NCBI GenBank assembly: GCA_947173495.1
Contig: CAMWFQ010000021.1
Coordinates: 1 to 64,000 of the forward strand
Source of the DNA: an uncultured Lachnospiraceae bacterium
GTDB taxonomy: Bacteria; Bacillota; Clostridia; Lachnospirales; Lachnospiraceae
Direction: 5' to 3'
Length of the DNA stretch: 64,000 nucleotides
The stretch's first letter is position 1, and the number at the start of each line of letters is the position of its first letter. This document shows positions 1 to 64,000 of this stretch, piece by piece. The notes beneath the pieces are model-generated. The model ran no database searches and was not told where the DNA came from. It saw only the letters and a list, made by a program, of their open reading frames with translations. The position numbers were made by a program, and so were the translations under genes.

Positions 1-238
1 TGCTTGGCTCCTGAGTACTAGGTTTTGGGAGAAACGACGGAAGTCAGGTATTATACGCTATCTACCGATTATTTTCAAGAAAATTCGGTAAAAAAATTGC
101 CTATTCCCAGTCAAACGCTGTGATGCTTTGCATGTCAGCTTATGGAGTCATCATGAATGTCTGCTTCGCAGCCGTCTTGCTCATTGCTTTCGCGCAGCAC
201 GCATGCTACCTTCTATGGCAAACTTCTCCTTGCGGGCC
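1..238. other. Left-edge stretch without a convincing gene
   Basis: No reading frame here has a good ribosome site together with protein-like composition. An imperfect inverted repeat at about 64-96 could be the terminator of a gene outside the window. The part from about 160 resembles a degenerate extra unit of the tandem repeat that follows. Confidence 0.5.
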
Positions 239-503
239 GCGCAATCGAGCGGGGGAATGCTCCTATCCCCTGCCTGCGCGCGGGATACATGCTACACAGC
301 AGCAATTTTCTTTACGCATCCCTGCGCAATCGAGTAGGGATGGTTTATCTTCCCCTACTCGCCGCGCGGGGTGTGTGCTACACAGCAGCAATTTTCTTTA
401 CGTATCCCTGCGCAATCGAGTAGGGATGGTTTATCTTCCCCTACTCGCCGCGCGGGGTGTGTGCTGCATAGCAGCAATTTTCCATACACACCCCTGCGCA
501 TAA
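239..503 (+). repeat. Tandem 86-bp repeat with internal hairpin (family A)
   Basis: About three tandem units share the motif gcgcaatcgag at 239, 324 and 410, a spacing of 85-86 bp. The units starting at 321 and 407 are almost identical. Each carries an inverted repeat, cgagtaggg paired with cccctactcg across a 12-base loop, followed by gccgcgcgg and a cagcagcaatttt segment. The array ends in cctgcgcataaaa, directly before the trxB terminator. Related copies occur at 51411-51500 (reverse orientation) and 53323-53417. All three end at the same cctgcgcataaaa edge, which suggests a discrete dispersed element. The reading frames crossing it have no protein character. Confidence 0.8.
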
Positions 504-527
504 AAGAGCCTCGAAAGGCTCTTTTTA
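504..527 (-). terminator. Bidirectional terminator downstream of trxB
   Basis: The stem agagcc/ggctct has a short loop and A/T runs on both sides. It overlaps the trxB stop codon and could end transcription in either direction. Confidence 0.8.
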
Positions 528-1436
528 TGACACTGACAGATACTCCAGAACAGATGTTACAGCATTCGCTCCATCTGCTACTGCTGTCACCACCTGCCGG
601 AGCTTTTTACTCCTTATATCTCCCGCCGCAAAAATTCCCGGGGTTCCGGTCACGCAGTCCTCCCCGGCGATCAGATATCCTCTCTCATCACAATCCGCCA
701 CTTCCTTTATAATATCGCTGAAAGGAATGATGCCTACTGCTACAAACACGCCATCCACTGACAGTCTTTCTTTTTTCCCGGTTTTTACATTTTTCACGGC
801 CAGCGCGTCTACCTTTTCATTCCCTTCAATCCGCTCCGCCACGGTGTCCCAGAGAATTTCCACGTTAGGCAGATCCATGACTTCCTTCTGGAGCACTGCA
901 GCCGCCCGCAGTTCATCTCTTCTGTGAATCAGATAAACCTTCTCACAGCTCCGGGACAGGAAAACAGCATCCTCTGCCGCTACGTCACCGCCGCCTATAA
1001 CCGCTGTCACTTTTCCTCTGAAAAAAGCGCCATCGCAGGTTGCGCAGTAGGACACGCCCTTTCCGGAAAGCTCGTCTTCTCCCGGAAGGTTCAATTTTGC
1101 ATGGGTAGCTCCCATAGCCGCTATGACTGTTTTGGCAAAGATTTCATCCTGATCGGTCTCTACTCTGAATCCTGATTCTACCTTCTTTATTCCACATACC
1201 GTACTGCTTTTAAATTCACACTGGATCTTATCCGCGTGCTCTCTGAATTTCATTCCCAGATCAAATCCGTTGATTCCCGGAAGTCCCGGATAATTATCAA
1301 CCTCATAGGTATTCAGCACCTGACCACCGCTCATGGGATTTTGTTCAAGCGTAAGAGCGGAAAGTCCTGCCCTTTTTGCATAAATCGATGCCGACAACCC
1401 CGCCGGACCGGATCCAATAATCACAACATCATACAT
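525..1436 (-). CDS. trxB: Thioredoxin-disulfide reductase
   Basis: This is an NADPH:thioredoxin oxidoreductase, a cytosolic FAD enzyme of 303 residues, which is usual for the family. The N-terminal FAD-binding motif is GSGPAG. The redox-active CATC sits in SYCATCDGAFF near residue 135, followed by the NADPH motif GGGDVAAE and the C-terminal FAD motif AAGDIR. The start is placed at the ATG at 1436 (MYDVV) because a GGGGT ribosome site lies six bases upstream. An in-frame ATG at 1448 overlaps that site and lacks one of its own. The leader is a 37-bp sequence shared with the metY leader (see 1446-1482). The gene appears monocistronic. Confidence 0.95.
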   Translation of the reverse strand: MYDVVIIGSGPAGLSASIYAKRAGLSALTLEQNPMSGGQVLNTYEVDNYPGLPGINGFDLGMKFREHADKIQCEFKSSTVCGIKKVESGFRVETDQDEIFAKTVIAAMGATHAKLNLPGEDELSGKGVSYCATCDGAFFRGKVTAVIGGGDVAAEDAVFLSRSCEKVYLIHRRDELRAAAVLQKEVMDLPNVEILWDTVAERIEGNEKVDALAVKNVKTGKKERLSVDGVFVAVGIIPFSDIIKEVADCDERGYLIAGEDCVTGTPGIFAAGDIRSKKLRQVVTAVADGANAVTSVLEYLSVS

Positions 1437-1445
1437 AATTAACCC

Positions 1446-1482
1446 CATTTCTGCGCTGCTTTGTTGCGCAAAGCCATGATAT
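1446..1482 (-). repeat. Leader repeat upstream of trxB, possible 12-codon leader peptide
   Basis: This 37-bp sequence matches 15508-15544, upstream of metY, at 34 of 37 positions. Both copies lie directly in front of the downstream start and contribute the ribosome site. On the coding strand each copy contains an ATG opening a tiny frame: MALRNKAAQKWG here and MALRNDAAQK at metY. A tgcgc/gcgca pair could form a short hairpin. No clear ribosome site precedes the tiny frame, so its translation is uncertain. Confidence 0.6.
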
Positions 1483-1531
1483 GGCTAAATCCATAAAATG
1501 GCTAAATCCATAAAATGGCTAAATCCATAAA
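1481..1531. repeat. Three perfect 17-bp tandem repeats
   Basis: The unit atggctaaatccataaa occurs three times head to tail, at 1481, 1498 and 1515. Each unit has weak dyad symmetry (atgg...ccat). The array lies between the trxB leader and the upstream hairpins, within the probable trxB promoter region. Confidence 0.9.
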
Positions 1532-1540
1532 ATGGATTAA

Positions 1541-1598
1541 CAAGTTTGTGGATGCAGCGCGGACACAAACTTGCAGAGGAAAGATTTGAAAAATCTTT
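1541..1598 (-). terminator. Two adjacent perfect hairpins downstream of the FabG-like gene
   Basis: A 10-bp perfect inverted repeat (caagtttgtg 1541-1550 with cacaaacttg 1564-1573) is followed by an 8-bp one (aaagattt 1580-1587 with aaatcttt 1591-1598). They sit between the end of the reductase gene and trxB. Termination is likely, but there is no long T-run, so RNA stability or attenuation roles remain possible. Confidence 0.5.
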
Positions 1599-1653
1599 CA
1601 CTCTTCCTCCCGTTCCATACATATTCCTCCGGATATTTCTGATATATACTGTT

Positions 1654-2415
1654 TTATATCCAGCCGCCATCCATGGTGATAATCTGTCCTGTCAGATAGT
1701 CCGGAGCGTTTATGACCTGCCATATCATCTCTCCCGCTTCCATAGCTCTCCCTATACGGTCTGCAGGAATTTCTTCTCTCAGCGACTCCATCTCTGCTTC
1801 CGAAAAGCAGGCATTCATGTCCGTGTCAATCACCCCGAAGGCAATTCCGTTTACCTGTATATTGCTGGGGGCAAGCTCTTTAGCCAGTGCCCGGGTAAAG
1901 CTGTTTACCCCGCCCTTGGACGCACTGTAAGCCACTTCCATGGATGCTCCCACATTTCCCCAGACAGACGATATATTCACGATTTTTCCCTCTCTGCGCC
2001 TTATCATCTGCGGCACCACCTGCCTGCAAATATAAAATAAAGAGTCAAGATTGGTACTGATCACCTGATGCCACTCTTCCAGTGTCATGTCTGTAAGAAG
2101 ACCCACATGGGAGATAGCAGCATTGTTCACCAGCACATGGATCTCTCTCTGACTGCAATTCGAAGTATAACCATTCCCGCTGCCGCTTATTATCTGCCGG
2201 AACAGTTCGTCCACCTCCGCCGGATCCGAGACATCGCAAAGGGCAGTTTCGCATAAAATCCCATATTCCTTTTCCAGTTCCTTTTGCAAATGCTCTATTT
2301 TGTCTCTGGAGTTTTTACATATCAGGAACAGATCATATCCCTCCCGCCCCAGAACTCTGGCAGCCGCTTCCCCTATTCCCCGGGAGGCTCCTGTAATCAA
2401 TGCTCTCTTTCTCAC
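1654..2415 (-). CDS. Short-chain dehydrogenase/reductase, FabG-like
   Basis: This is a cytosolic NAD(P)-dependent oxidoreductase of the classical SDR family, 253 residues, most similar in pattern to 3-oxoacyl-ACP reductase FabG. The N-terminal cofactor motif TGASRGIGEAA, the NNAA motif near residue 98, an active-site serine (NISSV) and YSASKGG near residue 160 are all present. The start is a GTG at 2415 with GGAAGAG seven bases upstream. It follows metF by about 60 bp, separated by a perfect hairpin, so it may be cotranscribed with metF. No other fatty acid genes are nearby, so the substrate is unknown. Another SDR activity is as likely as fatty acid synthesis. Confidence 0.85.
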   Translation of the reverse strand: MRKRALITGASRGIGEAAARVLGREGYDLFLICKNSRDKIEHLQKELEKEYGILCETALCDVSDPAEVDELFRQIISGSGNGYTSNCSQREIHVLVNNAAISHVGLLTDMTLEEWHQVISTNLDSLFYICRQVVPQMIRRREGKIVNISSVWGNVGASMEVAYSASKGGVNSFTRALAKELAPSNIQVNGIAFGVIDTDMNACFSEAEMESLREEIPADRIGRAMEAGEMIWQVINAPDYLTGQIITMDGGWI

Positions 2416-2438
2416 TCTGTCACTCTTCCAATCCGTGA

Positions 2439-2464
2439 GAAGAATCGCTTCTTTGCGATTCTTC
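2439..2464. other. Intercistronic hairpin between metF and the FabG-like gene
   Basis: A 10-bp perfect inverted repeat, gaagaatcgc and gcgattcttc, has a six-base loop and no T-run. It is probably an mRNA stabiliser or a weak attenuator. Confidence 0.6.
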
Positions 2465-2474
2465 AGTGTGTAAC

Positions 2475-3347
2475 TCAGATAAGGCTCCTGATACCGCTGC
2501 AGATCCTGTCGGCAACCTTTACACTGTTCATCGTATAGACATGTATCCCATCCACACCGCTGGCAATCAGATCCACAATCTGATTGATGGCATAGGCCAT
2601 TCCCGCATCGAAAAGAGCTTCTTTATTATTTTCATATTTATCCAGAATCCTTTTGAATTTGGGCGGAAGAGATGCGCCGCAGGTGTGTACCATCCGCTCT
2701 ATCTGTGCACGATTTGTCACCGGCATAATGCCGGCCTCTATCGGTACATCAATCCCTGCAATCCGGGTTTTTTCATAAAATCGGTAAAAAAATTCATTAT
2801 CAAAAAAGAGCTGGGATACCAGATGGGTTACTCCCGCATCCACTTTCTTTTTCAGATTTCGAATGTCCGTCACCGCGTCCGGCGCCTCCAAATGGGTTTC
2901 CGGGTAGCAGGCGCCGCTGACGGTAAAATCTCCCTGGCTCTTAATAAAGCTTACCAGCTCGCTTGCATATTTAAAATCCTGCTTCACCGGACTGTCAGGA
3001 TTCCTGTCTCCTCTGAGCGCAAGGATATTTTCAATTCCTGCTCTCTCAAGCTGCTTCAGGATCTGGCTGATCTCTTCTTTGGTATAATACAGACAGGTCA
3101 GATGTACAATAGGGTCAACCTGATAGTGACTTTTGATCTTTTTGGCGATTTCCACCGTCTTATGATCAGCTGTACTTCCTCCGGCTCCAAATGTAATACT
3201 GATAAAGTCCGGATGAAGGTCACACAGCCTTTCCAGCGTGGCATCAATATTTTTAAGCGCCTCTTCTTTTTTAGGAGGAAAGATCTCAAACGATAGAACC
3301 GGTTTTCCCTCTTTCTTCTTTGTCTCGAAAATCTCTGCAATATTCAT
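2475..3347 (-). CDS. metF: 5,10-methylenetetrahydrofolate reductase
   Basis: MetF reduces 5,10-methylene-THF to 5-methyl-THF, the methyl donor for methionine synthesis or, in acetogens, the Wood-Ljungdahl methyl branch. The 290-residue protein is an FAD TIM barrel with the family signatures SFEIFPPK (the glutamate is catalytic), SITFGAGGS, the LALRGD loop and a THLVSQLFFD strand. The start is an ATG at 3347 preceded by AAAGGAG. The short length is typical of stand-alone bacterial MetF. A hairpin with a T-stretch ends just upstream of the ribosome site. metY lies 11 kb away in the window, but no methionine-synthesis operon is visible. Confidence 0.95.
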   Translation of the reverse strand: MNIAEIFETKKKEGKPVLSFEIFPPKKEEALKNIDATLERLCDLHPDFISITFGAGGSTADHKTVEIAKKIKSHYQVDPIVHLTCLYYTKEEISQILKQLERAGIENILALRGDRNPDSPVKQDFKYASELVSFIKSQGDFTVSGACYPETHLEAPDAVTDIRNLKKKVDAGVTHLVSQLFFDNEFFYRFYEKTRIAGIDVPIEAGIMPVTNRAQIERMVHTCGASLPPKFKRILDKYENNKEALFDAGMAYAINQIVDLIASGVDGIHVYTMNSVKVADRICSGIRSLI

Positions 3348-3366
3348 TTTCTTTTGCTCCTTTAAA

Positions 3367-3403
3367 AAGTACGGGCCCGCATCTTACGCCTGAGCCCGTA
3401 CTT
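3367..3403 (-). terminator. Hairpin between the small gene and metF
   Basis: The 10-bp perfect arms aagtacgggc and gcccgtactt enclose 17 bases. On the minus strand they are followed by TTTTTAAA and then immediately by the metF ribosome site. It may terminate the upstream small gene or attenuate metF. It is too short and simple to be a SAM riboswitch. Confidence 0.7.
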
Positions 3404-3438
3404 ATTATACCTGATTCCTGTCAGATTTTCCAGTTATT

Positions 3439-3681
3439 TCATCCGATACCCGGTCCTCTGACAACATCTCCGAGACTGTCCAGATCCTCCGGAGAAAGAG
3501 AATCAAGAATTTTGTCCTTTTCCTCTTCTGTTTTTGCATCTTTACATCTGAAAATAATATGCTCTTTTTCCGTTTCGCTCAGATGTCCTTCTCCCGACTG
3601 CGGGTTTCCTTCCTGGGCGTGGTCATTCCACGCCAGCACTGCGCCAAGTCCCAGTGCATTATTTGAAAAACTTCCATCCAT
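3439..3681 (-). CDS. Small hypothetical acidic protein
   Basis: An 80-residue protein, not recognised. The N-terminal part is rich in small residues and Asn/Gly (SFSNNALGLG). The middle is charged and helical (ETEKEHIIFRCKDAKTEEEKDKIL), and the tail ends in GPGIG. It has no signal peptide or membrane segment. GGAGG precedes the ATG by about 12 bases and overlaps a perfect inverted repeat that could mask it. The gene lies downstream of the beta-lactamase-like gene and upstream of the metF hairpin. Its composition and ribosome site favour a real gene. Confidence 0.65.
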   Translation of the reverse strand: MDGSFSNNALGLGAVLAWNDHAQEGNPQSGEGHLSETEKEHIIFRCKDAKTEEEKDKILDSLSPEDLDSLGDVVRGPGIG

Positions 3682-3686
3682 ACTCT

Positions 3687-3717
3687 GTGTCCACCTCCAA
3701 AACTATTATGTGGACAC
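3687..3717 (-). promoter_or_regulatory. Inverted repeat over the ribosome site of the small gene
   Basis: The perfect 8-bp arms gtgtccac (3687-3694) and gtggacac (3710-3717) enclose the GGAGG of the 80-residue gene. In RNA the hairpin would place the ribosome site in the loop or at the stem edge. As DNA it could be an operator. Confidence 0.45.
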
Positions 3718-3812
3718 TCGACCTTTTTTATACTTTTTCAAATTTTTCCAACATAATCCGCTTTTTTCCGCGCCGCTTATGCATCTGTACGCTGCTTATT
3801 CCTGTGCCCTTC

Positions 3813-4655
3813 TCACAGAAACCGGCCCTCCAATGCCAGAAACTGATCCAGAAGCATCCGGCTGACCTTCGCTCCAAACACAGTGGCCGGGTGATCCGGA
3901 TAATACATCGCATCGCCAAACTCCTTATTCAGCATCACAAGGACATAAGGACCATAAGGAGTGTAAATGACACCACCGTCGTTTCTACAGGCATCCATAC
4001 TTCCGCTTTTAGATGCCACATGAATTAAAACCTCATCGGCATTATCGCTGTCCATATACACCGGCGGAAAATTCCTGGTAATCATACTATTATAATGCTG
4101 CTTTTTCAGAATTTCAATCATCTTACTGTCAGCCTGCGGACTGATCAGTTCTCCCTTTGCCATTCTTATAAACATCCCCGCATAATCAGAAGCTGTGGTG
4201 GTTCCCAGTTTGTCATACCTGTCAAAATGAATGGAATTATGAAGCTCCGTATCCTTACAGCCCAGTTTTCTGATGCATGCATTTATGGTATCCGCGCCCA
4301 GATAATCAATCATCATATTCGTTGCGATATTGTCACTGACAATGATCATCAGTGTAGCCGCATCCTTTACCCGCAAAACTGCTCCCGGCTCCAGGGCGCA
4401 CAACACGCCGCTTCCATCTACCGCATGCTCCTCCTGATAGGTCAGCATATCCTCCAAACTGGCACGCCCCTTTTCCACCTCATCAAACAGGCAGGCCAGA
4501 ATAAATACCTTAATGGTACTTGCAGTCTCCACCTTTTCATCCGCATCGATGGTAAGAACATTTCCATGGAAGTCGTCTGCATATATGCACATCTTTCCAT
4601 CATAACTTTTCAATTCTGCTTCAATTCTTTTTTCCAGTGTAAATCTCGCATCCAT
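3813..4655 (-). CDS. Class A beta-lactamase-related serine hydrolase
   Basis: A 280-residue penicillin-recognising serine hydrolase. It has the nucleophile motif S-T-I-K (ASTIKVFIL), the SDN loop (VSDNIATNMM) and K-S-G in place of KTG. No signal peptide is seen, so a cytosolic location is likely, which argues against classical antibiotic resistance. It is the last gene of the murein-peptide locus, downstream of an NlpC/P60 protein, and a second relative (13208-14002) opens the locus. In this context it may cleave a peptide or amide bond of imported muropeptides. True beta-lactamase activity cannot be excluded from sequence alone. Confidence 0.8.
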   Translation of the reverse strand: MDARFTLEKRIEAELKSYDGKMCIYADDFHGNVLTIDADEKVETASTIKVFILACLFDEVEKGRASLEDMLTYQEEHAVDGSGVLCALEPGAVLRVKDAATLMIIVSDNIATNMMIDYLGADTINACIRKLGCKDTELHNSIHFDRYDKLGTTTASDYAGMFIRMAKGELISPQADSKMIEILKKQHYNSMITRNFPPVYMDSDNADEVLIHVASKSGSMDACRNDGGVIYTPYGPYVLVMLNKEFGDAMYYPDHPATVFGAKVSRMLLDQFLALEGRFL

Positions 4656-4697
4656 TTTCTTCCAAAAAATCCTCTCTGATGTCTGTATCGCCCTGTC

Positions 4698-5582
4698 TTA
4701 AAAAATGCTTCCCACAGCATACAGGCTCTCCGCCAGATCCTGCCGGTACTCCCTGCTGCCAGCATCAAGACTGTTGTATACCACACCCCCGCTTCCCACT
4801 TTTCCCGTAGAGTGGATGTATCTGTTTTCTCCCACATACATGGCAATATGTCCCGGAAAGTACAGAAGATCGCCCTGCTTCCTGTTCTCCAGCGGAATTT
4901 CATGAACCGGATACCCCTTCTCTATCCTGGCATCCCGGTAAGTAAGTATTCCATTCAGCATATAGCTTACAGAGGTCAGTCCCGAGCAGTCAATTCCCGC
5001 AGTGGAACGCCCGCCCCACCTGTACTGAACATCCAGAAAAGTCTTTGCAGTTTCCACCACATCCTTCCTGAATTGCTGTTCATCCAGGATCTTACTCTGA
5101 ATGATTTCTCCTCCGAATATTCCCTTCTGAGAGAATCTTTTCTCCCGAAGATATTGATTCCTGATATACCCTGTTCTGTCATCTGCAAGGCGTATCTTTG
5201 CCCAGCCTGCTTCCTCTGATTCCCAGAGGAGCACCTGTACGATACTTCCCCGGAAAAGACTGGCCAGACGTACTCCCTGTACTTTGGGAAGAGATACCAC
5301 ATCCACACAGAATGCGTCCGTCACCCAAAGCGCGGAATCCTCCCATGCCTCCGCCGCTTCCCGACCAAACAGCCGTACATCCTTCGATGAAATATATCCT
5401 GTATATCCATAAAAAGTTCTGATCGGCAGATATCCTTCTGTTTCTTTCCCTGTTACCACAAGAAGCATTCCGCTGAGAGCTTCATCCGAAACAGCGGATA
5501 TCACCTCTCCTTTCGCCTCCATCGTGTCAAGAGGGCACTCATATATTGTGCTGACAGCTTTCGTTACCACTGCATACTCCAT
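4698..5582 (-). CDS. NlpC/P60 peptidase with SH3-like domains (YkfC-like)
   Basis: A 294-residue protein with two N-terminal SH3b-like segments and a C-terminal NlpC/P60 domain. The catalytic Cys is in DCSGLTSVSYML, the His in GHIAMYVGENRYIHS, and GDLLYFPG is present. The family cleaves gamma-D-Glu-(L)mDAP bonds. There is no signal peptide, so it probably acts on imported muropeptides, as B. subtilis YkfC does. It starts seven bases after the oppF-type stop, with AAGGAG inside the end of that gene, so it belongs to the transporter operon. The epimerase at 12112-13206 would act on the released L-Ala-D-Glu. Confidence 0.88.
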   Translation of the reverse strand: MEYAVVTKAVSTIYECPLDTMEAKGEVISAVSDEALSGMLLVVTGKETEGYLPIRTFYGYTGYISSKDVRLFGREAAEAWEDSALWVTDAFCVDVVSLPKVQGVRLASLFRGSIVQVLLWESEEAGWAKIRLADDRTGYIRNQYLREKRFSQKGIFGGEIIQSKILDEQQFRKDVVETAKTFLDVQYRWGGRSTAGIDCSGLTSVSYMLNGILTYRDARIEKGYPVHEIPLENRKQGDLLYFPGHIAMYVGENRYIHSTGKVGSGGVVYNSLDAGSREYRQDLAESLYAVGSIF

Positions 5583-5589
5583 CGCATTT

Positions 5590-6513
5590 CTACTCCTTCA
5601 TCCACTCATCCGCTTCCTTTGTATTCGCCAGCACAAAATGCCCTTCTCTCAACTCCATCCACGCCGGCTCTTCTCTGGCATAATCATGGCAGTCCGGATC
5701 ATATACCAGGAGCTTTTTCTTCCGCTCATGCCTGGGATCCGGCATGGGTATGGCTGAGAGCAGCGCTCTTGTGTATGGATGAATGGCATGGGTAATCAAT
5801 TCCTCTGTCTCTGCCATCTCCACAATCCGTCCTTTATGGATCACGCCAATCCTGTCTGTGATAAACCGCATGACTGACAGATCATGGGCAATGAACAGAT
5901 AGGTAATCTGCCGCTTTTTCTGCATATCTGACAAAAGATTCAGCACCTGTGCCCGGACAGAGACATCCAGCGCCGAGATGGGTTCATCTGCAATGATAAA
6001 TTCGGGATTCATAATAAGCGCTCTGGCAATACCGATTCTCTGCCTCTGACCGCCGGAAAATTCATGAGGAAACCGGCTGGAAAACTCAGGAAGAAGCCCC
6101 ACGTCCAGAATCGCCTGCTCCACCCGGGCCTTCCGCTCTTCTTCGCTGATTCCCTTTTCAATATTCATCAGTCCCTCGCTGATGATATAATCCACCTTTG
6201 CACGCTCGTTTAAGGAAGCCTGAGGATCCTGAAAGATCATCTGGATCTCCTTGATCACCTTTCTGTCGAGCTCCGGGGATATCCTCCCGTTGATCTTGTC
6301 TCCCTTATAAAGGATCTCGCCTCCCGCGGAGGGAACAATTCGCATAATTGCCCGTCCGATGGTGGTCTTGCCGGAGCCGGATTCTCCCACCAGTCCAAAG
6401 GTCTCACCCTTATAGATCTTAAAGTTCACTTTTTTGACCGCTTTATATTTCTTTTTCCGCTCCCCGTAGATCACATCCAGATCCTTTACCTCCAGCAGAA
6501 CTTCTCTTTCCAT
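5590..6513 (-). CDS. Oligopeptide ABC importer ATPase, OppF/DppF type
   Basis: The second ATP-binding subunit of the peptide importer, 307 residues. Walker A is GESGSGKTT, the signature is [15 protein letters not shown] and Walker B is [14 protein letters not shown], followed by the C-terminal oligopeptide-transporter extension ([14 protein letters not shown]). The ATG at 6513 shares one base with the upstream gene's TGA stop, with GGAGG nine bases before, so the two ATPases are translationally coupled. The subunit pairs with the 6513-7562 ATPase on the cytoplasmic face. Confidence 0.93.
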
Positions 6514-7562
6514 CAAATCAGACCTCCGTTCCGAATTTTCTCCACCACTGCCGGCGGCTCCACCTTTGGCGCCCTGGGATCCAACAGCCAGGTCTTTGCC
6601 CTGTGTGTCGGCGAAACCTGAAAATAAGGCGGCATTTCCACAAAATCTATTTTCAGAGCTCTGGGATTTCTGGGGGCAAAGGCGTCTCCTTTTACCTCTG
6701 TGAACAGGTTCGGCGGTGTGCCCGGAATCGAAAACAGATCCGTCCCCTTTACCCCTACCTGGGGAAGAGAGGACAAAAGCGCCTGGGTATAAGGATGCCT
6801 GGGATCATAAAAAATGTCCTCGCTGGTACCGATCTCGATAATGTCCCCCGCATACATCACAGCCACCCTGTCCGCAATATTGGCTACCACACCCAGATCA
6901 TGTGTAATCAGAATGACAGACAATTTATATTTATGACGCAGATCTTTTATCAAATCAAGAATCTGCGCCTGTATAGTTACATCCAGCGCTGTCGTTGGCT
7001 CATCGCAAATCAGGATCTGAGGCGCACAGGCAATGGCAATGGCAATAACCACTCTCTGCCGCATCCCTCCCGAAAATTCATGGGGATACTGAGAAAAACG
7101 TCTGTCCGGATGAGAGATTCCCACATCCTCCAGATACTGCAGGGTTTTCTTTTTTGCCTCCGCCCTGCTGCTCTTCTGATGAAGCATCACCGCTTCCATA
7201 ATCTGATTTCCAATGGTCTTTAAGGGGTTTAAGCTGGTCATGGGATCCTGCATGATCATGGCGATCTCATGGCCTCGGATCTTATACCATTCTTTTTCTT
7301 TCTTAAGAGCCGTCAGTTCTATGGGCTTTCCATCGTCAGCCCCATAGTACATAATCCTGCCTCCGGTGATCTTTCCATTCTGATCCAGAAGACCCATAAA
7401 GGACTTGGTAAACACAGACTTACCGCTTCCGGACTCCCCTACGATGGCAAGAATCTCCCCTTTATGCAGATCCAGGGATATGCCGCGGATGGCATTTAAG
7501 GTCTTCCCCCGAAGCTCAAATTTGATTTCCAGCTCTTCCACTGTCAACATTTTTTCAGCCAT
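6513..7562 (-). CDS. Oligopeptide ABC importer ATPase, OppD/DppD type
   Basis: The first ATP-binding subunit, 349 residues. Walker A is GESGSGKSV, the signature [16 protein letters not shown] and Walker [14 protein letters not shown]. The C-terminal region ([19 protein letters not shown]) is typical of OppD/DppD, although the usual Cys cluster near the end is not evident. It lies 18 bp after the permease gene and overlaps the next ATPase by one base. Confidence 0.93.
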
Positions 7563-7580
7563 TTTTCCACATTCCTTTCT

Positions 7581-8597
7581 TTATGTATGATTCTTGGGGT
7601 CGGCGGCATCCGAAAATGCATTTCCGATGATATAAAACGAAATTGTTACAAAAGAAAGAATAATCGTAGGATATACCAGCTGATAGCGCAGCGCCGGACT
7701 TGTGATCAGCGCGCGTCCCTCATTGATCAGATTTCCAAGACTGGGAATATCTACCGGAAGTCCCAGGCCAATATATGTGATAAAAACTTCATTTCCGATA
7801 GCTGCCGGAATCGTAAGCGCCATACGCAGCATGATCACCGATACCAGATAAGGCAGGAGATTTTTGATCATGATCTTCCATGTAGGCGTTCCCAGACAGC
7901 GGCTGGCCACATTGTAGTCCCGATCCCGGATAATCAGGATCTGATTTCTTACAAACCGGGCCATCTGGATCCAGCCGGTAAGGCACATGGCAAAGATCAG
8001 CGTTTTTACGCTTGGCTTTAAAATATAAGAAATCAGAATCAAGATAATGGTATTGGGTATATTATCGATAATATTATAAACCTCTGTCAGAATAAAGTCC
8101 GCCTTACGTACATATCCCCAGATCACACCTACGGTAATTCCGATCAGCGCTTCCGCCAGCGCCACTGAAAGGCCGATAAACAGTGAAGTTCTGGTTCCTG
8201 CCCATATCCTGGACCACAGATCCTGGCCGATCGAATTCGTCCCCAGCAGAAACATGTCTCCTGGCGGGATATTCCGATATTGCATGCCGCTGTCATCATT
8301 GATAATCATATTGGGATCATACTGCCCCGGAAGATAAGGCTGGATAAAGGTAAACAGCAAAAGAAGCACCAAAAGAGCCAGAAGCGCAACCGCACCCCTG
8401 TTTTTCAAAAATGCCTGCACCGTACTCCTCCAGTAAGAATAATTACTGTACCCGGTTCTTTCCACTTCTTCCGCATTAAACTCCGCAAAAGAAAATAATT
8501 CCTGTTCTGTCAGTTCCGATGGGTTTTGGGAGACAGCTTCCATATTCGACATCAATTCCGCTTCTTTTGTATGGCGATAACTGAACTGTTTCATCAT
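7581..8597 (-). CDS. Oligopeptide ABC importer permease, OppC/DppC type
   Basis: A 338-residue inner-membrane subunit. A cytoplasmic N-terminus of about 70 residues precedes the first hydrophobic helix (VALLALLVLLLLFTFI). The DppC-type core follows, with GTNSIGQDLWSRIWAGTRTSL, the EAA-like loop around ASRCLGTPTWKIMIKNLLP, and about six membrane segments. The start overlaps the upstream permease stop by four bases (ATGA), with AAGGTG upstream. Confidence 0.92.
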   Translation of the reverse strand: MMKQFSYRHTKEAELMSNMEAVSQNPSELTEQELFSFAEFNAEEVERTGYSNYSYWRSTVQAFLKNRGAVALLALLVLLLLFTFIQPYLPGQYDPNMIINDDSGMQYRNIPPGDMFLLGTNSIGQDLWSRIWAGTRTSLFIGLSVALAEALIGITVGVIWGYVRKADFILTEVYNIIDNIPNTIILILISYILKPSVKTLIFAMCLTGWIQMARFVRNQILIIRDRDYNVASRCLGTPTWKIMIKNLLPYLVSVIMLRMALTIPAAIGNEVFITYIGLGLPVDIPSLGNLINEGRALITSPALRYQLVYPTIILSFVTISFYIIGNAFSDAADPKNHT

Positions 8598-9535
8598 CTG
8601 TCACCTTCTTTCTTTCCAAGACTGATCCTGGGATCTAAAAGTACCATCAGAAGGTCGCCAAGCAAAAGCCCAAGAACGCCTACGCACGCATACAAAAGTA
8701 CGATCCCCTGTACCATGGCATTATCATGTTTTTTGATCACCGTTACCAGAAGTCCTCCCATTCCCGGGATGCTGTAAAGAGACTCAATATAGATAGAACC
8801 GATTACTGTATTCAGAAATGCCGTGGGCACATACTGAGCCAAAGGAACAAAGGCATTGCGGAAAATGTGCCTGAACATCACACCGCTCTCGGAAATTCCC
8901 TTGGCTTTCGCCAGCTTCACATAATCTTTATTACTCTCATCCACCATATATCTTCTCAGCCACATGCCATAAAAGGCAATGTTGTACAGCGACATGGATA
9001 TTACCGGCAGAATCCAGTATTTCGGATTATGAACATCGAACAAAAGCCCCACATTTAAAAGCTGTGTCCCGTAGAGCTGAATGTAAAGATAATACACTGC
9101 TGCCGGGATCGCCTGAATGCAGACGATAAACACTGTTCCCAGCTTATCGAAAAGCCGGAACTTATATCTGGCCATCAATGCGCCCATGGGAATACCCACG
9201 CACAGTGACACGATCATGGACAGAACTCCCAGCTTAATGGATATGGGCACCTTATCCGAGAGCACCTCGCTCACCGGCACATTGGCACGGTAGATCCGGG
9301 AGGTTCCCAGATCTCCATGAAGAAGCTCTCCGAAGAAACGGACGATCTGTACAGGCAGCGGATCTGTCAGTCCCATCTCCTGCAATCCCACCTGAATCTG
9401 CTGTGGCGTCATTTTTTCATAGTTAGGAAAATATCCCTCGATCGGCATCAGACGCAGCAGACAAAACACAATGGTAAGTATAATCACCAGCGTCAGCAGA
9501 GAACGCCCGATTCGTTTCCCTAAATACTTTAACAT
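8594..9535 (-). CDS. Oligopeptide ABC importer permease, OppB/DppB type
   Basis: A 313-residue inner-membrane subunit. It starts with the usual MLKYLGKRIGRSLLTL helix, includes DLGTSRIYRANVPVSEVL, an EAA loop (VKLAKAKGISESGVMFRHIFRN) and the terminal GxLLGDLLMVLLDPRI segment. A strong ribosome site (AAAAGGAG) precedes the ATG. It follows the binding-protein gene across a strong stem-loop. Confidence 0.92.
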   Translation of the reverse strand: MLKYLGKRIGRSLLTLVIILTIVFCLLRLMPIEGYFPNYEKMTPQQIQVGLQEMGLTDPLPVQIVRFFGELLHGDLGTSRIYRANVPVSEVLSDKVPISIKLGVLSMIVSLCVGIPMGALMARYKFRLFDKLGTVFIVCIQAIPAAVYYLYIQLYGTQLLNVGLLFDVHNPKYWILPVISMSLYNIAFYGMWLRRYMVDESNKDYVKLAKAKGISESGVMFRHIFRNAFVPLAQYVPTAFLNTVIGSIYIESLYSIPGMGGLLVTVIKKHDNAMVQGIVLLYACVGVLGLLLGDLLMVLLDPRISLGKKEGDR

Positions 9536-9606
9536 GCGGTTAACTCCTTTTCCTGTAACAATTCACAGCCATAAACCTGATCTGACTTCTTTGGTCACAC
9601 ACGGGC

Positions 9607-9660
9607 TGTTGTAAATACAGCAACAGTTCAGCCTTCGCTGAACTGCTGCTGACTACAACA
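9607..9660 (-). other. Nested stem-loop between binding-protein and permease genes
   Basis: The outer arms tgttgta/tacaaca enclose a perfect 9-bp stem, cagttcagc/gctgaactg, with a CTTC loop (GAAG on the transcript strand). There is no T-run. Position and form suit a 3' mRNA stabiliser or partial terminator that leaves more transcript for the binding protein than for the membrane subunits. Confidence 0.7.
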
Positions 9661-9675
9661 AACCGTCCTGCTTTT

Positions 9676-11625
9676 TTATTTTTCTTTGTTAGCCTCATAC
9701 TCTTCCATGGAAACATAATGGTCAAGCACGTGCTGTCCTTTGAATCTCAGCCTCGATACGCCGAAAGGTGCATACTGAGCTTCAAACTCATCTAATTTAG
9801 TTGCAATATAAGGACTTACCGTAATACTGAAAGGAATCACCAGCGCATGGTCAATCAGCACAGCCTCCGCCTCTGCAAATGCCTCGAAACGGGCATTGGT
9901 GTCAACTGTGATCTCCTTGGCGGCATCTACCTTGTCAAAATACTCCTGAATCGCCGGGGCCGTATCTGTTCCTTCCGTGATCGCATTGGCTATAAAAGCG
10001 TATTTATAGCCCGGATCATACCCGGATTCACCCTTGCTCTGATAAAAAGGATCTGTCCATGTTTCCGGGTCCGCATAGTCCGCGCCCCATCCACATTTCA
10101 TGAAGGCATATTTTCCGGAACGGCGTACCTCTGTAAGGAAATTATCCGTAGGACCTGCTTCAATAATAATATCAATAAAATCAGAACCCAGAAGAGCTTC
10201 CATCTGCTGCTCCACAACCTGACATTCCTTATCCCAGTCTGTTACCGAAGGATTGTAGGGCATCAGGACCTTCACAGGGAAGGTAACCTCTCCTTCCAGC
10301 TCCGTCATAGCGGCCTCCTTGTACTCTTTGGCCTTTGCCTCGTCAAAGGTCTCACCCATACCCGCCATGGCTCCTATAGTGGTATAGTCCGCACCATCCG
10401 CGTTGTAGGCGAAATCAAAAGGTGTAATAGTTGATAAAATATAATCTTCCGGAGCATTGGGTTCTAAGACAGCCACCTCCTTGGTCTTGTCAAGACCTGC
10501 AGACAAAGCCTTACGGAAGTTCTCGTTGTTTACGGCCTTTCTCCAGTTGTCCGGCTCATACTCGGCGTCAAACTGGGGATCAAAGTTAAAGCAGTAGAAA
10601 TAAGAGTAACTGGTTGACGCACGTTCCCGGCTTACGAGATTTTTCGTCTCCTCATTGCCAAGCCAGTCATCCAGAAGATCCGCACTGATCTCTGCATAGT
10701 CAACCTCACCCCGTTTAACCATCTCCGGTCCTAATGTATCTGCTTCCGCATTATAAATTCTCTGTATCTCATCAATAAACACATTTGCCGCATCATAGTT
10801 GGAAGGGTTCTTTTTGTATACCTGTCTCTCCTGGGGAGAAAACTCCGCCAGGTAAAATGCGCCGTTATAATACATTTTATCTGCTGCCGTACCGAATTCC
10901 TTGCCAAGCTCCTCCAGCTGCGGGCCATAAGCAGGCATATATACCACATATACCAGAGAAGAGATAAAATAAGGAACCTCTTTTGCCAGAGTATAGGTCA
11001 GCGTATGCTCATCCACAGCCTTCACGCCAACCTCCGAAAAATCAATGGCTTCCCAGGTCGTACCGTCTTCATCCGCACCGCCGTTATAAACCTGCCCATT
11101 ATAGTATTCCTGCGCATTTGCGATTACCCCGAACAGATTCTGTACGTTGGCGCTCTCATACTCCGGTGTCAGTTCATATTTGAGCGCATTCACAAAGTCC
11201 TGGGCCGTCACATCAGCCACCTCTGCGCCGGTAGAATCCACCCACTTGGCATCTCTTAAAGTAAAGGTCCAGGTCATGGACGCTTCGTCATAATTCCACT
11301 CTGTGGCCAGTCCTTCCTTTAACTGTCCTTTTGCATCATATTCCACCAGGGTGTCGATACAGTTAGCGCCCACTCTCTGCTCCTCGATGGTGGATGTTAC
11401 CAGATAGTTCAGCGTGGAAGACTCGCTGGAGTACAGTGTCGTATATACTCCGCCTTCGCCGCCTTCTGTTTCTGCCGTCTGCTCCCCGGTACTGCTCTCT
11501 CCGGTTTCTGAATCCGTCTGCGTTTCCGTGGTGTTTTCTGAGCTGCCGCCGCCACAGCCGGTAAGGGCTGTAGAGATTACCATGGCTGCACTCAGCATCA
11601 AAGCAACTACTCTTCTTTTTTTCAT
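9676..11625 (-). CDS. Peptide ABC importer substrate-binding lipoprotein, OppA type
   Basis: A 649-residue extracellular lipoprotein. A signal peptide with lipobox TALTGC is followed by a Gly/Ser/Thr/Glu-rich linker and an SBP_bac_5 domain (LNYLVTSTIEEQRVGANCIDTLVEYD; WNYDEASMTWTFTLRDAKWVDSTG; CGWGADYADPETWTDPF). The length is high for the family because of inserts. Neighbouring cell-wall peptidase and epimerase genes suggest murein peptides as substrate, which is inference. GGAGGAG precedes the start, and an unusually long leader contains two copies of a double-hairpin module. Confidence 0.93.
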   Translation of the reverse strand: MKKRRVVALMLSAAMVISTALTGCGGGSSENTTETQTDSETGESSTGEQTAETEGGEGGVYTTLYSSESSTLNYLVTSTIEEQRVGANCIDTLVEYDAKGQLKEGLATEWNYDEASMTWTFTLRDAKWVDSTGAEVADVTAQDFVNALKYELTPEYESANVQNLFGVIANAQEYYNGQVYNGGADEDGTTWEAIDFSEVGVKAVDEHTLTYTLAKEVPYFISSLVYVVYMPAYGPQLEELGKEFGTAADKMYYNGAFYLAEFSPQERQVYKKNPSNYDAANVFIDEIQRIYNAEADTLGPEMVKRGEVDYAEISADLLDDWLGNEETKNLVSRERASTSYSYFYCFNFDPQFDAEYEPDNWRKAVNNENFRKALSAGLDKTKEVAVLEPNAPEDYILSTITPFDFAYNADGADYTTIGAMAGMGETFDEAKAKEYKEAAMTELEGEVTFPVKVLMPYNPSVTDWDKECQVVEQQMEALLGSDFIDIIIEAGPTDNFLTEVRRSGKYAFMKCGWGADYADPETWTDPFYQSKGESGYDPGYKYAFIANAITEGTDTAPAIQEYFDKVDAAKEITVDTNARFEAFAEAEAVLIDHALVIPFSITVSPYIATKLDEFEAQYAPFGVSRLRFKGQHVLDHYVSMEEYEANKEK

Positions 11626-11642
11626 AGTTCTCCTCCTATTAA

Positions 11643-12043
11643 TAGTTCCGCATGTGTCATGTCAATGCACCTTGCCTGGAAGGATTTTCAGATGCTGCGC
11701 ATCCTGAAAACCTTCCGTGCATTTCCTGACACATGCTGTTCATAGTTCCGTCCCTGCACTGCAGCGCCCACTCGTCTGGAAGGGATCTTCTGACGCCTCG
11801 CGTCCGAAATCCCTTCCGGGTGCTTCCGTTTCGGGACTGATCTTAGTTCCGCATGTGTCATGTCAATGCACCTTGTCTGGAAGGATTTTCAGATGCTGCG
11901 CATCCTGAAAACCTTCCGTGCATTTCCTGACACATGCTGTTCATAGTTCCGTCCCTGCACTGCAGCGCCCACTCGTCTGGAAGGGATCTTCTGACGCCTC
12001 GCGTCCGAAATCCCTTCCCGGCGCTTCCGTTTCGGGACTGATT
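11643..12043 (-). repeat. Tandem 201-bp duplication, each with two long hairpins, in the oppA leader
   Basis: The unit at 11643-11843 is repeated almost exactly at 11844-12043. Each unit holds hairpin A (11651-11735; 11852-11936) and hairpin B (11750-11837; 11951-12038). Hairpin A pairs CATGTGTCA/TGACACATG, AATGCAC/GTGCATT, GGAAGG/CCTTCC and TTTTCAG/CTGAAAA. Hairpin B pairs GTCCC/GGGAC, AGCGCCC/GGGTGCT, GGAAGGGAT/ATCCCTTCC and GACGC/GCGTC. Hairpins A and B resemble each other around tctggaagg. No protein frame of quality crosses the region. It fills most of the 486-bp gap between the epimerase and oppA. Confidence 0.9.
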
Positions 12044-12068
12044 TATATGTTAACCCTCCAGCTGTCAA
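12042..12068 (-). promoter_or_regulatory. Putative promoter for the oppA operon
   Basis: On the minus strand there is a perfect TTGACA (12063-12068), then 15 bases, then TATAAA (12042-12047). The spacer is short. It would start a leader of about 400 bases containing the four hairpins. A weak hairpin (gtgaaaa/ttttcac) lies just upstream after the epimerase gene. Confidence 0.45.
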
Positions 12069-12111
12069 CACTGTGAAAATTTATTTTTCACGGCAACCCT
12101 CGGGGATTAAC

Positions 12112-13206
12112 TCAATTTAATGAAGCTTCAAACGCAGGTACCCGGGTAATTCCGAGCCCGCAGCTTTCATTCATGATGATCTGGCTGCCCTCAAAAACAG
12201 GACCTCCTGTGTAGGGATCTTCTTTGCAAAGGGATGGGCCATCCAGATCCGCCCTCGTAATGATTCCCTTTCCTGCTGCCAGATGCGCCGCTGCGCTTAC
12301 TGCAATCTTGCTCTCCAGCATGCAGCCTATCATACATTCCACTCCATAGTCCTCTGCGATCCCGCAGATCTTAAGCGCCCCGTAGATCCCGCCGGTCTTC
12401 ATCAGCTTGATGTTAATGAGATCCGCTGCTCTTTCTCTGATCAGGCAGATAGCGTCCTGCACGGAAAACACACTCTCATCTGCCAGGATCGGTGTATGTA
12501 CACGGGCGGTCACAAACTTCATTCCTTCAAAATCGTGAGCATCTACCGGCTGCTCTACCAGATCCATCTCGATTCCCAGATCCTCCAGCGTCTGAATAAT
12601 CCTCACTGCCTCTTTGGGCTTCCAGCCCTGGTTGGCATCGATCCTGAGTCTGATATCCGGCCCCACTGCCTGGCGGATTGCTCTGATCCTGTCAATATCT
12701 TTCGTTCCTTCTTTGCCCACCTTGATCTTAATGACTCCAAATCCCTGCTGCACAGCTTTCAGGCTGTCTGAAACCATCTCATCAATCCCATTGACACTGA
12801 TGGTCAGATCCGTCTCTATCCGGGAACGATTTCCTCCCAGTACCTTATACAAAGGTTTCCCGCAGGACTTTGCGAACAGATCATAAACCGCCATATCCAC
12901 TGCCGCCTTGGCCGATGTGTTTTTCAAAATACAGCCATGGAGCTTTTTCATGATTCCATCCAGATTTTCAATGTCCATTCCCACTATGGAAGGTCCGATG
13001 AATTCCTCAATGGCACATCGTACAGAGCCTTTGGTATCTCCCGTAATCACTGCTGTAGGAGGCGCCTCTCCAAAGCCCTCACATCCATCCTCTGTGATCA
13101 CCCGCACGACAATATCATTTACGCTCTCCACCGTACGCAGAGAGGTTTTAAAGGGGGTGACCAGGGGAATATTGATCTCTGCTGTTTCAATCCTTTCAAT
13201 TCTCAT
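12112..13206 (-). CDS. Dipeptide epimerase, L-Ala-D/L-Glu type
   Basis: A 364-residue cytosolic enolase-superfamily enzyme (muconate-lactonising subgroup). Lys general bases are in IKIKVGKEG, metal ligands in RIDANQGW, VEQPVD and LADES, and the second Lys in INIKLMKTGG. The terminal IGCMLES and the DLDGP region are also usual. The family (YkfB/YcjG) interconverts L-Ala-D-Glu and L-Ala-L-Glu during murein-peptide recycling. The gene begins one base after the stop of the upstream beta-lactamase-like gene, so the two are coupled. Other dipeptide specificities are possible. Confidence 0.87.
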   Translation of the reverse strand: MRIERIETAEINIPLVTPFKTSLRTVESVNDIVVRVITEDGCEGFGEAPPTAVITGDTKGSVRCAIEEFIGPSIVGMDIENLDGIMKKLHGCILKNTSAKAAVDMAVYDLFAKSCGKPLYKVLGGNRSRIETDLTISVNGIDEMVSDSLKAVQQGFGVIKIKVGKEGTKDIDRIRAIRQAVGPDIRLRIDANQGWKPKEAVRIIQTLEDLGIEMDLVEQPVDAHDFEGMKFVTARVHTPILADESVFSVQDAICLIRERAADLINIKLMKTGGIYGALKICGIAEDYGVECMIGCMLESKIAVSAAAHLAAGKGIITRADLDGPSLCKEDPYTGGPVFEGSQIIMNESCGLGITRVPAFEASLN

Positions 13207-13207
13207 A

Positions 13208-14002
13208 TCACATTCTTCCTTTTCTTTGCAGAACTTCCTGATACAGTTCCAGAGAAACTTCCGCCATCAGTCTCTCAAACCCGGGCGTATCTGTCTCGTT
13301 TCCACAAAAGCACACGACAAACGGCTCCTCTCCGTAAATAATCCCCACATCGTGGGTGATCCCCTCATCCTCTCCCGTTTTATGTGCAATATCCGGCTCC
13401 GGCACAGCCGCCTTCAGATAAAAAGGAATCTTCCCGTTCAGCTGCTGGCATTTGAGGATTTCCAGCATCTGAGCGTCCTCCTTTTCGCCTGCCAGTCTGC
13501 TTTCATACAGTTTCTGAAAGAGCATGCCGGTTTCCTCCGCCGTGATCAGATTCTGGATTCCCTGACGGGATTTCTCCAGATCAAACATCTTCCTCCGAAG
13601 CCATACGTCCCGAAAGCCCAGACTGCGGATCCTTTCATTGATCTGATCTTCTCCCATAAGATCAATCAGAATATTGGTGGCGGTGTTGTCGCTGAATATG
13701 ATCATCAGTGTGATCAGATCCCGTACCGTCACCTCAAGTCCTTCATGAAGATACGCTACAGCACCGCAGGAAGGAACGAAATCCTCTCTTCTGGTGGAAA
13801 TCAGCTGATCCGGATTCAGCTTTCCTTCCGCAATCTGCTGAAATGCCGCGGCCATAATATAGAGCTTGATGACGCTTGCCGCCATCAGCTTCTCTTCCGC
13901 ACGATACTGAAAGTGCTCTCCTGTAATAAGGTTATGATAATAGAAACTGATGTTTCCGGGAAGTTCCTTCAGCCTTTTCTCAATTCTGCCAAAATCATTC
14001 AT
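13208..14002 (-). CDS. Class A beta-lactamase-related serine hydrolase
   Basis: A 264-residue protein with S-V-I-K (AASVIKLYIM), SDN (FSDNTATNIL) and K-T-G (HKTGEDEG). No signal peptide is visible. It is a diverged paralogue of 3813-4655. It starts the murein-recycling gene string and is joined almost without gap to the epimerase gene, implying a cytosolic peptide substrate rather than antibiotic defence. A ribosome site (GGGGA) lies seven bases before the ATG. Confidence 0.82.
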   Translation of the reverse strand: MNDFGRIEKRLKELPGNISFYYHNLITGEHFQYRAEEKLMAASVIKLYIMAAAFQQIAEGKLNPDQLISTRREDFVPSCGAVAYLHEGLEVTVRDLITLMIIFSDNTATNILIDLMGEDQINERIRSLGFRDVWLRRKMFDLEKSRQGIQNLITAEETGMLFQKLYESRLAGEKEDAQMLEILKCQQLNGKIPFYLKAAVPEPDIAHKTGEDEGITHDVGIIYGEEPFVVCFCGNETDTPGFERLMAEVSLELYQEVLQRKGRM

Positions 14003-14136
14003 ACAATGTTCCCCGAGACTTTCCTGTTAGAAAAAAGAGGCTCTGCTTCTAACCTTCGCAGCCGCCTCATCGCATTCGTCTCTTTTCTGTTATGTAATAA
14101 CATCTGCAAAAAATTAATCACATAATAGTATAAAAG

Positions 14137-14174
14137 GATAATGCGGAAAAATCAAGCATTTTTTCTGCATTATC
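14137..14174. terminator. Bidirectional terminator-like hairpin downstream of metY
   Basis: The arms gataatgcggaaaaa and ttttttctgcattatc pair closely. The A/T-rich inner part and flanks suit a terminator for metY on the minus strand. Confidence 0.6.
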
Positions 14175-14214
14175 CCAGATTCCCTCCCGGCCGGATTTAC
14201 ACATTTTCCGCTGT

Positions 14215-15498
14215 TTATATCGCATCCAGCGCCTGTGCCAGATCGGCAATCAGATCTTCTTTGTCTTCAAGTCCGCAGGAAATGCGTACCAGACCCGCGG
14301 GGACACCTGCCTCCGTAAGCTGCTGCTCTGTCATCTGCCGATGTGTGGAGGTTGCCGGGTTCAGACAACAGGTTCTTGCATCCGCCACATGGGTTTCAAT
14401 GGCCGCCAGCTTCAGATGCTTCATAAAAATTTCCGCTGCCCTGCGTCCGCCTTTCAGTTCAAAGGACACAACGCCACAGCCTCCCTTTGGCATATACTTC
14501 AGCGCTCTCTGATAATAGGTATCCGTGGGAAGGCCCGGATAATTCACATATGCCACCTGAGGATGACCTGCGAGGAACTCTGCCACCGCCTGGCCGTTTT
14601 CTACATGGCGCGGCATTCTTACATGAAGAGATTCCAGTCCCAGATTCAGAATATAAGCGTTCTGAGGCGACTGAATGCATCCCAGATCACGCATCAGCTG
14701 AGAGGTGCATTTGGTGATAAAGGCTCCCTCTTTCCCAAATTTTTCTGCATAGGTGACACCGTGATAAGATTCATCCGGACGGCACAATCCCGGAAATTTG
14801 TCCGCATGAGCCATCCAGTCAAACTTTCCCCCATCCACAATGGCTCCGCCCACAGCGGCTCCGTGTCCATCCATATATTTCGTAGTGGAATGTGTCACGA
14901 TATCCGCTCCCCATTCAATGGGACGGCAGTTCACCGGCGTAGGGAAGGTATTATCCACGATGAGCGGCACCTCATGAGCATGGGCAGCCTTTGCAAATTT
15001 CTCGATATCAAGGACTGTCAGTGCCGGATTCGCTATGGACTCTCCGAACACTGCTCTGGTATTTTCACGGAATGCCTCATTCAACTCTTCCTCTGTACAA
15101 TCGGGAGAGACAAAGGTGACCTCGATTCCCATTTTGGCCATCGTAACCGACAGCAGATTAAAGGTTCCCCCATAAATAGAAGAGGAAGATACAATATGGC
15201 TTCCGCATTCACAGATATTAAACAGGGCAAAAAAGTTGGCTGCCTGTCCGGAGGAGGTGAGCATCGCCGCCGTTCCCCCTTCCAGCGCCGCAATCTTTGA
15301 CGCAACGTGGTCATTGGTGGGATTCTGAAGCCTTGAATAAAAATATCCGGACGCCTCCAGGTCAAACAGCTTTCCCATATCCTCGCTGGTGTCATATTTA
15401 AAAGTAGTAGACTGTATAATCGGAATCTGGCGGGGCTCTCCGTTCCCCGGCGTATATCCTGCCTGTACACATTTCGTATTAATCCTGTAATCGCTCAT
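14215..15498 (-). CDS. metY: O-acetylhomoserine aminocarboxypropyltransferase (sulfhydrylase)
   Basis: A 427-residue PLP enzyme of the Cys/Met metabolism family. It makes homocysteine from O-acetylhomoserine and sulfide in the cytosol. YFYSRLQNPT, LEGGTAAMLTSSGQAA and the PLP-Lys region THSTTKYMDGHG are visible, with C-terminal IRISCGLED-like (VRISCGLEDKEDL). The length suits MetY rather than the shorter MetB/MetC. The ATG has GAGGT upstream. Its leader is the same repeat as in front of trxB. It appears monocistronic. Confidence 0.93.
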   Translation of the reverse strand: MSDYRINTKCVQAGYTPGNGEPRQIPIIQSTTFKYDTSEDMGKLFDLEASGYFYSRLQNPTNDHVASKIAALEGGTAAMLTSSGQAANFFALFNICECGSHIVSSSSIYGGTFNLLSVTMAKMGIEVTFVSPDCTEEELNEAFRENTRAVFGESIANPALTVLDIEKFAKAAHAHEVPLIVDNTFPTPVNCRPIEWGADIVTHSTTKYMDGHGAAVGGAIVDGGKFDWMAHADKFPGLCRPDESYHGVTYAEKFGKEGAFITKCTSQLMRDLGCIQSPQNAYILNLGLESLHVRMPRHVENGQAVAEFLAGHPQVAYVNYPGLPTDTYYQRALKYMPKGGCGVVSFELKGGRRAAEIFMKHLKLAAIETHVADARTCCLNPATSTHRQMTEQQLTEAGVPAGLVRISCGLEDKEDLIADLAQALDAI

Positions 15499-15507
15499 AT
15501 TTTACCT

Positions 15508-15544
15508 CATTTCTGCGCTGCATCGTTGCGCAAAGCCATAATAT
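15508..15544 (-). repeat. Leader repeat upstream of metY, possible 10-codon leader peptide
   Basis: This is the second copy of the 37-bp sequence at 1446-1482 (34 of 37 identical). On the coding strand ATGGCTTTGCGCAAC begins a frame for MALRNDAAQK whose TGA overlaps the GAGG ribosome site of metY. That geometry would allow translational coupling. Confidence 0.6.
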
Positions 15545-15686
15545 ACTTAACAAATTCTCATTTTATGATCTCCCCCGATCATTCTCCATTATCATACCCC
15601 ATCCTTCCTTCTGACCGCAAGCATTTTTCATTCTCCTGCATCCGATCGGGCAAACGTAATCGGAGAAAGTCCTTTTTGCAAACCAT

Positions 15687-15783
15687 CAAAAAAGCAGAAC
15701 CTCCTCCGCCCCTCTTATCAGCCGGCGGCATCCGTCCTGCTTTTTTATAATGAAGGGGCTGTCGGGAAATAGATAGCCCCTTC
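15687..15783 (-). terminator. Two hairpins downstream of the GH35 gene
   Basis: A perfect 9-bp stem (gaaggggct 15752-15760 with agccccttc 15775-15783) lies just after the gene. A longer hairpin follows, with caaaaaagcagaac pairing to gtcctgctttttt (15687-15746), with T-runs on both strands. Together they make a probable terminator. The remainder of 15545-15686 shows nothing else. Confidence 0.7.
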
Positions 15784-15792
15784 ACTATATCT

Positions 15793-17541
15793 TTATCCCA
15801 GATCCGGCTCATCCATAAGTCTTATGGTTCCGGAGGCCTTTCCTTCCGTCTCAAAAATCAGAATGGTATTGCTTCCCTTTTTCAGCAAAGGTCCTGGAAG
15901 ATAAAGACGCTTTTGCGGGCCGATCTCCCAGAATCTTCCTATATTGAAGCCGTTCACAAAAATACAGCCCTTTCCCCAGCCCTCAAAATCAACAAAGGTG
16001 TCTGCCGGCTCATCCACATCAAAAGAAAATTCATAAAATCCAGGGGTTCCCGACGCAAGCGGCAGACTAAAGTCCAGCCCGCTCAAGTCTTCCATTGGCA
16101 GGGGATACTGCTTCCAATAATAATGCTGGTGTCCGTTGACCACCACGCAATGGCTGATCCCCTTGCGCTGGGTCTCCAGCATTGGGCCATAGTTGACTCT
16201 CCCCATATTTTCCATAAGGATAGACAGCTTTTCCCCTCTGGGAACGGGCTTCTCAAATTTGTATTCCTCCAGAAGCTCCCTGTCATAAAGGGTAACAAGA
16301 GGCTTTTCATCCATAAAAACGACAGCTCTGTCATTTGCCCCATAGAGCCTGATCATTTCCAGATCACCTTCATATTTCAGGATACTCTCATAGAGCATAT
16401 AGCCATATCCCTGTCCCATCTTTTCCATAGATCTGGGGAAGAGTGTCTCCACCGGTTTTGAAAGATTCTCAAGATTCGAGAAAAGTCCTGTGCTCCGCTT
16501 CACTGAAAGAGTTCCGTAGGATTTTCGCCTGATCCGGGCAGTAAGCTTCACCTCCGGGATCTTCACATGCCTGGCGATCACCTCTTTAAACGCCTCATAT
16601 TTAGGCGTAATCCGCCCATCCTCTGTCAGAAGCGCATCGTAATCATAAGAAGTAACATCAGGTGTCAGTGTATCATAATAATTGGCGCCATTGGTAAAGC
16701 CGAAATTGGTCCCTCCTATAAACATATAGATATTCACATGTCCCCGGGAGAGGATCTCATCCAGCGACTCCACATGAGCGCCGGTATCCTCTGTCTGGTG
16801 GCAGGACGCTCCCCAGCTGTCAAACCATCCCACCCAGAACTCCATACACATCAGCGGCTTATCGCCGATCTTTAAACGCATTGTATCAAACCGCTCTTTT
16901 GCCCTGGAGCCAAAGTTTCCGGTCTGCAGTACTCCTTCGATCCTGCCGCTTTCAAAGAAATCGCCCCGAAGATCGTCTGAAGTCACCAGCGGAACCGTGC
17001 ATCCCAGTTCCAGCATCAGGTGCTTTAAATATTCCAGATACACTCTGTCATCCCCATAGGCACCATATTCATTCTCCGCCTGCATAAAGATCACGGGCCC
17101 GCCTTCGGTGATCTGCAGCGGTCTTATCACTTCAAACAACTTCTCATAGTAATCCCTCACATGCTTCAGATAAGGTTCATACATACAGCGCAGCCGCATG
17201 CCATCCTCTGCCAGCAGCCAGTAAGGAAGACCTCCCATCTCCCACTCTCCGCAGATATAGGGTGCAGGGCGCAGGATCACCCACAGTCCCAGCTTCTGCG
17301 CAGTCTTCACAAAGCCCTCCACATCCAGCATCCCTGAAAAGTCAAATACCCCTTTTTCCTTTTCGTGAAGATTCCAGGGGATATAGGTCTCCACCGTATT
17401 ACATCCCAGCGCTTTCAACTTTTCCAGGCGGTCCTGCCAGTATTCGGGAACAACCCTGAAATAATGGATGCTGCCGGAGATGATTTTAATCTTTTCACCA
17501 TTCAGATAAAAATCGTCTCTAATTTCAAATATGCCCTTCAT
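15793..17541 (-). CDS. Beta-galactosidase, glycoside hydrolase family 35
   Basis: A 582-residue enzyme. The start is set at 17541 (MKGIFEIRDDF) with AGAGGG upstream. The 50 extra in-frame residues before it are not family-like. The N-terminal TIM barrel carries SGSIHYFRVVPEYWQDRL and YIPWNLHE, the acid/base Glu in QAENEYGAYG and the nucleophile Glu in MEFWVGWFDSWG. Beta-sandwich domains follow. There is no signal peptide, so it acts in the cytosol on imported oligosaccharides. It follows the LplABC-type importer, separated by terminator hairpins, so it may be partly independent. Beta-1,3- or beta-1,4-galactosides are the expected substrates. Confidence 0.92.
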   Translation of the reverse strand: MKGIFEIRDDFYLNGEKIKIISGSIHYFRVVPEYWQDRLEKLKALGCNTVETYIPWNLHEKEKGVFDFSGMLDVEGFVKTAQKLGLWVILRPAPYICGEWEMGGLPYWLLAEDGMRLRCMYEPYLKHVRDYYEKLFEVIRPLQITEGGPVIFMQAENEYGAYGDDRVYLEYLKHLMLELGCTVPLVTSDDLRGDFFESGRIEGVLQTGNFGSRAKERFDTMRLKIGDKPLMCMEFWVGWFDSWGASCHQTEDTGAHVESLDEILSRGHVNIYMFIGGTNFGFTNGANYYDTLTPDVTSYDYDALLTEDGRITPKYEAFKEVIARHVKIPEVKLTARIRRKSYGTLSVKRSTGLFSNLENLSKPVETLFPRSMEKMGQGYGYMLYESILKYEGDLEMIRLYGANDRAVVFMDEKPLVTLYDRELLEEYKFEKPVPRGEKLSILMENMGRVNYGPMLETQRKGISHCVVVNGHQHYYWKQYPLPMEDLSGLDFSLPLASGTPGFYEFSFDVDEPADTFVDFEGWGKGCIFVNGFNIGRFWEIGPQKRLYLPGPLLKKGSNTILIFETEGKASGTIRLMDEPDLG

Positions 17542-17654
17542 ATATTTCCCTCTTTCCACTACCGCCCGTTCCCCGAAGGGCCGCTTCCGTGCCAGCCTTC
17601 CCCGCATACCCCTGCGAAGCCAGCGCTGCCATGCTTCACGAGCCGTTTTATTGT

Positions 17655-17718
17655 AAAAAAAAGGCAGGGAGAAAGCCCCTACCTTTTTCAAGGTGGGGAA
17701 GCGGATAATACCGCTTCC
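17655..17718 (-). terminator. Terminator pair after the solute-binding-protein gene
   Basis: A ggaagcgg/ccgcttcc stem (17697-17718) precedes a hairpin (17663-17683) that runs into eight T on the minus strand. It probably limits read-through from the importer genes into the GH35 gene. Confidence 0.8.
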
Positions 17719-17772
17719 TCGCCTCCTTATTCTTTTGCGGAATCTGCCGCTTTTTTAATCCGTCAGTCCCTC

Positions 17773-19449
17773 TTATTTGTAAAGAGCGTCAAACTGTGCC
17801 TGCAGTGCTGCGGTAACATCATCAATACCTGCGGACTTTAAAGCTTCCTGGTATTCTGCAACGATTTCCTCAGCTGTTCCGGAATATTTACCGAAAGCAA
17901 TCTGCTTCATGTAGTTGGTATGAATTTCGTTGATATTGGAGATCTTAGCCTGAATATCGTCAACCTCCGCCACAAACTGGCCGTAAGGATATTCAATCTT
18001 GATCTTGTCGTAATCAGCATACATTTTATCAATCTTATCCCAGTCTCTGTCAGCTGCTCTGATCTCAAGATCATCATTACGTCCCCACCAGTAGTTGGTG
18101 ATTCCATTGATGTTGTCAGTCTCGCTGTTGTAGCCTTCAGGCGTTGCACGGAGACCATCGTCTGTCACTTCATAGGAAATACCTTCGATACCATAGCAGA
18201 ACAGCTTATAGCACTCGGGATCGTTTCTCAGAAGGTCATAAACCATAAGGGCTCTCTCAGGATTTGCGCTTCCTGCAGAAACAGCCATTGCGCCGTGAGT
18301 AATGGACAGTGCCACAACATTCTGGCTCTCTTCGCCGAAGTAGAAGAACCCTGAATCTGCATCTTCGTCTGTCTCATAAATCTTGTTAGCCGGTGTATGG
18401 CTTACAAGGTCTGTCCAGGTCTGGGTGTGATGCTGCTCTGCTGCAACCTTACCGATTCTGTAGTCATCACGGTTGGTGGATGCTGTGTTGTTCAGTACGT
18501 CTGTCTTCCAGACGCCGATCTCATCCCATTCCTTCATCATCTTGGCGAACTCTACCAGAGAATCGGTATCTGTCACATAAGGAGAATAAACAGTATAGAG
18601 ATCATCCTTGGTGCCGCCCCACATAGCGCCGGAGTTGATTCCGTCGATCGGTACATAATTGGAGTGGGAAGCGATCCATCCGCCCACCATGGTGGCGTAC
18701 TGTGTACCGTCGGAATCCCAGGGGATAATGTCAGGATAGGCTTCCTTCACATAACGGAAGTACTCTGTCATATCTTCCCAGCTGTGCACACCGTTCTCCA
18801 GTCCGGCTTCCTTCGCCCAGTCAAGACGGTATGTAAATCCGTGGTTGGTCCACTGTGCATAATTGTCCTCAGGTATCAGATAGATCTCGCCGTTGTACTT
18901 GCACATTTCCCAGTTCTCAGCAGGTACGCTCTCCCATGTCTTGGGTGCATAGGTCTTGAGCATATCTTCAGAAAGCTCAATGAACGCGCCGTTCTTGGAG
19001 TTCGGCCATGCATCCAGCCAGTCGGATGCGGTACCTACCAGGTCAACCGTACCATCCATGCGTGCCAGTGTCAGGTTGTAGTTGGAAAGATAATCTGTCC
19101 AGGAGATGAACAGAGTCTCCAGCTCGGCATTCACCTTTTCGGTGAGAATGGCATTTAACTGCTCCATCATTTCATTGTAGCGATCCAGCTTGTCACCTGA
19201 GGGCGCATCGCCGGTGGTCATGTAGACGATCTTCACATGCTCGGATGTGTCGATATCAGCCGCTGCTGTTGTGTCCGCATCCCCGCTCTCTTCGGATGAA
19301 GCCTCGTCAGAAGAACCGTCCTCTGAGGCAGTGTCCTCTGTAGATGTAGAAGTGTCGCCCCCTGCAGAGTCAGCGTTTCCGCCGCCGCAGGCTGTGAGTC
19401 CGGCTACCATTGTAGCAGCCAGAAGTACTGCAAGTAATTTCTTTTTCAT
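17773..19449 (-). CDS. Sugar ABC importer substrate-binding lipoprotein (LplA type)
   Basis: A 558-residue extracellular lipoprotein. Its signal peptide ends in lipobox GLTAC, followed by an acidic Ser/Thr/Asp/Glu linker. The two-lobed solute-binding domain is of the LplA/YtcQ kind used with LplB/LplC permeases for complex oligosaccharides. GGAGG precedes the start. It is the third gene after the two permeases and precedes the GH35 beta-galactosidase, which points to a galactoside ligand (inference). Such operons borrow a shared ATPase (MsmK-like), and no ATPase is encoded here. Confidence 0.9.
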   Translation of the reverse strand: MKKKLLAVLLAATMVAGLTACGGGNADSAGGDTSTSTEDTASEDGSSDEASSEESGDADTTAAADIDTSEHVKIVYMTTGDAPSGDKLDRYNEMMEQLNAILTEKVNAELETLFISWTDYLSNYNLTLARMDGTVDLVGTASDWLDAWPNSKNGAFIELSEDMLKTYAPKTWESVPAENWEMCKYNGEIYLIPEDNYAQWTNHGFTYRLDWAKEAGLENGVHSWEDMTEYFRYVKEAYPDIIPWDSDGTQYATMVGGWIASHSNYVPIDGINSGAMWGGTKDDLYTVYSPYVTDTDSLVEFAKMMKEWDEIGVWKTDVLNNTASTNRDDYRIGKVAAEQHHTQTWTDLVSHTPANKIYETDEDADSGFFYFGEESQNVVALSITHGAMAVSAGSANPERALMVYDLLRNDPECYKLFCYGIEGISYEVTDDGLRATPEGYNSETDNINGITNYWWGRNDDLEIRAADRDWDKIDKMYADYDKIKIEYPYGQFVAEVDDIQAKISNINEIHTNYMKQIAFGKYSGTAEEIVAEYQEALKSAGIDDVTAALQAQFDALYK

Positions 19450-19495
19450 TTTTTACCTCCATTATTATTTTTTATATTGAACTCTTAAAAGAGCA

Positions 19496-20419
19496 TCAAC
19501 CTTTTACGGCACCAACGGTAATACCGCTGATGAAATATTTCTGTACAAAAGGATACAGCATAACGATAGGACCTGTTGCCAGTACTGCATTGGCCATTTT
19601 CACACTCTCCTGGGGGATCTCGGAAAGATCCACGAACTGTCCCGCCACAGAGTTCTTAAGGGCGTCCACCTTGTTTACCACCTCATAGAGGGTATACTGC
19701 AGAGGTTTTACCGCCACCTTGGAGCTTAAGAACAGTGAGGACTGATACCACTCGTTCCAGTAACCCAGGGCCAGGAACAGTCCAATGGTTGCCAGCGCCG
19801 GCTTTAACATGGGCAGGATCAGAGAAATGAAAATTCTCATATCGCCCGCTCCGTCTATTTTTCCGGACTCTGTAATCTCATGTGGAATCGCTTTCACAAA
19901 GTTTTTCATCAGTATAATCAGCCATGAGGACATCATCAGCGGAAGCAGTACTGCAAAGTAGCTGTCCTGAAGATGATAGGTCTGGGTCATCAGCAGGTAG
20001 TAAGGTGCAAGACCTGCGGAAAACAGACTGGTAAAGTAAATGTAAAAGGAGATTCCGTTTCTGAAAGGGAAGTCCTTTCTCTGCAGCGCATAACCCGTCA
20101 TTGATATAATAGAGAGCCCCACAAAGGTTCCCACTACCGTCAGCACAATTGTCAGCAGGTATGACCACCAGATCCCGCCGCCCTTTGCCACCATTGCATA
20201 GGCTTCCAGGGTGATATCCTTGGGAAGAAGTTGTACGCCTTCCGCCCGAATGGTTACCTCGTTGGTGAAGGAAGTACTGACGATGATCACAAACGGAATG
20301 ATACAGCAGATTGCATAAAAGGTAATAAATGCGTATCCGAATCCCCTGATGATCTTATCTGATGTGCCAAGCTTGACTTTGGCACCTGAATCCATTAAAT
20401 CCATATTTTTGTTTGCCAT
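19496..20419 (-). CDS. Sugar ABC importer permease (LplC type)
   Basis: A 307-residue membrane protein starting at the ATG at 20419, six bases after GGGGAGG. It has about six membrane helices, the EAA loop (ESGKIDGAGDMRIFISLILPMLKPALATI) and the usual ending (MLYPFVQKYFISGITVGAVKG). It forms the channel with the 20453-21388 permease. Confidence 0.92.
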   Translation of the reverse strand: MANKNMDLMDSGAKVKLGTSDKIIRGFGYAFITFYAICCIIPFVIIVSTSFTNEVTIRAEGVQLLPKDITLEAYAMVAKGGGIWWSYLLTIVLTVVGTFVGLSIISMTGYALQRKDFPFRNGISFYIYFTSLFSAGLAPYYLLMTQTYHLQDSYFAVLLPLMMSSWLIILMKNFVKAIPHEITESGKIDGAGDMRIFISLILPMLKPALATIGLFLALGYWNEWYQSSLFLSSKVAVKPLQYTLYEVVNKVDALKNSVAGQFVDLSEIPQESVKMANAVLATGPIVMLYPFVQKYFISGITVGAVKG

Positions 20420-20452
20420 GATCAACCTCCCCTTCCGGCGAGCATTCCCTCT

Positions 20453-21388
20453 TTAGAACAGGGAATACTCCGGCTCTATTTTCTTTACAATGTAATTGAC
20501 AGTAACTACGATCACAAATCCCACAATGGACTGATACAGGCCCACCGCAGACGCTGTCGCAAAGTTGAAGTCTGTCATGGTTGCCCGGTATACATAGGTC
20601 TCAATGATATCTGTGGTCTCATAGAGGATCGGGTTGGTTCCCACAATGTTATAGAACAGTCCGAAGTTGCCCTTCACGATTCCGCCCAGTGCAAACAGCA
20701 GGAGAATCACAATGGTGGGCTTCAAGGAGGGAAGAATTATGTATCGGATTCTCTGGAAACCGTTGGCGCCGTCTACCTTGGCGGCTTCCATCATCTCCCC
20801 GTCAATTCCCATGATCGACGCAAAGTACACAACGGAATTATATCCTGTCTGCTGCCAGAGATATATGATGACCAGCAGCACCGGCCACACCCCCGGATCG
20901 GAATAGGGCTGCCATCGCTCCACCCCTATCTTCGTCAGAATTCCGTTTACAAATCCGGTATCGTAATTCAACAGGTTGAATACCAGAATTCCTACCAGTA
21001 CCTGTGAAATAAAGTATGGCAGAAACATAATGGTCTGCGATACCTTCTTGAACATCCTGCTCTGCATCTCGTTCAGCAGGATCGCAACAAATACCGCAAG
21101 CAGATTTCCCAGCAGAATAAACGCCAGATTATACAGGATCGTATTCTTGGTCAGGCTCAGAAGCTTGCCTGACGTTGCCAGGAATTCAAAGTTCTGCAAT
21201 CCCACAAATTTACTTCCGAAAATACCGTTCCGGTAGTTGTACTTCACAAATGCCACCCATATTCCCGGAAGGGGCATATAGTTAAACATAAAGAAGAAAA
21301 CGATCGCCGGAAGGCACATCAGAAGCAGTGTCCGGTACTTTATCACCTTTTGAATAAAGGTCATTTCCCCATTTTTCTTTTTCTTCAT
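20453..21388 (-). CDS. Sugar ABC importer permease (LplB type)
   Basis: A 311-residue membrane protein. The start is set at 21388 (MKKKKNGEM) because AGGGAG lies just upstream. An earlier in-frame ATG at 21409 has no ribosome site and falls between promoter and ribosome site. Features are LMCLPAIVFFFMFNYMPLPGIWVAF, KNTILYNLAFILLGN and an EAA loop (EAAKVDGANGFQRIRYIILPSLKPT). It is the first gene of the importer operon. Confidence 0.92.
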   Translation of the reverse strand: MKKKKNGEMTFIQKVIKYRTLLLMCLPAIVFFFMFNYMPLPGIWVAFVKYNYRNGIFGSKFVGLQNFEFLATSGKLLSLTKNTILYNLAFILLGNLLAVFVAILLNEMQSRMFKKVSQTIMFLPYFISQVLVGILVFNLLNYDTGFVNGILTKIGVERWQPYSDPGVWPVLLVIIYLWQQTGYNSVVYFASIMGIDGEMMEAAKVDGANGFQRIRYIILPSLKPTIVILLLFALGGIVKGNFGLFYNIVGTNPILYETTDIIETYVYRATMTDFNFATASAVGLYQSIVGFVIVVTVNYIVKKIEPEYSLF

Positions 21389-21412
21389 CCTTTTTCTCCC
21401 TCTCTTCATTTT

Positions 21413-21424
21413 GAAATCGATTTC
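21413..21424 (-). promoter_or_regulatory. Perfect 12-bp palindrome, likely LacI-family operator
   Basis: GAAATCGATTTC is a perfect palindrome with the central CG typical of LacI/CcpA-family operators. It covers about +3 to +14 of the predicted importer promoter, a road-block position. The lacI gene next door (21615-22769) is the obvious candidate regulator. Confidence 0.7.
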
Positions 21425-21433
21425 TTAAAATTT

Positions 21434-21462
21434 ATGATATATATTTTTCATTTTCATGTCAA
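21434..21462 (-). promoter_or_regulatory. Promoter of the LplBCA importer operon
   Basis: On the minus strand there is a perfect -35 TTGACA (21457-21462), an exact 17-base spacer and -10 TATCAT (21434-21439). The predicted start is near 21427. Confidence 0.8.
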
Positions 21463-21546
21463 TAAAAATGTGCATGTCCTCCTATATTTCTATATTTTTC
21501 ACATATTTTCAAGTAATTTTTTATACATTTTTACCAATTGTAAACA

Positions 21547-21598
21547 CACAAAAAGAGAGGGAAACGAATTAATCTCTCGTTTTCCCTCTCTTTTTGTG
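21547..21598. terminator. Long bidirectional terminator after lacI
   Basis: The 21-22 base arms cacaaaaagagagggaa... and ...ttccctctctttttgtg pair with a single bulge and have A/T tracts at both ends. It ends lacI transcription. Confidence 0.9.
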
Positions 21599-21614
21599 AT
21601 ATCGATTGCAAATT

Positions 21615-22769
21615 TTATCCGATACTTTCTTTCTCTCTCCCGTCCTCCAGATCTCTGCAGCTTCCCATGACTTCTGCGCTTATGGAACTGTCTGTCCTTT
21701 CGCCGCCTGCCTTTACAGCTTCCCTGTTTACCGTACTGCTTTCCCGCACCACTAATCTGGGCGTCACCAGCCGCATCCGCTGTACCTCTTCCCCCATACT
21801 CAGACCAATAGCGGTCCTGACCAGATCTTTTCCATATTTTTCGTAATCATAATCCACACTGGTAAGCTTCGGCTCCGCCACTTCCGCCATATAGGTATTG
21901 TCATAGCTGACCACTGAAATGTCCCGCGGAATCTGCATTCCGTGCTCATGAATACTTCTTATGATTCCCATGGCCGAATAGTCGTTGATGGCGATCACCG
22001 CTGTTGGACGCACTCCCTTGTCAAACAGGCTGTTCATCTGTTCATATCCCGCATCAAAGTCGTAGCTTCCTCCGTTTCCAATCAGGTCCGGATTAAATTC
22101 TATCCCTCTTTCCTTCAGAATCTGTTTATACCGCAGAAGCTTTTCACGGGTGGAAAATACATCCATACGGCCTCCGATCATGGCAATGTTCTCATGTCCC
22201 AGAGAAAACAGATGATCCATCACCAGCCGCATGGATTTCACATCGTCAATCCTTACGATATGGCAGGGCGTTCCATCCAGTTTGCCCGTGATCACCACAG
22301 GTGTAGTGGAAAAAACATCATTGATCAGCTCGACAAATTCCATGTCTGAAACCAGCTCATCGGCATGACCGCCCAGAAGAATAATTGCATCCACTCTCTG
22401 CTCCAGCAACCTTTCCAGAAGAGCCTCTTCCGGCTCGAGCCCCCTCAGATAATTATATAAAATGACGGAATACCCTTCCTCCCGGGCAGCCCTCTCACAG
22501 GCCACAAACATAGATGCATAATAGGGATTTCGCACATCCGCCACAATAATCCCAATGGTCTTGCTTCTGGTCTCTACCAGCCCTCTTGCAAACATATTCG
22601 GCTTAAAATTGTATTTATCAATTACCGCCATCACCCGGTCCTTTTTGTCTCCGCTGACCTTCGCCCTGTTGGTCAGAACTCTGGAAACCGTGGCCGGGGA
22701 AACCCCTGCTTCCCTGGCGATATCATAAATGGTAATCGTCTTGTTTTCTCCGGCTTTTTTTACCTGCAT
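21615..22769 (-). CDS. LacI-family transcriptional regulator
   Basis: A 384-residue cytosolic repressor. It has an N-terminal helix-turn-helix (TIYDIAREAGVSPATVSRVLTN), a hinge with KPNMFARGL and a periplasmic-binding-like ligand domain (KTIGIIVADVRNPYYASM, GHENIAMIGG, RPTAVIAINDYSAMGI). About 45 residues at the C-terminus extend beyond the usual domain. It is encoded just upstream of, and in the same direction as, the importer and GH35 genes, with its own terminator. A palindrome with LacI character lies in the importer promoter. A galactoside-derived inducer is likely but unproven. Confidence 0.92.
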   Translation of the reverse strand: MQVKKAGENKTITIYDIAREAGVSPATVSRVLTNRAKVSGDKKDRVMAVIDKYNFKPNMFARGLVETRSKTIGIIVADVRNPYYASMFVACERAAREEGYSVILYNYLRGLEPEEALLERLLEQRVDAIILLGGHADELVSDMEFVELINDVFSTTPVVITGKLDGTPCHIVRIDDVKSMRLVMDHLFSLGHENIAMIGGRMDVFSTREKLLRYKQILKERGIEFNPDLIGNGGSYDFDAGYEQMNSLFDKGVRPTAVIAINDYSAMGIIRSIHEHGMQIPRDISVVSYDNTYMAEVAEPKLTSVDYDYEKYGKDLVRTAIGLSMGEEVQRMRLVTPRLVVRESSTVNREAVKAGGERTDSSISAEVMGSCRDLEDGREKESIG

Positions 22770-22864
22770 ATCTCTCTTACCTCTCCGAAATCTATATCAT
22801 TATATTATTATGATTCCGGTTTCAAGTCAAGATTCACATAGCCGCATTTTCACAGGCTGAAGAT

Positions 22865-23803
22865 TCAGGTGCCCTCCTCCCTGAAGGCGCCGATCCTCTT
22901 TACCTGCGCCATCGTCTTTTCCGCAAGCGTTCCATCCTCATAGATCCCTACATTCCATGTGACAGCTCCCTTATGTTTCCACCAGCTTTCGGCAAATTCC
23001 AGAAGTTCTCTGTCCGAAAATCTGGGAGGCGCTATCTCTCCCGGGCTTTTGCTGTGCATCCAGAAACAGTCCAGCCAGATGAGACAGTGCCGCTGCATCC
23101 CTTCCGGCAGGGGGATGTCGCCTCTATGCGCCAGAGTATTGGCCTCTCCCGCCAGATAGTCCTGTTCTGCAAATACATACTCCATGCTTTCCGCTCCCGG
23201 GCACATTGCGATCACGGCTTCCGGATTTCCTGCCCTTGCGGCGCTTCTTAAGAGGTCATAATCAAATCTGCCGTTATGCCATTCGTGCGTCCTTGTAAAG
23301 GATTTCCCCGAAGCGTCATAGCATCCGTCAAACCACCAGCCAGAAAGATCCGGCCCGAGCTTTTGGGCCCAGTATCTGATGATCTCCAGGTACCGCTTCA
23401 TAAATTCCGACTTATCCTCCTTATCCAGATCCCACCCCAGAGCCTTTCTTTGCTCCTTTGGCGCGCTGTCCACCTCCGATGGCAGATAGGCGATCAGTCT
23501 GATCCTCCTTCGCCTAAGCTCCCGCGCCAGCTCCAGCATCAGATCTCTCCAGGAGCATTTCCCTGTCCAGTACTTCTCAAGTTCTCTGTTTTCAGAACAG
23601 TAATATCCTGTGTTCTGTCCGAAGGGAAAGATCACCCATCCGGCTCCCGACTGTTCCATCTCGCTGCAGAATCGGGAAACATCAAACCCGTTCACCATTT
23701 CGTCCCATGTGCGCCTCTTTTCTCCCGCCCGCGGCATGATATGGCTCAGATAGTGCACCATAATACCATAGCGCCCATCCTGCATCCATTTTATTCCTGC
23801 CAT
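22865..23803 (-). CDS. Alpha-L-fucosidase-like (GH29-like) protein
   Basis: A 312-residue protein resembling the catalytic barrel of GH29 alpha-L-fucosidases: YGIMVHYL near the start, GAGWVIFPFGQNTGYYCSEN, and a WWFDGCYD strand where the GH29 nucleophile Asp lies. It lacks a signal peptide and the usual C-terminal beta-sandwich, and is shorter than most GH29 enzymes. The typical HDGF motif is altered (FPFGQNTG), so activity or specificity may differ. It follows the GH88 gene in the YesMN-controlled locus and is probably its last gene. Confidence 0.6.
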   Translation of the reverse strand: MAGIKWMQDGRYGIMVHYLSHIMPRAGEKRRTWDEMVNGFDVSRFCSEMEQSGAGWVIFPFGQNTGYYCSENRELEKYWTGKCSWRDLMLELARELRRRRIRLIAYLPSEVDSAPKEQRKALGWDLDKEDKSEFMKRYLEIIRYWAQKLGPDLSGWWFDGCYDASGKSFTRTHEWHNGRFDYDLLRSAARAGNPEAVIAMCPGAESMEYVFAEQDYLAGEANTLAHRGDIPLPEGMQRHCLIWLDCFWMHSKSPGEIAPPRFSDRELLEFAESWWKHKGAVTWNVGIYEDGTLAEKTMAQVKRIGAFREEGT

Positions 23804-23839
23804 GTATCTGTACCGCTCCTCTCTTTCTGTCCTTCTGTA

Positions 23840-24970
23840 TCAAAAGATCCTGTGCTTCCATCCCGAAAGTCTCGCCAGCGCTTCCAGATAGAAGTAGTCT
23901 CCGTAGATCAGAGAAACGTCCACCTGTTCCTTCGCCGGTCTGTTTCCGGTTCCATGAAGCAAAAGTCCCTGATATTCCGCATCCTCCGGCGCAGCGCACT
24001 CACGCTTTAAGGCATCCAGGAGCTTCAGCGCCGACTTCCGGTACAGCTCTTCGTCCTTTTCATCGGATTCTGCGATCTCCAAAAGGCCGCAGGCAGCAAT
24101 CGCCGCCGCGGAGGAGTCCAGAGGCTCCCTTTGCCGATCCGGAACGCGGAAGTCCCAGCAGGGAAGATTACTTTCCTCCAGATTTGCAAGAAAGTAATGA
24201 GCCACTCTTTTCCCTGCATCCAGAAAGCATTTTTCTCCGGAATAGCGATAAACATTTGCCATGCCGTAAATAGCCCACGCCTGTCCCCTGCTCCAGGAGG
24301 AGTCCGGACCATATCCCTGCCCTCCCAGAGCATTCTGCTTCTCTCCGTTTACAGGATCAAAGGCTGCCACATGGCATACTGATCCGTCCGGACGTATAAA
24401 ATGCTTCAAAATCGTCCTGGCATGAGACATGGCAATATGATAAAACCGGGGATCCTCCGCTTCAGCGGCCGCCCAGAAAAGAAGCGAAAGGTTCATGGCG
24501 GAATCAATGATAGCCCATCCCGTTTTCTCCTGATTCCAGGCCCGGATAAAGCTCCCGGCCGGATTGAACCGGCCGGCCAGGAAATTCGCTGCAAAAAGCC
24601 CTCTCCTTCGCGCATCCTTATCCCCTGTCAGCTTATATTTGATCACTGCCGAAGGCAAAAACTGAAATCCCACGTCATGATGCATATTGGATTCTCTGAC
24701 AAAACATCTCTCCAACCGCTCATCCCACTGCCACGCCGCTTCTCTGAACAAATCCTTTCCCGTCATATCATACATGATCCACAGCATGCCGGGCCAGAAC
24801 CCGCTCACCCAGAAATCCTCTCTGCATCCTCTGTAACGCCCTTCACAGGCATACCATGGAACACATTCTCCCAGATTGTGCTGCATCTGCGTCATTTTAT
24901 CCTGAATCGGCTGCATCCAGTGACTGTCTGTCCTTTTCTCTTTCTTATCTTTTCCTTCCTCTATCTGCAC
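23840..24970 (-). CDS. Unsaturated glucuronyl hydrolase, glycoside hydrolase family 88
   Basis: A 376-residue (alpha/alpha)6 barrel enzyme. It hydrolyses the delta-4,5-unsaturated uronic acid from oligosaccharides released by polysaccharide lyases. The two conserved Asp residues are in HDVGFQFLPSA and AIIDSAMNLSLLFW, and SSWSRGQAWAIYG is diagnostic. There is no signal peptide, so it is cytosolic. The start is a GTG at 24970 with AAAGG seven bases upstream, overlapping the binding-protein stop by 10 bases. This makes unsaturated GAG- or pectin-type oligosaccharides the likely cargo of the adjacent importer. Confidence 0.9.
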   Translation of the reverse strand: MQIEEGKDKKEKRTDSHWMQPIQDKMTQMQHNLGECVPWYACEGRYRGCREDFWVSGFWPGMLWIMYDMTGKDLFREAAWQWDERLERCFVRESNMHHDVGFQFLPSAVIKYKLTGDKDARRRGLFAANFLAGRFNPAGSFIRAWNQEKTGWAIIDSAMNLSLLFWAAAEAEDPRFYHIAMSHARTILKHFIRPDGSVCHVAAFDPVNGEKQNALGGQGYGPDSSWSRGQAWAIYGMANVYRYSGEKCFLDAGKRVAHYFLANLEESNLPCWDFRVPDRQREPLDSSAAAIAACGLLEIAESDEKDEELYRKSALKLLDALKRECAAPEDAEYQGLLLHGTGNRPAKEQVDVSLIYGDYFYLEALARLSGWKHRIF

Positions 24971-26589
24971 AAAAATACCTTTCCGGCCTGATAAGCCTCA
25001 GTCGCCTCTTTAATAATCTCATCTCCGCCTCTGCTCTTATATTCGGCAACAAACTCATCAAAATAATCCGCCGGCTCCTGTCCGTAGAAAATTTTTGCCG
25101 CCATTTCATAAAACAGATCACAGTTTCCTGTATCCAGCTCCGGATAATTCATCAGAGCCGTGAGATTTCCCGGATCAATATTTTCACTGCCCTCTTTCGG
25201 CCCTGTCTCTTCGATCCACTGCATCAGCTGGTCGCCTCCCGGTGTATAAGGCGTCAGTCTGGGATCATAGGCATCGTCCCGGATAAAGCCCAGGAACTTG
25301 CGGAAACGGATCTCATCCTCTCCCAGCACACTGTCGGGATACTCAAATTTCACTTCGCCGTTTTCCTTTGTCCAGTTCTCGCCTTCAATGCCATAGCTTA
25401 AATAGTCCTGCGCTTCTTCTGTGCACATGGTATCCAGAAGCTGCAGAAATCTGTCCACATCCTTAAAGTCCTTGTTGAAATAAATGGTCTCGAGAACCGG
25501 AGAATACTTCCATGCCCCTTTATCCCCGTAAGGTCCCTCCGGGCTGGGGATCAGAATAAACTCTCCATCCGGTACATTCTGCTTCAGACTGGAATTAAAG
25601 GATGCGATCTGGGTGGCATTATGGTCGAACATCCCCACCTTGCCGGAATAAATCTTGTTGAGCCAGTCGCTGCTGTTGGTAGTTAAAGATTCCGGATCCA
25701 TCAGTCCTTCCTCGTTTAACATTCTGTGGAAGGCAAGCGCTTCCTTCATCTCCGGCCGGATCATATCCGGAACCAGATTTCCATCTTTATCCAGATTCCA
25801 GGTCAGAGGATTTACGCCGTAAGCGCCGAAAAATACATCTGTATAAGACCATTTTTCTCTTCCCGCATAGGGATACTCTACCCCCAGATCCTTAAATGCC
25901 TTTAAAACCTCCACCGTATCCTCCAGTGTCACCGGTATGTCAAGTCCCGTCTTATCCAGAAGATCCTTGCGGATATAGGTCGCTCTTCTGGAGGTCTCAG
26001 ACAGATAGCATACGGAAATTCCGTAGATTTTTCCGTCGTATTTATTGTATTCCCAGGTATCCTCCGGTATGGTCTTCATCAGATTGGGATACTTTTCCCC
26101 GGCATCCGCCAGATACTCATCCAGGGGCTGAAATACCCCGTTTTCCACCGCATGGCACATTGCCTCGTGGGTGTAGTTCTCATAGCACTTGACCACATCA
26201 GGAATGTCTCCCGAGGCAAACATCATCTGCATCTCTTCGTTAAAACGCTTGTGATCCAAAAGCCGGATGGTCACATCGGTATTGTACCGCTGGTTGAAAT
26301 CCTGTACCCATTTATCGCTGTTGATATCAGGGGACTGCAGAATATACTCGTTCAGCTGACTGGACATGGAAAAGCTGTATTTTAACGGCTCCTGTCCGCC
26401 CTCTGCCCTCTCCTGCGCGCCGCTGTCTTCCTCTCCGCTTTCGGCCTTTGTATCACCGGCATCCTCCATACTTTCTGACACCCCTGTGGCTGTCTCTTTT
26501 GATCCTTCTTCCTTTTGTCCGCATCCTGCCATTGCTGTGGCTGCCATTGCTGCCGCAAGCAGAAGTGCCGTTACTCGTTTTGCTTTCAT
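24961..26589 (-). CDS. Oligosaccharide ABC importer substrate-binding lipoprotein (LplA type)
   Basis: A 542-residue extracellular lipoprotein. Its signal peptide ends in lipobox TAMAGC, followed by a Glu/Ser/Gly-rich linker and a solute-binding domain of the long LplA/YtcQ class. A strong ribosome site (AAGGAGG) precedes the start. It is third in the operon behind two permeases and overlaps the GH88 gene. Its ligand is probably an unsaturated uronate-containing oligosaccharide, inferred from GH88. Confidence 0.9.
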   Translation of the reverse strand: MKAKRVTALLLAAAMAATAMAGCGQKEEGSKETATGVSESMEDAGDTKAESGEEDSGAQERAEGGQEPLKYSFSMSSQLNEYILQSPDINSDKWVQDFNQRYNTDVTIRLLDHKRFNEEMQMMFASGDIPDVVKCYENYTHEAMCHAVENGVFQPLDEYLADAGEKYPNLMKTIPEDTWEYNKYDGKIYGISVCYLSETSRRATYIRKDLLDKTGLDIPVTLEDTVEVLKAFKDLGVEYPYAGREKWSYTDVFFGAYGVNPLTWNLDKDGNLVPDMIRPEMKEALAFHRMLNEEGLMDPESLTTNSSDWLNKIYSGKVGMFDHNATQIASFNSSLKQNVPDGEFILIPSPEGPYGDKGAWKYSPVLETIYFNKDFKDVDRFLQLLDTMCTEEAQDYLSYGIEGENWTKENGEVKFEYPDSVLGEDEIRFRKFLGFIRDDAYDPRLTPYTPGGDQLMQWIEETGPKEGSENIDPGNLTALMNYPELDTGNCDLFYEMAAKIFYGQEPADYFDEFVAEYKSRGGDEIIKEATEAYQAGKVFLCR

Positions 26590-26622
26590 AAGAATCCTCC
26601 TTCTTGTTTTCTTTTTTAATTT

Positions 26623-27501
26623 TTATTCTTTTACCGATCCGAGCATTGCCCCCGCCGCAAAATGCTTTTGCAGGAAGGGATATACCACCAGAATCGGAAT
26701 GGTTGCGATCACTACGGTTGCCATTTTAATGGTGGCCGGAGCAATGGCCACCTGTCCCACATCCACCATGGAAGTATTGTCCTCCATCAGAATCTGATAC
26801 AATTTGATCTGCAGCGTATGTACTTTGGGATCCCTCAGATAAATCAGCGGCTGCTGCAGGGAATTCCAGTGGCTTACCCCGTAGAACAGCGTCATGGTTG
26901 CCATGACTGCCTTTGACATGGGGATCACGATCTTAAACAGAACCCGGAACTCTCCGCATCCGTCAATCCTGGCCGCATCAATCAGCTCCCCCGGCAGGCC
27001 GGCAAAAAAAGATTTCATAATGAAGAAATTATAGCCGCTGATCATGCCGGGAAGGATGACCGCCCAAACCGTATTATCCAGCCCCATTCCCTTGATTACA
27101 AGATAAGAAGGAATCATGGGAGAGGTGAAGATCATGGTCAGTGTCACCATCATGAGGATCGGTTTTTTGTACCGGAATTCCGGCCTCGACAGAGGGTATG
27201 CCATCATGGCTGTCATAACCAGATTGATCAGCGTTCCGGCTGCCGTGATAAAAATGGAATTTTTAAGTGCAATAAAAATCGTCGGATTATGAAATACCTT
27301 CAGGTAGGCATCCACATTAAAGCCTTTCGGCCAGAACAGTACCTGATTCTGCTCGATAAACGTCTTGCTGCTGAAGCTCTCCGCCACCACCTTGAGCAGC
27401 GGCAGCACCATGGCCGTACACAGTATGACCAGCACTATGCTGCTGATCCAGACATAGATTCTCCTTGCAGGGCTCACCTTAATCTTCATAGAATTAACCA
27501 T
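26623..27501 (-). CDS. Oligosaccharide ABC importer permease (LplC type)
   Basis: A 292-residue membrane protein. It has six membrane segments, an EAA loop (DAARIDGCGEFRVLFKIVIPMSKAVMATM) and the usual end (VVYPFLQKHFAAGAMLGSVKE). The exact start is uncertain: the ATG at 27501 is only one base from GAAAGG, and the in-frame ATG at 27489 is an alternative. It begins eight bases after the other permease. Confidence 0.9.
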   Translation of the reverse strand: MVNSMKIKVSPARRIYVWISSIVLVILCTAMVLPLLKVVAESFSSKTFIEQNQVLFWPKGFNVDAYLKVFHNPTIFIALKNSIFITAAGTLINLVMTAMMAYPLSRPEFRYKKPILMMVTLTMIFTSPMIPSYLVIKGMGLDNTVWAVILPGMISGYNFFIMKSFFAGLPGELIDAARIDGCGEFRVLFKIVIPMSKAVMATMTLFYGVSHWNSLQQPLIYLRDPKVHTLQIKLYQILMEDNTSMVDVGQVAIAPATIKMATVVIATIPILVVYPFLQKHFAAGAMLGSVKE

Positions 27502-27508
27502 ACCTTTC

Positions 27509-28444
27509 TTAATACAAACCTTCTCCTGTTGCCTTTTTGCTGAGCAGATTTCCGCTGTATAAAAGGAGCAGCCCCACTATGGATTTAAACAGTCCCACTG
27601 CCGTAGTATAGCTGTAACGCCCCTGCTGCAGACCTGCCTTGTAAATATAGGTATCGAAGATCTCCAGCACCGATGTGTTGGATGCATTCTGGAAAACCCA
27701 GATTCTTTCAAACCCGAAATCCAGGAAGTGTCCGATGCGCAGCAAAAACAGCGTTACAATCACGGGAACAATACTGGGAAGTGTGATACTGATCAACTGC
27801 CGGAATTTTCCTGCTCCGTCAAGGCTTGCCGACTCATACAGGCTGGGACTTACGGACGTCATGGCCGCCAGATAGACCACCGTCCCCCACCCCATATCCT
27901 TCCACAGACCGGCCAGCACCACAATGCCCCTTGCCATGGAGGATTCCGTCATAAAGTAGACCGGCTCCATTCCCAGTTTCTGCAGCAGCATATTGACCAT
28001 TCCCTGGGAAGGGGATAACAGCTGTGTGATCACGATCCCGCCCAATATGGTCCATGAGAGGAAATGAGGCAGATATACGATCTGCTGCACGCCCTTGCGA
28101 AACCATGTACAGGTAATATCGTTGATAATCAGTGCCAGTATCAGGGGCGCTGTAAAACCGAATAAAAGATCGTAGAGATTGATTATAATGGTGTTTTTCA
28201 GAATCGGTACAAAATCACCGTGTTGAAAAAGCATTGCGAAATTTTTAAATCCCGCCCATGCCGAACCGAAAATACCTTTGAAAATATTGTAATCCTGAAA
28301 CGCGATTACATTTCCAAACAACGGGATATACTTGAAAATAATGAAATATAAGATTCCCGGTATCACCATAAGATACAGCATCCGGTACTTTTTCAGATTT
28401 TCCTTCCGCTCCTTACGGATCAGCTTTTTCCTTGCATCTGTCAT
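27509..28444 (-). CDS. Oligosaccharide ABC importer permease (LplB type)
   Basis: A 311-residue membrane protein. The ATG at 28444 (MTDARKKL) is eight bases from AAAGGAG. An in-frame GTG at 28453 also exists but lies too close to that site. It has IPGILYFIIFKYIPLFGNVIAFQDYN, an EAA loop (YESASLDGAGKFRQLISITLPSIVPV) and six helices. It is first in its transcription unit, behind a promoter carrying the shared 15-bp box. Confidence 0.92.
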   Translation of the reverse strand: MTDARKKLIRKERKENLKKYRMLYLMVIPGILYFIIFKYIPLFGNVIAFQDYNIFKGIFGSAWAGFKNFAMLFQHGDFVPILKNTIIINLYDLLFGFTAPLILALIINDITCTWFRKGVQQIVYLPHFLSWTILGGIVITQLLSPSQGMVNMLLQKLGMEPVYFMTESSMARGIVVLAGLWKDMGWGTVVYLAAMTSVSPSLYESASLDGAGKFRQLISITLPSIVPVIVTLFLLRIGHFLDFGFERIWVFQNASNTSVLEIFDTYIYKAGLQQGRYSYTTAVGLFKSIVGLLLLYSGNLLSKKATGEGLY

Positions 28445-28486
28445 GGCATCCACTCCTTTTTTGTGTTATCTGCTGTTCATGATCAG

Positions 28487-28527
28487 ATTATAGGCAAAAA
28501 AGGAGCCGGTCGCCTTAACTTATTTCC
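28487..28527 (-). promoter_or_regulatory. Importer promoter with 15-bp putative YesN-type operator
   Basis: On the minus strand the box GGAAATAAGTTAAGG (28513-28527) ends exactly 20 bases before a perfect -10 TATAAT (28487-28492). There is no good -35, as expected for an activator-dependent promoter. The same box with one change, also 20 bases from its -10, lies upstream of the hydrolase gene at 32609. Confidence 0.7.
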
Positions 28528-28558
28528 GATAGAGCTGTATTTTTTTAAGATGTGCTTT

Positions 28559-30391
28559 TTACATGCCGATGCCGGCAAATCTGCCATCTGACCCCGCCTC
28601 CGGCAGTACCAGACGCACAGTTGTTCCGCCGGATTGATTCCGGAAGACTGTGATGCCATACTCTTCGCCGTAGATCAGCTGAATCCTCTTATTGACATTG
28701 GACATGCCGATGCCGAAGGTAATGTTTGTCACTTCCTCCAGGCGGTACTGACGTTCTCCCTCCAGCCCTTCTATTCCGATTCCGTTGTCCTCTACCTCCA
28801 ACAGTACGTCCTTTTCTCTCCGGGCCCGTATCCTGATGAAATGCTCCTCCGAAATTCCATCCTCAAACGCATGCTGGAATACATTTTCTATCAGAGGCTG
28901 TACGGTAAGCCGCAGGATGGGTTCGCTCAGACAGGACTTTACATCCCAGATGATCCGGGGCATTCTTCCATGCCGGTATCTCATGATGGTAAGGTAGTTC
29001 TCCACATGCTCCGCCTCATCCGCTATTTTGACCGGCTCTAAGGGATTCTGCACCGCATAACGCAGCATTTTGCTCAAGGCGCTTACCATCTGCTCGATCT
29101 CCTTTTGATCCGCTTCTATTGCATAGGTATTGATCGCCCCCAGCGTATTGTAGAGAAAATGAGGATTGATCTGTGTCTGCAGGGCCTGAAGCTGCGCATT
29201 TCGTTTGATCAGCTTATCCTGAGACTGCTGCAGCTCGGATTTATACACTTTTTCGATCAGTTCATGGATCTGTTCTACCATCTGATTGTACTGCAGCATC
29301 AAATTTCCTATCTCGTTGCCGGGAATTCTTCCAATAACCTTTTCCCACTTTTCCATCCCCAGTCTGGCCATATACCATTCCAGCTGGTGCACCGGCTCCA
29401 ATATGGAACGGATAAACTGATATCCCAGCAGCATCGTCAGCGGAAATGCGATAATAAGTGTATAAAACAACATGGTCTTTATATTCTGAATCGGCCTTTC
29501 CATCTGACTTACCGGTACCGTGATCAGACTGCACCAGCCGCTTACAGGATCTCTGGTATACACTGCCAGCATCCTTACACCATTTATTTTTACACGAAAG
29601 CTTCCCTGTTCCTCCTCAGGCAGCCCCTCCGGAATATAGCTACTTATGGAATTTCCTATCCTGCCTGTGTCCGGCTGATATATGATCTCCTCCTTTTCAT
29701 TCAGAACCCACACCTGACCGTTTCTCAGATTTTCGTCTCCTGCCACGTTCCAGAGCCTTTCAGCCTGCATTTCCACAAAAACAGTCCCTGCCATATGGAA
29801 ATAGGCTCCTGCCGAAAATCTTCTGGCCAATGTAAGATAAAGATTGGAGGAATCCTCCTTCAACCGGCTTAAGAATACCTGGCTCTTTCCATCGGAAGGC
29901 AGCCTGTCCCGGTAACGCTCCGCCTTCTCTACGATGGCTCTGTGGTCATAAAGATTTTTGTCATACTCCTGTCCCTCGTCGCTGTAAAAGCTGTATTCTA
30001 TCCCATTATCCCCTACGATACTCACTCTGCCGATATGGCCGCTTTCCGATAACAGCCTTTTAAAAAAAAGCTGCTTGTCTCCCCATTGCTTCAGCAGATA
30101 TTTCTCGTAATAGCTGTCCGGAGATTTGAGAACAAAATTTCTTGCCTCCGGCTGGCTGACGATCTGCAGTGTCAGCCAGTCCAGTTCCTGCATCGCAGAG
30201 TTAAAATTGCCGTTGATATCGCCGGTGATCTGGCGCAGGCTCTCCTCATATTGTTCCCGGATCTTCGCCGCGCCATTGTAATAACTGAAAAAATTAATCA
30301 GCACGATGGGACAGAGTATCACCGTAACAAATGCAATGGTAAACTGCCAGAATAAGGGCTTGTCTCTGAATGCCTGAATGATCTTATTCAT
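28559..30391 (-). CDS. Sensor histidine kinase, YesM type
   Basis: A 610-residue membrane sensor. The start is placed at 30391 (MNKIIQAF) just after GGAGGG, and 100 upstream in-frame residues overlap the regulator gene in another frame. It has an N-terminal membrane helix (FWQFTIAFVTVILCPIVLINFF), an extracytoplasmic sensor of about 250 residues, a second helix (YTLIIAFPLTMLLGYQFI), a HAMP-like region and a His_kinase core with the phosphoacceptor in QINPHFLYNTLG. The ATPase domain has VEDNGIGIEG and TFGIGMSNVNKRI. It overlaps the response-regulator gene by eight bases. The pair presumably senses an extracellular oligosaccharide. Confidence 0.93.
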   Translation of the reverse strand: MNKIIQAFRDKPLFWQFTIAFVTVILCPIVLINFFSYYNGAAKIREQYEESLRQITGDINGNFNSAMQELDWLTLQIVSQPEARNFVLKSPDSYYEKYLLKQWGDKQLFFKRLLSESGHIGRVSIVGDNGIEYSFYSDEGQEYDKNLYDHRAIVEKAERYRDRLPSDGKSQVFLSRLKEDSSNLYLTLARRFSAGAYFHMAGTVFVEMQAERLWNVAGDENLRNGQVWVLNEKEEIIYQPDTGRIGNSISSYIPEGLPEEEQGSFRVKINGVRMLAVYTRDPVSGWCSLITVPVSQMERPIQNIKTMLFYTLIIAFPLTMLLGYQFIRSILEPVHQLEWYMARLGMEKWEKVIGRIPGNEIGNLMLQYNQMVEQIHELIEKVYKSELQQSQDKLIKRNAQLQALQTQINPHFLYNTLGAINTYAIEADQKEIEQMVSALSKMLRYAVQNPLEPVKIADEAEHVENYLTIMRYRHGRMPRIIWDVKSCLSEPILRLTVQPLIENVFQHAFEDGISEEHFIRIRARREKDVLLEVEDNGIGIEGLEGERQYRLEEVTNITFGIGMSNVNKRIQLIYGEEYGITVFRNQSGGTTVRLVLPEAGSDGRFAGIGM

Positions 30392-31442
30392 CATACCCTC
30401 CATGCTGCCAACGCCTGCATTCCCCTCCCTTTTTGTAGCTGCTGGGCGTCTGTCCCACAAGCTCCTTAAACACACGGATAAAATAGTTGGAGTCATTGTA
30501 GCCCACCTCCATGGCGACATCCGTAATACTCCTGCCACTCCAGCGGAGCAGTTCCTTCGCTTTCCTGATGCGGTATTCCGTGCGACATTGAACAAAGGTC
30601 TTTCCGGTCTTTTCTTTAAAGATCTGACTGAAATAATTGGTGCTGAAGCCAGTTCTGGAGGCCAGATCCGCAAGGGTAATGTCCCGGGCATAATTTTCCT
30701 CCAGATACTGTTCCGCCATGCCCAGCAGCACGTCCGTATAGTCCGTCTGCTTTTTCAGAAGAAGCTCTTTTTGGATCCCACAGACAAAATCCGTTGTCAG
30801 ATTCACAATCGTCTTTTTGTCACCTTTCTCGGGAAAGAGAGGCTTCTGATCAATCAGCTGTCCCGTTTTCAGGGACAGCTTTTCCGCCAGCATCCTGCAG
30901 AAGTCCCCGGAAACGCTCAGCGCGTAATCCTCGCTGACCTTCTCCATGATGGCCTCATACATCCGGATCCCCTGTTCCAGATCCTCCTGCCTTCCCAGCC
31001 AGATCCCCTGCTGCAAAAGCGTCAGAACCTCCTCTATCTCCCTGTGAGAAACATAGACCGGCTCCTGTTCTCCGGCCTCATACAGCACACTGGAAACAGA
31101 CTGAATCAGCTCCTGTCTCTGCACCGGCTTGAGGATATAATCCTTCACGCCGTAGCGCAGAGCCTCTCTCGCATACTGAAAATCCGCATAGCCGGACACA
31201 ATGATCGTTCTGATATTCTTTTTCTCCTGAGAAATCCGCCTGCACAGTGACACACCATCTATCTTCGGCATCTTGATATCTGTGATCACAAGGTCCACCG
31301 GATATTTTTCCAGCAGCTCCCATGCTTCCGCTCCATCCCCCGCCTCATATATCTTTTCCACTTCTAGCCCCGATCGTTCTATGATAATTCTGTTGCCCCT
31401 CAGAGCGAGCGGCTCGTCATCTGCAATTAATATTGAATACAT
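30384..31442 (-). CDS. Response regulator with AraC-type DNA-binding domain, YesN type
   Basis: A 352-residue cytosolic activator. The N-terminal receiver has acidic ADDEP, the phospho-acceptor Asp in DLVITDIKMP, the switch Ser (TIIVSGYADF) and Lys (DYILKPVQ). A linker of about 120 residues is followed by two AraC helix-turn-helix motifs (DITLADLASRTGFSTNYFSQIFKEKTG; SITDVAMEVGYNDSNYFIRVFKELVG). It is encoded directly before the kinase. Two nearby promoters share a 15-bp box that is its probable target. Confidence 0.94.
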   Translation of the reverse strand: MYSILIADDEPLALRGNRIIIERSGLEVEKIYEAGDGAEAWELLEKYPVDLVITDIKMPKIDGVSLCRRISQEKKNIRTIIVSGYADFQYAREALRYGVKDYILKPVQRQELIQSVSSVLYEAGEQEPVYVSHREIEEVLTLLQQGIWLGRQEDLEQGIRMYEAIMEKVSEDYALSVSGDFCRMLAEKLSLKTGQLIDQKPLFPEKGDKKTIVNLTTDFVCGIQKELLLKKQTDYTDVLLGMAEQYLEENYARDITLADLASRTGFSTNYFSQIFKEKTGKTFVQCRTEYRIRKAKELLRWSGRSITDVAMEVGYNDSNYFIRVFKELVGQTPSSYKKGGECRRWQHGGYDE

Positions 31443-31486
31443 ATCTTTTCTCCCTGTCCCGGCCCTGTCATTTGCTTTATGTCTGT

Positions 31487-31574
31487 CTTATGCCTGCGCT
31501 TTGCCTGACTTATATCCGCACCTTGCCTGTCTTCGATCTGCACTTTGCCCGGCTTATCTCTGCCCTGTGTCCGG
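31487..31574. repeat. Four 22-bp tandem repeats between hydrolase and regulator genes
   Basis: Units start at 31487, 31509, 31531 and 31553 with consensus cttatatctgcactttgcctgg, each differing at a few positions. A partial unit precedes them. The last unit encodes the C-terminal residues and stop codon of the hydrolase gene, so the array grew from the gene end into the intergenic region. Confidence 0.85.
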
Positions 31575-32609
31575 CTTAAGCGGAACCGCCATGTTCCAGG
31601 TCTCGGAAGCATCCCGAAAGCTGTCGGTTCCATCCGATACTGCAAAGAACATACATACCGGCTCTCCTTTTTCAAACAGGATAAAGGGTCTGTCCATATT
31701 TCCCATAAGTCTTCTTCTGCCATCCTCCCATAACACCCTTCTTGAGTATGCCAGTTCTCCCCGTGCAATGTTCCAATTTATTCCATTCTCCGACCGGGCG
31801 TAGACTCCGCCGTACTTTTCGCCGCACAGATTGCCGTGCATATCCTTGGCGATCATATGATAAGCGCCCTCTTCCTTCCATATGAAGGGATCCTCAAGCT
31901 CCGCATCCTCCGGCCAAAGCTCCTCCTTTTCCGTTCTCAGGTAAGGTCCCCGGCAGTCTTTCGCTCTGGCAGCGTTCAACTTCATAGCCCCATAAAGCGG
32001 GCCGGCGGTATAGGGCGGATTTCGATAGGACCTGTACTTATATAACATAAGAATACTTCCATCTTCTTCCACAAGAGGTGCCGGATTGGAGGTCAGAAAA
32101 TTGTCAAAACGCCCGGGCCTCACCGGCAGAACCGGCTCCGGAAATCGCTCCCAGGGTCCTTCTATCCTGTCAGCAACCGCGATTCCGATCCGTTTGCCTG
32201 CTCTGGCGGCAATGACTCTTGCATCTTCTGTTCCCGGCGTTTCGCTGTCGCTTACATCCGCAAACGGATGAGTACTTCCCGTATAATACAGCACCCATTT
32301 TTTTCCCTGCCTTGTAATATGCGGATTATGCGTCATCCGCCCATCCCAGTATTGAGCGCCCCGGGCAGGAAGGACCACCTCGCAAAATCGATAAGGCCCC
32401 CCGGGCTTTTCGGAAACTGCCCTTACTATCTCAGAAGCAAGAAGCCATCCCGGGTGCATAGGCAGCGTTTTCGGCCAGCGGGAAGCAAACATATGATACC
32501 GTCCATCTTCTCCTCTGGCTACACTTCCGCACCATATCCAGTAACCCTCCATCCGGAATCCTCCATTTACCGGCGCCGGCATCATCCTGCTTTTTAACTG
32601 AAACTCCAT
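31554..32609 (-). CDS. Five-bladed beta-propeller glycoside hydrolase-like protein
   Basis: A 351-residue cytosolic protein with the blade pattern of GH43/GH117-like propellers: WIWCGSVARGEDGRYHMFASRW, GRMTHNPHITRQGKKWVLYYTGS, LTSNPAPLVEEDGSILMLYKYR, LEDPFIWKEEGAYHMIAKDM and MDRPFILFEKGEPVCMFFAVSDG. The start at 32609 (MEFQLKS) is nine bases from GGAGGAG. The catalytic assignment is uncertain. It is the first gene of the YesMN locus and carries the shared operator box, so it belongs functionally with the GH88, GH29-like and importer genes. Confidence 0.75.
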   Translation of the reverse strand: MEFQLKSRMMPAPVNGGFRMEGYWIWCGSVARGEDGRYHMFASRWPKTLPMHPGWLLASEIVRAVSEKPGGPYRFCEVVLPARGAQYWDGRMTHNPHITRQGKKWVLYYTGSTHPFADVSDSETPGTEDARVIAARAGKRIGIAVADRIEGPWERFPEPVLPVRPGRFDNFLTSNPAPLVEEDGSILMLYKYRSYRNPPYTAGPLYGAMKLNAARAKDCRGPYLRTEKEELWPEDAELEDPFIWKEEGAYHMIAKDMHGNLCGEKYGGVYARSENGINWNIARGELAYSRRVLWEDGRRRLMGNMDRPFILFEKGEPVCMFFAVSDGTDSFRDASETWNMAVPLKPDTGQR

Positions 32610-32648
32610 ACCATACAACTCCTCCTTCCCTTTCTTATAAGCCATTTC

Positions 32649-32689
32649 AGTATAATACAGTTCCGCGCAGCTTTCCTTAATTTATTTCC
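32649..32689 (-). promoter_or_regulatory. Hydrolase promoter with the same 15-bp box
   Basis: On the minus strand GGAAATAAATTAAGG (32675-32689) stands exactly 20 bases from -10 TATACT (32649-32654). It matches the box at 28513-28527 in 14 of 15 positions with identical spacing. Confidence 0.7.
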
Positions 32690-32765
32690 TGTCAGACAGG
32701 ACTTTTTTCCGGAAGTTTCTCAGTCACTGTTCAGATGGAAAGATGAATTCTTTAACAGTTCCTTA

Positions 32766-32794
32766 TTGCACAGCGGAAATAGATGTGTGATAAT
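32766..32794 (+). promoter_or_regulatory. Promoter of the xpaC-telA genes
   Basis: The -35 TTGCAC (32766-32771) is followed by a 17-base spacer and -10 GATAAT (32789-32794). The start codon follows about 50 bases later. Confidence 0.7.
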
Positions 32795-32843
32795 AAAGTC
32801 TGTAATATTTTTGTATGCCAAAGACACGAAGAGGTTTTATCAT

Positions 32844-34385
32844 ATGAATGACAATCAGAACACAGGCAACATGGGAGAACAGATGAAAAGAGCTCTGTCA
32901 GACGCGTTGCAGAGCGGCGATTTCAGTGATCTGAATCAGCTTGTCTCTCAGGGTGTGACAAATGCCCTGAATGAAGTCGGGAAGCATATTTCCTTTATGG
33001 ACGGAAGCATGCCTCCCCGGAAGACACCTTTCCAGGAGACCTCCTCCCGGGAAACTCCCTTACGGGAGAATGCATCCCGGGCGAAAGAGAACACCGGTTT
33101 CTCCGGAAAGTACCAGCAGGAGGGCGAATGGAGAGAAGATGACCTGTGGCAGCAGGCGCAGGAACGGATCGCAAGGGAACAGGCCAGAGCGCAGAAAAAC
33201 TGGCAGGAGCACATGGAGCGCGCTCAGAAGCGCGCTCACAGGCAGATGCAGCAGGTTCAGGAAAGAGTAAAACAGGTTCAGATCCACAGCCCATATGTCA
33301 GGGTAAGACAATCCTCCGGGCCTTCTCCTGCAGGCAGCAGCGCACAGAAGGCAGATGCTTTTTCCTCTTCGATCAGGATCAACAGAGTAGGAAGCGTATC
33401 CAATATTTTATATCAGGTATTTGGCGGAATCGGTCTGGGTGTTTCGATCCTGATGACCTTTCTTCATTTTACTTTTCTGGTATCCAATGGCCCCACGAAC
33501 CTTGCAGGCTGGATCGTGAATGTCCTTTCGCTGATGCTGTTTATGGGCATGATCCGGCTGGGAGCCTCACAGCGCAGGCGCCTGAAGCTTGCCGAGCGCT
33601 ATGCCGGGCTTTGTGAACACGGCCTGTACGGAGAAATTGAATATCTGGCAAAAAGTACCGGTAAAAAAGCCCGCCATGTGGTCAGAGATCTGCAGAAGAT
33701 GCTGAAACTTGGTATGTTTCCCGAAGGGCATCTGGATGAAAAGAAAACCTGTTTTATGTTAAGCGACAGCGTCTACAGACAATATCTGGAAACGGAAAAC
33801 AACTGCAGGCTCCGGGAGGCCGAAAGTAAAAAGAAACCGGATCCTCCCCAAACTCTCCGTCAGCCGGAAGCTGAATCCATACCGGAGCCTTCCGGACAGG
33901 AGTCCGAATTGAATACGATGATCGCCGAAGGAATGGAGTGTATCCGCAGGCTCAGGCTTCTGAATGACAAAATTCCGGGGGAAGTCATATCCGTCAAGCT
34001 TTCCCGTCTGGAAAGCCTGCTGAAGGATATCTTTGACAGCCTGAGGGAGCATCCTGATCAAATGCACCGGATGCATAAGCTGATGAGTTATTATCTCCCC
34101 ACCACTCTGAAGCTGGTGGAGGCATATGAAGAATTTGACAGGGTAAGCGCACCGGGAGATGACATCATTGCTGCCAAAGCGGAGATTGAAAACACACTGG
34201 ACACCATCAATCAGGCCTTTACGGAGCTCCTGAACAATCTGTTTCAGGATGCTGTTCTTGACGCCACCACCGATGCGCAGGTACTTAAGACCATGCTGGC
34301 GCGGGAGGGATTGATGAACGAGATGGATTTTTCTACAGATATTAATTCTGGGGGAAACGTTTCTGAGAAAAACGGCAAACAATAG
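32844..34385 (+). CDS. XpaC-like 5-bromo-4-chloroindolyl phosphate hydrolysis family protein
   Basis: A 513-residue membrane-associated protein, starting at 32844 (MNDNQNTG) after an AGAGG site. The N-terminal third is hydrophilic and rich in Glu, Gln and Arg with a helical, probably coiled region (QAQERIAREQARAQKNWQEHMERAQKRAHRQ). Two adjacent membrane helices follow (VFGGIGLGVSILMTFLHFTFLV; AGWIVNVLSLMLFMGMIRLG). The XpaC domain comes after that, with Pro/Glu-rich breaks. It is paired with telA, as in many Firmicutes. The molecular role is not firmly known, and the phosphatase name is historical. Confidence 0.82.
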   Translation: MNDNQNTGNMGEQMKRALSDALQSGDFSDLNQLVSQGVTNALNEVGKHISFMDGSMPPRKTPFQETSSRETPLRENASRAKENTGFSGKYQQEGEWREDDLWQQAQERIAREQARAQKNWQEHMERAQKRAHRQMQQVQERVKQVQIHSPYVRVRQSSGPSPAGSSAQKADAFSSSIRINRVGSVSNILYQVFGGIGLGVSILMTFLHFTFLVSNGPTNLAGWIVNVLSLMLFMGMIRLGASQRRRLKLAERYAGLCEHGLYGEIEYLAKSTGKKARHVVRDLQKMLKLGMFPEGHLDEKKTCFMLSDSVYRQYLETENNCRLREAESKKKPDPPQTLRQPEAESIPEPSGQESELNTMIAEGMECIRRLRLLNDKIPGEVISVKLSRLESLLKDIFDSLREHPDQMHRMHKLMSYYLPTTLKLVEAYEEFDRVSAPGDDIIAAKAEIENTLDTINQAFTELLNNLFQDAVLDATTDAQVLKTMLAREGLMNEMDFSTDINSGGNVSEKNGKQ

Positions 34386-34439
34386 AATTTACACTTCGCG
34401 AAATTTCTATTGCCATGAATAAAAATGGAGGAAAATAAA

Positions 34440-35600
34440 ATGAGCAACAATCTGGATGAAATGTTAAAAGAAGCCCCTTCGCTGACCTTTGAGCCATTTG
34501 AACCGGCGGAAGCCACAGAAAGCACCGCTCTCCCCTCTGTGGAGGAAGAGCCAAAGGTTCCCGAAGTGGTTCTGACTCCACAGGAGCAGAAGATGGTGGA
34601 TGACTTCGCCGCACAGATCGATATCACCAACACCCAGCAGGTAATGCAGTATGGCGCCGGCAGCCAGAAAAAGATCGCCGATTTTTCAGAAAGCGCCCTG
34701 AACAACGTGCGCACCAAGGATATGGGTGAGATTGGTCAGATGCTGGCCGATGTGGTCACAGAGCTGAAGGATTTCGGCGAAGAGGAAGAAAAAGGCTTCT
34801 TCGGCCTTTTCAAAAAAAGCAGCAGCAAACTGGAAAGTCTGAAGGTTAAATATGATAAAGCGGAGTCAAATATCAACAAGATCTGTAAGGTCATGGAAGA
34901 ACACCAGGTAACGCTGCTCAAAGATGCCGCTATGCTGGACAAAATGTATGATCTGAACCTGAATTATTTCAAGGAATTGTCCATGTATATCCTTGCCGGC
35001 AAGCAAAAACTGAACCAGGCCAGAACGGTGGAGCTTCCCGCTCTTTTAAAGAAGGCCGAGCAGAGTTCCCTGCCGGAGGATACCCAGTCCGCCAATGACT
35101 ACGCCGCCATGTGCGAGCGCTTTGAAAAGAAAATCTATGATCTGGAGCTGACCAGAACCATTTCCATGCAAATGGCCCCCCAGATCCGGCTGATTCAGAG
35201 CAATGATACTGCTATGTCTGAAAAGATCCAATCCACCCTTGTAAACACGATTCCTCTCTGGAAAAGCCAGATGGTAATCGCCATCGGGTTAAATCACTCC
35301 AGTGAGGCTGCCAGAGCCCAAAGGGAAGTGACCGATATGACCAATGCCCTGCTTAAGAAAAATGCAGAGGCTCTTAAAACCGCTACCATTGAAACCGCCA
35401 GGGAAAGTGAACGGGGAATCGTGGACATTGAGACTCTGACCGCTACCAATCAGACGCTGATCAGCACATTGGACGAGGTGATGAAGATACAGGAGGAGGG
35501 ACGCACCAAGCGGAGAAATGCGGAAGCAGAGCTGGGACGCATTGAAGGCGAAATGCGTCAGAAGCTTCTGGCCGTAAGCCGTTCCTCCAGAGCCGTGTGA
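34440..35600 (+). CDS. telA: Toxic anion resistance protein, TelA family
   Basis: A 386-residue cytosolic, largely helical protein. The start at 34440 (MSNNLDEML) is eight bases from GGAGG. Family features include VLTPQEQKMVDDFAAQIDI, the GFFGLFKKSSSKLESLKVKYDKAESNINKI region, LELTRTISMQMAPQIRLIQSND and PLWKSQMVIAIGLN. The family is linked to tellurite and other envelope stress, but its biochemistry is unresolved. It sits 54 bp after xpaC, with an AT-rich hairpin between (about 34381-34411). Confidence 0.93.
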   Translation: MSNNLDEMLKEAPSLTFEPFEPAEATESTALPSVEEEPKVPEVVLTPQEQKMVDDFAAQIDITNTQQVMQYGAGSQKKIADFSESALNNVRTKDMGEIGQMLADVVTELKDFGEEEEKGFFGLFKKSSSKLESLKVKYDKAESNINKICKVMEEHQVTLLKDAAMLDKMYDLNLNYFKELSMYILAGKQKLNQARTVELPALLKKAEQSSLPEDTQSANDYAAMCERFEKKIYDLELTRTISMQMAPQIRLIQSNDTAMSEKIQSTLVNTIPLWKSQMVIAIGLNHSSEAARAQREVTDMTNALLKKNAEALKTATIETARESERGIVDIETLTATNQTLISTLDEVMKIQEEGRTKRRNAEAELGRIEGEMRQKLLAVSRSSRAV

Positions 35601-35609
35601 GGAATCAGT

Positions 35610-36338
35610 ATGAACGAAGTGATAAGAGAACTCCATGAAAGAAAATCGGTACGTGCTTTTACGGATCAGGAGATCACCCCTGATCAGAAAAAAGAAATCC
35701 TCCTGGCGGCAATGGCAGCTCCTACCGCCGGGAATCAGCAGCTGTATACGATACTGGATATCACCGACAGCGATCTGAAGCAGAAGTTATCCGTAAGTTG
35801 CGACCATCAGCCATTCATCGCCAAAGCCGGAATGGTTCTGATTTTCTGTGCAGATTTTCGGAAGTGGTATGACACCTTCAAAGAAGGCGGCTGCCAGCCC
35901 CGCAAACCGGGCATGGGGGAGCTGATGCTTGCCGTATCGGATGCCAATATCGCCGCCCAGAATGCTGTCACCGCTGCCTGGAGCATGGGGATCGGCTCCT
36001 GTTATATCGGAGATATCATGGAAAACTGTGAAACTCACCAGGATCTTCTTCATCTGCCGGAGTACGTCTTCCCGGCTGCCATGCTTGTATTCGGATATCC
36101 CACTTTGCAGCAGCAGCAACGCCCAAAGCCTCAGCGCTGCCGCCTGGAAGATATCGTCCAGGAAAATTGCTACCGGGTACGAAACGGAGAAGAACTGCGC
36201 CGCATGTTCGCTAAGGAATGCAGCGCAGTGCCCTTTGAAGAATGGTGCCGGAGATTTTGTGAACGGAAATATCATTCCGGTTTTTCCAGAGAAATGAGCC
36301 GTTCGGTTGCGGTGTATGCCGGGGATTTCACAGGTTAA
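35610..36338 (+). CDS. Nitroreductase family protein
   Basis: A 242-residue FMN flavoprotein. It has the typical N-terminus (IRELHERKSVRAFTD), LLAAMAAPTAGNQQ, the NIAAQNAVTAAWSMGIGSCYIGD cofactor region and VFGYPTLQQQQRPKPQ. The extra C-terminal extension has several Cys and His. It begins nine bases after telA with GAGG upstream and is likely cotranscribed. The substrate is unknown. Confidence 0.88.
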   Translation: MNEVIRELHERKSVRAFTDQEITPDQKKEILLAAMAAPTAGNQQLYTILDITDSDLKQKLSVSCDHQPFIAKAGMVLIFCADFRKWYDTFKEGGCQPRKPGMGELMLAVSDANIAAQNAVTAAWSMGIGSCYIGDIMENCETHQDLLHLPEYVFPAAMLVFGYPTLQQQQRPKPQRCRLEDIVQENCYRVRNGEELRRMFAKECSAVPFEEWCRRFCERKYHSGFSREMSRSVAVYAGDFTG

Positions 36339-36340
36339 TC

Positions 36341-36378
36341 CGAGCCAAATGAACATGCCTTCATCTCCGCCTGGCTCG
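36341..36378. terminator. Hairpin between convergent genes
   Basis: The arms cgagcca and tggctcg enclose a nested atgaa/ttcat pair. There is no T-run. Its position between convergent transcription units suggests a terminator. Confidence 0.4.
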
Positions 36379-36421
36379 TTGCCCGCAAGAATAAACGAAA
36401 GATGGATACCCACCATTCCGT

Positions 36422-37702
36422 TTAGGGATTGCATTTTTTGCACGCTTCATACCCCTGTGCGATAGCCTCATCCCGGGACCCGGTGAAGGGCAGTTTGTTT
36501 TTTTCACTCATCTGCTTCACGCTGGAGCAGGAAGGGTAGTGGAATTTTCCTGTGTTTGTGTTGCAGATATAATTGACCGTCGCAGGATTCTGTGCCGGCT
36601 CTGCCGGTGTTGCAGGCTCTTCCACTGCCGCGGCGGGCGGTGCAGGTTTCTCTGCCGCAGGCGCGGCTTTGTTCTTTCCCGTCAAAGCCACACCTGCTGT
36701 CTCAGATGCAGGTGCCTGCGTTGCATTTTGGGTACCGGAGGCGGAACTGTTTGTCTGTGTACCGATGGGCTCTCCTGCAAGCCAGGAATCGGAAGGCGGA
36801 CAATTCCAGGAAATTGTTCTTCCATCGCTGGAAGCAATAACGGTTCCCTGCTCATCCGTCCGGAAAACCTGCACTCCCATGGAGCGAAAGCTGTTCATGG
36901 TCTCCGCGTGAGGATGACCATAGGAATTTCCCTCCCCGCAACTGATCAGTGCATACTCAGGAGAAACCGCCTCCAGAAATTCTCTGGATGAGGCTGTTCT
37001 GCTGCCGTGATGCCCTGCCTTGTACACATCAGCCTCTATGGAAATACCGCAATTCATAATTTCCTGCTCTTCTTCTGTCTCTGCATCCCCTGTAAACAGG
37101 AATTTATTTTTCCCATGGGTCAGAAGAATCGCTATGGAATTGTTATTACTGTCACTCCCTGTTACAGAAGGACCTACGATGGTAAATTCAGCATCTCCCA
37201 GCTCATATGCCTGCCCCATCACCGGAAGGGTGTTCTTATAGCCCTTCGTCTTCATGGTTCTGACCACATCCCGGTAGGTATTGGTATCCTTCTGTTCATC
37301 CGTCATCAGTATGGTTTCACAGTTAAATTTATAAAGGATCACATCCAGGCCGCCGATATGATCCGCATCCGGATGGGTTCCAATCACATAATCCAGAGTT
37401 TTAATCCCCTGCTTTTTAAGATAATTCTGTATTCTGGTACCCTGATTGTTGTCTCCCGCATCAATCAGCATGGCATCGGATCCGCAGGTGATCAGTGTGC
37501 AGTCTCCCTGCCCCACATCCAGAAAATGTACCGTCAGTTTCTCTGTTTCTCCCGTCTGTTTTCCTGCCGGCGCTGCCTGTACGGATCCCACTCCCAGCCC
37601 CAGAAGAATCATAATTGCCAGAAGGGATGCCCATGCTCTTCCGGATTTTTTCTCTTTCCATGCCAAAAAAGACGATAGAACGCCCCACTTCCCTTTTTTC
37701 AT
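36422..37702 (-). CDS. Secreted ComEC/Rec2-like metallo-beta-lactamase-fold hydrolase
   Basis: A 426-residue exported protein. A long N-terminal signal or anchor (WASLLAIMILLGLGVGSVQA) precedes the metallo-beta-lactamase domain of the ComEC C-terminal type: HFLDVGQGDCTLI, MLIDAGDNNQG, the metal motif THPDADHIGGLD, LFTGDAETEEE and GHHGSRTAS. An Ala/Pro/Glu/Thr-rich linker follows. The final 45-residue module has a C-H-C-C pattern (YICNTNTGKFHYPSC, CKKCNP) like Ada-type zinc-binding modules on secreted nucleases. A nuclease or phosphodiesterase outside the cell is plausible. It lacks the ComEC membrane channel. GGGGTG precedes the ATG. Confidence 0.85.
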   Translation of the reverse strand: MKKGKWGVLSSFLAWKEKKSGRAWASLLAIMILLGLGVGSVQAAPAGKQTGETEKLTVHFLDVGQGDCTLITCGSDAMLIDAGDNNQGTRIQNYLKKQGIKTLDYVIGTHPDADHIGGLDVILYKFNCETILMTDEQKDTNTYRDVVRTMKTKGYKNTLPVMGQAYELGDAEFTIVGPSVTGSDSNNNSIAILLTHGKNKFLFTGDAETEEEQEIMNCGISIEADVYKAGHHGSRTASSREFLEAVSPEYALISCGEGNSYGHPHAETMNSFRSMGVQVFRTDEQGTVIASSDGRTISWNCPPSDSWLAGEPIGTQTNSSASGTQNATQAPASETAGVALTGKNKAAPAAEKPAPPAAAVEEPATPAEPAQNPATVNYICNTNTGKFHYPSCSSVKQMSEKNKLPFTGSRDEAIAQGYEACKKCNP

Positions 37703-37763
37703 CCTAATTCACCCCTGTTCTTTTTTGCTTTTCATCTGTACCTGAATTTTACCACAAAAAAGA

Positions 37764-37792
37764 GGAATCGTCAACTCTTCGCTGACGATTCC
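37764..37792 (-). terminator. Terminator downstream of glgD
   Basis: A perfect 10-bp stem (ggaatcgtca/tgacgattcc) with loop actcttcgc is followed by six T on the minus strand. Confidence 0.9.
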
Positions 37793-37878
37793 TTGTTTTA
37801 TACCGATTCGTTCCTTTTCATGGCCTGGAAGCCGCTCTTAGCAGCAATTCCTTCCCCTGCCCTGCTTACATTACAGCA

Positions 37879-39021
37879 TCAGACTACCTGGAATTTTCCG
37901 ATATAGACCGGGAATGTATTGGTTCCCTTCATTTCCTTTCCGGCTGTAATCGTAACATTCTTATCCATAATAAGGTATTCCACGTTGGCACCTGCTTCCA
38001 CCACGGTTCCCTGCATCAGAACACAGTTTTTAACTTTTGCGCCCTTCCCGACTTTAACGCCACGGAACAAAATACTGTCCTCCACTTCTCCTTCAATGAC
38101 ACATCCGTCAGCTACCATAACATTTTCAGCCTTTGCGCTTCCAATATATCTGGTAGGGTTGTCGTCATGAATCTTGGTGTAAATAGCCGGTCCGGAGAAC
38201 AGCGCATCCAGATTATACTCATCCAGAAGCTTCATATTCTCGTCAAAGTAGCTCTTCATGTCACAGATACGCGCTACATAGCCTTCATATTTAAAAGCAT
38301 GTACATTCAGTCTGCCAAGCTGCGGCAGAAGAACATCCCTTTCAAAAAATTCATCTCCCCGGACAAAAGCGGTATTGATCATATCAACAAGCAGCTCTCT
38401 CTCCACCACAAACATATTCATGGAGAAGTTCTGGATCCCTGCCTTTCTGGAATTGACATAAATCTTCGTGATCCGGCCATCCTCAATGCCAAAGGTATAA
38501 TAGTATCCCTTGTCATTGGACTCTGATTTCAAAAAGCTTTCCGGAAGCTCCTGCTCATTATAGGCTACCGTCACATCGGCGCCGCTTTCAATATGGGCCT
38601 GGATCATAGCCTTAAAATCAAAGTTAACCACAATATTGGTGTCTGTTATTACCACATATTTTTCGCGCTGATCTCTCAAAAACTCCAGAATGCCCGCCAT
38701 AGCCCCTACACGTCCGTTATAGGGTTTGGATCCTTTTTCAGCAAAAGGAGGGAAAATATGTAGTCCGCCGTTCTTACGCACCAGATCCCACTCACGTCCG
38801 GAATCCAGGTGATCCATCAGGGAGTGATAATTATTATTCACCATAACGGAAATGTTGTTGATATCTGCATGCGTCATACTGGACAGTATAAAGTCAATCA
38901 GACGGTAACGGCTGGCAAAGGGAATGGATGCCATCAAACGCACATTCACCAGCTCCGGAACCAGGGCGTCATAACTGTTGGGGAAAATAATGCCAAGTGC
39001 ATTTGTATTTGTATTTACCAT
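37879..39021 (-). CDS. glgD: Glucose-1-phosphate adenylyltransferase regulatory subunit GlgD
   Basis: A 380-residue partner of GlgC in ADP-glucose synthesis. It has the nucleotidyltransferase fold with a C-terminal left-handed beta-helix, but the N-terminal G-rich nucleotide loop is replaced ([39 protein letters not shown]). That replacement marks the non-catalytic GlgD type. It overlaps glgC by seven bases and is translationally coupled to it. Confidence 0.93.
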
Positions 39022-40223
39022 TTTTCTTCACCGCCTTCTACATTTTTATTAATCATTGCTTTGGGTCCGATCTTGGCATTATCGCCAACGGTAATACCCG
39101 CACCAATGGTTGCCACTCCATTTTCCTCTTCCGTAGGCATTGCTCCCACTACAGCATTTTCACCAATGGTCACATTCTCAGCAATGATACAGTGCCTGAC
39201 TACCGCGCCGGCCTTGATCACTGTGCCGCCCATCACAACGGCATCTTCTACCACAGCTCCATCCTCTACCTTGACGCCTGCAAAGAGAATGGAATGTCTT
39301 ACTTTTCCTTTGATCCGGCAGCCGTCCGTGATCATGGAGTTTTCCACCTCGGCGCCTGCGCAGATCTTATGACCTGTCATACCGCTGTTGCGGCTGAAAA
39401 TCTTCCATTCCTCATCAAAGAGATTGATTCCGCTGTGCTCCGGATCCAGAATCTCCATATTTGCTTCCCAGAGAGAGGAAATCGTTCCCACATCCTTCCA
39501 GTAACCGCTGAAATGATAGGCATACATCCTCCGCTGATCTCTCAGGAGATTCGGAATGATATTATTACCGAAATCATTTTCGGAATTGGGATCCGCTTCG
39601 TCCTCCTCCAGGTATTTCTTCAGAATATCCCAGTTAAAAATATAAATGCCCATGGAAGCCAGATTGGACTTGGGATTTTTGGGTTTTTCCTGGAATTCCG
39701 TGATCTTGTCATTTTCATCTGCCACCATCAGGCCGAAACGGGAAGCCTCCTCCCAGGGAACCTCCATAACCGCCACGCTGAATTCCGCATCCTTCTCCTT
39801 ATGGAATCTCAGGAAATCGCTGTAATCCTGCTTGCAGATCTGATCGCCTGAAAGAATGATCACGTACTTCGGATCATATCTCTCGATAAATGATATATTC
39901 TGATAGATCGCGTTTGCCGTTCCTTTATACCAGTCTGAACCGCTGGCCTTCTGGTAAGGCGGCAGAACATGTACACCCCCGTGAAGACGGTCCAGATCCC
40001 AGGGCTGGCCGTTCCCGATATATTCATTCAATATCAGCGGCTGATACTGAGTCAGAATTCCTACCGTATCAATTCCTGAATTGACGCAGTTCGATAACGG
40101 GAAATCAATAATACGATATTTACCGCCAAAAGGAACCGCCGGTTTTGCAAGCTCTTGTGTGAGTGCGTACAGACGAGAACCCTGTCCGCCGGCAAGAAGC
40201 ATTGCAATCATTTCTTTTGCCAT
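39015..40223 (-). CDS. glgC: Glucose-1-phosphate adenylyltransferase
   Basis: A 402-residue catalytic subunit. It makes ADP-glucose from ATP and glucose-1-phosphate, the committed step of bacterial glycogen synthesis, in the cytosol. The loop [35 protein letters not shown], the substrate-binding [10 protein letters not shown] and the beta-helix hexapeptides ([15 protein letters not shown]) are intact. AGGAGGG lies upstream. Glycogen synthase and branching enzyme are not in the window. Confidence 0.95.
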
Positions 40224-40351
40224 AATGCTACCCTCCTAAATAAAATATAGTTATAACAAAATTATACATCATAATGACAATAAATAACAGGTTTAAAAGA
40301 AAATTTTTTGGTAATTTTACGAAAAAATCTGACACAAGTCCAAAACAATGC

Positions 40352-43300
40352 TCATCCTTTTTTGCATTCCGGATAAGCTACCCTTTCCTGACTAGATGCT
40401 GTGGCCTTTGTCAGCTGCAACACCACCTCGCTGAAATAGCGGGGGCTCACCTCCGAAAGTGCATATCTGTCCTTCTCCTTTACGCTGTCGTATACGTAGC
40501 TGCCTCTGTTCACCGATCCTGCACGGTAAAACTGCGCTCCGTAAACGGTGACCTCGTCGTTTTCATCCCCCACATAGCTGCCGGAGAATTCCAGCTCCAC
40601 TCCCATGTTCCCGTCCTCACGGTAAAAGAAGCTGTACACGCCGCCATCCTCCACGCTTCCTCTAAACCATCCCTGGCCCTGGAGCTTTCCGGACAAAGAG
40701 AGCCCGTTCAGCAGCATGCCTCCGAAGCGGGTCATCTCCTTCTGTCCCCGCTCCTCTTCTGTCATGGGATAAACAGGGCGCGAGAGCTGTTCGAAGGGCT
40801 GGGTGATTTCATAGTCGGAGAGCTGCTCCTTCCATGCCGCCAGCATTTCTTCAGAGAGCTCTATGGGATGAACCAGGCCGATGGTGCCTTCTTCCGGCAG
40901 CTCGTACTCTTCCTCCGAAAGCTCTTCCGTCTCCAGCGTATTAAAGCTTCCGTCCTCCATATAGCGGAAGGTACTTTTAAGCCCATCCTGATCGTAAAGC
41001 CCCCAGATCAGGCCGATGGCAAACTGGTGCATAACAGGATTTCTGACAAACAACTCCCTCCACTGCGCCGCCTGCCAGAGCCGCTCCGCCGAGAGAGCCT
41101 GCTCCAACCGGAGTTTCTGATTGGCTGCCACTGTCTTTAACTGCTTTTTCAGCTGTTTGAAGCGATCACTGGCAGCCCCGGCTTTTTCCAGATCGTCCTT
41201 CTTGCCGGGGGCGGGAAGGTTCTTTAATTTTTTCCCGTTTTCATCATAGACCTCCAGCTCCAGCGAAGGGCTCAGCATGACTGTAAAGCTCCGGCTTCCA
41301 TAATCGAAGGTCTGCTCCATCTTTTCGTCAAAGCCCAGATCCGGCACAATACGGTCCTCCAGCTCCTCCCTGCTGATTCCCAGCTCTTTGGCCGCACTCG
41401 TCAGTGCCGCTGCCGCCGCGCTTTTCACCTGCCGGAATTTGAATTTGCGGGAAATCTGATCTACTAAAAGCAGGGCCGTGGGGCTGCCGTTTAAGGCCAG
41501 CGCTCTGACTGCCTCAGCCGCCATGGCTCCTCTGGCCGCCCTGGGCCATTCCTGAATCTGTCCGTACAACACCTGAATCATACCCTCGCCGCCGTGGATA
41601 GAGGCTGCATAGAGAACCCACTTTTTCTTGGCCTCAGCTCCGGCATCCATCCATTTTCCGAAAAGTATGTTCATAAAATCTGCCAGCTCTCCGCTCTGAA
41701 GGTCTGCCGCCAGCCTTGCCGCATCCTGATGGATGCCCGGCGTTCCCATATCTGCATAGGTCACCAGCAATGCCGCCAGATATTCCTCAGAAGCCTCTGT
41801 GCCATCCATCCTGTGCACCTGGGGAAGCGGCGTTTCAAAGACCCAGGCCACTTTACGCTTCCTGCCGCCTTTTAGGATCCCCTTTGCCAGATCGTCCAGG
41901 CTCTGTGCGCCTTCCTTCTCCGGATGCGGCGTCCCTTCACCGGCCCGGCCCAGATATTTCTCCAGAAGCTCTCTGATCTTCCTGCTCTTCTCGGTTTCCA
42001 ACGCCCTCTCAAAGTCCTCCCGGAAGGCTTCTGTTCCCCATTTTCCCAATACCAGTACGGCCATTTCTCTTTCCGCGGACTTTTTGGAGCCAAGCATAGA
42101 CCTGATCTGCGGCTCCCACTCTCTGTGACTTGCATAAACCGCCTCCAGCAGCTCCCTCACCTGCCTGGCGCTGTCCAAAGCACAGGCTAAGATCACATCC
42201 CTGTATTCCTGCCAGTAGACATCCAGCACCCGGATACAGATAAAACGGACAACAGCCGTTCCTTCCCTGCTGCAGGCGATCAGGATCTCCTCCCACCCGC
42301 TTCTTTTTCTACAAAGCTCCATCACGCACAGATTTAAAAAGGCCGTCTTGTCCTTCTCCGCGTAATAATTGTCATGGATTGCCGCCAAGATCTCCAGCTG
42401 ATACCGGGCAGGAAGCGCCTCCTCCTCAAAAATCTCCAGAATTTCCTTCATATCCTGCTTGTCGATCTGTCTGTAGGTTCCCTTAAGACAGGTAAAGGGA
42501 TTGGTCCTTCCGCAAAATCCCTCCAGCACCAACATTCTCCGGAACATCTGCTGCCCCTCTTTTTCGCTTTTCAGCTGCTGCAGCTTTTCCTGATAATTAC
42601 AGTAATAATATTTCTTATCGCTTCGCCACTGCTCCAGATAAGGGATGATGTCATCCAGCTGCGCCTCTCCCAGAAGGTAACGTTGTGCCTCCTGCTGTCC
42701 CTGAGATAAACGCCCCGTCAGCTCCTGGGCCATCTTCTGCAGGAATGTCTCCTTTCCCTGCACATTCATCTCCCTGTAAAGTCCGGGATCATTCTTCTGA
42801 ACCACCGCCATAAAACAGGAATAGCTCCCCACAGGCACCCGCTGCTGCACCTGCCGCGCCGCATCCGGATGCTTTTTCACCATACGCCCCAGGGGGCCTT
42901 CCAGCCCCTCACCGATACACCAGAGCATATAGTCCTCCGGGGCAAAGGAAAGCACCTCCTCCAGCTCCCCGATCTGCTGAAGGAACCACTCCTTTCCGCC
43001 GATGTGCAGACAGGTATTCAGGGTAACCCTCCCTCCCTTTTCCGCATCTATGGCCATCATCAGCCGCAAAAATGATACAAATTTTCCGGAATGCTCGATT
43101 GCCAGAAAGGCTGCTCCGGACAGAAGCATGAGCAGATATTCCGACACCTGTCTCCCCTGCAGAATTTTGCGGAGCTTTGCCGAATAATCTCTGTCCCTCT
43201 GTCCCTCTTTCGCAAAAGACACCAGCTGCTTCATTTCCAGATCTGAGGGCTCTCCTCCGGCAAAAAACAGATTGGGTATACTCTCTGTCAGACTTCCTGC

Positions 43301-43909
43301 CAGATCATCCGCCAGCCTGAGCGTCTCATCAGCCTGTGCTGCTCCGGAAAATAATCCTTTCAAAAAACCGCCCTGCACCTTCCGGGCCTTCGTATAACGC
43401 AGGGCAAGTCCTGCCAGAAGGGTTTTGGCATTGGCGCTCTTGTGATAGCACAGCTCCATGGCTCTGCGGATCACCTGGGGATCCTTCTCCGCGATCAGCC
43501 GCGCCGCCTTGGACAGCGCGTAATTGTTCCACACCACGCCCTCTGCCTGAACGGCCGTCTTTTGCTCCGGCGTCAGGAAATCCGCTGCCGTCCCCAGATT
43601 CCATCCATAGCTGAACAGTACATAATAAGCCGTAGCGCCTCCTGCCGCCGCTGTAAATCTCACATAGCGCTCTATCTCCTGCATCCGCCTGCGCTTTGTC
43701 AAATGGGCCAGATAGTCTCTGCTCTTTTGCGCCTTCTGCTTATCCAGTCCGGAAAAATCCTGTTTTTGAACCCCTGCAAGGAGCTCTCTGTTTTCCGGCA
43801 CACTCATATCCAGATACTGCTTTGCCAGAAGATCATTTTCCTTCGACAACTCCAGTGCCTCCAGCGTCTCCGCAAGCTTCTGGTGATCCCTCTCCTCTTT
43901 TAAATTCAT
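40352..43909 (-). CDS. DUF4132 domain protein (YehI/MolR-like)
   Basis: A 1185-residue cytosolic protein, the last gene of the MoxR/VWA cluster. Much of it is helical and repeat-like, suggesting HEAT-type solenoid segments (EMAVLVLGKWGTEAFREDFERALETEKSRKIRELLEKYLG). The C-terminal 330 residues carry the DUF4132 pattern (AQWRELFVRNPVMHQFAIGLIWGLYD, IGLVHPIELSEEMLAAWKEQLSDYEITQPFEQLSRPVY). In E. coli the homologous gene yehI lies near yehL, yehM, yehP and yehQ. The start has GGGAGG upstream. The function is unknown; a scaffold or target-recognition role for the AAA/VWA pair is inferred. Confidence 0.85.
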   Translation of the reverse strand: MNLKEERDHQKLAETLEALELSKENDLLAKQYLDMSVPENRELLAGVQKQDFSGLDKQKAQKSRDYLAHLTKRRRMQEIERYVRFTAAAGGATAYYVLFSYGWNLGTAADFLTPEQKTAVQAEGVVWNNYALSKAARLIAEKDPQVIRRAMELCYHKSANAKTLLAGLALRYTKARKVQGGFLKGLFSGAAQADETLRLADDLAGSLTESIPNLFFAGGEPSDLEMKQLVSFAKEGQRDRDYSAKLRKILQGRQVSEYLLMLLSGAAFLAIEHSGKFVSFLRLMMAIDAEKGGRVTLNTCLHIGGKEWFLQQIGELEEVLSFAPEDYMLWCIGEGLEGPLGRMVKKHPDAARQVQQRVPVGSYSCFMAVVQKNDPGLYREMNVQGKETFLQKMAQELTGRLSQGQQEAQRYLLGEAQLDDIIPYLEQWRSDKKYYYCNYQEKLQQLKSEKEGQQMFRRMLVLEGFCGRTNPFTCLKGTYRQIDKQDMKEILEIFEEEALPARYQLEILAAIHDNYYAEKDKTAFLNLCVMELCRKRSGWEEILIACSREGTAVVRFICIRVLDVYWQEYRDVILACALDSARQVRELLEAVYASHREWEPQIRSMLGSKKSAEREMAVLVLGKWGTEAFREDFERALETEKSRKIRELLEKYLGRAGEGTPHPEKEGAQSLDDLAKGILKGGRKRKVAWVFETPLPQVHRMDGTEASEEYLAALLVTYADMGTPGIHQDAARLAADLQSGELADFMNILFGKWMDAGAEAKKKWVLYAASIHGGEGMIQVLYGQIQEWPRAARGAMAAEAVRALALNGSPTALLLVDQISRKFKFRQVKSAAAAALTSAAKELGISREELEDRIVPDLGFDEKMEQTFDYGSRSFTVMLSPSLELEVYDENGKKLKNLPAPGKKDDLEKAGAASDRFKQLKKQLKTVAANQKLRLEQALSAERLWQAAQWRELFVRNPVMHQFAIGLIWGLYDQDGLKSTFRYMEDGSFNTLETEELSEEEYELPEEGTIGLVHPIELSEEMLAAWKEQLSDYEITQPFEQLSRPVYPMTEEERGQKEMTRFGGMLLNGLSLSGKLQGQGWFRGSVEDGGVYSFFYREDGNMGVELEFSGSYVGDENDEVTVYGAQFYRAGSVNRGSYVYDSVKEKDRYALSEVSPRYFSEVVLQLTKATASSQERVAYPECKKG

Positions 43910-44041
43910 ACCCTCTTCCTCCCAAAATTACTTTCTCCACGTCTGCCCGTTAAAAGCACAGACCTGCCAGACACCTTTCTCTTTATCCCTGCGGACAATA
44001 AGCCGGAGGGCTGCAAAAAAGGCAGCGGTCATAGACAACAG

Positions 44042-46228
44042 TCATAGACAACGGTCATAGGAAATTTTTTCCTGACATGCCTCCAAATAGGCCTCCAGCG
44101 CCGCCATCTCCTCCAGCACCGGTTCCGGCGAAAACGTCATCTGGTGCCTTTTATTCTGCAAAAAGCTGCAGAGCCGGGCAAATTTTTCTCCCGCCCCATG
44201 AAGTCCCAGGCTCTCTCCCTCCTCCGACAGCTGACGGAGCTGTAAAAGGGTTTCCTCCTGCAGGGAATACAGGCCGCTCACAAACAGATCCCGCAGCCCG
44301 TCCGCCGCCTCCGCTACATACTGCTCCATGGTATCCAGAATTTCCGGATCAGGAACTGCCCCTTTTATCTCTCCCAAAGGGGCGTTTCGGACTGCTTCCC
44401 CGGCTTCTCTGAAAAAGAATTCAATGGGGTACAGGCACAGCCGCCCCCGCTCCAGATAGGCGCTTCCGAAAAACACGATCGCCTTTCCCTTCTGCCCCCG
44501 AAGTCTCTGCTCCAGACGCTCCAGCAACTGAATGGTCAGCTTCTCCTGCTTTGTATAGGTAAGGGAAATAGAAAGCTCCCGGCCCTTTCTGTCATAAAGA
44601 ATCCATGAAAATCGTTGCTCCACCGGATCAAAGGAGGCGCTTTCCCAACTACAGGCTCCTGCCATCACCAGCTTTTCCCGCCTTTTTTGCAGGCCCTCTT
44701 CCTCCGGAAAAAGGAGCTCCTCCTCTTTGGTATCTGCCTTTTTTCTCCCCGGATCAAAGCAGTCTCTGAGCAGTTCCTCATAGTCCCACCAGATCATCTG
44801 CCTGATCTCTTCTCTGTCCATATTGCTGCTGCCTGTGATCTCCGCCCTGGATTCCTTACTTGCCGAAAGCCGGCCGCCTGACGCCGCCCTGGCATTCTGC
44901 AAATCAAATTCCACCTCCTGCATCTTTTCTCTGCTGCAGTTCAGCCCCCAGGGCGCCTGCATCCTCTCCGCTTCCGCAGGCCTTTTGGTGCGCACGTTCT
45001 CATAGAGTACCGGCCGGGCATCCGTCCAGGTATACCATTTCCTCTGTACTCTCTCCAGGAAATAGTAAATTTCTCCTTCATATCCGTTTTTGCTGGTAAA
45101 GGATCTTCCCCCCATGCCGGTCAGATGCAACACTCCCGCCGGCACGTAGGTATCCCGAAAGTTCCCGGCCAGCAGGCGCATCTCCTCCTGCCCGGCGGCC
45201 TGTGTCAGCGCCTTCGCCCTCCCGTAGGCCGAAAGGAGCTTTTCCAGCAGCTCCTTCGTGCGAAAAGCGGCGGAACGTGAAAAATATTGCTGATAGCAGA
45301 AGGAGGCCTCCCGCAGCACCCTCTCCAGAGCAGGAAGTGAAGCCCGATGAGCTATGAGCGAGAGCCTCTCCAGACTCTCCGCCTCCTCCGGCGACTGTCT
45401 GGAAAGTCCGATGCACACCTGCTGACAGAGATCCCCGCAGATGCTCTCGCAGCTGCGCCTCACCAGCTCCTCGTCCAATGAATGCTCCTGCTCCTTAAGC
45501 TTTTCCAGCTCCGGCAGCGTAACCCTGCCCTTGCAGAGCTGATAGATCAAAACGGCCTGGGCCTTATGGATACACAGCTGTCTGCTGTGGCAGCTGCAGG
45601 AGGAATAGGAAAAGGGCTTAAGAAGCTTAACCACTGCCTTTTCCCAGGGAATTTCCACCGTCACAATAGAAGCCTCCTGCACCGGGGGACATCCTTCCTG
45701 CCGTATTCTGGTCATGAACTCCCTGTAATGTTTTCCCCGGCAGGCACGCGCAAGACGCTCCGCCGGGATCTGCAAAATCTCTTCGAAGGGAGAGGGTTCT
45801 TTGGCAGAAGAGGATTCTCCGGCAGGAGACAACTCCCTGGCAGAAGCAGACTCTCCAACAGGAGACGGCTCTTTGACAGAAGAAGTTTCTCCAACAGACG
45901 ACGGCTTTTCGGCACAAGCGGACTCTCCAGAAGAAGAGGATTCTCCGGCACGCCCGGCCGCCTCTCTTTTCATCCAGAGAACGGCTGTTATAATGTGTCT
46001 GCAGATGCTGCGGGATGGGCAGCTGCAGGTGCTCTCTCCCAATGGCGCCTTTATCGTGCAGCTCTCTTCCTTTAACGACACCTGCGCCTCCGGTCCCTTC
46101 CATGTGAGCACCGGACTCTCCTGCTCCAGATCCTTATAAGCGCGCTTCAGAATTCCTTTATTGCCAAGGCCCGCCAGATAATCGTCATCCGCTTTCTCTA
46201 TCACCTTTTTTAAGTTTTCTGCATCCAT
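44042..46228 (-). CDS. SWIM zinc-finger protein (YehQ-like)
   Basis: A 728-residue cytosolic protein with two complete SWIM fingers (CxCx5CxH): residues 68-78 (CSCPSRSICRH) and 211-221 (CSCHSRQLCIH). Between them is a low-complexity stretch made of four 12-residue repeats (residues 101-148). The C-terminal 500 residues are helical and unrecognised, with many charged segments. SWIM domains bind DNA or proteins. The gene sits between VWA and DUF4132 genes with 32 bp to the VWA gene. AAGGAG is six bases upstream. Confidence 0.87.
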   Translation of the reverse strand: MDAENLKKVIEKADDDYLAGLGNKGILKRAYKDLEQESPVLTWKGPEAQVSLKEESCTIKAPLGESTCSCPSRSICRHIITAVLWMKREAAGRAGESSSSGESACAEKPSSVGETSSVKEPSPVGESASARELSPAGESSSAKEPSPFEEILQIPAERLARACRGKHYREFMTRIRQEGCPPVQEASIVTVEIPWEKAVVKLLKPFSYSSCSCHSRQLCIHKAQAVLIYQLCKGRVTLPELEKLKEQEHSLDEELVRRSCESICGDLCQQVCIGLSRQSPEEAESLERLSLIAHRASLPALERVLREASFCYQQYFSRSAAFRTKELLEKLLSAYGRAKALTQAAGQEEMRLLAGNFRDTYVPAGVLHLTGMGGRSFTSKNGYEGEIYYFLERVQRKWYTWTDARPVLYENVRTKRPAEAERMQAPWGLNCSREKMQEVEFDLQNARAASGGRLSASKESRAEITGSSNMDREEIRQMIWWDYEELLRDCFDPGRKKADTKEEELLFPEEEGLQKRREKLVMAGACSWESASFDPVEQRFSWILYDRKGRELSISLTYTKQEKLTIQLLERLEQRLRGQKGKAIVFFGSAYLERGRLCLYPIEFFFREAGEAVRNAPLGEIKGAVPDPEILDTMEQYVAEAADGLRDLFVSGLYSLQEETLLQLRQLSEEGESLGLHGAGEKFARLCSFLQNKRHQMTFSPEPVLEEMAALEAYLEACQEKISYDRCL
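45785..45928 (-). repeat. Four 36-bp in-frame repeats inside the SWIM gene
   Basis: The repeats encode GESACAEKPSSV, GETSSVKEPSPV, GESASARELSPA and GESSSAKEPSPF. They form a hydrophilic linker between the two SWIM fingers and could vary in number between strains. Confidence 0.9.
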
Positions 46229-46260
46229 AAGCTGCTCCTTATTATGGCTGACTGTATGCC

Positions 46261-47400
46261 TTATCCGTTCATGATCTTTCCCATAAAGTCTCCCAACGCC
46301 TGGGGCGTCATGGCGCCCACATGGGCCCCGAGATCAGCCAGACGCTGGGCAGTGTGCCGGTCATAGACCGGATTTGCCTCCAGATCCAGGGCGGTCAGAC
46401 AGATCAGCTTTGCGCCGCTTTCAATGATTCCCCGGCTGACATTCAAAAGCCCCTGCACACTGCCGCCCTCGCACAGATCGGAAACCAGCACCACCATGGT
46501 TCTGTGAGGATTCTCGATCAGAGATTCGCAATACTGCAGTGCTCCCGCTATGAAGGTTCCGCCGCCCAGCTGAATGCTCATAAGAGTCGCCACCGCATCC
46601 TCCAGATAGGCGCTCAGATCCACCACCTGCGTATCAAAGATCACCAGACGGGTATCCAGCATGGGAAGCCGGGCAAAAATTCCTGCCATTACCGCACTGT
46701 GAATCACAGAGTCCAGCATGGAGCCGCTCTCATCCACCGCAATGATCACCTTCCATTTATTGAAAATCCTGGTTCTGCTGTTAAAATACACCTGCTCCAG
46801 CATCAGCCTCTGGTTTTCCGTGTCATAGTGCCTTAAATTTTTGCGGATGGTCTTTTGGATGTCCAGATTACGCATGGAGGGAACAGAGCTTTTGGTATTG
46901 CGGTCGATCCTCCCCAGGAGCGAACGGCGGATATCACACATCAGCTTTTCTGCAATCTCCTCAGCCACCTTTTTCACGATGCGCCGGGCAGCATCCAGGA
47001 CCTCTCCCTTCATCAGATGCTTCAGCTGCAGGATGGTTTTTAAAAGCGCCTGATTGGGCTCCAGCTTTTCCAGTACCTCCTTGTCTGTCAGAAGCTCCGT
47101 CATTCCATAGGTGTCCAGCGCCTGTTTTTCCAGAATTTCCACCGTCTCCTTTGGAAAAAGCTTCCGGATACGGGTGATCCAGGTAGCGGCTGTGAGATGG
47201 CTTTCCTCTGTACCGCCCTGACGGCGCACATCCTCTCCCTGCTCCCTGCTGTACAGAAAGTCCAGCACCTCCTCCAGGTCCATGCAGGAGATTCCCTCTC
47301 CCAACGCCGCCCCGGGCCCGAAGGGCAAACGGTTCCGGGCATAGCTTCCCAGGATCAGACGCCATCTGTTTCTCTGACCGGTAGTTGCAGAATTTTCCAT
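46261..47400 (-). CDS. VWA domain protein (YehP-like)
   Basis: A 379-residue cytosolic protein. The N-terminal half is helical and includes a linker rich in Arg/Lys. The C-terminal von Willebrand A domain has an intact metal-ion-dependent adhesion site: DESGS (VIIAVDESGSML), Thr in GGGTFIAGAL and Asp in VLVSDLCEGGS. MoxR-type AAA ATPases typically work with such VWA proteins. It lies between the DUF5682 and SWIM genes with a 128-bp gap to the former. The ribosome site AAGGAG is 11 bases upstream. Confidence 0.9.
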   Translation of the reverse strand: MENSATTGQRNRWRLILGSYARNRLPFGPGAALGEGISCMDLEEVLDFLYSREQGEDVRRQGGTEESHLTAATWITRIRKLFPKETVEILEKQALDTYGMTELLTDKEVLEKLEPNQALLKTILQLKHLMKGEVLDAARRIVKKVAEEIAEKLMCDIRRSLLGRIDRNTKSSVPSMRNLDIQKTIRKNLRHYDTENQRLMLEQVYFNSRTRIFNKWKVIIAVDESGSMLDSVIHSAVMAGIFARLPMLDTRLVIFDTQVVDLSAYLEDAVATLMSIQLGGGTFIAGALQYCESLIENPHRTMVVLVSDLCEGGSVQGLLNVSRGIIESGAKLICLTALDLEANPVYDRHTAQRLADLGAHVGAMTPQALGDFMGKIMNG

Positions 47401-47528
47401 TCCTGTTTCTTCTCCTTTCCCATTCCCGGGAAACCACGGGAGAGCTGTCCGGAAAGCACCGGGCTTTTGCCCGTGCTATGCCCATGCCACACCCGCGCTT
47501 CTGCCCGTGCCACTGCCCGGAAAGCCTC

Positions 47529-49931
47529 TCAGAATTCTTTCCCGCTTCCTGCAAATGCATCCAGAAGCTCCCCATATTCATATTCCTCTGCCGAAACCAG
47601 CCTGCCCCTTAAAAGCTCCTGCTTCTTCGCACCGCAGAATCCGGCGGCCCTCCCGGCGATCCGGTCGATCTCCAGAGGAGTAAAATAACCGAATGCCTGC
47701 CGCAGCTCCGGCAGCAGCTTCATAAACGCCTCACCGGAGAGCCCTGCAAGCAACTTATCGATCATCAGCAGGAAATCATCCTTTACAAACACCAGATCCC
47801 TTGCCGTAAAAAAGAGTCCTCTCAAAAAGCCGGCGCTCTTCATCTGCCGCTCTTTTGTCCCCTGGAGATAACCTGCGGCCGTCTCCCCGATCCGGCTGCC
47901 ATAGGCGCTGTCATATCCGTAAAGAAGCCCCAGCACCGCGCCCTCAAGTCCCGGCTCCGGCTCCTTATGGGACAGAAGCCGCAGAAAGCTCTCCATAAGC
48001 GCCGGGCGGAAATGGGTAAAGCCCTTTTTCCCAGTTATCTGATAAAGAGACAGACAGCATTCCATGCAGCCCTGGAGCTGTTCCTGCTTTACCTGCGCCA
48101 TCCCCGGCAGGAGTTGTATGATTTTCTGAAAAGCAATGCCGATGAGCTCCTCCATCTCTGTAACGTTCTTTACCTGATAAAGATCCTGCAGCTCCCAGAG
48201 CATCCGCAGATGGGAAAAGCCCTCCGCCAGGGAAAAGAAATCGCCATCCGAGGTCAACACCGCCCTCATATGCAAAGCCATTTTCGCCTGTTCCTTCCAA
48301 AATCCCATCAGAAATCCCTGTGCCAGTAAACGAGCCGCCTCCCGGCTGCCGGTACTACCCGCAAACTTTTTCGCAAGCAGGGTTTGTGCCGCCTCCTCCA
48401 CCGTGCCTCCCGCTATGGACACATCCACCAGCGCTGCCAGCACCTGTCCGGAAAAACGATAGCTCCACACCTCCCGGAGCCGGTTTCTGTCACGTCTGCC
48501 TACCAGATCGGCACCCTTTCGACGCTGTGCAAATCCTGTTTCCAGAAACTGCGTCTGATACAAAAAACGGCTCAGGGCAAGATGCCTCTTCTTTGTAAAC
48601 AGCTCAAGGGTGATCTCCGCTCCTGCGGAGGAATGGATCTTCAGTCCATATTTCCCGCACTGCTCCTCAAAATCTGAAAGCAGCGGCGGACGAATTGCAT
48701 CCCTGCACAGCGTCCCCACCTGCGCGCCCGTGTTCAGCTCCGCCAGGAGCCGCAGAGGAAGATCCGAAGACGGATTGCATTCTCCCTTGACGAAGGCGGA
48801 AAGCGCTCCATCCTGCAGCTCAAAAAGCCCCGGCTCTGTCTTGCCCCGAAGAGCAGCCAGCCCTTTGGCCATGGAAAACGCACAGATCACATCATAGGAG
48901 GAGACCGCCTCCTTCTTTCGTCTCGCCCTTCTGCCTGCACTCACCAGCTGATGCAGCACTGCTTCCTCATATGCCTTAGCGGGATACTCCCTTTCCGAAA
49001 GTCCCTCCCAGACCTTCTGATAAAACCCGGGGGAACGCATTCCGCTGGCATAACCGTTCAGCGCATCCGCGGCCTCCATAGAGTAGGAGAGGGGATAAAC
49101 GCCCTGTTCCCGCTCATTCAGGTTATGGAGCTTTACGGCCTTTTTCCGGCAGATCAAATGTCCCTCCTGCTCCTTCAAAAGCTCCGGCAGCGCCCAGGTG
49201 TGAAAGCCTCCGGTCACCACCAGAATCCGCTGATACTTCCGGGAGGCCTCTGCAATCTGTTCCGCCATATACTGCTCCCGCAAAAGACATCCGTCTTCCT
49301 CCATCTCCTCCCGGGAAGTACGCTTTCTGGAAAGTCCGCAGTAGATAAGCAGCTGCCTGACAAACTCCTTTGTCTCTATGGAAAGAGCGCCGATCTCAAA
49401 ATATTTCTCCCATACCTCATCGAAATTTCTGAGCCCGGTCTTCTCACAGAGCAATTTCAGATACCGGCTGCGGCTCAAAAGATAATCGTCATTATAGGTC
49501 TGTTTTTCCCCCTGTCTGCGAAGTCCTCTGTTCTGAGCCGTCCCCAGCAGAATTTCCCCATAGGGAAGATCAATGAACTCTGCCGGAATGTTCCGCGCCT
49601 TCGCCTGTCTCAAGGCCTCCAGCTCCGGAGAAAAATCCAGAAAGGGGTAATAGCACTTATAATCTTCTTTTTCCTCGCTCAGAAGTCCCCTCTGATCCTT
49701 ATAAAAGTAGTACAGCGCAACCGGAGCCCTGGTATCCTCATGGGAAAGCACCGGAATCAGCTCCCGGGCATTCTGCGGCCCTTCGATCAGAATACACTCC
49801 GGCTTATAATCCTCCACTGCCTTTTTTAAATGAAAGGTACAGGCCGGACTGTGGTGGCGAACAGGAAAATAGAGAACCTGCCGGCTCAGATCATAGCAGA
49901 CGGATACCGGAAGCTCCTGAATGGATTCCAT
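47529..49931 (-). CDS. DUF5682 family protein (YehM-like)
   Basis: An 800-residue cytosolic protein. The start is set at 49931 (MESIQELPV), seven bases after AGAGGG and 14 bp after the MoxR stop. An earlier in-frame start would overlap the ATPase gene. The N-terminal 270 residues show the DUF5682 pattern (LYFPVRHHSPACTFHLKKAV, CILIEGPQNAREL, ILVVTGGFHTWALPELL). These paired conserved His and Glu positions resemble EreA/ChaN/TIKI-type metallohydrolase folds (inference). The C-terminal 400 residues are helical repeats. E. coli YehM occupies the same place in its cluster. Confidence 0.85.
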   Translation of the reverse strand: MESIQELPVSVCYDLSRQVLYFPVRHHSPACTFHLKKAVEDYKPECILIEGPQNARELIPVLSHEDTRAPVALYYFYKDQRGLLSEEKEDYKCYYPFLDFSPELEALRQAKARNIPAEFIDLPYGEILLGTAQNRGLRRQGEKQTYNDDYLLSRSRYLKLLCEKTGLRNFDEVWEKYFEIGALSIETKEFVRQLLIYCGLSRKRTSREEMEEDGCLLREQYMAEQIAEASRKYQRILVVTGGFHTWALPELLKEQEGHLICRKKAVKLHNLNEREQGVYPLSYSMEAADALNGYASGMRSPGFYQKVWEGLSEREYPAKAYEEAVLHQLVSAGRRARRKKEAVSSYDVICAFSMAKGLAALRGKTEPGLFELQDGALSAFVKGECNPSSDLPLRLLAELNTGAQVGTLCRDAIRPPLLSDFEEQCGKYGLKIHSSAGAEITLELFTKKRHLALSRFLYQTQFLETGFAQRRKGADLVGRRDRNRLREVWSYRFSGQVLAALVDVSIAGGTVEEAAQTLLAKKFAGSTGSREAARLLAQGFLMGFWKEQAKMALHMRAVLTSDGDFFSLAEGFSHLRMLWELQDLYQVKNVTEMEELIGIAFQKIIQLLPGMAQVKQEQLQGCMECCLSLYQITGKKGFTHFRPALMESFLRLLSHKEPEPGLEGAVLGLLYGYDSAYGSRIGETAAGYLQGTKERQMKSAGFLRGLFFTARDLVFVKDDFLLMIDKLLAGLSGEAFMKLLPELRQAFGYFTPLEIDRIAGRAAGFCGAKKQELLRGRLVSAEEYEYGELLDAFAGSGKEF

Positions 49932-49945
49932 AAAAATACCCTCTT

Positions 49946-51061
49946 CTATTTCAGGTATTTCCTCGCATCGTAATAGCTCCTCCATAAACCGCCCTCTTTT
50001 CCTCCTTTATCACGGATCACCGTCTGGAAATAGCTGCGCAGCTTTTCCATATCCTCGCTGTTTTCCTTCTGAATGGCGCCCACAAGATTCTGGACAAGGC
50101 ATCCCAGATCCATACGCTGATCTCCATAATAATAGGCCGTCATCATGGTCTGGTAATAGACGGATACCGCCTCGGCCGTACTCATCACCGCTGCCGGACG
50201 GTCAATGCGGTGTCCCATAGAAGAGACGCCCTCCCGCAGCTCATGATAGGTGGATGCCAGAATTTCCGCCACATCCTCATCCACCGGCATATCGATCTGA
50301 CTTCCGCGGGTCAGCTCCTCCACCTCGTTTATGATGATCTGCTTTTCCAGCGCCACATCCTGTACCGGCATGACCGTCTCGAAATTGAAACGCCGCTTCA
50401 GGGCGCTGCTCATCTCGTTGACTCCCTTGTCTCTCGTATTGGCTGTGCCGATCACATTAAAGCCCGCTCTGGCAAAGAGCAGCCCTTCCTCCCCCAGCTC
50501 CGGCACATTCAGCACCTTATCGCTGAGCACGCTGATCAGGCTGTCCTGAATTTCTGCAGGTGTTCTGGTAATCTCCTCAAACCGGGTAAGAATCCCCTGC
50601 TCCATCCCCAGGTAAAGAGGGGACGGCACCAGAGCCTCCCGCACCGGTCCCTTTGCCAAAAGCAGCGCATAATTCCAGCTGTATTTGATCATATCCTCTG
50701 TGGTGCCTGCCGTTCCCTGAATGGTATTGGTGCTGTTTCCGCTGATGGCCGCCGAGAGAAGCTCCGAGAGCATTGTCTTGGCCGTTCCCGGTTCCCCCAC
50801 CAGCATCAGTCCCCGATTGCCCGCCAGCGTAATAATACAGCGCTCCACCAGCGCATCATTTCCCAGATATTTCTTCCGGATCCAGATTTCTTCCCCGTTC
50901 AAAATAAGAGGCTTCCTGCTGCCCAGAATAAACGTCCGCACCGCCCTGGGCGAAAGCCGCCAGTTCAGAGGCTTTCTCTCATGGTCAGAAGCGGCCAGAG
51001 CCTCCAGTTCCTTTTGATAGCGCACCTCTACCGGCGGTTTGATTTGTATTTTTGATTCCAT
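49946..51061 (-). CDS. MoxR-family AAA+ ATPase (YehL-like)
   Basis: A 371-residue cytosolic ATPase, first gene of the cluster. It has Walker A GEPGTAKT, a Walker B-type strand (GILTRFEEITRTP), sensor 1 (GTANTRDKGVN), the arginine-finger region (SALKRRFNFETV) and a helical lid. Members remodel VWA-bound clients. A strong ribosome site (AAAGGAGG) precedes the ATG. Upstream lie three hairpins, two of them in a 51-bp direct repeat. Confidence 0.92.
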   Translation of the reverse strand: MESKIQIKPPVEVRYQKELEALAASDHERKPLNWRLSPRAVRTFILGSRKPLILNGEEIWIRKKYLGNDALVERCIITLAGNRGLMLVGEPGTAKTMLSELLSAAISGNSTNTIQGTAGTTEDMIKYSWNYALLLAKGPVREALVPSPLYLGMEQGILTRFEEITRTPAEIQDSLISVLSDKVLNVPELGEEGLLFARAGFNVIGTANTRDKGVNEMSSALKRRFNFETVMPVQDVALEKQIIINEVEELTRGSQIDMPVDEDVAEILASTYHELREGVSSMGHRIDRPAAVMSTAEAVSVYYQTMMTAYYYGDQRMDLGCLVQNLVGAIQKENSEDMEKLRSYFQTVIRDKGGKEGGLWRSYYDARKYLK

Positions 51062-51139
51062 GCCTCTTCCTCCTTTTGGACGGATTCCTCAAATTCTCGA
51101 TCAGAAACCCGTGAAACATTCAGCTTTCCGGGTTCGCCC

Positions 51140-51269
51140 CGCTCGCCGAATGTGTGGGCACATTCTTCTCGCTAACACTCATTATATCATGAATCTGCGA
51201 TTCATGATCGACATTCGCCGCTCGCCGAATGTGCAAGCACATTCTTCTCGCTAACACTCATTATATCAT
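51140..51269. repeat. Pair of 51-bp direct repeats flanking a perfect palindrome
   Basis: The segment at 51140-51190 recurs at 51219-51269 (49 of 51 identical). Each contains the inverted repeat gaatgtg/cacattc. Between them, 51187-51209 is a perfect 9-bp palindrome, atcatgaat/attcatgat. The array lies in the moxR 5' region and directly upstream of the tRNA promoter. Confidence 0.85.
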
Positions 51270-51298
51270 ATTGTTATGCGAAAAAAGACAAATTTCTG

Positions 51299-51326
51299 TT
51301 GTATTTTTCCTGAATTATGCTATACT
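51299..51326 (+). promoter_or_regulatory. Promoter of tRNA-Ala
   Basis: TTGTAT (51299-51304), a 16-base spacer and TATACT (51321-51326) end eight bases before the mature tRNA. Confidence 0.6.
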
Positions 51327-51334
51327 GGACGCAT

Positions 51335-51407
51335 GGGGCATTGGCGCAGCTGGGAGCGCGCCACACTGGCAGTGTGGAGGTCACGGGTTCGAATCCCGTA
51401 TGCTCCA
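51335..51407 (+). tRNA. tRNA-Ala (anticodon GGC)
   Basis: A 73-base cloverleaf. The acceptor GGGGCAT pairs with ATGCTCC (one G-T wobble), the D-arm is GCGC...GCGC, and the anticodon stem CCACA/TGTGG has loop CTGGCAG (anticodon 51368-51370). The T-arm is ACGGG-TTCGAAT-CCCGT and the discriminator is A. CCA is not encoded. A T-run follows, then a dispersed repeat. Confidence 0.97.
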
Positions 51408-51410
51408 TTT

Positions 51411-51500
51411 TTTATGCGCAGGCCCGCACAGAGGAACATGCCGTTAAAGCGGTGTGTGGGCCGCGCGGCGAGCAGGGAGAAAAAGCATCCCTACTCGTTT
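51411..51500 (-). repeat. Dispersed hairpin repeat, copy B, directly after tRNA-Ala
   Basis: On the minus strand it reads cgagtaggg...ccctgctcgccgcgcgg..., matching units of the 239-503 array and ending in the same cctgcgcataaaa edge at 51411. Its outer edge touches the tRNA terminator. Confidence 0.75.
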
Positions 51501-51545
51501 ATGAAGTACTTGAATAATCAGTAAATTACCTTCAAAATCATCAAT

Positions 51546-51578
51546 CACAAATTTGCAGGTGTTGGCAGCATGGAGGAT
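51546..51578 (+). repeat. 33-bp translation-start repeat, copy 1
   Basis: A cacaaatttgcaggtg...gcatggaggat segment, repeated at 52100-52132 with one difference. It supplies the GGAGG ribosome site of the 65-residue gene. Confidence 0.85.
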
Positions 51579-51582
51579 ACCT

Positions 51583-51780
51583 ATGACAGAGAATGAAAAA
51601 CTTGATCTGATTCTCTCAGAAGTGCAAGACATAAAAAAAGATGTCAGCAATTTAAAACGCCAGGTTCTGAAATCTACTGCTGAATTAAAGGCCATGGACG
51701 AATTGATTCTTGATGAAGTTGAAAGAGTGCATGGTATTTTAGACAGGCATAAAGCCGATCAGTCGGCACATACAGCATAA
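51583..51780 (+). CDS. Small coiled-coil protein, hypothetical
   Basis: A 65-residue, charged, helical protein with heptad character (LDLILSEVQDIKKDVSNLKRQV). The start is at 51583 (MTENEKLD), after GGAGG. No membrane segment is seen. Similar small coiled-coil proteins occur singly in many Clostridia genomes and on mobile elements, but the function is unknown. It is flanked by repeats and lies downstream of a tRNA, which suggests acquired DNA. Confidence 0.65.
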   Translation: MTENEKLDLILSEVQDIKKDVSNLKRQVLKSTAELKAMDELILDEVERVHGILDRHKADQSAHTA

Positions 51781-51835
51781 TCAAAACTACATAACTGTAT
51801 CGCACAAAATACAACGTGTAAAGTCTATTAAATGA

Positions 51836-52000
51836 TCAGGGCCTTTGCACTTTCTGGGCCTTCGGCCTGTCCTCATACCATTTGATTTCCCCTCCGGCAA
51901 AATGCGTCTTCGGCTGCAGTATGCTTATTCTGCCCATTTTGCTGATCTTTCCTCCGGTACATGTAACTGCAAATTCTATTGTCTGCGTCTTTTGCATCAT
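51836..52000 (-). CDS. Small hypothetical protein
   Basis: A 54-residue basic protein starting at 52000 (MMQKTQTIEFAVTC), three bases after GAGGTGG. Not recognised. It lies between the two 33-bp translation-start repeats and is oriented opposite to them. It is supported only by the ribosome site and an uninterrupted frame. Confidence 0.45.
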   Translation of the reverse strand: MMQKTQTIEFAVTCTGGKISKMGRISILQPKTHFAGGEIKWYEDRPKAQKVQRP

Positions 52001-52099
52001 AATCCACCTCACTGTTTGTATGAGCTTTTGTGTCTGCTTTCTGCATAGGATCATTATGCCAGATTATATGTCCCATAAAACTCCCTCAAACAGCATCGG

Positions 52100-52132
52100 C
52101 ACAAATTTGCAGGTGCTGGCAGCATGGAGGAT
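52100..52132 (+). repeat. 33-bp translation-start repeat, copy 2
   Basis: 32 of 33 bases match 51546-51578. It precedes an ATG whose frame closes after 15 codons, so it looks like the remnant of a duplicated small gene. Confidence 0.8.
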
Positions 52133-52151
52133 TATATGATCTTTGATGCGC

Positions 52152-52721
52152 TCAGATATCCAAGTCTCTTTTGGTACTGCTGACTTTTTTGCAGTAAAAT
52201 ATCAGCAGCTTCCAGGATGCCTTTCCCACCAGATATAAAATTGCTCCCGTAAGGATCGAAAGAAAAAATGCCGGAACCGGCTCCACTATATAACTGCCAA
52301 ATTGAAAAATCGCCACATTCTTCATAAAAGGAAGATTCAGCCGCAGCAGATAGTCTGCCAGCTTGGCGGCTCCCAGAATGGGGCAGAGCGCCCCGCAGAA
52401 CATGAAGACCGGAGCAATGATCCCCAGCGTGGGAATGACAAACAGCCCCGAAAAGCCCACCACGCTGTAAAATGCACAGACCAGCAGAAGCTTATTCAGA
52501 CCAAATCCCTTTTCCTTTGTAATCATATCTCCCAGATAGGCCTTTGCCATCTCCCTGGGATCTCCCAGTCTCTCCAGAATCTGCTGTTCCGGAAGGTTAT
52601 CGCTCTCCATCTCCAGGATGGAGCTCTTGATCTCTTTGACGATATCCACTCTTTCAGATGTGGGAAGCGGTTTTAAATGCCTGTCAACCGCGCTCAGATA
52701 TTTTTCCATTTCTTTATTCAT
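52152..52721 (-). CDS. HAAS/DUF1700-type membrane protein
   Basis: A 189-residue protein. The N-terminal HAAS domain (MNKEMEKYLSAVDRHLKPLPTSERVDIVKEIKSSI, ILERLGDPREMAKAYLG) is followed by three or four membrane segments. Its start overlaps the PadR gene by eight bases. Such HAAS proteins usually accompany PadR-like regulators in stress or envelope modules. Confidence 0.88.
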   Translation of the reverse strand: MNKEMEKYLSAVDRHLKPLPTSERVDIVKEIKSSILEMESDNLPEQQILERLGDPREMAKAYLGDMITKEKGFGLNKLLLVCAFYSVVGFSGLFVIPTLGIIAPVFMFCGALCPILGAAKLADYLLRLNLPFMKNVAIFQFGSYIVEPVPAFFLSILTGAILYLVGKASWKLLIFYCKKVSSTKRDLDI

Positions 52722-53058
52722 AATTTTGTTCTCCCTTCAGACTTGCAATCGCATGCAGAAGATTTTCCCATTCCTCCGCCATTGCTTTCAGATATTTTTC
52801 TCCCTCAGATGTCAGTGAATAATATTTCCGGGCAGGCACCCCCTCTGCCGAATCCTTCCAGACAGACTGCAGATAATGGTCCTTCTGCAGCCTTCTCAGC
52901 AGCGGATAAATCGTGCTCTCCGTAGAAGCAATAATGGGATACTTACTCAGCTCCTGTAATATTTCATACCCATAATATGTTTTTCTGCTCAGCATAAGCA
53001 GAATACAGTATTCCAGAGTTCCCCGTGCAATCTGTGACTGCCACTTTTCTAAATTCAT
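52714..53058 (-). CDS. PadR-family transcriptional regulator
   Basis: A 114-residue winged-helix repressor (GTLEYCILLMLSRKTYYGYEILQELSKY, STESTIYPLLRRLQKDHYLQS, RKYYSLTSEGEKYL). AAAGGAGG precedes the start. It probably represses itself and the membrane protein through the dyad in its promoter. Confidence 0.93.
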   Translation of the reverse strand: MNLEKWQSQIARGTLEYCILLMLSRKTYYGYEILQELSKYPIIASTESTIYPLLRRLQKDHYLQSVWKDSAEGVPARKYYSLTSEGEKYLKAMAEEWENLLHAIASLKGEQNYE

Positions 53059-53082
53059 GATGTACCTCCTTTATTTATATAC

Positions 53083-53111
53083 ATCGTACTACATAGTATT
53101 GTTTATGTCAA
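53083..53111 (-). promoter_or_regulatory. padR promoter with overlapping dyad operator
   Basis: Minus-strand TTGACA (53106-53111), a 17-base spacer and TACGAT (53083-53088). The imperfect palindrome TACTANNTAGTA (53087-53098) lies across spacer and -10, as expected for autorepression. Confidence 0.7.
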
Positions 53112-53322
53112 TATACATTCCGAAATCCATCTGTACCCACTCTTGGCTAAATATGCACTTTCTTACGGTCTGCGCAGCAAATGCGCAGACCTGGCTGAAT
53201 AGTTGCTATAAAAGTCTTCGACTTTCATAGCATGGATGGCCATGCGGCCCGCCAAAGCGGCAGGCTGAGCATGATGGGGGGGTACGAAGAAAACACATTT
53301 CTCCTGCTGCCTGCCGAGCGAG
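53112..53322. other. Intergenic region, hairpins only
   Basis: No convincing gene. It contains a ctataaaagtc/gactttcatag hairpin at about 53209-53231 and a gcatgg/ccatgc hairpin at about 53231-53246, just before the dispersed repeat. Confidence 0.5.
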
Positions 53323-53417
53323 GCGCAATCGAGTAGGGGAGGCTTTTCCCCCTGCTCGCGCGCGGAGCGCACGCTGCGTAAGCAGCAAACTTCCCTGTGC
53401 GCCCCTGCGCATAAAAA
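53323..53417 (+). repeat. Dispersed hairpin repeat, copy C
   Basis: It begins cgcaatcgagtagggga, pairs with ccctgctcg, continues gcgcgcgg...gtaagcagcaaactt and ends cctgcgcataaaa. This is the same order as copies A and B. Confidence 0.75.
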
Positions 53418-53456
53418 AAGAACTGCTCCACTCCACTTGAGTATCACAGCTCTTTT
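53416..53456 (-). terminator. Terminator downstream of the YczE-like gene
   Basis: On the minus strand aaaagagctg pairs with cagttctttt and is followed by a T-run. The loop is large. Confidence 0.55.
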
Positions 53457-53529
53457 CCTCTTTTTATGAATATCTGCCTCGACGCCCGGTTCTTTCCGCC
53501 TGGAATATCTGCCCTGCAAAAAGGCCCTC

Positions 53530-54177
53530 TTAAAGCTTCAGCAGCTTTTCGATCCTCCCCCGGAAAAACTGGATTAACGGCCCATTGCAGCAGGCATTTA
53601 CAATCGTCCCCAGCCCTACGATCTCCCAGATGCTGTTATGTGCCGACACGCAGAATACAATACCGATCACGATCACCGTCAGATCCGACAGCACCCTTGC
53701 CATACGGAAGGAGAGCTTATCCCGCGTATACTTTGTAATTATGATGGCAACGCTGTCGTAAGGCGAAATTCCCATATCCGCCAGCATATAACAGGCACAT
53801 CCCAGAGAGGCAAACAGGGTTCCCACTATCAGGAATACCACCCGGATGGGCATGGTCAGAGCCAGCCCGATCTGTTCCTGAAACACCCAGCACAGGAAGT
53901 CCGCCGTGTATCCCACCATGACCATGTTGACAACCGTGCCCAGCCCGATACAGCTCCTTACCGTAAACCACACCACTACAAGCAAAACCGCATTCGCAAT
54001 CAACTGCCAGTTTCCAAAGGACATATCAAGGAATCCGCTGATCCCCAGATTCATACAGGAAAAAGCATCCACGCCGAATCCGCTCATGCGATAGGATGCC
54101 ACGCAGGTTCCGATCAGAAAGATTCCCAGCAGCATCAGCCCAATCCGCCCGGGCGTGTATTTTTTCAGATGTCTCAA
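53530..54177 (-). CDS. YczE/YyaS/YitT-family membrane protein
   Basis: A 215-residue integral membrane protein with about five helices and the family pattern (SGFGVDAFSCMNLGIS, LADMGISPYDSVAIII). The ATG overlaps the alpha-galactosidase stop by four bases (ATGA). Function is unknown; a small-molecule transport or export role has been proposed for relatives. Confidence 0.87.
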   Translation of the reverse strand: MRHLKKYTPGRIGLMLLGIFLIGTCVASYRMSGFGVDAFSCMNLGISGFLDMSFGNWQLIANAVLLVVVWFTVRSCIGLGTVVNMVMVGYTADFLCWVFQEQIGLALTMPIRVVFLIVGTLFASLGCACYMLADMGISPYDSVAIIITKYTRDKLSFRMARVLSDLTVIVIGIVFCVSAHNSIWEIVGLGTIVNACCNGPLIQFFRGRIEKLLKL

Positions 54178-56402
54178 GGCTCTGTTACCTCCAGTACATA
54201 AATTCTCGACTCAAAATCCGTACAGGGTTTTACATGGGAGGGAACCTGTCCGGCCGTCTCATCACTGGTGATCAGTCCTGCATACATCAGCTCATCTCCG
54301 AAATGACTTGTCCCGGTGCGGGAATTCCGATAACTGTAGGATGGATGCAGTCCTTCCAGACGAAGCCGTGTGTATCTCCCATTGACACAGTTTAATACAC
54401 GGTACCACCCCACCAGAGCCGTTTTCTGATCCTCGCTTACCACCATCCAGGCAGCCTCATTTTCCTCAAAGGGACTTTGCAGGCGATAGAACCAGCCGAA
54501 CTGCAGCACCCTTCTGTATTTTTTCATAAAGGCAATCTGCTCTCTGACCTCTTCGAGCTCTCCTTCCGTGAGCTTATTCAGATCCAGCTCATATCCGAAG
54601 GTTCCAAAGTACGCCACATTCGCCCTTGTATGCAGGGGTGTGTTCCGAAATACCTGATGATTCGGAATGACAGACACATGCGCGCCCATGCTGCTGATGG
54701 GATAACACAGGGAGGTCCCATACTGAATCTTCAGACGCTCCACCGCATCGCTGTTGTCGCTTACCCAGCCCTGAGGCGCATAATAGAGCATCCCCGGATC
54801 AAACCGGCCGCCTCCGCTGGAGCAGGATTCAAAAAGTACCTCCGGGAACTGCCTGGTCAGACGCTCATAAAGATCATATACGCCCAGTATATATCTGTGA
54901 TAAACTTCCCCCTGCCTCTCCGGCGGCCATTCGGAGGAATAGCACTCCGTAATGCTCCGGTTCATATCCCATTTGATATAAGATATCCTGGCCTCTCCCA
55001 GGATCCGGGCCATTTGCTCATAAATAGCATCCACCACCTCTTTTCTTGAGAAATCCAGCACATACTGAAATCTCCCGTGAGACTGGCTTCTGCCCGGAGT
55101 CGCCAGTATCCAGTCCGGATGCTGCCTGTAGAGGTTGGAATCCTTGTTCACCATTTCCGGCTCAAACCACAGACCGAATTTAAGCCCCATAGCCTCTACC
55201 TGCTCCGCCAGCCTTGTGATCCCGCCGGGAAGCCTTTCTCTGTTGGCCTCCCAGTCCCCCAGACCTGCCTTCTCCCCGCTGCGCGCTCCGAACCATCCGT
55301 CATCCAGTACAAAGAGCTCCACGCCGCACTGTTTTGCCCTGGCTGCTATCTCCAGAAGGCGTTCCTCCGTAAAATCAAAATAGGTCGCCTCCCAGTTATT
55401 ATTCAGGATAGGTCTTTCCCTGTCCCTCCAGTATCCTCTTGCCAGTCGTTTCTGATACAGTCTGTGAAAAGTCTGGCTCATATGGTTCAGTCCCCGGTCC
55501 GTATACACCATGACCGCTTCCGGCGTCTGGAAGGATTCGCCGCTCTCCAGTCTCCATTCAAAGGTATCCGGCTCGATCCCCGCCAGCACGCGCAGGGTAT
55601 TATGGGCGTCCACCTCCGCCTGCATCCGGAAATTGCCGCTGTAGATCAGGGAAAAGCCTATCACCTCTCCCTGTCTCTCATCCGCCGCCGGGCGCTTCAG
55701 CACAACAAAGGGATTTTGCTCATGAGAAGAATTTCCCCTCATACTGCCCACGGATACAATGCCCGGCTCCAGATTGCGGGTATGAATATAGCGCTCCCTT
55801 GCCCAGCATCCGGAAAGCTGCAACCAGGTGTAATCACAATCCGGCAGATCCAGGCACAGGCTCATGGCGCGGCTTAAAGCCACCGGAGCCGTTCCTTCGT
55901 GATAAAACTTTACGCTGCGGGCAAGAATGCCTCCTTCTGCAAAAATGGTATAAAAAAGGTCTGCCCGGATCCCCGTCAGCTCATCCTTCAGCGTTATTCT
56001 CAGCGTCCGTGCTTCCTCCTCCTGTTCCGTATAGGTGGCAGGGAGTCCGGGGAGAGCCGGCTTTCCTTCTGAAATCTGATACCCCTGATATTGAAACTCA
56101 GAGATCCGGCTGCCATTTTCCTGCCGGATCTCCACCGCCGGCTGCCGATAATCTGTGGTTCCGAACACCGGATACTCCTGCCGGATATGCTCCAGCGAAA
56201 AGGATCTGTCGTCCTCATAAATGCAGGCGGTCATAGGCCGCTCACAAAACTCCAGGAAATAAGAAAAATCCTCTTTGTCCCGAATCCGTTTTCCAAAATA
56301 GAGCTGCCCCAGATGGCCGTTTCTCATAACCTGCATGATATAGCTTATGGAATCATTGTACAAATGAAATGTTCTGCTGGTCTCGTGGTATACGATTTTC
56401 AT
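54174..56402 (-). CDS. Alpha-galactosidase, glycoside hydrolase family 36
   Basis: A 742-residue cytosolic enzyme. The start at 56402 (MKIVYHET) is seven bases after AGAGG, and a longer in-frame extension is not family-like. An N-terminal beta-sandwich is followed by the barrel with LDDGWFGAR and LGDWEANRERLPGG, the nucleophile Asp in YIKWDMNRSITE, SCSSGGGRFDPGMLYY and the acid/base Asp in VSDNSDA. The enzyme releases terminal alpha-galactose from raffinose-type sugars. It is translationally coupled to the YczE-like gene. Confidence 0.94.
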   Translation of the reverse strand: MKIVYHETSRTFHLYNDSISYIMQVMRNGHLGQLYFGKRIRDKEDFSYFLEFCERPMTACIYEDDRSFSLEHIRQEYPVFGTTDYRQPAVEIRQENGSRISEFQYQGYQISEGKPALPGLPATYTEQEEEARTLRITLKDELTGIRADLFYTIFAEGGILARSVKFYHEGTAPVALSRAMSLCLDLPDCDYTWLQLSGCWARERYIHTRNLEPGIVSVGSMRGNSSHEQNPFVVLKRPAADERQGEVIGFSLIYSGNFRMQAEVDAHNTLRVLAGIEPDTFEWRLESGESFQTPEAVMVYTDRGLNHMSQTFHRLYQKRLARGYWRDRERPILNNNWEATYFDFTEERLLEIAARAKQCGVELFVLDDGWFGARSGEKAGLGDWEANRERLPGGITRLAEQVEAMGLKFGLWFEPEMVNKDSNLYRQHPDWILATPGRSQSHGRFQYVLDFSRKEVVDAIYEQMARILGEARISYIKWDMNRSITECYSSEWPPERQGEVYHRYILGVYDLYERLTRQFPEVLFESCSSGGGRFDPGMLYYAPQGWVSDNSDAVERLKIQYGTSLCYPISSMGAHVSVIPNHQVFRNTPLHTRANVAYFGTFGYELDLNKLTEGELEEVREQIAFMKKYRRVLQFGWFYRLQSPFEENEAAWMVVSEDQKTALVGWYRVLNCVNGRYTRLRLEGLHPSYSYRNSRTGTSHFGDELMYAGLITSDETAGQVPSHVKPCTDFESRIYVLEVTEP

Positions 56403-56533
56403 TGTTTTCCTCTTTTTTCTGTGCTGTTGACTGTTTTCCTTTCGCAGAAGCTCTGGTTCCGCTCTGTCCTTAAGTGCGGAGCCTTCCTTCTCCTGATCCG
56501 CTCTTACGTCCGCAGCCTTTTCCTCTTCTGCTC

Positions 56534-57750
56534 TTATGTCCGCGTCGCTCCTTCTGTCCCTCTGCCTGCCGACGGAATCCGCAGCACCTGCCCGATATTC
56601 AGCGAACTGCCGGTAAGTCCGTTCAGCCGCCGGATCTCCTCCACCGTCGTACCAAATCTCCTGGCCAGCAGCCACAGGGTATCTCCCGAGCGAACCGTAT
56701 ATTCAAAATAGGACTGGGACGTGTTCACCGGTATTTTCAGCACCTGTCCGATATTCAAAATACTGGTGGTCAGAGAGTTCAGGTTCCGGATCGCATCCAC
56801 CGTTGTACCAAATCTCTGAGCAAGCAGCCACAGGGTATCTCCCGGCCTGACCGTATAGGAGATCACGTTCTCTTCCGGTCCTGTTCCCGGCACGCTTCCC
56901 TGAATATTCAGATAAGTGTCATAGAGCGCCTTCCAGGTATCCGCTCCCACGATTCCGTCCGGCTTGAGACCTCTCATCTGTTGAAAGGCGGTCACCGCCT
57001 GCCTGGTCCCGTTACCGAAAATGCCGTCCTGAGAAATTCCGGGCAGTGTCGGATAAAATTCGGCCGCCACATTTAAAAGATACTGCAGGGTGATCACATC
57101 CGTGCCTCTTGCTCCCTGGCGGAGCACCGAATCAGGCGGAACCGTCCCCACGCCCAGCGAGATTCCCTCGCTATCCAGCTCCGCGAGCCTGGTCACCGCT
57201 GCATACAGACTTGATATTTTATTCCAGGTAGCTTTCCCTACAATCCCATCGGAAGCCAGATTGAAGATACTCTGAAATTTCCTTACTGCGTCTTTTGTAC
57301 TGCTGCCGAAAACACCCTTTTCATCGGTAACGGCGGGAATGGCAGGATAATTTTTCCTGATCCTGTTTAGATAGGTCTGGATGGTCTCCACATCCAACCC
57401 CTTACTGCCTTCTTTCAGCAGAGTTCCCGGATAGGAGGTCAGGATACCGGTAACCGTGTCCGTCTCTGCGATTTCCACATCCTTCGGATAGTAGCTTCTC
57501 AGAATCTGCAGCGGCGTAAGCCCCTGCTGGGCCAGACTCACCGTTCCCCACTGGGACAGCCCGGAGCAGGTAACGGTTGTTCCGTTGCAGAAGGATGTAA
57601 AGTAAGGCACATTCCGTCCCTGCCTGCGTACATATTCGTTGAAGATCTCATCCACGATTCTGCTGATGGACTCGTAGATGGTTCTTCCATATACAAATGC
57701 CTGATCATAGGCCGTACTGTTGGTGATATCGAAACCATAGCCCTGGCTTC
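56534..57750 (-). pseudogene. SleC-like cell-wall hydrolase, C-terminal part of a split gene
   Basis: This is the 3' portion of the gene whose 5' portion is at 61690-62333. From 57743 it reads GYGFDITNSTAYDQAFVYG, then the end of the SpoIID/LytB domain (TCSGLSQWGTVSLAQQGLTPLQILRSYYP). Two peptidoglycan-binding_1 repeats follow (KGLDVETIQTYLNRI; GTDVITLQYLLNV), then two LysM repeats (YTVRPGDTLWLLAQRFGTT; YTVRSGDTLWLLARRFGTT). A GTG at 57655 opens a frame but has no obvious ribosome site and starts inside the SpoIID domain. The segment is probably silent until rejoined. The domain set matches spore-cortex-lytic SleC-type proteins. Confidence 0.88.
57744..57750. other. Left attachment core of the recombinase element
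   Basis: TGGCTTC is shared with 61690-61696. Recombination between the two copies joins codon CGA-AGC-CA to G-GGC in frame. The sequence on the element side is tgtaccccg; the other att has ttaccccg on its element side. Confidence 0.8.
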
Positions 57751-57780
57751 TGTACCCCGCAGCCGGCCCTTATTCGCTGT

Positions 57781-59442
57781 TTATTGTACCACTCCGGTAC
57801 CGCTTCTTGTCCACATGATATTCTCGCTGATCATTTCATCGATATCCATGCCGATAATTTCCGAAGCCCTTTCCTTTGCTTCCGCCTCATTTTCCGTTCC
57901 CAGATTCTTATAAATCTCGTAAGAAGGCTTTCTGTTTCCCTCCAGATCATAGAGCCCTAACGCCAGATGACTTTCCATCTCATAGGCCTCATCCGAATGC
58001 CGGAACAAGATAAAGGCATCCACCTCCGGGAAGGAAGCCGCTTTCAGATAGCCATAGGCTATGGACGCCTCCTGGGCATCCGTTCCAAAGCTGGAGGTAT
58101 ATCCAATCTCCGCAAGGGAAATGCTTCTCACCTCTCCCTGGGGATTCAAAAACTTATCCTGATGCATATAGTCGATCAGAATATCCAGGTTCTGCATGGT
58201 GATATAGGGTGAGGTAATGCTGTCCTTGACCCATACCTCCGGACCGTTCCACGCATAAGGATCATAAAGAGGTGAGTTATAAGGATGAAAAGAAAGACTC
58301 CAGTCGATATTTCCCTCCCTGTTCATATAATAATTGAACTGATCCAGATATTCCTTTGCCAGAAAGCTTCCCGGATTAGACTTCCGGTTCCACTCCTGAT
58401 CAATGGAATTATAAATACGCACATTGGCGTTCTGGCTTTTGATTTCATTATAAATAATCCTGAATGACTTGACATAAATATTCACATTCAGATCCATAGA
58501 ATCCGAGCTGGTATAGCACCAGGAGGTTCTTGCGTTTACCTCATTGCCGATGATCCAGTTATCCACCTGGCCGCAGTCAAAATGACCGGAATAGCGCTGT
58601 CCCAAAAGCGCGCCGATGGCCTTCAGATGAGAAACTCCCTCTTCATCCGCCACATTCAGCGCATACCCCGGACACTCTCCGCCCTCCGAGAGAGGATGCA
58701 GAAGATCCTGAGAATAGAGCCCCTTTCCGCCATTCAGAAGGACTATGGTGACCTGCACTCCGTAGTGGTTCAGACTCCTTAAAGTGGAATCATATCTGGC
58801 AAGGGCATCCCCATCAAAATACCAGGTGCGCCCGTTGTATTCAAAGGGAACCGCTCCCGGCACGCCTTCCGCCGAGCAGATCTCATCCACGTTCATATTG
58901 TAGACCACCTGATGAATTCCAAGCTCCTGCAGCTCCTGCTCCGTCACCTTCGTGATATCCGGAAGGAGCCCTTTGATCCCGGTATCCTGCCGGGCAGAGG
59001 TGTAGCCCGCCAGTGCCTCAGGATTGGTGATATAGTGCTCGTCACTCACCTGGATCATCTGCCCGCTCCGCTTCACTGCCACCAGAAATTTGCAGCTCAG
59101 ATTGGATTCGTCCGTATTGTAATTCAGCGGAAAGCTGACATAAGCAGTCTTTCCCGCCTCCGTCTTTCCCACGATCCTGCCGGTGGTTCCGTCCTCATAA
59201 ACCTCGTCCGCGTAGATATAAAATTTTCCATCGTCACTGGAGGGAACGCTACCCGCCTTCAGCTCACATACCACATCTTCTCCTGAGATCAGACAGGACT
59301 CAATGGATACCGGACGCCCTGCCGCTTCTGCGTACAGCATGCTGCCGGATCCTGTTTTTATGACCATTGCAAGCATCATGCCTGCCGCTGCAGCGGCCGA
59401 CGCCGCCAGTATTTTTATCATTCGTCTCTTCACTTGGCTCAT
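57781..59442 (-). CDS. Secreted DUF5722-type putative glycoside hydrolase (element cargo)
   Basis: About 553 residues. The start at 59442 (MSQVKRR) is favoured because AAAGGA lies just upstream and a signal peptide follows directly (ILAASAAAAAGMMLAM). The upstream in-frame ATG at 59496 is possible. After a beta-sandwich of about 120 residues comes a barrel-like domain with VDNWIIGNEVNARTSW, SFHPYNSPL, SLAEIGYTSSFG and AFILFRHSDEA, typical of DUF5722 and reminiscent of clan-A glycosidases (NE pair and late Glu). Transcribed in the same direction as the interrupted gene, it ends 30 bp from the left core. Substrate unknown; surface or wall glycans are plausible. Confidence 0.8.
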   Translation of the reverse strand: MSQVKRRMIKILAASAAAAAGMMLAMVIKTGSGSMLYAEAAGRPVSIESCLISGEDVVCELKAGSVPSSDDGKFYIYADEVYEDGTTGRIVGKTEAGKTAYVSFPLNYNTDESNLSCKFLVAVKRSGQMIQVSDEHYITNPEALAGYTSARQDTGIKGLLPDITKVTEQELQELGIHQVVYNMNVDEICSAEGVPGAVPFEYNGRTWYFDGDALARYDSTLRSLNHYGVQVTIVLLNGGKGLYSQDLLHPLSEGGECPGYALNVADEEGVSHLKAIGALLGQRYSGHFDCGQVDNWIIGNEVNARTSWCYTSSDSMDLNVNIYVKSFRIIYNEIKSQNANVRIYNSIDQEWNRKSNPGSFLAKEYLDQFNYYMNREGNIDWSLSFHPYNSPLYDPYAWNGPEVWVKDSITSPYITMQNLDILIDYMHQDKFLNPQGEVRSISLAEIGYTSSFGTDAQEASIAYGYLKAASFPEVDAFILFRHSDEAYEMESHLALGLYDLEGNRKPSYEIYKNLGTENEAEAKERASEIIGMDIDEMISENIMWTRSGTGVVQ

Positions 59443-59505
59443 CCTTCCTTTACCTGTATACATCATTTTGATTTCTTTTGGGTAACCGTAAATCATCTGC
59501 CCAAC

Positions 59506-59534
59506 ATTATAACATGCCCTGTCTCAGAAGTCAT
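59506..59534 (-). promoter_or_regulatory. Putative promoter of the DUF5722 gene
   Basis: Minus-strand ATGACT (59529-59534), a 17-base spacer and a perfect TATAAT (59506-59511). It looks like a vegetative sigma-A promoter. Confidence 0.6.
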
Positions 59535-59577
59535 TAAAAAGAGATTAAGGTTAGATGTGTTTCATTTTCATTTCATT

Positions 59578-59606
59578 TTGACATGTAAGATCATCCGCTG
59601 TGATCT
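59578..59606 (+). promoter_or_regulatory. Putative promoter of the recombinase unit
   Basis: A perfect TTGACA (59578-59583), a 17-base spacer and TGATCT (59601-59606, four of six matches). Confidence 0.45.
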
Positions 59607-59673
59607 GTCAGAAGGAAGGAATAACAGCCTCTCTTTGCAAATAGAATTATGTAAAAAGAGAGCTGTCAGAATT

Positions 59674-59850
59674 ATGAAAGAGATCATACACGAAATCCCC
59701 TCCACCTCCTGCATCGGCCATCTGGTACTGCAGTTTCCGGAAACCGCCCCCGATTCTCTTCTGCTCCGGGAACAGATCCGTGAGATACTGTGCCAGGAGC
59801 TGCGGGAGCAGATCCGCAAAATCCCTGAAAAAGGAGCCGATACTCCATGA
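59674..59850 (+). CDS. 58-residue protein coupled to the recombinase
   Basis: A small, charged, helical protein (MKEIIHEIPS; LLREQIREILCQELREQIRKI). Its TGA overlaps the recombinase ATG by four bases, so the two are cotranslated. The ribosome site is weak (AAAGAGAG, far from the ATG). It is not recognised by family. A role as a directionality factor or recombinase partner is suggested only by position and size. Confidence 0.6.
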   Translation: MKEIIHEIPSTSCIGHLVLQFPETAPDSLLLREQIREILCQELREQIRKIPEKGADTP

Positions 59851-61685
59851 AAAAGGTCCGCATTTTATTGAGAGTCAGCTCCGGACAACAGCTGGAGGCC
59901 GATGGCGATCTTTCCATACAGCGCCAGCTGGTGAGAGAATACGTCGCCCGTCAGGAGAACTGGCAGCTGGATGAAACGGAATATTTCGAGGGCAGCATCA
60001 GCGGCTACAAAACTGCTCTGGAAAAAAGAGATACTCTGCAGAAAGCCCTGGATGATGCCCGGAAGGGAGAATATGATATTCTGGCTGTCTATAAGGACGA
60101 CCGGATCGGCAGGCGCATGTGGGAGATCGGTGCCTATGTAATGGCGCTGAAGAGCTGCGGCGTCGATATCTATACGGTAAAGGACGGCTGCATCTCTCCC
60201 GAAAGCGATGATATCATGGGGCAGATGATGCTGGCGCTTCGTTACGGCAATGCCCAGAAGAGCAGCTCTGATACCGGAATGCGTGTCAGGGACACTGCTT
60301 CCAGAATGGTTCTGCAGGGCAAATTTATGGGCGGCCCGGCCCCCTACGGCTACCGGCTGGTATTATCCGGAGAAATCAGCAAGCACGGACGGGCCCTCCA
60401 CAGACTGGAAATTGTTTCTGAACAGGCCGAGGTGGTAAAGTATATCTACCGCCTTTTTCTTTACCGGGAGTTCGGCTCTGCCAGAATTGCCAGGACGCTC
60501 AATGAGGATGTGTATTACAAAGAGATGGCCCCCAGGAACACCTGGATGAGCGGAACGATTTCCGGTATCCTGTCCAATCCCGTCTATGCGGGCCATTCCG
60601 CCTACCGACGCCGGGAAAAAACAGATGGTTCTTCCCACAGGCAAAACCGGCAGGACTGGATCCTCTCCGAAAGAGCCGATCCTTCCCTGGTAATCATTGA
60701 CCGGGAACAATGGGAACGCACCCAGACGCTGCGGGAGGAGAAGGCACGCAAATATTGCGGCAAGTTTTGCGGCAAATATTGCGGCAAGTATTGCGACAAT
60801 CATGGCGACAGATACGGCGACCGGAACCGGGACAAAGCTTTTTACAAAGCTGATGTCAATTATCGGGATAAGAATCCTCCCAGAGAGGATGCACAATATC
60901 CCGGTTCCACCTCTCTTCCGGCTCATTCTGCCAGCACGGGAAACGGCAAAATACTGCCTCTGACAGATGTGATCTTCTGCGGATACTGCAAAAACAGACT
61001 GACAAACGGCACCAGATACAGCTACTGGACTCTCAAATCCACCGGGGAGAAGCGCGCCCGCCGGATTCCCATGTACCGCTGTCCGGCAGCACAAAAAGGA
61101 CTGCCTCACAGCCGAAGTGCACAGGTTCGCGCCGATGAAATCGAACCTCTTGTGTTTTCTTTTCTGGGAGATCTCATAGAAAAACTGCTGAAAAAAGAAT
61201 CTGTCTCCGATATTCTGACCCGGGAGTACAGACAGGAACAAAAGCAGCAGGGAGCCCATCTGAAGCTCCTTCAGAAGGAGCTCTCCAAAATCACACAGGA
61301 TATAGAAGAACTGGAAGCGCACACTCCTGACGCCATGGCGGGAAGGCTTCCCTTATCTTTGGAAGAGCTGACCGGGCTTATCAGAAAATACAAAGAAAAG
61401 CAGGCCGTAAAAAAACAGCTCCTAGAGCAAAAATCTTCGGAACAAAAAACTTTAGAGCAGAGAACTTCGGAACAAAAAACACTTTTGCAGGAAACCCCTT
61501 CACCAGACGCTTCTTACCCCCAGGGCGCTCCGACGCCGGTTCAGGGGTTTCCCACATCCTGGCGGCAGGTTTTCAGCAGGGCGGACGACGCCTGCAAGCG
61601 CATGCTGGTAAACCGGCTGATCGAACGGATCGAAATCACCCCGGAGATGGCCGTCGTCCGCTTCCGGATTCCTTACCCCGAATGA
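59847..61685 (+). CDS. Large serine recombinase
   Basis: A 612-residue site-specific recombinase. The N-terminal resolvase domain has catalytic Ser11 (LLRVSSGQQ), SIQRQLV, and DILAVYKDDRIGRRMWE with the conserved Arg residues. The recombinase domain (APYGYRL, SARIARTLN, SGILSNPVYAGH) is followed by an unusual Cys/Gly repeat insert and a zinc ribbon near residues 377-413 (FCGYC...YRC). A long coiled coil with EQK repeats leads to the C-terminal beta segment (IERIEITPEMAVVRFRIPYP). Its stop lies beside the right att core. It is expected to integrate the element and, with a partner, excise it. Confidence 0.95.
   Translation: MKKVRILLRVSSGQQLEADGDLSIQRQLVREYVARQENWQLDETEYFEGSISGYKTALEKRDTLQKALDDARKGEYDILAVYKDDRIGRRMWEIGAYVMALKSCGVDIYTVKDGCISPESDDIMGQMMLALRYGNAQKSSSDTGMRVRDTASRMVLQGKFMGGPAPYGYRLVLSGEISKHGRALHRLEIVSEQAEVVKYIYRLFLYREFGSARIARTLNEDVYYKEMAPRNTWMSGTISGILSNPVYAGHSAYRRREKTDGSSHRQNRQDWILSERADPSLVIIDREQWERTQTLREEKARKYCGKFCGKYCGKYCDNHGDRYGDRNRDKAFYKADVNYRDKNPPREDAQYPGSTSLPAHSASTGNGKILPLTDVIFCGYCKNRLTNGTRYSYWTLKSTGEKRARRIPMYRCPAAQKGLPHSRSAQVRADEIEPLVFSFLGDLIEKLLKKESVSDILTREYRQEQKQQGAHLKLLQKELSKITQDIEELEAHTPDAMAGRLPLSLEELTGLIRKYKEKQAVKKQLLEQKSSEQKTLEQRTSEQKTLLQETPSPDASYPQGAPTPVQGFPTSWRQVFSRADDACKRMLVNRLIERIEITPEMAVVRFRIPYPE
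60750..60833 (+). repeat. Seven 12-bp repeats in the recombinase gene
   Basis: The units encode KYCG KFCG KYCG KYCD NHGD RYGD RNRD between the recombinase domain and the zinc ribbon. The first four are nearly identical in DNA (aaatattgcggc), and later units decay. Confidence 0.9.
61425..61484 (+). repeat. Two 30-bp repeats in the recombinase coiled coil
   Basis: Two tandem units encode EQKSSEQKTL and EQRTSEQKTL, extending the C-terminal coiled coil. Confidence 0.8.
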
Positions 61686-61689
61686 CCCA

Positions 61690-61696
61690 TGGCTTC
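61690..61696. other. Right attachment core of the recombinase element
   Basis: The second copy of TGGCTTC, four bases after the recombinase stop codon and inside the SpoIID-coding part of the split gene. Confidence 0.8.
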
Positions 61697-62333
61697 GCCA
61701 CCACTCAGTGAATACTCTGTTCAGCGCAAAGGTAATGATCGCATAGATATTCGCCCGCAGAGCGGCCTCCGGCCAAGTAGGATAAATCTCACTGCTGGCC
61801 ACATTTTTTACATAATCGGGAAAGGATACCTGCACATCCGCCGCCCAGGAAGAAGGACTTCCCAGATGTACCGTGATGGGATTGGGAATCACCACATGTC
61901 GCAGGATCTGAGGTTCTTCCTCCTCCTTTGGTCCCGGCTGGAAATGCCCTTCCTGCGTAGCCACTGCGGGCTTTCCTATCACAATTTCCGTCCACACAGG
62001 ACTGCGCTGATCCGCCTGCATTGGTACCAGCACAAGGGGCTGAATTGCGGTTTCTCCTTCATAGATGGGAATGCCTGAAATGTAGATGGAATTGAAGCCT
62101 TCCTTCTGCGCCGTTACATAATAGCTCACATAAACCGCACCGGAATAATCCGGATTCAGGGAAAGACTCCTCTCCAGCGTTGTCAGAGACACGCTTCCCG
62201 CATCTCCGCTCTCATCGGTTGTCAAATCATAGACCACCTGCCCTTTCCCGTCCAGAATCTGAATCCGAACGCCGCTTAAAGGAAGGGCCTCATGAGCCGT
62301 TCTTGCCTGTAGGATCAAATAACCTTCTGCCAT
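61690..62333 (-). pseudogene. SleC-like cell-wall hydrolase, N-terminal part of a split gene
   Basis: The 5' portion of the interrupted gene, with AGGAG eight bases before the ATG. It encodes a beta-sandwich domain (SGVRIQILDGKGQVVYDLTTDES), a second module (YYVTAQKEGFNSIYISGIPIY) and the start of the SpoIID/LytB domain (PDYVKNVASSEIYPTWPEAALRANIYAI; the Glu of SSEIYP matches the catalytic Glu of SpoIID). In the integrated state the frame runs into the element and stops at 61500, giving a 277-residue truncated product with 63 foreign residues. Joined to 57743-56534 it makes a 617-residue enzyme of SpoIID, two PG-binding and two LysM modules. Spore cortex lysis at germination is the likely role. 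Confidence 0.88.
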
Positions 62334-62352
62334 AAATGTTCTCCTTTTCGAT

Positions 62353-62380
62353 ACAGTTATACAAAGTTTTGCATAACTGT
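62353..62380. promoter_or_regulatory. Inverted repeat in the leader of the split gene
   Basis: acagttat and ataactgt are perfect 8-bp arms, with caaa/tttg inside extending the pairing. It lies between the promoter and ribosome site, so it is either an operator or a leader hairpin. Confidence 0.6.
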
Positions 62381-62406
62381 GTCCTGCTTTCTGACCACTT
62401 ATGCAT

Positions 62407-62434
62407 TAGTATATGATTCGGAAGGCAAAAGGTG
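62407..62434 (-). promoter_or_regulatory. Sigma-K-like promoter of the split gene
   Basis: On the minus strand -10 CATATACTA (62407-62415) fits the sigma-K pattern CATANNNTA exactly, and CACC (62431-62434) at 15 bases fits the -35 mACm. It is also close to sigma-E -10 sequences. No sigma-A hexamer pair is evident. Confidence 0.55.
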
Positions 62435-62477
62435 AGTTCATTAGTCCTTACCGGCCCGGCCCTTCCTAAAACGAAGC

Positions 62478-64000
62478 TTAACCTGCCGCACTGGTGAATC
62501 TTTCATATGCACCCTGATAGGTACTCACCAGCTCGTCTACTCCCGCATCCTTCAGATCCTGTAAATATTGATCCCAGAGCTCTTCCGCATTCCCCTGTAT
62601 GATGGCATTCATCTGAAATGCGTCCACGATATTGGCAATCTGAGGATAGATCTGTGCAATACGGTTCTGCTCATCCAGTGTCAGCATCATTTTGGGAACT
62701 GTTTCAATGTCCTTCATGATCTCTTCCTTGCCGTTCTGGCGCTGACCTTCCAGCAGATCCACCGCATCCCAGGTATAATCTGCAACCGTTCCGTAATAAT
62801 CGCTCAATACGATCAGAGAACCTCTTCCGGGCGTTGTGTTTGCTCTCTGCTCGGTAAACGACTGGTATCCCTCCTGCAGAATCACATTATTATCCTCATC
62901 CAGGTTAAAATGCAGGATTCCGTCATTACCTCTCACATATGTGTAGCCCTCAGGTCCCCAGTTCAGAGTAATCGAAATCTCAGGATCCATGCAATAATCA
63001 ACCAAAGCGGCAACCACCTCAGGATACTTGCATTTATTGGTTATCGCCACCATGGAGGTTTCCGCCATTTCCGAATAGTTGACTTCCACGCCGCCTTTGC
63101 CTGCTTCTCCTTCCAGTCTCGGCAGGGCCACATACTGTTTTCTTACCTCCGGATCAATAATTTCGTTTACAGGCGCCCATGTTCCAAGGCATCCGATCAC
63201 CGCTTCGTTTCCGGACATTTTACTGATGTACAGGGGCGTATCCTCATTCGGTCCCGGTGAGAAAGAATCCATGTCGATCAGTTTTTCCTCATAAAGCATA
63301 TTAAAAAATTCCGCCGTTTTCTTAAAAGCTTCGTCAGCGGCTGTAAAATGTACTTTACCGTCTACAATCCGCAAATGATTAGCCTGCGGATTTCCGGAAC
63401 AGACAGAGTCAGCCGATCCAAAAGCGCCGGTAAAATAATAAAACGTGTCATAAGAATTAAACAACCCATCACAGCCCATTCCAAAGGAATAAGGAACTTC
63501 ATCAGCTTCACCGTTTCCATTCAGATCTCCGGCATCGCGAAATGCCTTCAGACAGTCTACCCATTCCTCTACCGTCGTGGGAACCTCTTTCTCGACCTTG
63601 TCAAGCCATGTCTTGTTAATCAGGAAGGGTCCGGGGGTCAGAACCAGGCCGTACATTTCTTCCACATAAGGGAATCCGTAGCTGTGACCGTTAGGCGCCA
63701 CGGAGCCGCCCCTGTACTCAGGATGCTTTTCAAAGATATCCATCAGGCGGGGACAATACTTCTCGATCAGTTCCTCGGTAGGGACGAATATATCCTGATC
63801 ACTGTACTGTACCGCCATTTCTGATGATATTCCATTCCAGAACACATCGGGGTAATCCCCTCCGTTTAACATCAGATTGATCTTTTCCGCAGAGCCGTCA
63901 GAAGGGATTTCGACCCACTCAACAGGAATTCCCGTCTCCTCCACAATTTTCTTTACCATTGGCATCTCGTCTGTCGACGCCGTCCTCTCAGGGGGCACTA
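62478..64000 (-). CDS. ABC importer substrate-binding protein (partial, N-terminus outside window)
   Basis: The last 507 codons of a two-lobed extracellular solute-binding protein of the LplA/YtcQ class (VKKIVEETGIPVEWVEIPSDGSAEKINLMLNGGDYPDVFWNG; NWGPEGYTYV; DQYLQDLKDAGVDELVSTYQ). The frame stays open to the window edge, so signal peptide and lipobox are not visible. A third importer of this kind in the window probably has its permeases upstream, beyond the edge. It ends 144 bp before the SleC-like gene start on the same strand. Confidence 0.88.
   Translation of the reverse strand, partial: VPPERTASTDEMPMVKKIVEETGIPVEWVEIPSDGSAEKINLMLNGGDYPDVFWNGISSEMAVQYSDQDIFVPTEELIEKYCPRLMDIFEKHPEYRGGSVAPNGHSYGFPYVEEMYGLVLTPGPFLINKTWLDKVEKEVPTTVEEWVDCLKAFRDAGDLNGNGEADEVPYSFGMGCDGLFNSYDTFYYFTGAFGSADSVCSGNPQANHLRIVDGKVHFTAADEAFKKTAEFFNMLYEEKLIDMDSFSPGPNEDTPLYISKMSGNEAVIGCLGTWAPVNEIIDPEVRKQYVALPRLEGEAGKGGVEVNYSEMAETSMVAITNKCKYPEVVAALVDYCMDPEISITLNWGPEGYTYVRGNDGILHFNLDEDNNVILQEGYQSFTEQRANTTPGRGSLIVLSDYYGTVADYTWDAVDLLEGQRQNGKEEIMKDIETVPKMMLTLDEQNRIAQIYPQIANIVDAFQMNAIIQGNAEELWDQYLQDLKDAGVDELVSTYQGAYERFTSAAG

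Follow-up and report, generated by a model that had tools for sequence, protein, structure and literature searches.

On the minus strand of the window (the whole stretch of 64,000 nucleotides that was analysed), between positions 62333 and 56534, lies one SleC-type cortex-lytic gene, which is interrupted by 3,946 bp (Table 1). The two halves are found on the same strand and in order within a germination gene, an arrangement shared with the sporulation gene-intervening elements. When the 3,946 bp were excised in silico, the halves fused to 617 codons and a stop, that is, exactly the 1,854 bases claimed by the initial annotation, in which a serine-recombinase element splits a SleC-like gene and can be removed in frame; the fused frame contains zero internal stop codons or frameshifts, and an exact cut from one att core to its matching partner restores it. 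The gene type proposed there was also borne out by the Pfam domains (SpoIID-like, PG_binding_1, and LysM) and by the solved SleC structure 9h68 (“Spore cortex-lytic enzyme pre-pro-form”) of the PDB, which matched the joined protein with an E value of 9.7e-72 over residues 33–405 in an alignment that crosses the junction. The full-length match to SleC runs through the SpoIID-like and peptidoglycan-binding parts. The genome of the window contains a second sleC, an intact short paralogue, which matched 9h68 with an E value of 2.9e-123 (residues 3–370 of 372). Since both the short paralogue and the joined protein match 9h68, the joined gene was assigned to sleC, and by its predicted domains (two peptidoglycan-binding and two LysM) it is of the longer SleC type. 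Full-length uninterrupted orthologues in the genus showed 65–70% identity to the joined protein, the query of this comparison having been joined at TGGCTTC.

Table 1. Features of the split sleC locus and of the element within it (window coordinates)
Feature	Position	Strand	Remarks
3′ (C-terminal) half of the SleC-like gene	56534..57755	−	Remainder of SpoIID-like domain, two PG_binding_1, two LysM (Pfam)
att junction with the 3′ half	57741..57764	−	GT is AC at 57754–57755 of the + strand; dyad centre
TGGCTTC, copy 1	57744..57750	+	Probable recombinase-arm motif
Excisable element	57754..61699		3,946 bp, crossover to crossover
DUF5722 cargo gene	57781..59496	−	571 aa; Pfam E 9.1e-131; divergently oriented
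Sigma-E-like promoter motif	59618..59649	+	GGAATAACAGCCTCTCTTTGCAAATAGAATTA; motif common to 40 elements
Small ORF	59674..59850	+	58 aa; shares ATGA with the start of the recombinase gene; candidate recombination directionality factor
Large serine recombinase	59847..61685	+	612 aa; Pfam Resolvase, Recombinase, zinc ribbon
att junction with the 5′ half	61687..61710	−	GT is AC at 61700–61701 of the + strand; dyad centre
TGGCTTC, copy 2	61690..61696	+	Probable recombinase-arm motif
5′ (N-terminal) half of the SleC-like gene	61702..62333	−	Runs from its ATG (62333) to the crossover; from the ORF list and joined frame
Sigma-K-like promoter motif	62407..62433	−	ACCTTTTGCCTTCCGAATCATATACTA; upstream of the sleC 5′ half, 100 nt before the ATG

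To place the crossover, the junctions of the window were compared with those of related loci split at the same codon (site A). A GT dinucleotide was found at both junctions and at the identical gene position in all 24 site-A loci that had both halves, and every one of them read through the junction when joined at GT. The join script required GT, and none of the 24 loci was excluded for lacking it; locus L088 and the site-D loci were left out of this run. The junctions of three loci (L081, L082, and L086) have GT alone in common. The attP dyad centred on GT contained a mean of 9.5 of 17 arm pairs, whereas none of 24 alternative centres exceeded 5.4; in the window, 8 arm pairs were counted at GT and no more than 6 at any of 28 others. 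The initial annotation, which had proposed to align uninterrupted orthologues at the junction, read EWWRSQGYG there; two such orthologues (L018 and L019) proved continuous at this position and read EWYRSRGYG, the solved SleC chain 9h68 reads TEWYRNKGYNF, and the window joined at GT reads EWYRSQGYG. As the GT junctions, the attP dyad, the orthologues, and the solved chain place the crossover at GT, the codons at the join are GAG TGG TAC AGA AGC (EWYRS). The two copies of TGGCTTC that were thought to bound the element are indeed present, but the crossover is the GT 10 nt away, and moving it there changes neither the length of the element nor the frame. TGGCTTC was thus rejected as the crossover core, since the other site-A loci lack it and the dyad and the orthologues point to GT; this sequence (GAAGCCA on the gene strand) lies at equal distance from GT on either side and is probably part of a recombinase half-site or arm motif. 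One exception was seen in the second sleC of genome G257, which reads EFY and whose junctions share CTAC, with CT at the position of GT. The splitting of the same codon in dozens of loci is far beyond chance. Excised forms were sought in IMG/VR by exact patterns for attP and for attB (0 matches each) and with a pattern for all four att forms in the window's own assembly, where only the two hybrid junctions, and no attB or attP, were present; this absence is expected for vegetative DNA, yet it gives no positive sign of excision.

The closest solved relative of the recombinase by sequence is YokA (SprA) of SPbeta (E 9.2e-13). Residues R9, S11, D85, R86, and R89, which we take to be catalytic, were among those invariant across seven aligned recombinases, and the window recombinase retains the catalytic-type residues that the other six have in common; two repeat expansions were found in its linkers. 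The recombinases at the loci were called with a profile built from the site-A family. Scored against this profile, the site-A recombinases from which it was built gained 598–951 bits, forming one family with two well-separated branches, and they stood together on one side of a branch of the tree (SH-aLRT 88). The recombinases found at two further sites of the gene (sites B and C, see below) reached only 34–87 bits against the same profile, and those of site B formed a starred branch of their own; the gene was therefore reached by recombinases that are unrelated to one another. In 392 genomes of the order, relatives with more than 60% identity (n = 8) occurred only in the host family, Lachnospiraceae, and seven of the eight had a sleC fragment in the fetched flanks, the remaining one being L119. 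The more distant recombinases L122–L124 (30–31% identity, from other families) had no sleC within their 1.5-kb flanks. Phage records contained no near match to the element, the recombinase matches in phages and plasmids were all below 60% identity, and a terminase model found no match in a viral contig carrying a related recombinase.

The small ORF that overlaps the start of the recombinase gene was not named in the initial annotation. Of 51 site-A recombinases, near-copies included, 45 have a homologue of this ORF upstream, which either overlaps the recombinase gene or lies no more than about 210 nt from it, and eight of the 45 were matched by a profile built without them; three of the six misses lacked upstream DNA, and two of the remaining three belonged to one species. 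These partner ORFs share a conserved (V/I)xLxFP motif followed by a helix, and the structural model shows a beta hairpin and a helix at moderate confidence (pLDDT 72, pTM 0.41). No Pfam, PHROG, or NCBIfam family was assigned to the ORF, and the search of its profile against PDB chains gave nothing below an E value of 0.4, with no SprB-bearing chain matched. The minimal form of SPbeta, consisting of sprA and the 58-aa sprB, is described as sufficient for excision (PMC4191935). Because SprB also has 58 aa and this pair suffices, the natural guess is that the partner ORF encodes a recombination directionality (excision) factor.

Upstream of the partner ORF, 40 elements share the motif GAAT(A/G), 16 nt, (C/A)ATA, which carries 15.8 bits of information versus 9.7–10.6 bits in eight shuffled sets; GAATA or GCATA was seen in 18 of the 40 and GAATG in 14. 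Its spacing presumably suits sigma-E better than sigma-G, judged from the consensus spacings. A tight sigma-E pattern occurred upstream of the recombinase in 13 of 46 cases (shuffle mean 5.1, maximum 10; antisense 3), while in the same 46 regions a looser sigma-E pattern (14 matches; shuffle mean 10.1, maximum 19) and a sigma-K pattern (18 matches; shuffle mean 14.2, maximum 22) did not exceed the shuffles. The motif of the recombinase operon is sigma-E-like and resembles a mother-cell-type promoter. Upstream of sleC, the pattern AC-N15-18-CATAnnnTA was present in 34 of 69 cases, the window included (shuffle mean 1.8, maximum 6; antisense 4). In Clostridioides difficile, the −35 element is reported as ATA for sigma-E and AC for sigma-K, and sleC is described as sigma-K dependent and essential for germination (PMC3789822). 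From the sigma-E-like motif of the recombinase operon and the sigma-K-like motif of sleC, we infer that excision would come first, in the early mother cell, and transcription of sleC later, in the late mother cell.

The frequency of such splits was estimated in several samples. The scan of named genomes for the recombinase yielded 30 loci, 28 of which included a sleC fragment; 27 of these carried a relative of the window recombinase and one (L072) a remnant only, and the two loci lacking a sleC fragment were cut by a contig end (L066) or carried unrelated recombinases (L071). When 397 genomes from the host family, mostly one per genus, were surveyed, SleC was found in 255, and 46 of these were re-examined, picked by a weak best E value except for G257 and G198, which were included for their related recombinases. 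A split sleC was present in at least 33 of the 255 sleC-bearing genomes, roughly one in eight, and this number is a lower bound, since it comes from the 46 re-examined genomes and the selection would overlook any genome that has an intact sleC beside a split one. The codon of the window, site A, was used in 12 genomes (G068, G078, G140, G179, G199, G224, G240, G257, G350, G354, G384, and G399). Site B, which lies in the SpoIID-like domain around TGACC (CPNWM/TQWGS), was occupied by a different recombinase family in 19, and site C (VVIP/EY) was split in two (G228 and G321), with recombinases from outside the site-A family; both site-C loci join in frame. In some split genomes, the halves are on separate contigs and a single junction was seen. 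Twelve genomes with intact copies, contig ends, or frameshifts (G080, G102, G110, G112, G123, G133, G134, G182, G187, G198, G241, and G376) and one whose contig ends at the site (G087) were not counted as split. A second full-length SleC was encoded in four of the 33 split genomes (G060, G257, G261, and G384), and no other full-length sleC was found in the remaining 29, some of these genomes being incomplete. Within the genus of the window, a junction was detected in 13 of 37 genomes (G000, G003, G004, G006, G008, G013, G018, G019, G023, G024, G031, G032, and G036) and is likely in two more (G016 and G027); two of the 13 (G006 and G019) used a fourth site. SpoIVA was encoded in 44 of 45 split or suspected genomes, the exception being G199 (G140 and G257 were outside the 45).

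To see whether the halves are maintained, dN/dS was calculated for four pairs of loci (dS 0.2–0.9) that have the split in common and recombinases diverged alongside. The ratios for the 5′ and 3′ halves, respectively, were 0.06 and 0.00 in L057/L060, 0.02 and 0.01 in L081/L082, and 0.01 and 0.09 in L054/L059, while L079/L107, with the 3′ half only, gave 0.03; the recombinases of the four pairs had 0.13–0.17, and pairs of intact sleC genes 0.02–0.15 and 0.02–0.10. By these ratios, the sleC halves of the relatives stay under purifying selection while split, which is not the behaviour of a gene broken for good. The marks of a pseudogene (relaxed constraint, stops, and frameshifts) were not observed, as the 617 codons are open and the four pairs range from 0.00 to 0.09. 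The window gene itself could not be used for a direct dN/dS, because its silent sites are saturated or nearly so against the relatives. The differences between the 5′ half of the window SleC and L014 fell on the three codon positions at about 0.25, 0.20, and 0.55, which resembles the pairs of intact genes, and the window SleC has the longest end branch (0.36) among 22 long-type proteins.

What was read from sequence comprises the att sites with the restored frame, an intact recombinase and its conserved partner ORF, promoter-like motifs, purifying selection on the split copies of relatives, and the recurrence of splits at fixed sites; on these grounds we consider it quite likely that the element is a sleC-intervening element, which would be excised in the mother cell to rebuild sleC. 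At the level of the family, this reading is supported: relatives with recurrent splits at fixed codons, constrained halves, motifs, a partner ORF, and in most cases no other intact sleC found favour the skin- or SPbeta-like excision that the initial annotation had suggested for a cortex-lytic gene, and for the window's own copy it is likely. Against this reading stand the lack of excised products in the assembly and in IMG/VR, the intact second sleC of the window's genome, the long end branch of the window SleC, the repeat expansions of its recombinase, the reliance of the sigma-E assignment on a motif, the modest model and missing family of the partner ORF, and the distant recombinases L122–L124 with no sleC in their flanks. 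A large serine recombinase would have integrated the element at GT within a conserved codon pair (W-Y) of sleC, which would remain split in vegetative cells and in the spore chromosome. In the sporulating mother cell, the small ORF would be expressed together with the recombinase from a sigma-E-type promoter, and the small protein, acting as a directionality factor, would direct recombination between attL and attR. The excised circle would eventually perish along with the mother cell, and sleC, once rebuilt, would be transcribed from a sigma-K-type promoter, so that pro-SleC would be deposited in the spore. On a broader scale, the odds seem to lean, less strongly, toward sleC being a dedicated DNA-splicing locus of these gut bacteria, where unrelated serine recombinases settled more than once and independently at four fixed sites, germination is locked until excision in the mother cell, and the partner ORFs form a new family of excision factors (“LEFP”).

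The element might instead be a selfish integrative one that uses the conserved sleC as attB and is excised for transfer only, the inactivation being tolerated owing to a second sleC. Near-identical recombinases do occur in hosts whose sleC genes are far diverged: they are 99% identical in L070/L085, where the silent divergence of sleC is 1.9, and 98% identical in L043/L069, where the silent sites of sleC are saturated, and L063/L067 points less strongly in the same direction (dS 0.36 for the recombinase and 2.9 for sleC). The elements therefore move between hosts, and some of them are large and rich in cargo (14–18 kb, L083 and L085). Since the window's genome keeps an intact second sleC, loss of excision would be tolerated there, and plain insertion, the alternative raised in the initial annotation, retains some weight for this copy. 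However, purifying selection on the halves of the split pairs, the lack of another detectable full-length sleC in most split genomes, the conservation of the promoter motif and the partner ORF across the family, and the existence of elements of about 2.0 kb (L075 and L086), which have no DUF5722 gene and in which the partner ORF and the recombinase were the only ones found, all speak against a purely selfish element, which we regard as unlikely.

Slightly less probable still is that a formerly working intervening element is now decaying in the window's strain and is no longer excised. The repeat expansions of the recombinase and the long end branch of the window SleC would fit such decay, as would L080, a relative's element with no detected recombinase, but the retained catalytic-type residues, the codon-position differences resembling those of intact genes, and the 617 codons free of stops and frameshifts argue against it. 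An inherited, reversible on-off switch of germination capacity, serving as bet hedging beyond the mother cell, seems improbable: both long and short sleC paralogues are targeted, and the yin element in yabG is described as excised at every time point in culture (PMC10747680), but the assembly contains no excised form and the recombinase operon is preceded by a motif that looks like a mother-cell promoter.

By its kind, the element belongs with the sporulation gene-intervening elements skin, SPbeta, vfbin, gin, and yin. It resembles skin in sigK of C. difficile (recombinase CD1231, factor CD1234), where a serine recombinase and a small directionality factor are reported to rebuild a mother-cell gene (PMC5025042); however, the target here is a germination hydrolase rather than a sigma factor, the recombinase and the candidate factor adjoin or overlap, and sleC splits recur in many genera and at several sites. 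SPbeta in spsM of Bacillus subtilis (SprA, SprB) has the nearest solved recombinase and a 58-aa partner, and its minimal sprA–sprB element, which is stated still to excise (PMC4191935), is comparable to the smallest sleC elements; these have no more than about 2 kb, in contrast to an active phage, and the partner profile matched no SprB-bearing chain of the PDB. The gin element in gerE of B. cereus (GirC, GirX) is likewise described as non-phage, with a recombinase and a directionality factor and with sporulation-timed excision, but it occupies a different gene, involves three recombinase genes, and is reported from B. cereus and B. toyonensis strains (PMC5595907). The yin element of Clostridium botulinum interrupts a gene of the same pathway, as C. 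difficile YabG is reported to process pre-pro-SleC, but it is prophage-like, has another target gene, and is described as unique to one strain (PMC10747680). The elements in sigK, spsM, spoVFB, spoVR, gerE, and yabG are each presented from one or a few species (PMC5595907, PMC5025042, PMC10747680). No title or abstract in the literature searched, the scope of which excluded preprints and most subscription papers, reported an element in sleC; so far as these searches go, novelty lies in the target, in the scale, in the use of more than one site and recombinase within a single gene, and in the family of partner ORFs. If excision is confirmed, these loci would offer a comparative test of why elements of this kind persist in spore formers and a set of recombinases with a known attB site and candidate excision factors, and annotation may be calling sleC broken in many commensals.

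The DUF5722 cargo gene of the window belongs to a subfamily (67–83% identity) that was also present, at 71–78% identity, in eight further site-A loci from seven genomes (L057, L060, L073, L074, L077, L078, L079, and L080; L073 and L074 come from one genome). Two more DUF5722 genes exist in the genome of the window, but their identity to it is no higher than 32–38%, and the same subfamily adjoins sleC in L039, L040, and L096.

One relative carries two interruptions in a single copy of the spore cortex-lytic gene sleC (L062, 5986-13302), one at the codon split in the window (site A) and the other at site C (VVIP/EY). The site-A recombinase of this locus is also present on a viral contig (L111). 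Judged by eye, neighboring ORFs resemble ribonucleotide reductase and dUTPase genes. In two genomes, G032 (L075 with L080) and G350 (L086 with L149 and L150), the same codon was split in both sleC paralogues. No recombinase was detected in the L080 element of G032, which might rely in trans on the recombinase of the other element in that genome.

In genome G257, the interruption of a second sleC copy (L168 and L169) falls at this position too, yet its crossover is CT rather than GT; this genome also carries an intact sleC. A fourth split site was found near residue 255 of short sleC genes (L096; L154 and L155 in genomes G006 and G019), and the insert of L096 is 11 kb long and includes several recombinases. 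The insert-free sleC of G241 (L087) has a frameshift at the split region, which is probably an assembly error, since the SpoIVA match in this genome was also broken in two.

One subfamily of DUF5722 genes keeps company with sleC (the window's gene, L039, L040, and L096), its members lying either within the elements or adjoining an sleC that is uninterrupted or split otherwise. The inverted repeat listed below is perhaps an operator. The window's recombinase is 612 aa long versus about 530–590 aa in most relatives, while two relatives reach 619 and 633 aa. The cluster of further recombinases in the window's genome (G000) is perhaps another mobile element.

Coordinates of the features in the window and elsewhere in its genome
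Feature	Position	Remark
DUF5722 gene	window 57781-59496 (-)	
Inverted repeat CTCTCTTT ... AAAAGAGAG	window 59629-59663	spans promoter-like motif of the recombinase operon
Tandem repeats, 12 and 15 bp	window 60748-60799 and 61423-61480	two recombinase linkers expanded
Three adjacent serine recombinase genes	G000:C4:29076-33261 (L006, L008)	elsewhere in the window's genome
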